A DNA stretch of 64,000 bases from Plumapathes pennacea (lineage: Eukaryota; Cnidaria; Anthozoa; Antipatharia; Myriopathidae): assembly GCA_964036295.1 (NCBI GenBank), contig OZ038472.1:15048885-15112884 (forward strand), given 5' to 3'. A program made the translations under genes and the position numbers. Positions within the stretch are counted from its first letter, which is position 1; every line of letters starts with the position of its first letter. The notes below the pieces were generated by a model. The model searched no databases. It was not told the origin of the DNA and saw only the letters and a list, made by a program, of their open reading frames with translations. Of this stretch, positions 1-64,000 are shown piece by piece.

Positions 1-953
1 CGCGAACGCAGAAGTGAAAAGCGCTAATTGTGTTACAAACAAAATACACGCAGCGGCGTTTTGCGGTTAACACGCGTTTTACGTACCAAGAATGTGCTGT
101 ATATCAGTTCCTGATGTCTTGTTCCTTGTATTGAATGCTGCCACGGCCCTTTAGGCAAAAATTACAATTAGTGTATGAGTGAATGTGCAGTGAAGTATGT
201 CAATCTTTACACAGTAAACACACGCAAATTGACGTTCTTACATGGCCTTCTGTTGAGTGCTGGTCTTCACTGGAGGTTTCTTGTGAGACACGATAGCTCC
301 CATGTCTCGGCAGCAATAGTTTCCTGGACAAGCAGCAAGTAATGGTTCGGTTGAAACCGTTGTTCGTTACCTTACACCACGCGACGGAATGCAAGTCAGA
401 TAACGAGAGCTGTCCGTGTTGAAAATCTGTGCACGCGCGACGCAATCGGAGTCGTTCGTGCTGTTGAAGTGCGAGCGATGAATCCAGACAACTAATAGCA
501 TCTGCTTTGCAGCTACAGAATTAATGTTACTCTGAATAAGTTATTGCGATCAAGGATTACACCATTGGGACCGTCTCCAGGTAACGAGCATTGTTTGTCA
601 CTTGAAACAAGGGCACGCTATTGTCTTTCACTCACGTAATGTGGAATGCACCAATTAAACCTTGCTTAATATTGAAGGCTCCTGCGACACAAGATTAACA
701 TAGTCCCGTTAACCAGTTGTGCGAACCACAGGATGACGTCATCCACGCTCGCGCGATGACCCTGATGACGTCACTGTACAACTCAAGCGGAACGACTTGT
801 AAGCATATTTTAAAAGTATTTTATTTTTATTCTCCTGTATTAAGGCCTGTTTCAAACGTCGAACTTCACATGAGTCAAATACAATAAAATTGTTTCAGCT
901 AATTTACATTGTACTGTACGTTTGAACCAGGCCAGAGAGAACAATACGTCCTC
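1..953. other. Intergenic / 3' flank of ATP13A1
   Basis: No gene is supported here. The stretch lies downstream of the ATP13A1 stop codon. It holds a minus-strand AATAAA at 820-825 that probably ends the ATP13A1 transcript, and two full CRE-type palindromes (TGACGTCA) at 734-741 and 766-773. Short reading frames in it show no recognisable protein similarity. Confidence 0.6.
820..825 (-). other. Poly(A) signal of ATP13A1
   Basis: AATAAA on the minus strand (TTTATT on plus), about 130 bp past the ATP13A1 stop codon. It is the first canonical hexamer downstream of the gene. Confidence 0.5.
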
Positions 954-3187
954 TCAACTCTGCCGTAATTTCACTGTGCCAAAGAGAAATTCCAAAATCC
1001 TATCTACGACTAACGCCACGCAAAAGTCGGCCACCAGGACTTTCAGAAAAATTTCACGGAACTGAAAAACAAAAAGAAAATCACGTTGTCACTGTAGTCA
1101 CGCTTTCACACAGCAACCGTGTGTGACCAGTGACGTCACGATGAAGCCCAAGGGTGTCAAGCGAGATGGGCTTGATTTCCAACGAGCTGTTCCTATGACA
1201 ACTCATACACATTATTTGTTTGTTTGTTTGTTACCAAACCATAGTTTTCTGCAGTGCTAATGGTCTTACCTGCGGAGGAAACGAGATAATTTCAAACTGA
1301 TCAGATAGCTCGGGTATCCAGCCAGTAACCAAGGAGACGGCAAACGCTCCCGACGCCAGCAGACTGTAGAGCAGCGGTCTGTTGTCCACCAGTCTCTCCA
1401 TAAACGGATAACCCTGCGCGGTCAGAAATTCAAACAATGATTTTTTGCTCATTTGCATTTATCTCCGACGCTTGTGAAGAGCGACGTTTGAAACGGGGTC
1501 TAAGGCTGTTCTGATGCTAACCTTAACAAACGCGACGCCTATCTCAAACAATTACGTCCAAACTACGAACTGAAACAGTTTCTGTCGGTGACCAAACTAT
1601 TTTTGTTGCGCGGTGCGACGCGAGAACAGTTACAAGTACAAGCAAACGAAGCACACAACAAATATGCGTCGGCGAAAAGCCAGCGACACACGTACAAGCG
1701 CATGCGCGGCATGTGAAAACACGCGATACACGTAGAAGCGCATGCACGGCAAGTAAAAACGCGCGACACACGTAGAAACGCATGCGCGGCATGTAAAAAC
1801 ACGCGATACACGTAGAAGCGCATGCGCGTCATGTAAAAATAAGCGACACACGTAGAAACGCGAGTGCATCCTTTGACCCTATCTTTCCCCGGGAAATAAG
1901 AACCATTGTGATTGACTTTTGCTCGCGTCGCCCGTGAAAGCAAATCAGACTTTCGTTGCTTCTTAAGTTAGTGAGAAACAGCCTTACAGCGAGAAGATTG
2001 ACTATAACCAGGAGCTGACGACACAATTTAATCATTCAATAACAAAAGTATTAACACACACCTTGTAATTTATAGCGAATGTCGCGAGCTGCAAGGACAC
2101 CGAGATCACGTACACAGTACTGTTGAGAATTGTCGGCTCAAACTTCGCCTCCAGGTTCACGTGGTCCCGTGTACTGAAAACGAGGCAAACGCAATTAAAC
2201 AAACTGCTCCAAAGTGCATCCTCGTTCCCAGGTTCTTTTCCAGGGGACAGGGTAGGATAAAGAGCCTGGGAAGGAGGATGCTTCAACGTGATGTACATTG
2301 ACTCAAGTAAACCTAGCCACTAATGAACCGGATATGACGTATCACTGGAGCTGTAGAAGGAAAACAAATCCAAACCTGGGAGTGAGTCTCTTGGCCTGCT
2401 GCACCATGTACACCAGTGTGCAGAAGTGAACGGCGAACTGACACAGCACCGTCAGGATTGTGTGAAAGTTAAAGATGTTGGGTAGAGGACGCCGTTTAGA
2501 CAGCACGGGTACAGGCTGAGGGCAATAAAGACAAATAAATAAACAAGCAGCTGGGAACACCGAAGACAAATCAAACAAACAAACAACAGCTAAGGGCAAC
2601 AAAGACGTGTCAAACAACGCGACATTAGATGAGTAATGACAGCACTAACAACTCGACAGAGTAACAGTGGAACCTAACGGGAACAGAACGACAGACACGA
2701 AGACAACAGAGAGGACGTCAAGGAAGGCGCACCTTGGATCGTGATATAAAAAGAAAGCATCCAGCAAGTAGAACACCTTGTAAAGTAGCTTGACTGAGAA
2801 CAAAACACAGCAAAACGTGAGACGAAAGAGCCGCTGTAATAAAACCAATGTTTTAAGAGGGTTACACCGAGTTAATTAGGGAGGAGTGGCCCTCAAGCAT
2901 TACCATAGTCCAAGAACACGAACTGAGCATACGAATAGGCCTAAAACTATTGAATGAAAGAAAATGCTACTAATTCTATTAAAATTGTCTAGATAAACAT
3001 GGCATGAAAGTACTTCCCGGAGTACTCAAAGTACTTACCCGTCACTAAATTTGATACCGTCCAGATACAGTACGCTCTGGCTATACGCTAAAATCAACGC
3101 GTTCAGCGCCAAAATCTTGAACATCTGTAGCGTAGTGACCAGAGTGCAACGACCCTGTCTGATGATGTGGCACACTGAAAGCACAAA

Positions 3188-3221
<34 letters not shown>

Positions 3222-6200
3222 GTGTTGCTAGTACTGATGTTATCATGACTGACACGGGTCAAAAATGTTGATCGGGGGGAGGGGAGGGAGGGTGCCTTTT
3301 GACTAACTAACACAAGGACAACTTCCGCTCTAATTTTGAGTTTTTCGCACCATCCCCTCCCCCACTTTAATGTTGAATTGCGCATCTTCCAGCCCTGAAC
3401 CAACATTGATCGGGGGGAGGGGAAGGCGGGTGCCTTTTGACTAACTAGACCAGCCAAAATGGGTGATATCAACAATATAGCACTATGCTCAGGGTGTCCC
3501 AAAGACTTTTGTCCACGATTGTAGTTCTGGTGTTATTGTAGTTATTGTTGTTGTGATGGTGCTTGTTCTGGTGTTATTAGGCTCGGTTTGTTGTTGCTTA
3601 TTGCTGTTGTTGTGCTCATTCTTCTCACCACTTGATATGCTAGAGTGCTTGGACGTGAAAGGTGAAGCAATAGATGCGTCTCCAAGTCGAACGACCTGCG
3701 GTTCCATGTCATCTATCTGTTTCAACATTTCTTGCAACTTTTTCTGCAGAATATAAAGGAGAGGTAGAGCAAGTTAACAGAAGGCCTCGCCATAAAATAT
3801 CAACATCAATAAATCAGCCTTTGCCTGCTGCTCTTGTCGTTGGTTTGACGCGGTGTCGTCACCTCGCGCCACTGCTCTCATCTTCGCAGCTTTAGATCCT
3901 CGCGCAGGGCCAGACGAGAGGTTGCCTCGGGATACGATCTTTACAGCGCTGCTGTTGCTTTGTTCTGGATCATCCTGTGGACAGAAATTTATTTAGAAAC
4001 GAAAACGAAACTGCGTGCCACCTTATTACGCGTTTACTCACCGCGGGTAAAGTTTTTTCGTCCTTTTCTTTGTTTCTCAGAAATTGAAGTTTGCCAGTTG
4101 ATCCGGACAACAAAGCTACACCTGCAAGATAAAAAAACAAAAACAAAAAACAACAACAACAACAACAACAACAAAAACACGCAGTGATGATGAGCAAATG
4201 ATGAATCAACTTGGGATCGATGTGTAAAAATTGGACGTCGTTAAGCAATTTCAGCTGATAGTTCGAGCGTTAGCCCTTCGTCGAAGCAAGTGTCATAACA
4301 ATTGACCCGAGTCACCCTCCTCTCTGAGTCACCCTGGGTGCGCGCCAACTATTCCTACATTTCTTTATTAATCAAAGCAAGCGTTTACACGACGTTGTGA
4401 TTTGCCATGTAAACGCTCGCTTCGATTAATAAAGAAATGTATGATTCGTTGGCGCGCACCCAGGGTGAGTCGGGGAAGAGGGAGACTCGGGTCCCGGGGC
4501 CAACGTTTTCTCATATAAACAGAGCTTTAGTCAACCTCGTTCTTAGGCTCTTTCATCTCCCGGGTCCGCCCTGGGAACGAGGTTGGGCTTTAGTTACCAA
4601 AAAAGAACTTACCGCAGTGCGCATGCTTCAAAGCTCCAACGTCATTCGTTCCGTCCCCGCACATGAGGGTCATGAATCCTTTGCTCTTGAGTTTGGTAAT
4701 AACCATTTCCTGTCAGAAGAGCAGAATGCATTAGGTTTATCAATCCCAACGCAAAATAAAGAGTACAGTACTCATCCGCGAACCTTCTGTTTGGGGGCCA
4801 CTCTTGCAAACACTTTGATGTGAAGGAGGATGGAGTCGAACAGGAGACACAGCTCGGGACTCGACTGAAGGAATGAGAATCCCTGCAACACAAGCAGCAC
4901 AAGCAAGCGTCAACAACTGCTCAATGAAACAACGCGGACATACGTTCTGATATCACTTCCGTTTGTCGGCGTTCGTCGCCATTATTATGTAACTCGGTCT
5001 AACTCGAAGTAAAAATTTCCGGGAAAATGTCACCGTGTGTAAGTCCCCTGTCTGCCCACTTACATTGGTCAGCGTTCGTCGTTGTTACTATGTAACTCGG
5101 TCTAAATCGAAGTAAAATTTTCGGGAAAATTTCACCTCATGGGCAAGTCCCCAGTCTGCCAGAACTTACGTCGAGCGCAGCACTGCACAAACACGAGTTG
5201 AACTTCATGCGTCATGTCGCACTAGTTGAAACATGTTAGTTCAGACAGGAGACAAGTCCCCGCTATACTTTCTCGGGTGCACAAGCTGTAATTTTGTCCC
5301 TGTCCTACATGACCCATAAACAGGCAGGAACAGAGATCACCGCAGATTGGTATGGATCAATATGCAGACTTACATGAGACGAGAAACAAAACTAACGCGA
5401 GCGCAAGGTCGGCCAGAAGTTTACACACCTGTCCTGTAACGCACAAGTCATATTTGCCCGTCAACTGCTGCACACCACTAGTGACAGGGAGTTGGAAAGA
5501 CTTGTCTACTGGCTGCCAGTACCAATGACTGTCTTCATCTGAGTAAAGAACAAACAGTATGAAAGTAAAGAATGTAGGGTTGTGACTGTACTTGTTTAAG
5601 GTTTTCTTCACCCCCAATGCTGTGTCAACTATACAAGCAATGGAACTCCAAAGCAGTCCATACACACACACACACAGCATGTATCTGGACACTACAATAC
5701 TGACGAACTTGTAAGTACGTAAGTAAGTAGTCTTTTTACCGAGGGTAGCACGTGAGCTAATAAACTTGTTGCCCTCTACTTACATGTAACAAATATTCGT
5801 TAAAAGCTTAAGCTTAGACTTAGTTATGGCTATTATTATTGTATCATTTGTGCATTATTGTATCATTTGTGTATATTATATCTGTCGTTCTGTTACGGCC
5901 TTTATGAGCTCTGTTTTGGGCAGGGGCCAACACCATGTATGAACACGTCATATCTTCATGTCTTAAACAACTAACTTCAAAACACACATCCTACCGTGCT
6001 CGTTATCGGTCTGGGGAGGAGTCAGTACCAGGGTCTTTCGGCTGGTCAACTTCAGCTCTTTAGCCACGTGACATGCGGTTAGCGGGTTGTCCCCAGTGAT
6101 CATGGTGACCTGATGAAACAGACATATGCTTGTACAATAGCATTTTTTTTGAGTTGTGCCTGTTTCTAAGTGTGTCTTAAAAAGTGGTGAGAAGGGGAAG

Positions 6201-9200
6201 GCGTTATAAAGTGTTCGCTTTGTATTCATGTATTCTTGTGGTGTGAAAGTATTATAAAGTGCTCGTTTGTGTGTTCACGTGTACTTACATGGTGTGAAGA
6301 CTCTATGATCTGCTTGACTGCACTTTTGGAGTCACGTTTCAATGGACACGCAATCACCACAAATCCCACAAACTCCAAATCCCTTTCCACATCCTCACGA
6401 GTCAAGTCGCGCAGCTACGGAGGTGAAAAACATTTGAAAATAAAAATAAATAAACAAATAAATAAATAAATAAAGCTCCTGTTTTTGTCAACGCCCCTGT
6501 CTGCAGTGTCTCTCTGTGAATTTTATTTGAGTTTTGCTTCTTTCCATCTTTGCGCCGCTTAGCCTAAGAAAACAGACGTCTCTCATCGCGCGCTCGATCC
6601 AAAGAGTCTCTCGAGTGTGTTCGGTTTGGATCGAGCGCGCGATGAGAGACGTCTGTTTTCTCAGGCTATGGGCCGCTACGAGGCGACACCAGGACAAGAG
6701 AAGAAAGAAAACTAAAGTGCAGGTGGTATAAATTATCGTCACGCGGTTAGTTAAAGTGCAGAGTTTGTGCCACACTTTTTTTTGCGGCAACTTCTCCCAG
6801 CTTCTTGTGACTAAGCGCCAACACGCGAAAGAAACATAAATAAAGTACAGGAAACATATCGTATCGTCACGCGGTAAGTTAAAGCGTATAAAGTGCAGAG
6901 AGTTTGTGTGCCACACCTCCTTTGCGGCAAGTTCTCCAAGCTTCTTGTATCCCAGCGCCAACACACGAGCTCCTTGACACGTCATCGAATGGTAAATGGC
7001 GTCATACTGTTCAGGAACTTTGCAGTACTGCGAAGACAACAATGTAGATTCACTCAACAAAGTACCGCGCCAAGCCTACCGTGGTATAATGAGCCATTTT
7101 CCGACATGCATATCGCCTCTGTTTCAAAACGAGGCCCAGTATGAAACAAATCAAACTTGTTCTCACGAGAAGAGTTTTCACTAAGCCTCGTTTGGAAGCA
7201 GAGGTGACAAGCGTCTCTGAAATGGTGGCCTGTTCTTGTGGTTAAAGAAGTGTGGTCAATCTCACCATTGATCGTAACGTCTCTGGCGCTCCCTTGACAG
7301 TGGCGATGTATTCTGTGGATGCTGAACCAGGCATTTGTACTGACACAACAGCGGACATGCGTTTGAGAGCACTAGAGAAGTGATAACGATGAGCGATTCT
7401 CATTGTAACACGGCGACCTTTATTCGGCATAACCAGGTCTCCTGCAACAAAATAACATGACAATTAAGACAAACAAGATCAGGCAGGGCATCCAAATGGT
7501 CTTCTTTACAGCCAACCTCATTGAGTAAAAGACCTATAATCAGAGTTGAATGAATAAAGGCTGTGATATTTTGTCGCGTTTATAGGTCAACACATTGCAT
7601 ACGGTGGCTTTAAAGAGACTCTCTCACGTAGATGCTTTGCTCGCCCAGTGACTTATGGCGACCATTTCCGTATCATACAAAAGGCGGATTCTCATGTTTT
7701 TCTACATTTTATCGCGAAATAAGTCAGCAAAAACTCAGAAACTGTATTGAATACGGCAAGCAGCGGCAGTCAGATCGATCAGTCATAACGTGGGCACCTC
7801 AGGAAAGTCGAGCTCCGGATGAAAATATAAACATGGGCGCGCAAAGCATCTACAGTGAGAGGGTCTCTCAATTAATGGAATTAATGTCGTACCTCTAGTG
7901 AGGCGCCAGTCCACAGCTAGTAGCACTGCCTTCTCTAGAGGATCTCCCACAATAGAATCGTCCAAGCAAGCCAAGGAATGACACGAGGCCAGAACTTGCA
8001 CAGTCTTGTCAGGAACGTCACTCACAGCACATATCTCCCCAGACTCCCTGCGAGAAATACCAGCAGGGAAAACTTCAAATTAAAGCTTTCTTAGGTCGTT
8101 GTCAGAGCATGGACGACATTTCGAGAACTAAAGACAGTCGCTTTGTTAGTAAGAGACGGTAAATGCAATAGGACCTGTGCAAAAACGGAACAAATTGGGC
8201 AACTTAGAAGAAGCAAAATTACATACTAAGACATAAGGCATTGCACAGAACTATGTATGTCGATGCTGTACAGTGATTTTCAGGTCAGAGCGATGAATAT
8301 TTGCAAAGAAATCCTTGTTATAAGGTGATAGATTGGCTTAATGTAGACACGTTTTATGGCCTCCTCGCGTCACCATTTAAAATCCAACTTGGCTGACGAA
8401 ATGGAAAATCATTCCGTTGGTCAAAATAAAATTAATGTACAAAAAAAAAAAAAAAAAACGTTGATAGAGAACGTAACAGATGAAGTGGGTTGCCATGGAT
8501 TATTGTAAAAGTGGATTATTAAGTGCAGACATTACAAGTTCTTACTTGAGTCCAGCCACTCCCTGTACCACCAGGTCATCACTAGTGAGAGTGCCAGTCT
8601 TGTCAAAGCAACACACGTCCACTTTACCAGCAAAAGGAATGCGAAATGGCTCCGTACAGTATACACCTGTCATACAAATACATCACTTCAAGTTACTCTC
8701 AGTTCAGTGGAGATTAGGAAAAGATGGATCAAGAATCAGCCAGACTGACCTAGTTTCTGCAAAGCCATCAGAGAGGAGTTGACAGCCAGAGAGAGTTCTA
8801 TTGGCAACTCAGGAGGGACAACAGATGTCAAAATCAGTGTACACTCCAGGAACAACTTGTAGCGGTTACGCTTTGGGTCCTCTGTGCCTGTACAAGCAAC
8901 AAATAGGAAGGATTTTTGGTTACATGTGTCAGAAACAAGGAACAGAAACAAACTTGACTGGTGCTTAATTTACCTTTGACCCACACAAACACTGCTGCTG
9001 TGATGGCAAACACAAGAAGGAACAAAATGAAGAGGAAGGTCTCCAGGTTGTTGGCTGTAACTCGCTTCACACCAAACAGAATGGTACGCAGAAGCTTGCC
9101 CTGATGAGAACAAACACATGCAAACATGCTGCATTCTATACCCAACACTTACAGACTAGAATCAGTTGACTGTGTCAAGAATATCACAGATGATTGTTAA

Positions 9201-12200
9201 CTCTAACTATTAAGAATTTTTAGAGAACTTCTTGAGAACCCTGGAGCTTGAACAGTACATTGATTGTGATCACCCAGGTGACAGTAGCCTACAGGAATAC
9301 CGTTGTTATTGACTGACATTTTGACTCCCTGAGCGGAAGTCAACTTCAGAGTTGCATGAAGGGGCTTTGTCAGATGGCATTTATCTGATGATGGTTTTGA
9401 GTCATTAGATCTTCACCATGACAAGAAACATGTTAATAAACAAGTTGAGCCTAATGTAATGTTTTATAAACATACTTGTGAAGTGTTGAAACTGGTGCGG
9501 AGAACATATGCAATGCAGCCATTATCAGGAGCTGAAGGCATAAAGAAACCAGAAATTAAGAACTACTTCATGGAACTAGTGGCCTGTTTGAAGCGTCACC
9601 AGTGGATATCTGTCTCAATTTAGAACTGTATCTTGTCAATTCTCTGTCCTACTGTAGAACTGTACTTTGTGACAAGTCAGTTTAGCATTGTACCTTGAGT
9701 GAACTGTCTGTCCGACTCTACTTGAGTGTACTCTATCTGTATTCAAGTGCTGTGTGTCCCATTCTGGTAATGTACCTTTATCCAGGTGTCTGTTACTACT
9801 GACTGCACTGTACCTTTAAGTCCTGCAGACATCTTTGGTGGAGGGGAGTGTTGTACAACTTTTGTGCCACCTGATAATACATGTAGTTTGCTGTGCTGTT
9901 CTAGGTCCAGTACATCATCTCCTGGCAGACCTTCTATCGGTTCCTGATTGATTCATCAATGGAAAGAGAAAATTAGATCTTTTGAAAAATGGAAACTGTT
10001 CCCAACTAAAATATTACTCACTTTCATCTGTGGAACAGACTCCCCAGTTAACATGGCTTCATCCACAATACATGATCCACGCAGCAGTAGCACATCACAG
10101 GGGATAAGAACGTCAGAATTTTTAGGGCGACCTGTAATATTACACAAAAAGTCGGAAACTATCTAAAGGAGACTGGAAATGGTCTGACTCCAACAGTGAA
10201 ACCTTTATATAACAAACCTTGGTATAATGAAAACCCCAATATAAGGAACAATAAGCTTTAGCCCATTACAGCCCAGTTACAGTAAAATGTATGTAAGCGG
10301 AACCTTGATATAACAAAACCCTGTTATAAGGAACACACTTTCCCAGTCCCAATGGCCTTTGTTATATCGAGGTTCACCATACGAGCTTATCTAAATTTTT
10401 GATAAATTAACCCTAGATGATGGTAAAATTTTGCATGAGTTGGTTTGGGTACACAAACAGTATTTGCAGCAGAATTAGTGTTCAAAGATATGCTACTTCT
10501 TCAAATTTATTGCTGAATTCTTACCTATAGAACAGATATCACCAGGAAGAAGTTCACTGCTGGCAACTTGTCGCCACTTCCTGTGACGATATACCTGACA
10601 AAAAAAATACACATGACATAAAATTTGTGGGTTGCCTAACCATTCAGCTTGTGCAATCTGGTCTAAGTTTGAATGCATACTAGGGGGTCCAATAGTTATG
10701 AATAAAAGGAGAATGAAATAGAAACATTGTGTTGATGCAAAGTAGAACTGACCTGTATGGGATGAGGCTTGCTGCTCATGTTCCTTATTTCTTTCATGTT
10801 TCTCATTTGCTGTTTACAACAGAAAGGAAGCAAGTTATGTCAAGTGTGAGAAATTTACTACATAGAGGACATTACACAGCTGCGCGAAGATATGAATTTT
10901 ATTTTTGAGTGGTAAAATATTGTTTTTACCACGAGAAAATAAAATCCATATCTTCAAGCTGCCGTGTAATTTTCTTTTATTATATTAGACACGAGTGTTT
11001 TACGAGAAATTGCACAAACAACCGTGCAAAAGTGGGAAATGATGCAAACAATATCCTCACTAGTGAGGATATGGAAAATACGCCACTTGGGTCCCGGATG
11101 TAGTTTCATATGGATTTTACGCACGGTATATTTTCCAGTAAAACACTCGTGTCTATATGATAAAATAGACCCTCTCTAAGCGGACACCTCTCTAAGGTGG
11201 ACAGTATACAGAGTTTGGTCCTTGCCAATTTTCACTTGTTTCTCTCTAACTGAACTCTCTCTAAGGTGGACACTAAATCTAGTCCTGAGGGTGTCCGCCT
11301 AAGAGAGAGTTGACTGTATTAACAAGAGAAGTGGAGTGAGGGCAGAAAAGAGAGAAAGTGTGAAAAGTAACAAAAGGATGGAAAGTGGAAAAAAGGAGAA
11401 GTGGACGTAAAAAGACAGGGCTGCAAGGAAGTCAAAGGGCCAGATAAACGTGTAATAACTTTACAAAATAGAGTCTGTGTGCATAGTGTGGCTAGATTGT
11501 GGAGAAGACACTAGCAAGTCTAATCATTTCATCAACATTATCAAAAATTAAAAGGGTCATATAAGTGCAAGGTACTGACCTGTTGAACAAGAGTCGCCTC
11601 AAATGCGACCAACATGAAAAGAGTAAACACACTGTAATACCAGTACTCGTCTAAACACCACAAACCAACGCAGAACACTTGGAACACAAAGAATGGTGCA
11701 GTCGCTCGCTCCAGGAACAGCTCCTTAAACTCTGGCACATCCATCTCAACTCTGTATCCAAGAACATTTTGACAAAGTTGTTTTAAAACGTGCCAGGCAA
11801 TGTAATGATTGTGGTACTCAAGGAAAGCAAAACAGATTACTTAATGATATTAATTATCATTAAGAAAAGACAAAACTCACATGTTGAGGCCATGTTTTCG
11901 CTTGGCTTGATCAAGGTCAGATTCATCTTGGTAGCCTCTGGAGTTCTGGTAATGCTCTATACTTAAGTTCAGGGGGAAATCTACTTGGTTGAATTGCTTC
12001 TTTTCCTCTGCATCATAAATATACTTTATCTTCTGGAAATTGAACCAAATGGTTTCTTTGCCAGTGTCCTTAGCCTGTAAATCAGACGTCAAAGTTTCAA
12101 AGTTTTTACTGATACTGCTAAACAAAACATAAAAAGATACTGAGTCCATTCACTAATACTTGTCTGTCTGTCTGCACCAGCGAAAAATAAACGTTCCCAC

Positions 12201-13128
12201 TCACAAAGTCATGATGTAATCTCAGCAGCTCTGGGAAGCCATTGTTTGCAGTTGGGACAACTTTGACCACATCAGCAAGAGATGGTACACTTTCCTGAAA
12301 ATGATAGTAATTTCTACAGTCAATAAATTTACAAGGGCAACACATACCTATTAAGTGAAATAATAGAGAATTATAATGTGTACTTCCTCCCAGTTTACAC
12401 TAATACTGGGAAGAATGATAGTCATGGTGAGGTACAGCACTCGACATTAACGGTTGCCAAAACTTTTGGTCGGGCAGGTAAATTCTGGGCCGGGCAACTA
12501 GAAATTATGAAACTTTCTATTGCTTGAAGTCAATCTACAGTCTGAAGGGCAACCAACCTAAAAACCTTAATGTCGAGCACTGAGGTACTAACTATATTTA
12601 AAATTCAAAATAATAGCAAGTTTGTGAGGCTTTGTGACACAGTTCGAGTTGTCTGTCTTTTATAGTTATACAATTAAGCGAGTTGCCTGAATACGTGCAT
12701 CCATGTACATGTATGAACAGGTTAGCATTGATTCTAGCGCCTAAAGACAAGTGGAACTCGCGTAGACAAAACAGCTTGACCTTCCCCACATGTGACAACA
12801 AAAGTGGATAAAATTACGGACACATGAGTATAACACTAGATAATACTACATAAACATGGACTTCACTTACCACAGAACAAGTAAAGAACGATCGAACGTG
12901 TACTGACCAGTGGCAAAACAAACCGGACAAGATTTGAACAATTCCTATTATGGCTAAAGCTATCAGACCAGCCTCGTAATAATCAGAAACACCGAACACA
13001 GCCACCCAAAAATAAAGCCATGCCAGATATATCGGTATAAAGGGCAGCAGGTAGAAATGTAGAATTAAAGGCCGTTTTCTGTACAGTTTTGTGTACTGAA
13101 TTTCTTCATTCAAAGCAATATCGGCCAT
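954..13128 (-). CDS. ATP13A1: ATP13A1, P5A-type ATPase (ER transmembrane-helix dislocase)
   Basis: P5A ATPases sit in the ER membrane and remove mis-inserted transmembrane helices. 29 exons encode about 1185 aa (human about 1204). Exons in order: 13128-12871, 12294-12205, 12074-11881, 11751-11580, 10809-10753, 10594-10525, 10131-10022, 9943-9814, 9531-9476, 9100-8974, 8887-8750, 8666-8546, 8047-7893, 7441-7266, 7027-6917, 6414-6289, 6109-5995, 5538-5429, 4882-4784, 4709-4613, 4121-4042, 3974-3825, 3743-3629, 3174-3039, 2793-2733, 2515-2376, 2173-2062, 1413-1270, 1061-954. Visible motifs: TGES in exon 7 (actuator), PPELP in exon 11 (TM4), the phosphorylation motif [10 protein letters not shown] in exon 12, ITGDNPLTA in exon 17, GDGTND in exon 20. 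The start has a good Kozak context (AAGATGGCC). The intron between 3825 and 3743 needs a GC donor (CAG/GCAAAG) to stay in frame. The donors after exons 15 and 19 are weak (GTGTGG, GTTCGC). All phases close. Confidence 0.95.
1131..1138. promoter_or_regulatory. CRE palindrome TGACGTCA
   Basis: Full palindromic cAMP-response-element-type octamer in the last ATP13A1 intron. It is the third copy within about 400 bp, with those at 734 and 766. Function is not shown. Confidence 0.35.
1676..1866. repeat. Tandem repeat, about 43-bp unit, about 4 copies
   Basis: Imperfect tandem copies built on CATGCGCGGCATGTAAAAAC followed by CGCGAYACACGTAGAARCG lie in an ATP13A1 intron (between exons 27 and 28). Reading frames through it (cysteine/arginine-rich) are repeat translations, not genes. 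Confidence 0.85.
3190..3223. repeat. (ACA)n microsatellite
   Basis: Simple ACA repeat in an ATP13A1 intron. Similar CAA/TTG runs occur near 3530-3620 and 4150-4175. Confidence 0.85.
3266..3452. repeat. Duplicated G-rich intronic segment
   Basis: Two copies of about 45 bp, beginning TTGATCGGGGGGAGGGG and ending GTGCCTTTTGACTAACTA, start near 3267 and 3407. The G-run pattern could form quadruplexes. It lies in the intron before the ATP13A1 exon at 3174-3039. Confidence 0.7.
4327..4471. mobile_element. Foldback (MITE-like) element
   Basis: Inverted repeat in an ATP13A1 intron. The arms begin CACCCTGGGTGCGCGCCA near 4330 and its reverse complement near 4452, and the palindrome continues inward through TTTCTTTATTAATC. 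No ORF. Probably a non-autonomous DNA element. Confidence 0.65.
4961..5165. repeat. Tandem duplication in ATP13A1 intron
   Basis: Two diverged copies of roughly 110 bp, each containing TATGTAACTCGGTCTAA, then TCGAAGTAAAA and CGGGAAAAT. They lie in the intron between exons 18 and 19. Confidence 0.65.
6561..6667. mobile_element. Foldback element with 40-bp arms
   Basis: Near-perfect palindrome: the arm at 6561-6600 contains AACAGACGTCTCTCATCGCG, and its reverse complement is at 6628-6667, with a loop of about 27 bp. It lies in the ATP13A1 intron between exons 15 and 16, beside the exon-15 partial duplication. MITE-like, no coding capacity. Confidence 0.75.
6734..6829 (-). pseudogene. Partial duplicate of ATP13A1 exon 15 and its donor region
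   Basis: About 95 bp copy of 6862-6968. It contains the last 40 or so bases of exon 15 (tyrosine-lysine-lysine-leucine-glycine region) plus the start of the following intron. The copy is decayed: the exon end has become an A-rich run and its frame is interrupted. It lies directly downstream in the intron, so it is a tandem duplicate rather than a usable exon. Confidence 0.7.
10194..10379. mobile_element. MITE with TATAACRAA-type inverted ends
   Basis: Starts CAGTGAAACCTTTATATAAC and ends with the inverted form GTTATATCGAGGTTCAC; internal copies read AACCTTGATATAACAAA and TTATAAGGAACA. This resembles pogo/Tigger-type (Tc1/mariner superfamily) miniature elements by its terminal motif. Intronic in ATP13A1. 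Confidence 0.55.
10870..11165. mobile_element. Composite foldback elements
   Basis: Two palindromic units lie side by side. One, at 10870-10970, pairs ATTTTATTTT..GTGGTAAAA with its reverse complement. The second has 27-28 bp inverted ends at 10976-11003 and 11139-11165 containing TAGACACGAGTGTTTTA. No ORF. Intronic in ATP13A1. Confidence 0.6.
11166..11320. repeat. Dispersed CTCTCTAAGG-GGACA palindromic repeat
   Basis: Ends carry CCCTCTCTAAGCGGACACC and its inverse GGTGTCCGCCTAAGAGAGA. A related shorter copy is at about 16185-16276. A MITE family is likely. Confidence 0.55.
12435..12582. mobile_element. MITE, terminal CAGYRCTCGACATTAA (copy 1)
   Basis: 148 bp with inverted ends CAGCACTCGACATTAA and TTAATGTCGAGCACTG, in ATP13A1 intron 1. 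The internal sequence GAAACTTTCTATTGCTTGAA matches the copy at 56495-56660, which lies in the opposite orientation. Confidence 0.75.
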
Positions 13129-13854
13129 CTTGGATTGAACAGCCTCATGCGCATGCCTATAGTGTAACTCCACTGCCCAGCTTAGCAGGTTCAGTGCCAT
13201 TACGTCACAAGTTGTTCGTCGAGGTTGCACGTACATGGATGAGGATGGAGTAAAAATACTATGTTGAAAAGCGCATCTGTGCAATGCATTGACCTTGTAG
13301 GAGCACATGGCACATTTTATCGTCAAATCGCGACAGACCTTATGCAAATGCGTCAAGTTCCACTCTGTGATCGTGTGTTCTTGTAGGCTCGCCCAGTCTA
13401 CAGCATGTTTGCCATCCAAGGTATATGCACTACATCACTTGCGATCAGGCTAAATGATCGTGCACTTTCGCGTTCAACATTTACTAGGAACAGAGTTTCA
13501 CATTTGGAATTTTCACTATTTGTTTGAAGGTGATAGACAGACTTTCATAACAATAATAACAATTCGTCAGTTGATCTTGTTGATTTGCCATTCAAAAAGT
13601 AATTAAATACGGGAAAATGTTTCTATTATAGGTACTATTGTGCCTATATGAAATAACTATATAAGGCTAGAGTAGTAATAATTTGCAGCAAAGACTGCCT
13701 TGTAGAGGGGCTTGGGAAGGAGGGGGTGTTATTTACCAAAGGAGTGAAACATGTAGACAGCAGATCTCACTTTAAAATATATGACCTGGGAACCATACTG
13801 GCCAGACCATCCCCAGCTACTAAAACTTCACAATTTTTACCACATGTGCCATAG
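13129..13854. other. Region between ATP13A1 and the DUF2358-like gene
   Basis: Holds the ATP13A1 start region and presumably the promoter and first exon(s) of the plus-strand C6orf136-like gene. No first coding exon could be fixed: candidate ATGs at 13235 and 13405 are followed by GT donors, but neither is supported beyond that. A coding-looking minus frame upstream of the ATP13A1 ATG is not needed by the model. Confidence 0.4.
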
Positions 13855-16000
13855 GTGGAGAATTGTCTGCATGCCAACCAAGTCATCCCAAAAGAGTACT
13901 ATGCAAAGTGGAGGATTGAACGCTTGCATCCTTGTGATAACACTGGAAGAGTCCAAGGAACATTTGTGTACCATTCCATCAAAAGGAATGATGTACAGAA
14001 CTTGTCTATGCTCACTGCACAGAACTGCTTTCCAGAGCTGTGGGAATCACGACTGCTGAAGGAAAAGAGGAAGCTTGCCGTGACAGCTTGGAATCATGAG
14101 AGACTGATGGAAAAACTTTTATTTCAGTATGGAGTAAAAAGGATTGCAGGTCAAGAGACTGGACTTGATACCTTTATCAAACAAGCTCTTGGTAATACAG
14201 AGAAAGAAATGCCACTTACGAAAGCAGAGGTTGGATGTAGAAATGAACTTTTACGTGCACCAGTTGCAATGATGAGCAAGATGAAAAAAACAAAAACCAA
14301 CATGGAGACTGCAAATGAGGGACCAGATGCTGTGCAGATGGAAAACATGTTTACTTTATTATGTGATGAGGTAATGCTACTAGTAATTAGCTGCAGTAAG
14401 TTGTTGTTTCAGTTTGTATATAATATTACCACACTAAATTTTTCATATAACCATATAATTTTTATTTTACAGTATGGTGTATGGGTTCTTTGTGGTACAT
14501 AATCAATGGAAACATTTTTTCTTTTCACTACAGTTCCCCAAGTTCTTTACTGAACCAGTAAACTTTGATCTTTATCACAAGAATGTTGCATTTATCAATG
14601 GCATAACAGGCATTACAACCAGGTCAGTGGCTCATTTGGTTACTATTCTGTATTTTGGTTGGAGCTTTGTGATGACGAGTTCTGATTAATATTTATTTGG
14701 GTCCAAGCAGATCTATTCAAATTCTGGAAATGCGTTTTCTAACAAGAAATTTCAAAATAGAGGGGATCTTCTGTGTAAAATATGCTGATTATAATAAAAT
14801 ATTTATTGTTATATACTACAATACTCACATAATATTATTTAGCTGGTTGTGATTTTCATTTCACAGGGGTTTGCCAATGTACAAGAGTGTTGTCTTTATG
14901 GCAAAATATACTCTTCTGCTGTGCATGACACAGCTGTCTGTGGAAGTTCTCAAGATCACTAAGCATGCAGATGACAATACCATCAAGGTACGTTGGAGGA
15001 TTAAAGGTGAACCCAGACTCAGGGCTTTGGTCAGCCGAAGAACCAAAGGATCAGTTGGAGAGAAATTCAGGTGTGTGTAGTATATACCCCCCCCCCCCTC
15101 AATTTATGTGGAGAATTTGAAGATGTACAGCATGCTCTGATAGACCGATCGATCAAACAATTTAATACCATTCTTGATTTATTTGCATTCTTCAATAGTG
15201 GAATGGGGGGGGGGGGGGGGGGGGGGGGTGAGTTGTGAGCAGGAGTAAGAAAGAAATTCTCCTAATCAAATTAAAGTAAGGAATATGTAGCTCAATCATC
15301 TTACATGTTTCAGATACCTGGATGGTTTTTCAGTCTTTGAGATTGGATCTGATGGCCTTGTACATTGTCACCGACTTCACAAAGTGAGTTGAGTACATGA
15401 AGTATAAAAAGTTTATTTTCAATGTACAGCAAGAGACTATAATATTTTTTACCACAGCAGACTAGTTTCTCGGTCTCTGATTGGTCGATTTACCATGGTA
15501 AATAAGAGTCCAGACAATGATGTTGATGCCAGCTGACACTTTGCAGCGAAATACAACAAAACTTTCCTGTATATTTCTAAACATTGTGGTAAAAAACAAA
15601 TTTCCACTGGTTTGCCGTGGTGTGGACTCTTATTTACCACGATTTACATCATCACATGGTCAAAATTAGTTGTGGACCCACTCAGCGAAGCACCTCGTGA
15701 GTCCACAACATTTTGACCATGTGATGATGTAAATCATGGTAAATAAGAGTCCACACCACAGCAAACCAGTGGAAATTTATTAAATATTAATAGTCAGAAC
15801 ATGCCTTATCTCTTCAGGTGATGCCATCATCTCCCAGAAAGGAGGAGAGTCCACTGTGGGTGTTGAACTACTTAGCAGTGCTTGGACTACTGAATAGGCG
15901 TGGCACAGGAGAGGCGCTAGGAATGTTTGAATGTAGAAGCACCGATGAGGGGCTGGACAGTGTCTCCCAAGACAGTAGCACCACTCCCGTGCCCTGCTAA
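13855..16000 (+). CDS. C6orf136/DUF2358-family protein (5' end incomplete)
   Basis: Exons 13855-14370, 14534-14622, 14867-15070, 15314-15383 and 15818-16000 (TAA) join in phase. The last four encode the conserved DUF2358 region of human C6orf136: FPKFFTEPVNFDLYHKNV, then GLPMYKSVVFMAKY, VRWRIKGEPRL, YLDGFSVFEI, DGLVHCHRLHKVMP. This domain (related to SnoaL/NTF2-like folds) has no firmly established biochemical role. The first visible exon, 172 codons opening at acceptor CCATAG/GTGG, is basic and not recognisable by eye. Its upstream partner was not found, so the true start is unknown. The poly(A) signal is at 16624-16629. The intron before the last exon carries a large foldback element. Confidence 0.8.
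15598..15778. mobile_element. Foldback element with about 75-bp arms
   Basis: Almost perfect inverted repeat. The left arm contains GTGTGGACTCTTATTTACCA and ACATCATCACATGGTCAAAA; the right arm is their reverse complement, with a loop of about 30-40 bp. A fragment of the same family (ATGGTAAATAAGAGTCCA) occurs at about 15494. Intronic in the DUF2358-like gene. Confidence 0.8.
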
Positions 16001-16779
16001 ACAGGCTGTAGACCAGTTTGATGACATCAAGATTAACACAGAAAGTGACTACTTGCAATTCTATGGATAGACTGTAATACTACTTGTGTTGTGCGCACAA
16101 ACTGTTCTTTTTACTGTAAGTTTGTTTCTGAAATGATTTCAGCATGTTTAGCTGATACAATCTCTGATGGCATACTATATGAATACAGTGAACTCTGTCT
16201 AAGGGGGGACACCCTCTAAACCAGTTCTAACTGTCCACATTAGAAAGGTGTCTGCCTTAGAGAGTTGATGTAATCTGACACCAGAATCTAAACTTAAACA
16301 AAAAGATGTAATATTAGTCTCATTTCATGCTGAACGATGTCTCAATATTAGTTGTACTTTACAGTCCCTGTAAGAATTATTTTCTCTGATCTTTCTGTAT
16401 TGTTCGTATGAAATTCATTGCCATGTTTAATGTATCCCCAGTGTTCTCTCCAAGGACTACTTTTAGCCAAATGTTTGCTGAAAAAGTATCTGAGTGTTCA
16501 CTACTTATTTCATTTCATTGTGCATCACATGTTTATCCTGGCTTTAAACTCAGGAATGGGACATGGGACTGGCTGTATGTTACTGTAGGCTAGAATGCAT
16601 TTTTTTTTTTGATTGTACAGAACAATAAATATATATGAAATATAGATCTTTCAGGTTGACTTCATACAACTCAATCAAACAGGAGAGCTTCAAACAACAA
16701 CTGTAGGAATTTGCACTGAGTTGTTGGCAGTTTACTGGTTTTAATCAATGTTTGTGTTGTCAAAAAAACAGTTAAGGCA
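16001..16779. other. Convergent 3' UTRs of the DUF2358-like gene and DUSP12
   Basis: Plus-strand AATAAA at 16624-16629 and minus-strand ATTAAA at about 16739-16744 are about 110 bp apart, so the two transcripts probably end close together or overlap. It also contains a CTCTAAGG-type repeat at 16185-16276. No further gene seen. Confidence 0.6.
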
Positions 16780-19473
16780 TCAGCTATATTCATTTGTGCA
16801 TTTTCTGTTTGTCAATGTCAATGTCTCATCAACTCTGTTCTTGTGGAATTGAAAGGCAGGAGTAACCCATGTTCCACAGGAGCACTGCATTCCTGCAGAG
16901 TGAGAACAAAACAACAACATTCAAGTGTTCTGAGATGGAATGTGAACAGAAAACAGCAGGGCTAGAATGAGCAAAATTGACAAGATGTAGATATTCACTT
17001 GTCCACAGAATCCTGGTTACTTACAGGGATGTGAGTGTAGGGGTGTGAGCGGGTACTCTATCAGTATTCTTGATAGTAAGCAGAAAATCTGTTCATATTT
17101 TTATACAGCTGTCAAAAATCCTACACATTACCACAGCATTCCAATGTAATACATGGCAGAATTTCTACATTTTTTGATTTGAGGGGGGTGGGGTGTGTAC
17201 TTGAGGGACAGCTACCATTGAAACAAGGGGCTACATTTTGATCAAACAGCCAGGCACTGGTTTTAAAGCAATATAAGAGATAACAACTGACCTGCCCAAT
17301 TGAATGAGCCCAGTCTTCCTTTACACTTTAGACAAGAGATCTATGAAAAGAAAAACACCATTTGTTACAAACTAAGATCAAGGATGCTGTTTACTATGAG
17401 TGTTACCTTTGCACTTGTAGTTCCTTGCAGCAGTGGCAGCATCCAATCAACTGGCTCAATAAAGTATGATGTGCAGCTGTCACCCTGTTGTGCTGCACCT
17501 TCTTGCTTGTGCCACTTGAATGATGACTGACCTTCACCCGTCTCATGTACCATAAGGTGGGCAGCATCAAACAGCTTCCTCCTGTGGGGCAACACTTCAT
17601 CAATTCAATAATATTGCCAGTTATTGTTCTTTTCACATGCAAGAAAGTTTGAAATATTATCTCTCTATGCCAGTTGGGGTACTGGTATGCACTATGTCTT
17701 GAAGAGTTCTGTAATGTGATGTGATGTGACAATGATCAATAAATAGTGAGCAATATTATTGTCAAAAGTGTCTGCTACCTGCATTTCCTGCATTTGTACT
17801 CCTTTCCAGTTGCAGAATCTTGATTTTTAAACTCTTCTATTAAACTGGACAGCTGTTCTTCTGAAGCATGTCCCTGATCTTGTAAGAAAAAAAGAAACAT
17901 TGTCTATTGTCATGTGCCCTTGACTCCATACCATGCAAAGAATAGTAAGGCTCTACTGATATTACAAAAAATAAAATAAAAACAATGTTCTGCCAAGAGG
18001 TGCTGAAATGGGCATGGCTTGAACTTATTTTACCCAAATGAGTACCACATTATGTAATAATAAATAACATTCATAAAATTATGTGACTATAGGCTTGTGC
18101 AATATGATAATAGTTTTCTCTAGTGGCGTAAAAAATCCATTTGACGAACACCCGATCCTGAAACAGTACCATGTCATGTCATAATGTCAGCATTTGATGT
18201 TGAGTGCTCACCCTAAGCGGTACCAAAACCTGTGATTTTGACCCCTAAAGGTATGACAAGCATCCCTGTCCTTGTTTTATATGGGAGTCACCCCCCCCCC
18301 CCCCCCCCTGGATCTAAATAGTGTTGTAGCTGACCTTGTATCTGGCTGGCCAGCACCTGAAGTCTGTATTGTTTGTACATTGCACTGCTTTTGTCCACAG
18401 CATTCCCCATTGCTTCATAAAGTTCTAGTTGTTTCATAAATCCTGGATTGGGACTTGGGACACAAAAGAGGCCATGAGTAAATGACAGTGTAGCAACTTT
18501 CTTGTATAAACATTGAAGAACACGGCTTACACACGGCTTACTTGGCTTTTGAGTAAACTCTCTTCAGTTCCTTGTGAGCTTCATCTAAGGAAAGCTTGTG
18601 TTCCTTCATTAAGTATGCCAGAACTACAGTTGCACTGCGAGACATCCCTGCAAAACTGAATAAAGTTACATGTCCAGTCAGCACTCTCATCCACAAACTT
18701 TACATCCTTTGTGGATTTTGTTTTAACCCTTTCACTCCTGAGCTCAGAATACAAATTCTCCTAACTGTCTAAGAAGAAAATGTATGAGTGATATAGTGAG
18801 AATTGATAGGCCAATCAGCTTTGTCTGAATGAACGATCAAGTGTCACATTCTCCATACTATACCATATATCTCTGGTGAGAAATTGAAGGAGAAACTTAA
18901 TGTTGATCACTCAGGAGTGAAAGGGCTAATGTTCCTCCAAAGTTGTATTTATGTAGATGGATGCCCAGTTGAGTTGCCTAAGGAGGGCCATGCCACAAAT
19001 GTGACAGTGTTTTTTGGTGGTGATCAAAAACCAGCAAAGTGTTCTTATCTAAAATAAATATGTAGTTTTACTAGTCAAGTCAGGTCAATGACAAAATGTA
19101 GTGGAAGTTTAGAAAGCCCAGAATGCTGGGCCAAACAATAGAAAACCGACGTACGATGACACTCGGTGCCGGAGGGGGGAGGGGTTGGGGTGACATACCA
19201 GTGTACCAATACTGCTTCACAGCCTTCACGTCTGTTCACACCATCCGCAATGAATTTGACACAATCATCGAGTGTGCTCAAGATATCCGCATTAGGCTCG
19301 TCTAAACACTTCACGAACTTAACCAACACGTTCAATGTCTGATCGAGCGGCACGGGTTCAGCATCAACAGTTAAAATCCTCCACACAGAACCTGTCCTGT
19401 CGGATAGCTGGCAATTGAATTTATCCACATCTTCTCTTCCACCGATGTACAGACCTGGTTTAACCAGAGCCAT
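16780..19473 (-). CDS. DUSP12: DUSP12, dual-specificity phosphatase with zinc-binding C terminus
   Basis: Seven exons encode about 314 aa (human 340): 19473-19199, 18655-18542, 18453-18335, 17878-17779, 17581-17407, 17340-17292, 16892-16780. The start MALVKPGLYIGG is the first ATG in frame. The catalytic P-loop HCFAGMSRS is split by intron 1; it is the protein phosphatase signature HCxxGxxRS with cysteine nucleophile and arginine intact. The C-terminal half carries the cysteine pairs YKCRKC, CLKCKGRLGSFNW and CSCGTW plus TSYFIEPVDWM, which in DUSP12 (yeast Yvh1) form the zinc-binding domain used in ribosome maturation and stress responses. A piggyBac-like MITE sits in intron 1. Its 5' end faces the FBXO38-like gene about 150 bp away. 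Confidence 0.95.
18727..18925. mobile_element. piggyBac-like MITE, copy A
   Basis: Begins TTAA/CCCTTTCACTCCTGAG and ends CTCAGGAGTGAAAGGG followed by CTAA (decayed TTAA). The sequence CTCAGAATACAAATTCTCC follows the left end. Same family as copies at 38305-38510 and 46284-46456. TTAA target plus CCC-starting inverted ends is the piggyBac hallmark. Confidence 0.75.
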
Positions 19474-19626
19474 CAAGACACAACTGCACTTCTATTCGTC
19501 ACTTTCAGCCGCCATTTTGAACAGTCTCTTTCCCGTCATGCACTGCACAATCTCCACGCGGATAGCCCTGGGGACTAAATTTTGCAACCTCGTTTCCATG
19601 CCGTCAACAAGAGCCCCATGACGAAA
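19474..19626. promoter_or_regulatory. Divergent promoter DUSP12 / FBXO38-like
   Basis: Only about 150 bp separate the DUSP12 ATG (minus) from the FBXO38-like ATG (plus), so the two genes must share a bidirectional promoter. No TATA box is seen. Confidence 0.7.
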
Positions 19627-21834
19627 ATGGCTCCGCACAAGAAGAAATATGCGATCATTACCGAGAATCAGAAGAGTGACAGAACATGCCAGCATGCATG
19701 GCATTGCCTTCAGGGTCTTTCCCTGGAGGTACTGGTTTACATCATGTCGTTTCTGTCTCTTAAGAATATCCTATCGATTGAGACCCTCGCGAAGGCTTTT
19801 CGCAAGGCAGCCAGCATCCATCTGAGGACCAGAAAAACGGTCGATTTCACCGAGGGAAAGTGGTACGGCGACCTTCCTTCAGCCGTGACAGATGGTGTTT
19901 TCTCGAGGCTTCTTCAGCGGTGTCCAGAGGTACAATATGTGCTGGGTATTCACCCCAAGCTTATTTTAAAACGTCAACAAAGACATGCTGATACCCTGAG
20001 CGTGGATGGACTCACGTCTGCTCTAACTTTCTGCCCAAATCTTCGTGGGATCGGAACTTCAAATGTTCAAATAGTGGACGCCATGCTGGCGATAAATCCA
20101 AGCTTGGAAATTATGGGAGGTTTTCGAAATCGTGGAGGCGAGTTTCCAGTTAAGCTTCAGAACAGCCTGACCCTCCCCACTGGAGTGAATTTGTCTCGAC
20201 TTTTGTTAACTGGTGTCACAATGCCGTCCCTACCATCACTAGATTCTGTGACTTTTCTGCAACTTCGTTGGGTCAGATTCCTTGATGCTGATCCATTTAC
20301 AAACTTTACATGCTTGAATTTGGAGAACTTTATTATGCGGCATTGTCTGGGGCACAACTTGTCTCCATTGTCCTTTATTCCACTCATGCAAGCCCTTGCC
20401 AGGGCACCACACCTGGAGAGGCTAGAGCTGGTCAGAGTGCCATTCCCTGGTGGCATGGTTCGGCATGTTGTCGAAGAGAACTGGCAGCTTGGAAGTTTCA
20501 GGTCCCTGTCCAAGGTTTTCCTTTCCGCATGTACACATGCATTAGAAGTAGACCTTGGATACGTTGTACTCATATCAGCATTCAGGCTAGAAGAGCTGGC
20601 CATCCAGCCGTCCCTAACTAATGACGCAGTGTTCTCAGCTCTGCGCATGGCACGGGCAGAGTACCCCCGCTTTGAGTACCTGCACCTCGGCTATGTGGAT
20701 GAATTCCCTGAGAAAGGAAAATACACTGAAGAAGAGCTTTCTGCTTTCGGTTTGCCAAGTGCACCAACTCAACCTTCAACCCTGTCAGACCATGGAATGA
20801 AAACTGCACTTCAGGTCTTCCCAGAGGTTCGTTATGTGTCTGTATACAACTGCCCTAACTTGATTGATGCTCGGCTCTGGCTTGGGCCAAGGGTATTGTG
20901 TCTGGCTTTACGGGATTTGAGCCTCCAAAAGTGCAGGGACTTGGCGCCTGAAAGTGTGAGTGACATGATTAAAGAGTTGCCAAGCATTGAGTACGTTTAC
21001 CTTGAGCAAATGTTTGGTGGCAAAGCAAGAAGTAGAAATGAACCTGATGGCAAGGAGATTGTACTGACCTTAACTTCTCCTGTCCTGAGAACTCTGTCCT
21101 TGCGGGAGTGTGGGGTTGTCAAGCTGTGTCTCGTGAAATGTCCATCACTAGGTTACTTATCGTGCACCGAGTGCAGTAATCTTGCCTGTGTAGAATTTGA
21201 TGACAGCCCATTGGACAGAGTCAGCTTCTCCTTGTGTCCACAGTTACCAATGCAAGCAGTCATTGACATAATTTGCAGTTTACCTGCAAATAACAGTCGC
21301 ATGCTGTCTCTGCGAGCCAATGAATCATTTAATCATGTAGAGATCGAGGAGCGGTTGTTTAATTCTACTCTTGACTACCACATCTGTGTGATGCATGATT
21401 GTGGAAAACCCCCTGGTATTTCTACAAAAATTGGCATGTATGGCTGGATTGACACCATCACCGCTGTGAACAGAGAGTTGATTGACAAACACCAGTTTGC
21501 GCAGGCCAGTGGGGGCATGCCCCATTCAGCACAGTATCCATGGGGTAGAGATATGTACCACATTCGAGGACAGCTCTCCAATGGCCCGTTTGAATGTTTG
21601 ACTGACTTTCCTTGGCTGCAACAGTTGGCTGCATCTGAACTATCAGTCCCACCACGTTCAGGCTGCCCTCGTAATTGCTCTGTGTTTCCCAGGCTTAAGA
21701 GCAATGTGCCAGTAAATTTGTGTCTTGATGTCCTGCAAGAGGAAATAGCAGAGAAGAAACAGCAGGGCTGTGGGTTGTATCGGCAGCTCCTGGTCTTGTA
21801 CTTAACCACAACAGAAGTCAAAGATATATATTAG
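19627..21834 (+). CDS. FBXO38: FBXO38-like F-box / LRR protein, single exon
   Basis: F-box proteins are substrate receptors of SCF (CUL1) ubiquitin ligases. One uninterrupted frame of about 735 aa; the ATG at 19627 (GAAAATGG) has a strong Kozak context, with another in-frame ATG at 19618. The F-box (LSLEVLVYIMSFLSLKNI) is near residues 27-65. Leucine-rich segments follow, with stretches typical of FBXO38 such as RVPFPGGMVRHVVEENW, LEVDLGYVV, IQPSLTNDAVFSAL and FEYLHLGYVDEF. The C-terminal third matches the end of FBXO38 (YPWGRDMYHIRGQL, DFPWLQQLAASE). Human FBXO38 (about 1188 aa) has a long disordered insert between these halves that is absent here, and its gene has many introns. The poly(A) signal is at 22050-22055. 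Whether this is the orthologue or a retrocopy is open. Confidence 0.88.
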   Translation: MAPHKKKYAIITENQKSDRTCQHAWHCLQGLSLEVLVYIMSFLSLKNILSIETLAKAFRKAASIHLRTRKTVDFTEGKWYGDLPSAVTDGVFSRLLQRCPEVQYVLGIHPKLILKRQQRHADTLSVDGLTSALTFCPNLRGIGTSNVQIVDAMLAINPSLEIMGGFRNRGGEFPVKLQNSLTLPTGVNLSRLLLTGVTMPSLPSLDSVTFLQLRWVRFLDADPFTNFTCLNLENFIMRHCLGHNLSPLSFIPLMQALARAPHLERLELVRVPFPGGMVRHVVEENWQLGSFRSLSKVFLSACTHALEVDLGYVVLISAFRLEELAIQPSLTNDAVFSALRMARAEYPRFEYLHLGYVDEFPEKGKYTEEELSAFGLPSAPTQPSTLSDHGMKTALQVFPEVRYVSVYNCPNLIDARLWLGPRVLCLALRDLSLQKCRDLAPESVSDMIKELPSIEYVYLEQMFGGKARSRNEPDGKEIVLTLTSPVLRTLSLRECGVVKLCLVKCPSLGYLSCTECSNLACVEFDDSPLDRVSFSLCPQLPMQAVIDIICSLPANNSRMLSLRANESFNHVEIEERLFNSTLDYHICVMHDCGKPPGISTKIGMYGWIDTITAVNRELIDKHQFAQASGGMPHSAQYPWGRDMYHIRGQLSNGPFECLTDFPWLQQLAASELSVPPRSGCPRNCSVFPRLKSNVPVNLCLDVLQEEIAEKKQQGCGLYRQLLVLYLTTTEVKDIY

Positions 21835-22303
21835 GTCATTCTTTGTATGAACAATGTCATAATTTGTTCACAATGGAAATTAGTCGATACATAACAAAGG
21901 AAGATATTCAAACACTGACAAAATAAGTGTTGATTTTAGATTGCAGATAATATAAAGCAAGTTTACTGATAAATATGTGGGAGTCTCTTCCAGTCTAGAC
22001 AACAGTGCTTTGTTGTATTGTTATTTGATGATTTTATGCTTCATCAATGAATAAAGTATGAAATAATTTGGTACTTGTGTGTGAACTATGCTAATACACG
22101 ATCGTGGGAGGAGGGGAGGGGAAGCAAACCAAGGGACTAGTACCAGGTCTTCCCGGTTATTCCCAGAGTTCTTAGCGCGCAAGTACAAGCTTCACGTGTG
22201 ATGCGACAGAAGTCTAAATATTCTACAAAACAGACCTTATTTATCCAAAGTAGACTTAATACGGCTCACAGAGGACGTCTGATCGTCAGTCTGATAACTA
22301 CTG
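21835..22303 (+). other. FBXO38-like 3' UTR and WDR5 promoter region
   Basis: AATAAA at 22050-22055 ends the F-box gene. About 250 bp then separate it from the WDR5 ATG at 22304. No other gene is visible. Confidence 0.6.
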
Positions 22304-26290
<3,987 letters not shown>

Positions 26291-28235
26291 TCGACAAGCA
26301 CACGATTCGTTCAAGCACTCGAAGGCTCGTGTCAAGTCGCGTCCATAGCGTATTTATTGAGGTGTCAGAAAAAAAAAAGAAACAGGTGTTGAAATCGATT
26401 TGTAGACATTCATAAGAACGACGCTAGGAACAAAAGCGATGTAATGAGAAGGGCAACATAATAGAGACACTTATAGTGTTGAGCTTGTAAAATATATGCC
26501 GCAACATTCATTAGAAACCTCGAAATATGTTGAAAATACATACTTTGTACTATGCTGAATTTTGTCATAAATTAATTACTTAACTGAACTTTCTAAGCGC
26601 TTCCAGCAAAATAGTCTTATTACTGTTATGTTTGTAAAGTACATTGGCAAAATCTGTTCAACACAAGCGTGAAAATGAAAAACTTTCGAAATGAATCAAT
26701 GATTATCTCAGTCAATTTTCAGGTAATATTTATCTCAGTCAATTTTCTCTAACACGGAAAAGGCCGAACCCACGTGAGCATGCGCGAGGAGATAAAGAGA
26801 TTTGTTTCAGGACATCCAATTGAATGGTAATCAACCATTTACACGCCAACGGAAAGAAAAATAATGATCAATAAAACATCACGTTTCACTCCGAAGTAAG
26901 CTGGACGTTTCTCACACTCGATGCAAAATGTTAAAAAGATAGCTGACGAAAGCGAACCAGTGGAAAAAGATGCCGAGTTAGCACGTTTATTCAACTTTAC
27001 ACCAGCACATCATGAACACTTGCGCGCCTTCTGTTTAGCACAAATTTGAATTTTGTAAAATTGGGGTCGAAATTACTGTTGATCGATGGCCATTTGACCA
27101 AAATTACACACACACTGCACATCCAATATTCACACGTACCCCAGGAAATATAAAATAATTGAAAGCATTTAACTCATTACATTTCTGCTGCTTTTCATAT
27201 AGAAGTAAACAAACAAGTTACACTGTCCCAAACAAAGACTGTCAGTTCCTACAGAAGAAATTGCTTTTACAATTCGTACAAATTCGCTTCGACTTACTAT
27301 ATTATTAAAACAGTTTCCCTGAACACATAACATATTGATGCCGACAGTTAAAACAAATATTTCAAAGTTTACTTTTTTGTACCGACGATTTCGGAAACTG
27401 AGGGTAATTAAAGAGTGTTTTCCTGTGTTCATAGGGGAAAATCTTCAAAGGACGCGCAGTTAGAATGAGTTTTATCGTAGAGTTTGTCGAGTGTGCCATG
27501 CTGAAGCATATAGCACAGCGAAAATAAACAATTCTCGCGACTACAACACAAAAAACAAAAACAAAAAACGACGACTATATAACTTTCGAGGGTATATCAA
27601 ACAATAGTATAATGACTGCAGCCCAATAAAATCAAACCAATTTGTGTGAAAGTTGTGACTAACGCGGGTTTCGCAATGCTTTCATCTAAAAGAAAGGTGC
27701 AATACAGGAAGTACAATAATCTTGTTTCTCGGCTCCAGAAAAATGAAATCGCATTATTAGAAGCTGATATCGCTAATGATTCTTAATTAGAAATTTTAGC
27801 AATGGAAAATATAAATTTCCTTTTTAATTAAACTTTCCTGGGGCTAGCTCACATGCTTGCTTCCCACATTACGAACAATGAAGATAAGTTTCATCGTATG
27901 ACTCACCGCTGATTTCTCCGTGACGTTCTCCGTGTTACAAGTTCCACCAGCGGGAAGCGTTTTAATTTGTAATTCCTTTAATTGCCGTCATTATTGACAC
28001 AGGTAGAAACTTATTTCAGATATAATACTGTAATTTGACTGTACTGCGGCATTATGTACTGCTGAGCACGTCCTATACACAGCACGCTACTTATCTGCGC
28101 ACACAACAAGTCGTCAGCACCAGAGCTTCCCACGCAGATAAGATATCAGAACAACAATCTAGAGCGAACAGGAAACGTCGGAGAATAAGTAAGCGAGAGA
28201 CAAGTGAACGCCTTGACTGCTCTAGAGACGGCAGC
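26291..28235. other. Intergenic, about 1.9 kb
   Basis: Contains the WDR5 3' UTR (possible AATAAA at 26870-26875) and the 5' flank and leader of the GPCR gene. The GPCR frame is open upstream of its ATG back to about 28035, but without an ATG. No other gene or RNA is recognised; the sequence is AT-rich. Confidence 0.5.
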
Positions 28236-30836
28236 ATGAAAACAGCAAGTAGCACTTGGCTGAGAGCCGAAAGGATGCCAGTTTTTTTGCTGGTCTTGTG
28301 CTTTGTAATACCGGCATCAGTTGCGCTCATTCTTGGATCTCCTGCTTGCTGTGGCGACACCTCGTGTCGAAACCGATGTGATGACACTGGATGGGACGCA
28401 AAGGACGACACCAAGAGACACTGCCACTGCGACCCGTTCTGCAGCTTACACCAAGACTGTTGTCCTGATTACTACGAATATTGCGGCAAGCACAACAAAA
28501 CAGCCAATCAACTAAAAACGGAGCTGTTCCGCCGGCGGGCCGAGTGCGTCAAGACAAACGCGCAAATCAATCATCCAGGAACTCTCATGATCACGACCTG
28601 CGCGAGTGACTGGAAAGACACCAAAGAGTCGAGCGAACAAGAAAAATGCTTGGCATCAACGAATGCAAACAGTACATACACGTCCAGTAACATAACTGAG
28701 GATATCCCGGTGTTTCAGTTGGGTTTTGAGCATGCCACGTACAGAAATGCGCATTGCGCAGCGTGCAACAGAGTTCCTCCATTCATCATCTTTTTCTGGG
28801 ACTTGCAGATAGAATGTGAAATAAGACCCTCGGATCATCTGAGCGACCAGCAGAAGCTGGACTTCATGCTGCAGTACTGTAGTAAACGAAGCATGCAACC
28901 AGATAAGAACTTCAACGTCCGCTACTGCTTTCCGCAACTGAATCCCACATCCGAGTGTTCCACTGATGAAAACACCACGTTCCGCCAGTCCTGCCTACAA
29001 GACCCGATAGCTATAGTTCACGACAAAAACACTAACAGAAACTACAGAAACTATGGCTGTTTTCGCTGCAATGGGCTCTCTGAACAACCGGGGTGCGGCC
29101 CTGCGCCAAGTGCTCCCTTCTTCAATCCCAAGTCATTTGAAGTCGTGATGGATTTCAAAAATAAAAAGGCAACAACAGCCGAGACATGTGATAAAGGACA
29201 AGTGTACGATCCACGATTAGAGATTTGCCGGGAAGGAAAAATACCAAGTCTGTCCGCCGCGATGCGAGACAAGTACCAAGTTAACGCATGGCTGAGTCCG
29301 CACAGTGACGGGAAGCGGCTGACCGAGAAGCAGTTCCAAGGCGCACTCAGTGAGCACTTGTCACTGGACGCGCAACAAATCAGCGACATCACGCGAACAA
29401 ACGAGGGACGTTACACGGCTTTTCTGTTCAATCTTGATGCAGATCGAACACAGAAACAGCTTGACAACAGAAGCGCTGCAGAGATCAGTTCACTTATACG
29501 ATTCAACTCTTCATTCACGCTATCAGCTGCAAACAGGAGTTGGACCGTGTTCAAGGTGACCAGCAGACAGTTGGCATGTAGTAAAGGAGACTTGTACGGA
29601 CCAGACGAGATGAACATTAGTCTACCTGACCTGCAAGTATTCATCTACAACACATCCGAGAGTTTATCAAACGAAGAATACCACCTGATTAGAATAAACG
29701 ACTCAACGCCTCTCGAACAAGCATCAGTGTTCGTGTGTCGATCATCTTTCACGGCCAGTCTATGCTCTAAACTGCTCCTGTCCATCGAGAAAGAAGAATA
29801 CACAATACTACCGAACAAGTCTCTCCTGTACAACATTACTGGCGAGGCTATCCCACTTGGTACGTACGAACTGGACAAGACTAAAGCCTGGATATGCTCC
29901 GACCACCTGACAGATTCTCGCAACAACTCAACAACTACTGCCACCACGGTAAAGAGATCTGTGCTCTTGAGGTACACCACCATAGTTGGCATGTCCATCT
30001 CCGTCTTCTGTTTGTTTCTGGTTCTACTGACTCACTGCATTCTACCAGAGCTGAGGAATCCTCTACCGGGGAAAAACCTGATGAGTTTATGCGCGAGTCT
30101 GTTCCTGGCACACTTTCTCTGGCTCTTTGGTTCTGGTGATACAGACAAGAAGACGTTCTGTGCGGTGACAGCCATGGTACTCCACTACTTCTTCCTGGTG
30201 TCCTTCAGCTGCACTGTAATCCTCGCTTTTGACACATGGAGGACATTCTCAGCAAAAATGTCCGCAATGAAAGGGGCATCTTCCAGGGGCGGATGTGGGA
30301 CCCGCTTCTTGGTGTACACAGGACTGGCCTGGGGAATTCCGCTGATGTTGGTGGCAACAAGCGTTGTTCTCGACTACTTTGATGTGGTAGAGGTGGGCTA
30401 TGGCAATTCTAGTGTGTGTTGGATTACCAATACAGAGGCGCTTATCGTCAGCTTTGCCGCACCTGTAGCCTGCGCACTGATCTTCAACATCACCGCCTTC
30501 TCGCAGACCGTATGGGCCATCAACCGAGCTAAACAGCGCGCCGCCAAGTTGAATACCTCCCGCCAGAACTCCACAGCGCTCAAGATCTACGCTCGCCTGA
30601 TGACACTCATGGGCTTTGGCTGGCTGTTCGGCTTCAGCGCAGAGCTGATCCACAAGAGCCTCATGTATCCGTTTGTGATCCTCAACACTTCCCAAGGCGT
30701 GTATATCTTCTTGGCTTTCGTCTGCAAGGCGCGAGTGCTGAAGATGTTGAAGCAGAAGCTCCGACCGTCTACAAAGACAGACCGAAAGGCTGCACAGCAA
30801 ACAACCACTTCAGCTGCTTTTGAGACCACAATGTGA
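28236..30836 (+). CDS. Intronless family-B-like (adhesion/Methuselah-type) GPCR with somatomedin-B domain
   Basis: Single exon, about 866 aa. The ATG at 28236 gives a good signal peptide (MPVFLLVLCFVIPASVAL, residues 14-31). Residues 38-84 form a somatomedin-B-like cysteine knot (CCGDTSCRNRC, then CHCDPFCSLHQDCCPDYYEYC with the diagnostic adjacent cysteines). A long, cysteine-containing, N-glycosylation-rich ectodomain follows to about residue 570. A seven-helix domain then covers about 577-835, with hallmarks of class B/adhesion receptors: LRNPLPGKNLMSLCASLFLA at TM1-2, FCAVTAMVLHYFFLVSFSC at TM3, WGIPL at TM4, CWI in ECL2, LMGFGWLFGF at TM6, NTSQGVYIFLAF at TM7. I see no GPS autoproteolysis site. 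The ligand is unknown. The basic cytoplasmic tail is short. AATAAA is at 30899-30904. Such intronless receptors are common in cnidarian family expansions. Confidence 0.85.
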   Translation: MKTASSTWLRAERMPVFLLVLCFVIPASVALILGSPACCGDTSCRNRCDDTGWDAKDDTKRHCHCDPFCSLHQDCCPDYYEYCGKHNKTANQLKTELFRRRAECVKTNAQINHPGTLMITTCASDWKDTKESSEQEKCLASTNANSTYTSSNITEDIPVFQLGFEHATYRNAHCAACNRVPPFIIFFWDLQIECEIRPSDHLSDQQKLDFMLQYCSKRSMQPDKNFNVRYCFPQLNPTSECSTDENTTFRQSCLQDPIAIVHDKNTNRNYRNYGCFRCNGLSEQPGCGPAPSAPFFNPKSFEVVMDFKNKKATTAETCDKGQVYDPRLEICREGKIPSLSAAMRDKYQVNAWLSPHSDGKRLTEKQFQGALSEHLSLDAQQISDITRTNEGRYTAFLFNLDADRTQKQLDNRSAAEISSLIRFNSSFTLSAANRSWTVFKVTSRQLACSKGDLYGPDEMNISLPDLQVFIYNTSESLSNEEYHLIRINDSTPLEQASVFVCRSSFTASLCSKLLLSIEKEEYTILPNKSLLYNITGEAIPLGTYELDKTKAWICSDHLTDSRNNSTTTATTVKRSVLLRYTTIVGMSISVFCLFLVLLTHCILPELRNPLPGKNLMSLCASLFLAHFLWLFGSGDTDKKTFCAVTAMVLHYFFLVSFSCTVILAFDTWRTFSAKMSAMKGASSRGGCGTRFLVYTGLAWGIPLMLVATSVVLDYFDVVEVGYGNSSVCWITNTEALIVSFAAPVACALIFNITAFSQTVWAINRAKQRAAKLNTSRQNSTALKIYARLMTLMGFGWLFGFSAELIHKSLMYPFVILNTSQGVYIFLAFVCKARVLKMLKQKLRPSTKTDRKAAQQTTTSAAFETTM

Positions 30837-31448
30837 GTCGACTCGCAAACACTCACACTAATACGAACACTGTGCAAAGAACGCTGATAAATTTAAACAA
30901 TAAAGGTGACGCCGCTTGATCAGGATAGTATTCTGCATGTACATGTTCATGTAGTGTAAATTATTAGATTACCTACTAAAGTACTAAAAAGCATGTGCTG
31001 GTCACATTAAGGCAAGCCATGTATTCTATCAAATTGCTTTGCTGCTGATAATAGAAACGCCATAATTGTAAAATTCCCAGAAAATTTCTTGTGAAGACAA
31101 TCCATCCAGTAACACGCAAGAAACCAAACGAGATAGAAGGCTTAACCTTCTTTCTGCGGCTTTGAGTTATGCTTCAGCTGTAACTTGAGTTATGCTTCAA
31201 TTGTAATTTTTGACATCTTGAATAAACAATATATGTGCATGGTCAGTTCTTTCTGATTTCAATAAAAATTGGTGCACGTCATCTCTAAGTTGCCTCTCTG
31301 TACATAAACTAGTTAAACAAGTTTGAGCTTCAGTAGTTTGCTGGCGGCGTGTTGTCCTCCAGAGTCGTAGTCTGGCAAGGCGAGTCCTATCATTTCGTGT
31401 TCTCCGCATTTCTACCGATGAAAATTTCAAACAGTTCTCCACTCGAGT
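30837..31448. other. Convergent 3' region GPCR / Gemin4
   Basis: Holds the GPCR 3' UTR and the Gemin4 3' UTR. No clear minus-strand AATAAA was found for Gemin4. No other gene is seen. Confidence 0.5.
30899..30904 (+). other. Poly(A) signal of the GPCR gene
   Basis: AATAAA about 60 bp past the stop codon at 30836. Confidence 0.6.
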
Positions 31449-34400
31449 TCACTGGAGCAGTTTCTGCATCAGAGCAGCCTTGTGTAGTTCGTTTGGCACG
31501 CTGCTCGTGTATTCCTTCAGACGCGCTAAGACATGCGCATTACTCACCTCTCCTCCAATCAACATCCGCGCCACCAGATCTAACGCCAGCACAAACAGCT
31601 GATCCGTCACGTGACTTGAAACGACGGACATCACGTGACAAACATGTGCAAACAGCGTGACGAGAAGGGAAATGTCTGTCTGGAGAGACGAGAGAGAATG
31701 TGTGACACTTCGTCAACGAAAAATCGGTACTGGATCTCTACTCTGGATGCCTGAGGTTTCTCGCTCTCAGAAGCTCCGAGCTGCGTGGCCGCGTAGCTTC
31801 CGAGAGCGAGGAAAAACTAGCACCTAGGGTATACAAAACTCTTGCATCAAAATAAACTATGAAGAAGTGTTGCACCTTATTGTCACAAAATCCTCTCAAA
31901 GCTGTCACGTAGTGCTTTGTCACGTGTGCCCACACGTATTGGTTGACCCAGGAATGACAGTCAGGACGACCCAGAAAATCCAGTACTTTCAACAGCAAAC
32001 AAGACAACTGTGACGTCACACTCTGGTCATCTATCACAACAACAAGATAAATGCACAATTAGCCTCAGAAAAAGCCATTTGTCACAAATTCAACAGTACT
32101 ACACAACTAGTGTCAAATAAACAGCAAAAAAGTATTCTTGCCTTCCTGATTAGGTTCTCCACACACGACCTGTAAACAAACACACAAGAAATGTGAACCC
32201 CTAAACAAATAACCCAAAAACGAGCATTAATTTGGAGATAAGTGAACTAATGTGCCTTGTACAAGCACATCATATGTGTAGTCTCACCTGAATAACTCTC
32301 TTGTTTATTAACTGTCTACACACAGACATGACTCTCTGGTGCTCCTGCCAAACACAATGAGGAAGGACCTGAAACAAATAAAACAGTGTTATACTTATAC
32401 TGCAAACAGTTGATTGACATGTGACACTGCATATTGTGTGACAGCTGTGACATCCTGCATGTTGTGTGACAAGTGTGGTACACCATGATTGAGGTTTAGC
32501 ATTTGATTGAGGTGTAGTGTATAATTGAGATGTACTGTATGATGTACTATAAATTATTGTATGCTGTCTTTCTTACCTGAGCAAGACTCCTGACCAAGGT
32601 AGTGACCAGGCTACCTTCCATAACTGGACCAAGTCTTTCTGCCTGAACAATAAACGTCTGGCACATCACATCTGACACACAACAGGCTTCAAACAAAGCA
32701 GTGAAGACTGCCTCTTGTCCTGCAACACAAAATCAAGCCACACATTAATGAATGAACACACTAAAGCTTGAGTATACACAAAAACGGCTGTAAGGAGACT
32801 ACTTGAAACCCCTTTCACAAAATCCTGAATCGCCCCAGATGATGTAAGGTTGACCTATTAACTGGAGTCTTGCTACACTTACCATAACACAAGCTTGGAT
32901 GTGGCATCCAGTTTTCTGCAGGAAGGGAACACACAGCAACCAAACAACGAGGAACCAATAATGTAGGCACAACATTTGACTGCTGAAACAAAGGGGCAAG
33001 ATGCAAGGGGATTGTCCAATCTGCAACAGCATCAGCATCAAATAGGTGTCATTCAAGTGCTACAAGTTTATCCTAGATCAAAGATGGTCAAGTCCTCACA
33101 AAAATAATACTATCAAGACACAAGAAACAACTGTACAGGAATAAGAGATGCTAAGCTTGAATATGCCTGAGACTTACTGTAACCTGCTAATCTTCTGTAT
33201 AGCCAGGCCACACTCCTGGAAACATTTGGCACTCTCTGGAGCAGTTCACTAAATACATCAACTGCTCTCCCCAGGGTTCCAAGAACCAACATCTTGAGCT
33301 CTTCCATATCCATCAGAGAGGAGCCTGGGGCCATGTCAGCCCACAGCTGACAGCAGCTATCCAATAGTTCACACAAGCAAAGCATTATGGGTAGGCAGTG
33401 TTCCTTCATCAGCTGGGCATCACTCTTTCTGGACACATCAATGGTTGCCAAGGCAACATTAAGAAGCTGCACAGCAAAAGCAGTTGAAATGCTGTCATCG
33501 TCGTCATGGTGAAACAAGAATGGAAGGACCACAACTTCAAGAACTTCTTTACAAGCTAGTATGCCTCCACCATCTGCATCAGTTGGCTGAAAAAGAACAA
33601 ACAGCTTCTGAATCCACAGTTTGGTCATGGACAACATTTAACAATACTTTGTGTATTTTACTTTTATCTTCCAAGAGATTGAGACCAGGGGTGTGTCCTA
33701 TATCAACTGAGCCAACCAGGTTATGAAGTGGAAATGCAAGCTGGGCAGCATTAGCAATAGATAAAGGCAGACAAAAAGAGAGAGAGTTGAAATTATGCTT
33801 TTTTATAAGGAGCTTAGATTATACTTTGATTCATAAGACAACAACATGTACCCCGTTTGCAGACTTCATGGTTTGAGAGGTCAGATAAATCATGACAAGA
33901 AATGTGGTAGTTAAATTGCTTGCTTACCTGCAACAGCAAAACCAGTAAGTTGTGTAAATTGTTTTCTTGTTGCTTTGATGATACACAAACAGCAGCAGAT
34001 CTGAGAACTGTGGACAGAAGACTGGGCCCAGAATCAAACATCCTACAGCGACACAAGCATGACAGCTTCTGAAGCATCTGCCCGAGAAAACACAAGAGAT
34101 AGAGACTAGGAGTCAAGTAAATATACAACAATATAGCCAAGTAAATATAGGGCAATATAGCCAAATAAATAAAAGGTGATCATAGAGAAATATAGCTAAG
34201 TAAATAAAGGTAAATACAGCCAAATAATTACAGGGATTTGGGTGAACAAATAGAAAGTGAAACAAAGTAAAAATTAGCCTTGGCCAATAAATTATTGCAG
34301 CCCTCCAAATGACCATTTTCCAGCATATTTTTAGGCATAATAATAAAATTGTATTAATAATGGGTTATCTAGATGTGTGATAAACTGTCTTGATGTAGCT

Positions 34401-37230
34401 CCAATGGAACAAACTTAATAATTAAGTAATTATTGTATTCATTAGTGTTTAGACTAACCTTGTGAACAGAGCTGACATTAGCAGCATGTTTCATGGCCTC
34501 TTCCACTGCTCTGGACAGTAAAACATACGGCATGACAAGTGCTGCTTTAAGAATCCCAGCCTCCATGCCTGTGTCAAAGGTGTTACTTTCAGATGACATA
34601 ACCAACTTGTTGAAAGTTTCTACCAAGTCTTGACCAAATGATTCTCTGTCTTCTTCAGGACAAAAAGGATGAAAGAAAATGCTGTCCAATCTCATGTCCA
34701 GCTCGTGATTGTAACTCTTGCACTGACAGTACAATAAAATATCTTCCTGTTCACTCCACTCCAACTTTGAGTGCACTTCTAATATGACCTACAAGTAAGA
34801 AGAATTGAGCAAGAGTCAGAGTTAATGTTCCTGCACACAAAAGCCTTATGTTGTCATGAATGTACAGTACAGCTTGCTAATTGAAATATCATTTCAATAT
34901 TTAGAAGCTCTGCTGTTTCTTCAACAAAGCTCTAAACTGGTGATAGCAGACAGCATTATATGCCATGGTCAAACTGTTTGCTAAAGTGAACACATTAAAA
35001 AGAAACTCACACTCCTAACAGCATGAAACAGTTTGGTGTCAGTACTCCCTCCACTGCTTAGCAACTGCCACTGCAAACAAAGAATGTCAATCATCTTCAT
35101 GACTTGCTCCTGATTGGACAGTTGGGGGCCATGGACTTTGAAGCACTCTAGCCACTCATCATAACCATGAAACTGTTCAGCAGTTAACAACCAATCAAAG
35201 CACTCTTCAAATCCTGTTAATCTACCACACACACGCCCAAGACTGTACTTGAACAGTTCTTCTGGTGTATCTGGCTTGAACAGGAACATTTCCATTGGCT
35301 CTGAAATGACAAATTTAATGTATTACACATCATGTCAAAACAATATGTTGGTTGTAATCGTCTGGGTAGAGCAGTCTCCAGAAAGACTGCTATTAGGAAC
35401 TGGCATTCTGATTACCCAAGTGGAAGTCATCTTCAGAGCCAAGTGAAGAGGTTTGGTCAGAAGATGGTATTTAAGTCTCATCACTGTTTTGTCCTCTTAC
35501 AGTTGGTCATTCATCAAACAAGTGTGTAGTGTATGCAAGGGTAGTTAAAGTGAAGAGAATGGAGGACTATAATTACCAGATGGTGCTTGAAACTCCTCCA
35601 GAATGCCTGCCATCCCTGCAGAAACTAATGACTCATCGTTTATTGCATGCAGCCAATCTTTCTCACTTTGTAAGGCAAATGTTTGAATATACAGTTGAAG
35701 GCCATCACACAACTCCTTCATCTGCAGCTGTTGTTTACTGTCAGAGCAATTAGGAATTAGGAAGCACAGAGCACCAGACAGAGCAACAAAACATTTGTGC
35801 AGTGGATGCCAGGAGTGAACATCGATCTGGCCAGCAGTCAAAACTGCACTATGTGGGTCTGATGCACCACCGTTTGTGATATTATACTTCACCGACCAAT
35901 GAGAAGTCTTTGCCCAATCCTGAACAATGACACTGTAGAGGAAATCTACTGCAACAACATGTACCTCTTTTGAGCAAGTACTATTTCCCTTGCTGCCATC
36001 AGATTGTGCTCTATTTTCTTTTTGTGCATATGACTGTGAATCAACACTTTCTTGTAGTTCAGTTCCTGCATCTGCAGTGTCCTCTTTATAGAAAGAATTT
36101 CCTATTTGCAATGATGACCTGGCCTTAAGCAGATTATCTGCCATACAGGTTGCCTTGCATTTCACCGCTTCTTGAACAGCAGAACATAGTACCAAGTCTA
36201 TCACTCCCTTTATGACATCAATCTGGATAACAGGGTCAATGGTTTTCTTCCTCACACGCGAGATCCCTTCAAGCAGAGATGCTGCTGTTGTGTGGTATGA
36301 TGAAGCGACACCTTGCCTGGGGTCACACCTTTCAGCATGTGCTTGTAGCAGTGTAGTAACAAACAGTAAAAGTAGTGAAGAATCTGCGTCATCTGTTGTG
36401 TCAGGTGATGTAACTGTGCTGATAAGTCCAGTCATCACTTCCTTGATGATCTTTGGAAAAGCAGAATACAGGGTCTGCAAGAAAAGTGATATATAGAATA
36501 CATATTCAATTATTGCTGAGAGGTAAGTTAATCTGAGATATCTGTACAGTATAGACCCCTATTGGGAGACAAAGCAAAATATTTTTTCTCATTATTTTGA
36601 TAATTGAGATATATTCTAGTGAAAAAAATCTACATTGTTATTCTGTCCCCTAATTCGACTGTCATTCAGAAGAACAGGCAAGTTCAAGCATATGTATATG
36701 GCCCGGGGGGGTGACTCCAATATAAGAAAGGACGGGGATATATGGCATGTCACTTCAGAGGAACTGGCACACCAAGACAGTTCACTCCTTCCTACAATAG
36801 ACACTTTCGCTTTGTTTAAGCATTCAAGTGGTGAGCAGGGTATGATGCAGTTTACCTCCGTCATCAGGTGGTCCCAGCGCAACTCTTTGATAAGTTCCAC
36901 ATAAAATGCACAGTTAAAACGGGGCAGCGGTGGAAATTCACTGAACTTGTCAGCTTCTTCGTCGAAAGATGGGGTGTTGCTTCTACAGAGTTCATTAAAA
37001 ATCCATGAATTCAAATTGTGGCTCAGTTGGTGATCACTTGAAGAACCGAGTAGCTCCATAACCGTGTCTGATATTATCCCAACGACATGTTTCGAGCATT
37101 TCTTGTCAATTATTGCAAGTGGCACCAATGCTTCTCTCTCGGCAAGTACAAACGCAGAGTGCAAAAGAACCGTTTCTGGACAATACGGCTTTATGGCCAA
37201 AGACCTGGTCATCTCGCCTCCGTCCGCCAT
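31449..37230 (-). CDS. GEMIN4: Gemin4, SMN-complex subunit
   Basis: Gemin4 is a helical scaffold of the SMN complex that assembles Sm cores on snRNAs. Twelve exons encode about 1075 aa (human 1058): 37230-36856, 36474-35577, 35300-35011, 34788-34459, 34077-33928, 33586-33178, 33020-32883, 32719-32577, 32368-32288, 32169-32142, 32030-31876, 31679-31449. Collinear similarity is visible along the length: N ter ETVLLHSAFVLAEREALVP, middle VVVLPFLFHHDDDDS and LPIMLCLCELLDSCCQLW, SRSVAWLYRRLAGY, and the C terminus NELHKAALMQKLLQ. The start MADGGEM follows a good context. The 28-bp exon 10 is followed by a GC-AG intron (AAG/GCAAGA) required by phase. The protein is alpha-helical with no catalytic motif. 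Divergence is high, so identification rests on overall order and length. Confidence 0.88.
34130..34250. repeat. Degenerate AATATAGCCAARTAAAT tandem repeat
   Basis: About six imperfect copies of a 15-25 bp AT-rich unit in a Gemin4 intron. Confidence 0.6.
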
Positions 37231-37880
37231 GTTTGATTCCTTGCAATTCAAAGGGACTGGTAACAAGAAATCCCGACAGTCTCTCCGGCCAGGTCTTCAC
37301 CAGGCTTTTTCGACTCACTAATAAATTTATTTGTTAGGTTTTTTTTCGGCAATGACTTGGTGTAGCAGCACAATATATTTTCTGGGATATCAGAGCTTCC
37401 AACACTATCCTTATTTCAGGCCAAGCTCTTCTTTGATGAATCCAAACAAGTATGAACCCTTGCCCCCATCCCATTTCATCTTTCTCTAGCATCCAAGAGC
37501 CTGAAACACACCAAGGACAACTTTCTTCAACAGTGGCTTGTCCACCCTAAACTCGAATGTGCAGGTTGCACATGGAATCCCCATTGGAAATGAAACTATG
37601 ACAAGTTGGAACCAGCACTGTGCAGCAAGATTCATTTCCCATGACTACTTTAGATTTAGCCACGTGGGGTTAACTAAATAGGTCGCTATCCAGTGAATAA
37701 GCTTAACCTTAACTGGATAATGATCTATAAGTGAATAGTACTATCCATTCTCTGAACAACTGGGGCCCTATCTTTAAAGAGCAGTCAAACACAAACTGTT
37801 CAGATTGTAAATATTACAAAACAATCAAGTGCAACAAAGGTGTGAATTTTATTGATACAGATGTGGGCTCAACGCTCTCT
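37231..37880. other. Gemin4 promoter and RPL7A 3' UTR
   Basis: A minus-strand AATAAA at 37848-37853 lies about 30 bp after the RPL7A stop. The rest is the upstream flank of Gemin4. No other gene is evident. Confidence 0.6.
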
Positions 37881-40308
37881 CTACACCTTCAGCTCTCTCA
37901 TTTTGGCCTTGTCCAGTTTGGCCTGTGCTGCTAGGGTCTTGTTACCCATGATTCCACCACCCCAGTGCTTCCTGATCTCATCAAAGCGTTCATTGTAGTT
38001 GGTCTTGACTGTCTCCACCAAGTTGTTCATGGTGTGTTTGTCTTCAGGTCGAACTCCCACTAGGCACAGGGCTGCAGCAGTCTTCTTGTAAACAACCTTG
38101 CCCAGTCTGAAAGGAAACACACATCCAGTTCAAACAAGTCACAAGAGAGGTTTGTATTCCCAGTGCAACGGATAGTGCTCCAGACTTGCTCCACATACTT
38201 GCACTAATACATTCTCAAAAACTGAACATGACTGGAAACATTGTTCTGAGTTAGCCTTTCCTTTTACAATGCAGTCTTGTTATCATCACAACAACTTTAT
38301 TTAACCCTTTTCCTCCCAAGAGTGATCAACTTCAATTTTCTCTTTTCAGTCTCCCACCAGAGATATATCATAAAGTATGGAGAATTTGGCATTCGTTTGC
38401 CACTTGCTCAAATGACATCTGATTAAAACATAAATTCTCTTTTCATCACTCATACATTTTCTTATTTTATGGTTGGGAGAATTTGTATTTTGAGCTTGGG
38501 ATTAAAAGGGTTAAGTGTCTATTTACACAAGGCAACATCAACCTGTTCAAAGCTATCCACTAACCTGGCCTTTCCTTTCACAATGCAGTATGGGACATTC
38601 ATTTTCCTGCACAGAGCTGGCAACCACACAACAAGCTGGAAAAAATGTCAGCAGTTAACTTTAAAAATCACAAATGAGAGCTTCCAGCATTGCCATGACA
38701 AAGAATGCATTGCCTTTCCTGCAGAAAAAGTACAGGTACCTAAAAAAATTTTCCCTGACAAAGATCAAAAGCCCCTGAAGCATCAACCCGGCAGTGAGAG
38801 AGCTGATAACAGATAAAAACATTTGTGTACCTCAATAGGATCCACATCATGGGCAATGACAACCAACTGGGCTTTCTTGTTTTCCACCAGACTGGTGATG
38901 TGGTTCAGACCATACTTCACGATTACTGGCTTCTTTCCTGGAGCATCTTCCTTGCCCTCTGCCTTCTTCTCAGCTTTGGCCGTCAGCCGGGCTTTCTTGT
39001 CAGCCTTTGTCTCTGGCCGATACTTGTGCATGAGCTTGAACAACTGAGTTGCTAAGGCAACACAAAACATGTTCAGTATCATAATGATCAAATATGCAAA
39101 AAAAAAAAAAAAAGAATTCCAAACTTATTTTCTACTTTTAAGCAATAACAATGCTCCTAGATTTACCACATGTCACTCTGAGTGACGGAGGAAAGCTTTT
39201 CCTGCTTTTACCTGTCTGTTTGTCCAAAGTCTGCGTAAACTGATTGATGGATGGAGGGACCTTGAGACGCTGGTACAACAAGGCTTTCTGACGCTGCAGC
39301 CTGATGTACTTGGGCCATTTAATGAAGCGGCTGAGGTCACGTTTGGGCTGAATATCACCACCTGAATTAAACACATCATTCCATGAATAACATACTAAAG
39401 ATACAGTGAATGAATTGTCCACAAAAGGAACAAAAGTAACAGACATCGGCTGCAATGCTCACTAACTTAGTCCATACACAGCCTGTTATACAGACCAAAT
39501 TTTTTGTTCACTACAAAAATTACATACCAATGCCAAAGTTTCTTGGCCGCTTTTCTATTAGTGGATTCACAGTTTTCTTGGGCTGTGGTTTGGCCGTGGT
39601 GTAAGGGGCTGGTGCCACCTTTTTCTTCACTTTCCTTACCTTAGGCTGGAAAAGGAGAGTTGAGGTTAGCGACCATGTGGACAAATATTGCAGCTAAACT
39701 ACAAAATACAGGGCCACCTGTCTTTCCAGCCAGCTCGTTAGCTTGTCAGTGTCACATTTCTTGTTCCACAAAACCTTTAACTTGGTCATGTATTATATTT
39801 ACATCAAATATGAATTCACTGACGAGCCCCAGAGCCATACCACTTCAAAATGGCCCTGTATTCTGCAGTTGCTCATTGCAGGGACAATAACACATCCAGT
39901 TGTCAAGCTGTAGTGAATCTTCCAGAATTTGTTCACGAGATTCAGTGATTCATAATAATTATTGTTGTGTGCACATGATACACTGTAAAAGCTACAAGAA
40001 AATTTCGAAATGTAGTTCTGACTGATGCAAAGCCAATAACTCTACAGACTTATCTCTTATTCCTGAAGCTATAAGCAGTTACACCGGTCATGTTTTGGAG
40101 AGATTACAGATTTTAGAAAGCTACGAGCAACACTATCAGACAACTGCTCGTCAGAGCGACAACGAGTCACTGGGCGCATTGAAAACTGGTCAAACAGAAA
40201 TTAGTCTTATAAAGTTTAATTTGGATGTCCATAAATAAAAATCTACAGCAGGATGTCGTGGATATACAAGGGTGAACAATTATATTTGATTTCGAGTGAA
40301 CCTACCAT
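37881..40308 (-). CDS. RPL7A: RPL7A (eL8), 60S ribosomal protein
   Basis: Six exons encode about 262 aa (human 266): 40308-40306, 39645-39528, 39361-39212, 39051-38831, 38635-38565, 38106-37881. Exon 1 codes only for the initiator methionine (ATG/GTAGGT), as often seen in ribosomal-protein genes. Diagnostic stretches: [93 protein letters not shown] pyrimidine tract CTTTCTCTTCTGCT (40321-40334, minus) fits a 5'TOP transcription start, implying translational control by mTOR. Intron 5 carries a piggyBac-like MITE. Unlike vertebrate RPL7A I see no U24 or U36 snoRNA in these introns. AATAAA is at 37848-37853. Confidence 0.97.
38305..38510. mobile_element. piggyBac-like MITE, copy B
   Basis: 206 bp flanked on both sides by TTAA, starting CCCTTTTCCTCCCAAG and ending TTGGGATTAAAAGGG. 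It is in reverse orientation relative to copies A and C and lies inside RPL7A intron 5. Confidence 0.75.
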
Positions 40309-40787
40309 GATTGTGATAGCAGCAGAAGAGAAAGACCGTGAGGAATCATGGGGCATTGTGACTCCCACAATGCACCAGTCGATATAATACAAAATGGCGG
40401 ACGAGTGAGAGGTAAAAACGATGAAATTTTGTCTGTGTTCAAAAGATAAAAGGCAGGACGATGTCACAACCTTTAGGTCCTCTAGGATTGATTAGTGTGA
40501 TGCACTTCAAAACAACACGAACAGGCTACCCCATTTTGAATATACACAAGTTTATACAGTTGTTTATAAAATACATTTTTACAGTATGACATCCTATGAA
40601 ACATACGTACAGACATACGAGCATAGACGCAAGTACACAAAATTGTATTATGTAAATAATACATCTATATAATATTATGTCAACAAAAACAGAATGATAC
40701 ATTGATATGTATCTGCATACAGTCTATTTCTACGGATTATTTTTATACTGCATGATGAATTTAAGTGTGTTTACTTTTTTAGTTGTG
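40309..40787. promoter_or_regulatory. Divergent promoter RPL7A / MED22
   Basis: Less than 500 bp separate the two start codons. On the RPL7A side the 5'TOP-like tract is at 40321-40334. On the MED22 side a probable 5' UTR exon ends at 40411 (GAG/GTAAAA) and a splice acceptor TTTTTTAG lies just before the MED22 ATG (40781-40782). The leader contains a five-codon upstream ORF (ATG at 40394, stop TGA). Confidence 0.65.
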
Positions 40788-41891
40788 ATGTCTCAATCAA
40801 GGCGAACTCTCCCTCAGAGCAAGGAAAACCTATTGAAGACATACACAAAGCGCTTGAAGGATGATGTAAAGTCAGTGTTGGACAACTTCACTGAAATCGT
40901 GAAGGCATCAAAGGTGCTGCCACAAGAATATACATGTTACCACAGATTTCTTATTGTGTGTCCTTCAGGAATAGGACAGAAGACACATCAACTCTCATGC
41001 ACTTTTTCTCCCACATGTGAGCCTTATCACCCACATTCTGTTTCCTGCATACAAGCCTTGTCCCACTTTCCTACATGGGCATTACAATCTTCAACATGCA
41101 AGCCTTCCCAGGCTCTTTGCCAATTATTACTGAATGGGGCTTAGTCTGGGTGGCATCACACTGCTGTGTTCAGATGCGACACAGGCTAAATTGATCTCAG
41201 GCTGATTTTGAAGTTGACATCTCCAAGATAGTTCATGACCCCTTTGGTTTTCTTTTTATATACAGTGCAGAAAGCATGTTATTCATACAAGCTGTCTTTT
41301 CATAAAAGCAATGAAAATTTTCAAGGATAGAAAATCAAGAACAATAATATTCTTTAAAATACTTATTCTTAATTTGTGCTTGCTCCATTATAGATTGAAA
41401 ATGAAACTCAAGTGTCTCGTCTCAGCCAGGCTGCACAGGACCAATATGAAATTCATGTGAGGGCAGCCAATATTGTAAGTTATAGAAAGTGTTGTTTTCT
41501 GAAATATTGTAAATATTCTTGTGGTAGCACCTTTCTAAAATATTGTAACAATCGTTAATCAGCAAAAGGGAAAGGGGCAGATTTGTAAGTGCAGTTAGTC
41601 ATGTAGAAGGAAGTGTGATACTCTGCAATTTCATTGTTCATTTTTTTTTTTTTTTTTTTTACTTTTTTGCAGGTGCGTGCAGGAGAATCGTTGATGAAGC
41701 TTGTGTCTGACATCAAAGAGTTCCTGGTCTTAAATGACTTCCCCTCTGTTAATAAGAGCATTGAAGATCAAACAGCAGATCTCAAGAGCTTTGAAAAACA
41801 AACAGATGCACAGCTTTTGGCCACAAAAGAGGACTTATCATCCAGTCTTTATGAACTGGAACAAAGTTACTATTCCTCTAAATACAGATAA
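40788..41891 (+). CDS. MED22: MED22 (Surf5), Mediator head-module subunit
   Basis: Three coding exons encode about 141 aa, matching the short human isoform (140 aa): 40788-40913, 41394-41474, 41673-41891. MED22 joins the head module of Mediator and links activators to RNA polymerase II. Recognisable: [84 protein letters not shown], and the acidic C-terminal helix [11 protein letters not shown]. The ATG at 40788 sits 5 nt after an acceptor, so a non-coding first exon is expected. AATAAA is at 41954-41959. Head-to-head with RPL7A, as in the vertebrate Surfeit locus. Confidence 0.95.
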
Positions 41892-42168
41892 TAGTCCACA
41901 GCCTCATTCACAGCATAACTGCATAAGGTTCACCACAGATTGATGTTATTTTCAATAAACTCAGTTGTGTACTTGATACAATAACACCTTGTGCTGTTTG
42001 TAAATGTCACTGGGGATTTGATGAACTTTGCTTAAAATTAGCAGCTTTTATTTTTCTCAATTTTAGACGAGAGGACAATGCAGGTACATACGGTAAAAAC
42101 AGCCGTGTCCAGTAATTTTCATGAATTTGTTGATCAGATTCTGAACATACAGTAAATAGAGATTACTT

Positions 42169-42302
42169 CATGGAAAGTGCGTGCGTACGGTTTTTATTCA
42201 CGAGTTGTGAAGTATCATAAAACGAACGAGCGAGGCTTTGCGAGCGAGTGAGTTTTATGATACGAAACGAGTGAATAAAAACTGTACAAAGCACTTTCCA
42301 TG
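42169..42302. mobile_element. Long palindrome, 134 bp
   Basis: Imperfect hairpin: CATGGAAAGTGCGTGC at the left, GCACTTTCCATG at the right, with inner arms TTTTTATTCACGAG / CGAGTGAATAAAAA and ATCATAAAAC / GTTTTATGAT. No ORF. Probable foldback element, adjacent to another one at 42313. Confidence 0.65.
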
Positions 42303-42312
42303 ATGTTTTCTG

Positions 42313-42524
42313 TTTATTATATACATACTGAGACATTTATGATGGGACCGGGAAACCCTTTAAAAGTAGTGAAAAATCGTCATTCGCAGCTTGTGATTGG
42401 ACGAACGATTTTTTTCACGTGTGAAAAGCGTCGTTCGCGGCCTCTCATTGGCTAGAACTCATTTGCGTATGAAATTTTACGATATGGCTTTTTCGTGAGT
42501 ATGTCTCAGTATGTATATAATAAA
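42313..42524. mobile_element. MITE with perfect 24-bp terminal inverted repeats
   Basis: 212 bp. Both ends carry the same 24-bp sequence in inverted orientation, including TTATATACATACTGAGACAT. The interior contains ATTGG/CCAAT-like motifs and no ORF. Confidence 0.8.
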
Positions 42525-42648
42525 TCCCTTTCCCCACTGTAACAATAAATGTCTGGAAAACTACACAATATTGTCAGCAGTCATACACTAGTGCAAGGAC
42601 TAAGAATAATTTATAAGACATACTGCAGATGAACACAAAATAACATTC

Positions 42649-42654
42649 TTTATT
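42649..42654 (-). other. Poly(A) signal of the snoRNA host gene
   Basis: AATAAA on the minus strand, about 65 bp into the terminal exon that begins at 42720. Confidence 0.6.
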
Positions 42655-42792
42655 TTGATAAATGCACACATTTGAAACAGTATTACTGACATCAAGTGGC
42701 TTCCAGGTACAACAGCAGATCTGAAAGAAAAGTCGACATATTAGAGCTTTTCTGATCCCTGTCCAAATTAATTTACTTTAACAGACTTTGGT

Positions 42793-42874
42793 GGTAACCT
42801 CAGTAGATCTGGTGAGAACATCTCATCATTCTTATTTCAAGAGTAGCAAATATATTTTCACATCACTGGTTACC
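42793..42874 (-). ncRNA. SNORD76: Box C/D snoRNA, SNORD76-like
   Basis: Box C GTGATGT (42866-42860), C' AATGATGA, D CTGA (42803-42800), closed by a perfect terminal stem GGTAACC / GGTTACC. The stretch TATTTGCTACTCTTGA is shared with human SNORD76, whose D' guide pairs with 28S rRNA around A2350 (GTAGCAAATAT). It lies in intron 8 of the host. Confidence 0.85.
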
Positions 42875-43115
42875 ATAATCAGACTATGTATCTATTTTAT
42901 TATACATTATGACCTTTGAAACAACACAAGCTCATCTTGTCCTCTAACAGAACTTGAACATGTACACTACAATCCTTTACTTACAAAAAGCATGTTTAGT
43001 GTCGATGTTGTTGATAGTTTAGACAAACCAAGCCACAGGACCCTGAAAAAGGTAAAAACAATCTCATCACAGGTCCCTGATCAGAATAAAATTAAACCTT
43101 GAGTGAATATAGAAT

Positions 43116-43202
43116 CAGTGCATCAGATTATACAGATCCCAGATGTTCAAATCACTATGCATGATTCATCTGTCCCTAACTGGAAAATCATCAGTTGCAC
43201 TG
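43116..43202 (-). ncRNA. Box C/D snoRNA, guide not firmly assigned
   Basis: Box C CTGATGA (43194-43188), D CTGA (43126-43123), perfect 7-bp terminal stem CAGTGCA / TGCACTG. The internal GTTAGGGACAG could pair with the 28S CTGTCCCTA segment that SNORD74 also addresses, but the D' box there is not canonical. The D guide (GATCTGTATAAT) has no target I recognise. Intron 7 of the host. Confidence 0.75.
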
Positions 43203-43443
43203 AGTGTAGAGCTAACAGAATGTGAACTCAAATTAACAACACGAACCAGGATGGCCAAAGATGCAAAGCATAAGCACAGGCAACACTACAAAAACTGTCA
43301 ACATTCTACCTTCACTGTACAGTGTGGATGATATTTACCTGAATAATTCCAAAATTATTGGTCTTTCATGCTGAAACAAGAGTGAAAAATGCAGTTAGAA
43401 CAAAAATATAACATTGATAAAATATAACAGTCATTCCATGTTT

Positions 43444-43520
43444 GAGTAGGATCAGATAGGGGCGAAGTTATCGACATTGTTTGATAGTTCAGGTGAACTA
43501 TAAGATCATCACAGCTACTC
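43444..43520 (-). ncRNA. SNORD80: Box C/D snoRNA, SNORD80-like
   Basis: Box C GTGATGA (43512-43506), D CTGA (43455-43452), perfect terminal stem GAGTAG / CTACTC. The D guide TTCGCCCCTAT pairs with 28S ATAGGGGCGAA; the fifth base from box D points at the human G1612 equivalent, as for SNORD80. The D' guide ATAGTTCACC with CTGA pairs with GGTGAACTAT and points at the A1521 equivalent (SNORD77 target). Intron 6 of the host. Confidence 0.9.
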
Positions 43521-43686
43521 AAGAAAACATAAAAAATAAAAAAGCCCTGTCTACACTATTACCTTTTATACAGTGGACATTATTATGCTTATCTGTCTTC
43601 TGTTAACAAGCCCTGTAATAACAAAAACAAAAAGTTTGCAGGGTTAGTTAAATTTGACACATGGATTTGAGTATCTGGATGGATCA

Positions 43687-43756
43687 TGGTATCAGATAGA
43701 GCTAATAAGATGTCTTCACAAAAACATCAGGTGAACTATGCAGTCATCACGCACCA
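43687..43756 (-). ncRNA. Box C/D snoRNA, SNORD77/SNORD44-like double guide
   Basis: Box C GTGATGA (43750-43744), D CTGA (43695-43692), short stem TGGT / ACCA. The D' guide GCATAGTTCACC pairs for 12 nt with 28S GGTGAACTATGC (A1521 region). The D guide ATTAGCTCTA pairs with 18S TAGAGCTAAT, and the plus-five rule selects the A166 equivalent, the human SNORD44 target. It shares its D' half with the SNORD80-like neighbour. Intron 5 of the host. Confidence 0.88.
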
Positions 43757-43902
43757 CTGAAAATAGGAACAGCATAGTAAAACTGCGTCATATATACCTG
43801 GGTCACTGCAGTCTCGCAGGAGGACAAGCCCTGCAACATAAAATGAAAACACTTTAGCTCTCTTCTCTCTGAACTTTTGTATGAAATGATATAATTTTGT
43901 AA

Positions 43903-43988
43903 TTTTACACCTCAGCGATCTTGGTGGTTAGTTGTCATCATATCCAGAAGATACGATAGCAAATATTGGGTTCATCATAGATGTAAAA
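43903..43988 (-). ncRNA. SNORD24: U24 box C/D snoRNA
   Basis: Box C ATGATGA (43978-43972), C' ATGATGA, D CTGA (43915-43912), 9-bp terminal stem TTTTACATC / GGTGTAAAA with one wobble. It contains the U24 signature ATTTGCTATC and the guide ACCACCAAGATCG directly before CTGA, the same as human SNORD24, pairing with 28S CGATCTTGGTGGT. Human U24 resides in an RPL7A intron; here it is in intron 4 of the separate host gene. Confidence 0.93.
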
Positions 43989-44546
43989 CAAATATTAAGC
44001 ATTTATTAACAGCAAGCAAAGCAGTGGCCTATAAAGTCGCAAGCAACCATGCGCAAGAACTGCAGGGCCCAGACCCCCCGCAGTATCACTGAGGAGACCG
44101 CTGACCAGCAATTGTCTCGAGTCTAACTTGCCTAAATTTCATTTAGCCTCATTTAAAATTCTCCAAGGAAGGATTGATAATGTTTTGCAGTGGGATACAA
44201 TATTGGCCATGTATTTATAAGTTGGTCATTGGCTTTGCCCGATGATCATTGTGCATTGTTTTATGTGCTAATTGTACGACTGTGCATTTATGTTGGATCC
44301 ACACAGCAGCATTCCCAGTAGCTTTACCAATAATTACCTTGCAGTCAGCAGACAAAAGAATTATTCTTGTTTTCAGCAGTTGCCATTACTTTGTGTCTTC
44401 CTTTGTCAAATGTATCATCCTCTGAAACATGGGAGCAGAGTTGTGGATGAGTTAGTTAGCATCGCCTTTTAGTTTCAGCTAACTAATAAATCTACAGTTC
44501 CCCAGAGAGCCCCATTCCTTAACCACCCCCTCCTCACCCCCCAGAT

Positions 44547-44622
44547 CTGCTATGCATCAGTCCTATCGATCATAAAGCATCATGGGTTTTCTGCATCTAA
44601 ATTTACATCATTTGCATAGCAG
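44547..44622 (-). ncRNA. Box C/D snoRNA, orphan guide
   Basis: A perfect 10-bp terminal stem CTGCTATGCA / TGCATAGCAG encloses box C ATGATGT (44611-44605), C' ATGATG and D CTGA (44560-44557). The guide before D (ATGATCGATAGGA) has no rRNA target that I recall. Intron 3 of the host. Confidence 0.8.
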
Positions 44623-44810
44623 TCAATGCAACTCTTCCTGACCGGCTTCTACTAGGTTTAAAGTACAAATCCAGGGGCTTACCGTGATGTGAGCAGTATC
44701 TGCTCCATTGAACTCACCCTGCAAAAATATACAAAACATTAAGTCAGACTATAGAATGTGAAAAAGTCAAGTCTTCAGCTAACCACTACACAATAAATAC
44801 CAAACTGAAC

Positions 44811-44891
44811 CTTGCAGTTTCAGAATGGAACGATCTTCATTGGTTCTCTCAGAGAGATTCCCATTCCAAAGCATTCATCATAAAGTGCAAG
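44811..44891 (-). ncRNA. SNORD79: Box C/D snoRNA, SNORD79-like
   Basis: Box C ATGATGA (44881-44875), D CTGA (44823-44820), perfect stem CTTGCA / TGCAAG. The D' guide GGGAATCTCT followed by CTGA pairs with 28S AGAGATTCCC, the target of human SNORD79 (A3809 region). The D guide (GATCGTTCCATT) is not assigned. Intron 2 of the host. Confidence 0.85.
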
Positions 44892-45415
44892 GATGTGCCG
44901 GCGAGCACATGGTCATGCATCGAGTCAAATCCAGCACAACTTTACCGAAATACACTATAAAATGATATCAGTTGAACAATCTCAGGCTTACCTAATCCAT
45001 CCAACCTTCAACTGCCCTGAAACTACAACCTGCGGAGAAATAGTACAGCGCCATTTCAGCACCTCCACAAGGACGCTCTACACCAACCACGAGGATAGTT
45101 GGAAAGGAGTGGATACTAAGCCGTTCTCAGTCTTTCCGACTGATTTCCGGATGCTTACGAAGACAGCAGTCGGAGGCGAATACTTCTATTTTCACATATT
45201 TGTATTCCTTTCGTCGGTATGAAAAAACATTAGGCCACGAAAATGCATGACGAAATAAGAACATTAATTGCAAATTCCCGGTTCATTTGACCAAAAAATT
45301 CCGGAAGTGAAATATCTTTGAACGATTGCACGAATTTTTATGTGCTGGTGAGTTCTCGGAGTGACACGACACCGAAGAAGCTTCGGGGCACGATGACGAA
45401 ATCTAAACTCGTGGC

Positions 45416-45434
45416 CCAATCAGCGTTAGACACG
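45416..45434 (+). promoter_or_regulatory. ERSE-like site, one mismatch
   Basis: CCAAT at 45416-45420, nine spacer bases, then ACACG at 45430-45434. This differs from the ER-stress element CCAAT-N9-CCACG at one base. Confidence 0.55.
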
Positions 45435-45447
45435 GGAAAATTCTAAA

Positions 45448-45466
45448 CCAATCATCGAGGGCCACG
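45448..45466 (+). promoter_or_regulatory. ER stress response element (ERSE)
   Basis: Exact CCAAT-N9-CCACG: CCAAT 45448-45452, spacer CATCGAGGG, CCACG 45462-45466, about 115 bp before the HSPA5 ATG. In vertebrates NF-Y binds CCAAT and ATF6/XBP1 binds CCACG to induce BiP in the unfolded protein response. Confidence 0.88.
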
Positions 45467-45581
45467 CGAGCGGCCTGCTTCAATATGACCGGCTGCAGAT
45501 TATACTTCAACAATTTTTTCGTGAACTCTGTTGGAATTAGTGTTTTTGTGTCCTTCTTGGTCAAGTTTTTTTTCGTAAATT

Positions 45582-48679
<3,098 letters not shown>

Positions 48680-49350
48680 AATAAATGTGGATCACAACCT
48701 GTACCTAAGACACTTTTTTAAATGGTGAAGAACAAGCAATATTGCAATACAGACCTGTTTCGTTTTTGCTTAAGTTGTTAGCCACAAGTTAACATTTTGC
48801 AATATTCTTTAGTTATTAAGGGAACGGAAAGTGTTTACAGTACATATTGCTAAAGTGTTTGACTTCTGCTGTTGTAGGTTCCTCTGTCATTCACAAAAGT
48901 TGCTCTCCATTTTGACACAGATGTTATAATATTTATCTAATTATGCTTTTTGTGCTGGAAAGATGACATTCATAATAAAAATGGAAACAAAAATCTTGAG
49001 TTTGTTGAACTAAAAGCTCACCAGCATTCAAATGTAAACTCAACATAGAAAGACACCATTCCTTTCTAGTTTTTTGGGGGGCTGGGGTAGGTCTGTTGTC
49101 GTGTGAAGTTCCTGCAAATTGAACACTCTGATTCCGATTAAAACTCTGTAAACATAAGAAAAACTCGTTGCAACATTTTTTCTTACTTACATCTTTATTA
49201 CCAGTATTGTAATAATAAAATATTATTACAAACATTCTGTACACCAGCTGTATGTTTTAGGTTTCCTGTCCATTGTTACAATATTCCTTGTATATCCATC
49301 AGTTGCCCTTGATAGTACAGTTTTCTTACATATGATACCTCTATCATATA
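48680..49350. other. Convergent 3' UTRs HSPA5 / COP1
   Basis: Plus AATAAA at 48974-48979. COP1 ends at 49351 on the other strand. No additional gene is visible. Confidence 0.55.
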
Positions 49351-58083
<8,733 letters not shown>

Positions 58084-58866
58084 TTGTAAACAAAGTCGAG
58101 CTACACACCTTCTTCAGTATTCAAACTAACCGAACACTGGACTCAAACCTTTGCAGCAAAGGCAGACTTTCGGGTTTGCATTTGCAGAATGAGAACAACA
58201 ACAAATGGAGGATTCCCGTCCAGGCCAACATAAAAGGATGAACAACAACATTGTGCGCATGCTCCACTCACAAACTAGATCCCAGTCCAATCTCGTGCCC
58301 AGACCCTTTCCTGAAGTTGCTAGTCCCCCCCAACACCGCGGCAAAACGTCTGTGCATGCGTTGGTGTTTTTAGTTGGAGTGGAGTTTCGCGGGCGAGGAA
58401 AAAGCTGCGGAGGAGGAGGGGCCGGGGAAAATTCCGCAACGGACAAACGCATTCGCAGCCGGGGCAGGTGTACAGAAAACGGAGGGGGTGGAGTGAGCGG
58501 GGGAAATGGGGAATTCTCTTAAGGTACACCAAACCCTCTCTCCCAAGTTACCAATTTGTTAATTTAATTATAACAACAATAATAACAATAATACAGTATT
58601 TTAGCTTTTAAACAAAATTTTTGAAACCACTTGCCACTGAAGTATCTGTCGATAATACAGTACTTGTAATATTTGTTTTCTGTATTAATTTTTTTTCTTT
58701 TTTGTCTTTTTATATGGATTCTCTTACATAGAGTTGTAAATATTTATAACCCAGGAGCCCTTCCTTATTGTAACTATTATTATTACTAATAATTATGGTT
58801 ACTTTCAAGTTAATAACAACAGTCATCTTTTTTCAAGATAATACTAACAAGTTATCGTCTTTCAAG
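58084..58866. other. Between COP1 start and coiled-coil gene 3' end
   Basis: COP1 upstream flank and the 3' UTR of the coiled-coil gene. It contains a G-rich stretch at 58380-58510. No supported gene; a weak minus-strand ATTAAA is at 58563-58568. Confidence 0.5.
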
Positions 58867-61800
58867 TTAGTAATAACAGTTTTCTTTATCTAAGCCGGAA
58901 GCCGAGTATTGAAATGTTTTCAGCTCCGCTGTGTTGCAGCTTGGGTTGGAATGGTTGCTGATGTTATCTTTGTCTTCTTTCTGCCTCATATCGTAAATAT
59001 ATCGTGCCGTCTTACCCCTTAAGCTACCATTGGAAGGCGAACTGTTTCCAGTGTATGGTTGGTCCTTTGTGAAGTCGTAGGTCTGTTCACTGGTCCTGAA
59101 ACTGGACATTTGGCCGTGACTTTGATCCAGAACAGAACTGAAGTCCTTTCTCTCGCCATGGCGCTCACTGCTAAACTGTCGTGATCTTGCCTGACTGGAA
59201 TAATGACCATCGGCGAAGGAAGTGTCGGTACCAAGTCGAGTCTTCATATACGGTTCCCCCGTGGTGGAATTTCCGCTCCAGTGTTCATGGTTGTGATCTC
59301 GGACGAAACTGTAGTCTTTCTCCTTCAGGCCCTGGTGTTGCGGGTCTTTCAGCGCCAAGCAGTCGTGTCTCCAGACCGAATCTCCACTCATGTACGCTTT
59401 CCCACTTTCCCCACCCATCATGGGATTCTTCGCGGTCAAGTGAAGCCTTGGTGAAGCACTGAGGGAAGAGCATGTAATAGCGTCCTCTGCTGGACACAGT
59501 TTTCCGATAAGGCTCTGTAGCTCGGCCTTCTGCTGCACCAGCTCAGCGCTTTGAAACTGTGATTTCAGTTGCTCTTGCTCTAAAGCCTTGAGAGTCGCCT
59601 TTAGGTGGCTGTTACGAGTGTTTAACTCTTGAATCATCACATCTGATGGACTTTCTCCACGTTCCATGTCTTTTATCTGCAACCAAATAACAGCTACATG
59701 TCAGTTATAACAAAAGAGAGTAAAGCGATAATGAATTTAAACACAGGAGATAGGCAAGAAAAGACGAGGATCAGAAGCAACATTGTGGTTCCCTAGTGTG
59801 TCCACACTTACTCTATATTTGCGGAAATTACGTATTTTAGGTGCGACTTAAAAACCTGGATAAACATTATCGGTAAAAACCTTTTCATTGAGTTTGATAA
59901 CGTATTCATTCATCGCCTCCCGCGCCAACTTCAGCTTTAGTTCCAGCTCCTGCTTGTCCATTTGTAATTGCCAGATTCGTTCATTTTGATCAACAGAGAA
60001 GTTCGACAGCTCCCGCTCCTTCTCATTCAACTGGGTCTTTAACATCTCGCTGAAGCTCATTATTTCTTTCTCTATGCGTCTCAAGGTCTCCTGACTGTGT
60101 TTCCCCTCCGTGTGTCTGATCTGCTGAACGTTTTCTTCCAGTTGTTGAATCTGGTTGACATACTTCGACCTGACTGAGGACAGCTCCAATTCCAGTGACG
60201 AGACCTTGGAAAAGAATAAATTGATGAGGACGTAGCATTACACGCGTACCGGTACCACCGCCGGCACTCTTCATCCTCATCCGCTCTCCTCCCCCCCCCC
60301 CCCCCCCCCCCCCGCTTTATTTCTCACTCCTGCACTCGCATTCCTGTGAGTGCTGCACTGCCCCCCTGAGCCCGCAACCGGGAGCAGCAGCGGATGTAGA
60401 AGTTAGTAGCTAGAAGTTACCTTTTGCTTCTCAAGCTGTAATTTCTCCAGCAGTTCTTGTAACTTCACCCGCAGCTCCTGCACCTTTTGTTCCAGCCCGG
60501 TACTCCCTTTGGTTTGTTCGGACGATCCCCTGTCTTCCTGAAAATATGTAAATTTAAAACGCTGTTGCAGTTACAATCGTCCATCACTTCCTTTAGTAAG
60601 TGTTGGAAAATAAAATGTCCTATTTCTCGCGACCCGCTGTATGAAATATCAAGGATTGCACATTGCAACCGTCGTTACATTGCCACAGACGTTTCCGGAA
60701 AGTTTCATGCGATTTTGAGACTGGCCCCAAAATGGGCGTTTTCGGTAAAATACAAAAGCCTATAGCCCATGCTTTTTTTCTCAAAAATAGCCGATTTTGA
60801 CCGAAACGTGATTATATTTATGTTAACGAGAAATACGTCTAGAATAAGCAATAACCCGTTTGTACTAACCGAACTCCTTCCTTCCCAATACAAATTAAGG
60901 CCCACTTACAGGCTTCCACGACATTCTATTTAGACGTACACCCAAGTTAAACAAAGTAAGGGACGCACACTCAGCTACTCACATGAACGCTTTGCTGTTG
61001 TCTGCGGAGCTTCTGTTGAAGATGATGGATTTTATGCTGTTGGTCTTTTATCACGCGGAAAAGCTTGTTTCGTTCAGATAAGACAGCCTCGTATTTCGCC
61101 TGAAAATAGAAAACGCACCGCGTTGATGAAGCTTCCACAAAGCGCCGTTTGCACTTGAGAAAATGTCAATTTCGACATTATTGTCCTTAAAGTCACAAAC
61201 GTGACCGGAGCCCAAGTCTAACTCTTACCCAGTACAGAGGTGCCCTTAAACGCTTTACACTTTAAACCTTACCTTTTCAGGGACTAGATTATCTTGCACA
61301 CCCCGACTCCAGTCTTGTTTTTCAAACTCTTTGTGGCTCGCTACAGACTGCTCAACAACTTTGGTGTGCATCGTCGAAACCTCTTGTATTTGTTGCTTAG
61401 CTTCCTTCAACTGATCCTCCGCATGTTTGGCCCTCGCATCTGCGTCCTTTGCCATGTCCTCTAGAACCCGAATCCGTTTTTCCAATTCCTTGATTTTAGT
61501 TTCCACATCACGTGTGCTTCTGTCAGCTTTCATCGCTGCCCGCTCTTCATCTTTCAACTGCGCGCGTAGCTCCTTCAACTTTCTCTCGTAGTCTCGGCTT
61601 TTGGTCTGAGCGTCCCTGAGATCTTTTTCCATCTGCAACTTAAACAGTTCGTCGTTATCTGTGTGGTGTTCTGCTTGTTCTTTCTGAAGCCGCTTCATCT
61701 CTGCTTGCGCTTCAGTTTTGTATTTCTTGTGTAGTTCGATGTTTTCTTCCAGGGCAACTACTTTTGCTTTAAGACCTTCATTCTCGCTTCTCAGGCCATT

Positions 61801-63417
61801 TATTTCGTCTCGCAGCGCGTCCTCATTTTGGGGTGACACATAGTAGAAGTCCGAACCTTCCATTTTAAGCCCAGCGCCTGATGAACTGTGGGATTGCTGA
61901 AGGGCACCACTGTAGTTTGCTTCATCACCAGCTCTATTGGCAGCGCTCCTGCGGCTTTTATCTTCAAACTCAGGACCAAACCGGGATCTCCTGACTTCTT
62001 CGCTATTACGTGTTTCATTCTCTGCGTTACTGTTCTCTTGAGTGTATAGTCTTTCTCCAGCTTGTATCATTTCGCCGTTTCCTTTCAGACTTGCTTCTTT
62101 ACTCCGCTGTGATTCTCTCTCCATCTCAACTCGTATCTTTGCCCGTTCCTCCTGAAGTTGTTGGTCCATTGACTGCTCCAGCTTTTCTTTGTCTCTCTGG
62201 TAAAACATGTCTAACTCCATCGTATGCTCAGCCAGTAATCTCTCAAAGTCGCTCTTGAGGGTTCCGCTCAACCCTTCTCGCCCTCCTTGCAAGATTCGCT
62301 CTTCTAGTGTTTGCACCTCCACTGCCACACTTTTGTTCTTTTCGTCTAACTCACTGTGCAGTTTGGCAATTTCATTCTTCAGGCGTTCGATCTCTTGGTT
62401 CCTGTTTGAATCTGTACTCGAGCTTTGTAGCCTTTCCTGTTCCAGTTGTCTCTCGGCTTCATAACGTAACTCCCGCTCCTGGTGCAGCTTCTCTTCGATC
62501 TGCATTAGTTTTTGCCTGAATTCTTGTTCAAGCTCCAGGCGCTCCTGTTGAAACCTGGACTCCATTTCTGTGCTAAGCTTCTGTAGTTTCGCTTCTTCCC
62601 TGGTAAGCTGCAGCTTGTATTCGCGTTCAATCTCCCCTTTTTCTTGGCTCACTCGTGCTTCTAGCTCCTCCTTCTCCAGCAGTGCACCTTTCATTCCTTC
62701 AGAAATTTCCGACTTCAACCTGATCTGGTAGTCCACCTCAAGCTTCTCCTTCAACTCGATCTTCTCTCTGGCATTTTTCTCCTCAGTCTCCATCTGCTCT
62801 TTTCTAGCCTGTTCTTTGAGTTCTTTAAGCTGAGCTTTGTAGTACAGTTCCAGCTGAGCTCTCTCTTCATTGAACGTGTGTGTTAGCTTCGCAATCTCCT
62901 CCCCGAAGCTTCTTTGCATGGCCGTCTTTTCCTCTGTGAACGCGTTCTCCATTCCAGCTTTTTCGGCTCTCGAGGCTTCTTCCCATTCCATCTGATTTTT
63001 CCTAAACCGGTGCAGGACGTCGTCCATCTTGTTTTTGAAGTACAACTCAAGTGTTGATCGTTCGCGTTCAAATATGTGGATTAGTTCCTCTTTTAAAAAG
63101 TCGTCGTTTTCGCCGACATCTTCTTCTAACTCCAGGTGAAGTTCTGCAGCGGTGAAAGACTGGGAGCTGGAAACAACGCTGACACGGCCGCTGTGAACTT
63201 GAGACTCCACAAAGCCCCCGTTGATGGTTTCGCTTTCTGTAAACCCGCTGTCCTTGGAGGTTTCACTGGCCACTTCAACTGTGTTAACGACCTTTCCTGC
63301 GCCTATCAAGTCGCCTTTCATTTCGTTACTGTCAGCTCTGGCACTTGAGCGCGAAGTAGTGCGGATTGGAATATTTGACGAAGATTTTGTTGTAACGGTT
63401 CTCCTTGCCGAGTACAT
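58867..63417 (-). CDS. Large coiled-coil protein, unrecognised
   Basis: Five exons encode about 1170 aa: 63417-61273, 61099-60983, 60537-60421, 60204-59881, 59676-58867. The start MYSARRTV follows a serine/threonine-rich leader of about 100 residues. Residues about 105-720 are almost continuous charged heptad coiled coil rich in E, K, Q, R and L (for example ERSTLELYFKNKMDDVLHRF, FNEERAQLELYYKAQLKELK). Exons 2-4 continue the coil (QQHKIHHLQQKLRRQQQ), and the last 190 residues are serine-rich and disordered, ending LDKENCYY. Composition and repeated ELYFK/ELYYK patterns recall centrosomal or ciliary-rootlet proteins such as ninein, but I see no diagnostic domain and do not name it. The exon 4 donor (AAG/GTTTTT) is weak. 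No EF-hand, motor or membrane segment is visible. Confidence 0.8.
60293..60314. repeat. Poly-C run
   Basis: About 22 cytosines in the intron of the coiled-coil gene. Other C/G homopolymers occur at about 15088-15098, 15206-15228 and 18291-18308. Confidence 0.85.
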
Positions 63418-64000
63418 TATTATATTCCTCCTTCTTGGGCTTTAGTTGGTTGTTTAAATCAAATGTTCTATTGCGGTTTGTTTATCCGCGAACCCACAAT
63501 CCAAAACACTGAGAAGCGTTGCACAACTATGAACTAGTTATCTGAGGAAAAAAACAGAGCGACATGTATTACATCTGTATTAGAACTGTTACAACTCCAT
63601 TACAAGTATTATTACCCCTGCACAGAATTCGCCCCTTCTAAATGCAGTTTGCCAGGATTAGAGCCTTTTTTGCCAATCATTCAGCAAGGAAATATTAGAA
63701 AAAATCCCCTCGCCGGAAAAAAAACGTCGGTTTCATCGTCGTAATTTAATAGTTACAATGACAGAAATATTACGGAATACATTCTGCAAAGATTCAGCTA
63801 GTTAGAAATTGTTTTGCACATCGTTTGACATTCACAGGAAGGAACCTTTCAATTATTCCTTCAATCGTGATACACCTGTGGTTCGTTGTGCATTGATGAA
63901 GGTATTTTCAGGTTTAACAGTACATCGTAGATTAGTAATGTCTCAGTATTCAGAAATCAAAGTCAAGAACAAACCTAACAACTCCCGCTTGTCTCGACAC
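63418..64000. other. Upstream flank of the coiled-coil gene
   Basis: Presumed promoter and 5' UTR of the minus-strand coiled-coil gene. No other gene, RNA or repeat is recognised. Confidence 0.45.

Follow-up and report, generated by a model that had tools for sequence, protein, structure and literature searches.

A GAS5-like host gene for seven box C/D snoRNAs next to RPL7A, MED22 and BiP in a presumably cnidarian genome

The 64,000-nt stretch of DNA analysed here (hereafter the window; positions 15048885-15112884 of contig C11 in genome G000, 290 Mb in 24 contigs) very likely contains a working non-coding snoRNA host gene, judging from an architecture in which each of seven introns harbors one box C/D snoRNA. 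The guides of these RNAs largely coincide with those of vertebrate GAS5, and the cluster probably shares ancestry with it. Common descent is only likely given the mismatch in order, the four GAS5 residents that were not seen and the tendency of SNORD24 to change hosts. We therefore describe the locus as GAS5-like and do not file it as a GAS5 ortholog, because it differs in snoRNA order and residents, and its position was assessed within the window only. GAS5 attracts interest as a long non-coding RNA with regulatory roles, yet according to the chicken paper it is the snoRNAs that are conserved between the chicken and human genes while the remainder diverges. Finding these guides together in a non-bilaterian would make the snoRNA cluster the old part of the gene, dated before the split of cnidarians and bilaterians. 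The open papers that we searched, mainly by titles and abstract openings, name no GAS5-like gene in a cnidarian, and the sole match in the open literature for snoRNA host gene and Nematostella concerns the FAU gene of sponges. A 2024 Hydractinia paper, in its accessible part, presents its own survey as an attempt at the first detailed description of cnidarian non-coding RNAs.

Structure of the host gene

The gene model consists of the following elements, the GT-AG introns having been positioned by eye and then measured.

42630..45109, minus strand: predicted non-coding snoRNA host gene, 8 exons and 7 introns, with putative start and end
45109, minus strand: TOP-like start CTCCTTTCC of the host gene, a presumptive start site
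44992..45109, minus strand: exon 1, 118 nt if the TOP-like tract is the transcription start
44991-44719, 44682-44422, 44337-43831, 43797-43613, 43562-43371, 43338-43043 and 42984-42721, minus strand: introns 1 to 7
44007..44157, minus strand: dispersed repeat within intron 3
42654, minus strand: AATAAA of the host gene

The internal exons measure 36, 84, 33, 50, 32 and 58 nt, and no ORF in the spliced model of 502 nt is longer than 33 aa, all three frames being broken, so the short exons without a frame reported in the initial annotation are borne out. Its count of nine exons is reduced to eight, with an additional 5' exon possible around 45160-45200. Many snoRNA hosts encode ribosome-related proteins, as is generally known, and one could imagine that the exons of such a protein-coding gene were misjudged and that the snoRNAs reside in ordinary coding introns; the broken frames and the 33-aa maximum make this hardly credible. 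Reading from the first ATG yields a 20-aa ORF that terminates at the last codon of exon 1, so that the spliced host RNA would be exposed to nonsense-mediated decay. With a single C/D snoRNA per intron, short exons and no notable ORF, this by-eye model has the layout typical of GAS5.

If intronic C/D snoRNPs are assembled in step with splicing, the distance between the D box and the 3' splice site should be nearly constant. Measured from the end of the D box, this distance is 101, 135, 81, 79, 81, 80 and 79 nt in introns 1 to 7, and the 79-81 nt found in five of the seven are as predicted for such assembly; the spacing of intronic C/D snoRNAs from the splice site is also treated in the available part of the Neurospora paper. 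A DNA search of the genome with the entire host gene, in which the best 39 of 111 candidates were scored, returned the gene itself and 60 matches, all to one stretch of intron 3, and no second copy of the gene.

The seven snoRNAs

In the list below, brackets in rRNA sequences mark the target nucleotide.

44811..44891, minus strand: S1, intron 1, SNORD79-type; D' guide complementary to 28S ACGAG[A]TTCCCA
44546..44623, minus strand: S2, intron 2, C/D snoRNA; D guide complementary to 28S GGCCT[A]TCGATCC
43905..43986, minus strand: S3, intron 3, SNORD24; D guide to 28S GAT[C]TTGGTGGT
43680..43763, minus strand: S4, intron 4, two guides, one of SNORD77/80 type and one of SNORD44 type
43443..43521, minus strand: S5, intron 5, SNORD80 type
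43114..43204, minus strand: S6, intron 6, SNORD74-type guide TAGGGACAG ahead of ATGA as D'
42792..42875, minus strand: S7, intron 7, SNORD24-family RNA with a guide ahead of TTGA as D'

The claim that seven minus-strand introns each hold one box C/D snoRNA with boxes and stems withstood scrutiny for all seven RNAs: C box, D box and terminal stem are present in each, the S1 stem being shorter and offset and the C box of S6 reading CTGATGA, and the D' box is degenerate in S3, S6 and S7. The C/D architecture of the seven RNAs is far above chance. Boxes, stems, guides and splice-site spacing, like the lack of a long ORF, are read from the sequence itself.

Scoring with Rfam models, which had been suggested as a check, supported this picture in part. 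S3 reaches 49.2 bits as SNORD24 (RF00069), above the cut-off, and carries guides for both C2338 and C2352, the second of which, ahead of the degenerate D', addresses 28S TAG[C]AAATATT. S7 also exceeds the SNORD24 cut-off (51.5 bits), yet its D' guide addresses the SNORD76 site, 28S GGTAGT[A]GCAAATAT. S1 falls 1 bit below the cut-off (SNORD79, 46.0 bits), and S4, S5 and S6 fall clearly below theirs. No good family was found in Rfam for S2; it gives the only SNORD36 match in the locus, of 24.3 bits against a cut-off of 30, and the S2 D guide suits a site other than that of SNORD36. S4 is a composite, with a SNORD77/80-type D' guide (28S GTGA[A]CTATGC) and a SNORD44-type D guide (18S CTAG[A]GCTAATA). 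The SNORD44 model scores at best 27.1 bits genome-wide (cut-off 40) with no match listed in the host locus; by Rfam, S4 is thus no SNORD44, and its D guide alone is of that type. The D' guide of S5 addresses 28S GTGA[A]CTAT over 9-10 nt and its D guide ATAG[G]GGCGAA. S6 is classed as SNORD74-type by its D' guide, which forms 9 pairs with 28S CTGT[C]CCTA, and by a sub-threshold Rfam match to R44/J54, the D guide being an orphan; in the tables accessible to us, snoR44 stands beside U74 in both the Neurospora and the chicken paper and beside U79 in the latter.

Among the best candidates scored across the genome, only two matches exceed the SNORD24 cut-off, both within the host gene. The next one, at 30.6 bits, scores better as SNORD33. 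For SNORD77/80 the two leading matches, 36.7 and 32.6 bits (cut-off 41), are again in the host gene, followed by one of 25.6 bits. These two families thus lack other credible matches in the genome among the candidates scored. For SNORD79, S1 ranks first among the best candidates scored (46.0 bits), ahead of five copies on contig C2 at 38-39.5 bits; the two of these five that were run on Rfam both score better as SNORD27 and were set aside. Weaker SNORD79 matches occur on contigs C3 and C5, and contig C2 carries a candidate UHG/SNHG1-like cluster.

Pairwise alignments compared with shuffles gave z 4.4 for S3/S7 and likewise for S4/S5. The pair S2/S4 reaches 4.9, which indicates that z alone is not specific for intragenic duplicates, and S1 and S6 display no sequence likeness by the same measure (z 1.5). 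In the available part of the Neurospora paper, U24 and U24b/U76 are divided in a similar way, and snR64, snoR44 and U74 share one table row.

Pairing of the guides with rRNA

The targets were rRNA fragments from this very genome, located in 13 regions, all of which are partial or chimeric rDNA copies. None of the 13 holds a complete rDNA unit; the relevant target stretches are present in the partial copies. The central 18S is thinly covered in these fragments, and orphan guides may therefore have targets there. One 18S fragment of this genome looks anthozoan; a search for GFP-like proteins as a sign of the phylum gave no match, which says nothing either way. Each of S1-S7 contains, upstream of D or D', at least one guide complementary to rRNA over at least 9 nt. 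In eight of the ten guide boxes, pairing spans positions 3-10 and places the fifth base opposite a single rRNA nucleotide; for S5 D' and S6 D' it spans guide positions 1-9 instead. A 9-nt rRNA complement accompanies 7 of the 10 canonical CTGA boxes versus 38 of the 638 control CTGA in the window. The D guides of S1, S6 and S7 have no 9-nt match in the rRNA fragments covered. When the longest rRNA duplex anywhere in each RNA was considered instead, it was equalled in 2, 3 and 1 of 60 shuffles for S3, S4 and S7, respectively, and in 32, 24, 11 and 54 of 60 for S1, S2, S5 and S6, for which unanchored duplex length was accordingly dropped as evidence. Only the box-anchored pairing discriminates.

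We take the guided sites to be equivalent to human 28S A1521, G1612, C2338, A2350, C2352, A3809 (the S1 target) and C3820 and to 18S A166, and the S2 target to be the yeast A2640/snR68 site. In the rRNA of this genome, 91 nt separate the site shared by the S4 and S5 D' guides from the S5 D site in each of the 3 copies that contain both. Counted from the S3 D site, those of S7 D' and S3 D' follow at 12 and 14 nt in all 7 copies that contain the three, and the S1 site lies 11 nt from that of S6 in both of the copies that contain the pair. The U44-type 18S site of S4 D is base 162 of its fragment, compared with 165 in chicken. The accessible table of the chicken paper gives A1469 and G1560 for U77/80, C2112 and C2126 for U24, A2124 for U76, A3319 for U79 and C3330 for U74. 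The target-site spacings match this table, which supports the site assignments independently of the human numbering.

From these features we infer a pathway in which the host transcript would be spliced and each of the seven introns would free one box C/D snoRNA. Each snoRNP would form at a fixed spacing from the 3' splice site, the intron would be debranched and the RNA trimmed back to its terminal stem, and the mature snoRNAs would guide 2'-O-methylation of nine rRNA sites, including one in GGCCTATCGATCC. The spliced exons would be a by-product, probably cleared by nonsense-mediated decay.

Comparison with vertebrate GAS5

The human GAS5 residents, as listed in the accessible source, are SNORD74, 75, 76, 77, 44, 78, 79, 80, 47 and 81. 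According to the available part of the chicken paper, the gas5-like gene of chicken (CR387333) holds U44, U74, U75, U76, U77/80, U78, U79, U47 and U81, with ten tabulated target sites, two of them of U77/80. Six of these ten recur among the nine sites of the host gene described here. The naive hypergeometric P for this overlap is 3.3e-5, with N = 86 sites taken from the chicken abstract and including snRNA sites, and 2.7e-4 when paralogous guides are collapsed into lineages, with lineage counts of 5, 8 and 75, and likewise an N of 90 and a K of 11, assumed; both tests treat guides as independent draws although guides duplicate within genes, so the values are indications only.

The likeness extends to the short non-coding exons and the single C/D snoRNA per intron, both common to this gene and to vertebrate GAS5, and perhaps to a 5' TOP start, for which the TOP-like tract is a candidate. 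The guides of U74, U76, U77/80, U79 and U44 are present in both, which upholds the earlier matches to SNORD76, SNORD80/77, SNORD44 and SNORD79 and adds a SNORD74-type guide. Two U77/80 RNAs occupy the adjacent introns 4 and 5 of the chicken gene, and the corresponding RNAs are also adjacent here. Altogether, five of the seven residents (S1, S4, S5, S6 and S7) belong to GAS5 families. The remaining two qualify the description of the residents as GAS5-type, because S3 is a SNORD24, which is found in RPL7A in vertebrates, and the S2 site is outside the vertebrate GAS5 set.

GAS5 holds ten snoRNAs, whereas this gene holds seven in another order (79, S2, 24, 77/80+44, 80, 74, 76), which differs from that of human GAS5, so orthology is not supported by order. 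Furthermore, the U44 guide is here inside a U77/80-type RNA, and U24 and an extra guide (S2) are carried. U75, U78, U47 and U81 were not seen in the locus: a search confined to it with Rfam models yielded no match to SNORD75, SNORD78 or SNORD47 and one match to SNORD81, of 18.5 bits (cut-off 50) and on the opposite strand. Human GAS5 is flanked by DARS2, ZBTB37 and CENPL, none of which is among the genes recognised in the window by Pfam (run on 20 of the 44 listed ORFs, including two BiP pieces) and tblastn. A genome search with a DARS2-type model (TIGR00459) produced weak fragments on contigs C7 and C2 and none on C11. Human-style micro-synteny with GAS5 thus finds no support among the genes recognised in the window or in this one linkage search. 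The earlier notion of a GAS5-type cluster stands for guide content, with six of nine sites shared; the order, the four residents not seen in the locus and the neighbors recognised in the window do not match.

UHG-type hosts and the UHG-like clusters of Neurospora also combine non-coding exons with intronic C/D snoRNAs, but their residents differ from those found here, and in the accessible text the Neurospora authors remark that their own clusters differ in snoRNA composition while resembling gas5. At the level of whole chromosomes, the available Neurospora data list the equivalents of U44 and U76 under VII, those of U74 and U24 under I and that of U80 under V, so the five are not gathered in one place.

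A functional host gene could also have been assembled independently, from mobile snoRNAs gathered in one place and duplicated within the gene, its likeness to GAS5 being convergent. Apart from the resident order, this would be consistent with the z of 4.4 for S3/S7 and S4/S5, as intragenic duplicates would give (the 4.9 of S2/S4 shows how non-specific such values are), with the variable host of SNORD24, which in the sources available resides in RPL5 of sponges and in RPL7A of chicken and human, and with the chicken paper, which in its accessible part terms gas5-like genes a hotspot of snoRNA gain. We nevertheless regard independent assembly as rather unlikely, given that six of nine sites are common to one vertebrate gene and that SNORD24 and SNORD77/80 have no other credible matches among the genome candidates scored. 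Shared ancestry with GAS5, which we prefer, would imply an ancestral cluster whose residents were reshuffled later. That the cluster predates the cnidarian-bilaterian split, as initially proposed, is accordingly the more likely reading, in a comparison that includes one genome and has independent assembly as its rival.

Neighboring genes

Unlike human GAS5, the host gene adjoins RPL7A, MED22 and BiP, a neighborhood that the initial annotation had not mentioned.

37890..39615, minus strand: RPL7A (SURF3), tblastn exon matches, best E 3e-31; divergent from MED22
40788..41879, plus strand: MED22 (SURF5), three exon matches (40788-40916, 41394-41477 and 41673-41879); converges on the host gene
45410..45466, plus strand: ERSE (CCAAT-N9-CCACG, 45448) and ERSE-II-like site (45410) in the 472-bp gap between BiP and the host gene
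45582..48679, plus strand: BiP/GRP78 gene, HSP70 family with C-terminal DDKDEL; head to head with the host gene

The clue to MED22 was a Pfam Med22 match of 20.9 bits (cut-off 26), followed by tblastn with human proteins; the first MED22 exon is also matched by a PDB sequence. In the accessible description of the mouse surfeit locus, the divergent MED22-RPL7A arrangement is the Surf5-Surf3 pair. RPL7A lies about 3 kb from the host gene with MED22 in between; measured to the nearest edge of its first match, the two SNORD24-family RNAs are 3.2 and 4.3 kb away. Vertebrate RPL7A holds SNORD24 (and SNORD36), whereas here SNORD24, with both guides kept, is in the neighboring non-coding gene. The RPL7A introns contain no C/D snoRNA candidate in a relaxed scan for this class of RNA, the two matches of which overlap exons. 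We read this as an old linkage of SNORD24 and RPL7A with a short hop in either direction, bearing in mind that the adjacency was spotted post hoc, without a pre-set test. The RPL7A link would offer a concrete, testable step for a change of snoRNA host.

One way to account for the adjacency is that the locus is a SNORD24 host moved out of RPL7A, an RPL7A/surfeit-associated transcript that gained further snoRNAs and is akin to vertebrate RPL7A instead of GAS5. RPL7A and MED22 are indeed the next genes, the RPL7A introns lack a C/D candidate and both over-cut-off SNORD24 matches are inside the host gene. We find this explanation improbable, because most of the remaining guides are those of GAS5 and SNORD24 is the sole RNA here that is resident in chicken RPL7A, where, by the available part of the chicken paper, the others are U36-type; the only SNORD36 match is the sub-threshold one of S2, whose D guide fits another site.

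With less assurance than for shared ancestry as such, we suggest that the locus might be the ancestral GAS5 in its original place: a non-coding gene in the surfeit neighborhood, by RPL7A/MED22 and driven from a region shared with BiP, that held SNORD24 and SNORD80, together with SNORD76 and SNORD77 as their respective descendants, and the SNORD74/SNORD79 guides. In the vertebrate line, SNORD24 would have hopped a few kb into RPL7A and the rest would have moved away as GAS5. This reading is tentative. HSPA5 and RPL7A/MED22 (human 9q33-34), GAS5 (1q25) and ATP13A1 (19p13) presumably belong to one duplicated set, the MHC paralogon, and GAS5 could then be a copy kept on another duplicate.

The BiP ATG is 472 bp from the TOP-like tract of the host gene. 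The ERSE and ERSE-II-like sites in this gap, identified from the consensus motifs, are the only ones found in the window, where 0.07 of each would be expected by composition. They fit BiP, and that they also act on the host gene is conjectural; if the ancestral-place reading is true, snoRNA supply would be tied to ER stress through the ERSE region that the two genes share. The window also contains a P5A-ATPase exon.

Gene neighbourhood and the repeat in intron 3

The predicted GAS5-like snoRNA host gene and its surroundings contain the following features (window positions):

12814-13434, P5A-ATPase exon
28026-30836, ORF of 936 aa; domains Somatomedin B and 7tm_2 (secretin family)
37890-41879, RPL7A and MED22, a divergent pair
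44007-44157, dispersed repeat inside intron 3 of the host gene
45410-45582, ER-stress elements (ERSE and ERSE-II-like) in the gap that separates the host gene from BiP

In the surfeit locus, the RPL7A/MED22 pair is known as Surf3-Surf5. The 936-aa ORF probably encodes an adhesion-type receptor. The intron 3 repeat has at least 60 relatives, and approximately its first 87 nt are contained in a tandem array on contig C12 (L050) with a period of 262 bp; comparison with Rfam and with tRNAs produced no match. A match to the histone 3' stem-loop at 50627-50670 scored 34.5 bits, just over the cut-off of 34; no recognisable histone ORF was found within 700 bases upstream on the same strand, and the match is probably due to chance.

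Candidate snoRNA loci on other contigs

Two further loci of the same genome (G000) carry box C/D candidates:

G000:C2:16945500-16955400 (L042; also L043 and L044), candidate second cluster
G000:C5:24354700-24364600 (L045), alternating SNORD33/32-family and 18S-guide candidates

The C2 cluster, which resembles UHG/SNHG1, includes a SNORD27 match (50.6 bits, under the cut-off of 52), two snR56/SNORD25-type RNAs (37.0 and 33.3 bits, both under the cut-off of 54) and additional C/D candidates. Similar copies of this cluster occur at five places between 16.95 and 18.51 Mb of C2, with blocks of approximately 82-98% identity among the three copies compared. At the C5 locus, possibly an RPL13A-type host, both SNORD33/32-family matches (32.7 and 32.2 bits) are below the cut-off of 44, and the other two candidates each carry a 9-nt 18S guide.

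Ribosomal DNA copies

The rDNA copies in the 13 regions fetched (L017-L025, L029-L032) are partial and chimeric, and dispersed across C5, C7, C8 and C10; none of these regions contains an intact unit. Judged by eye, an IMG/VR contig (L010) has a 28S stretch fused to RNA-phage-like genes and is probably a chimeric assembly.
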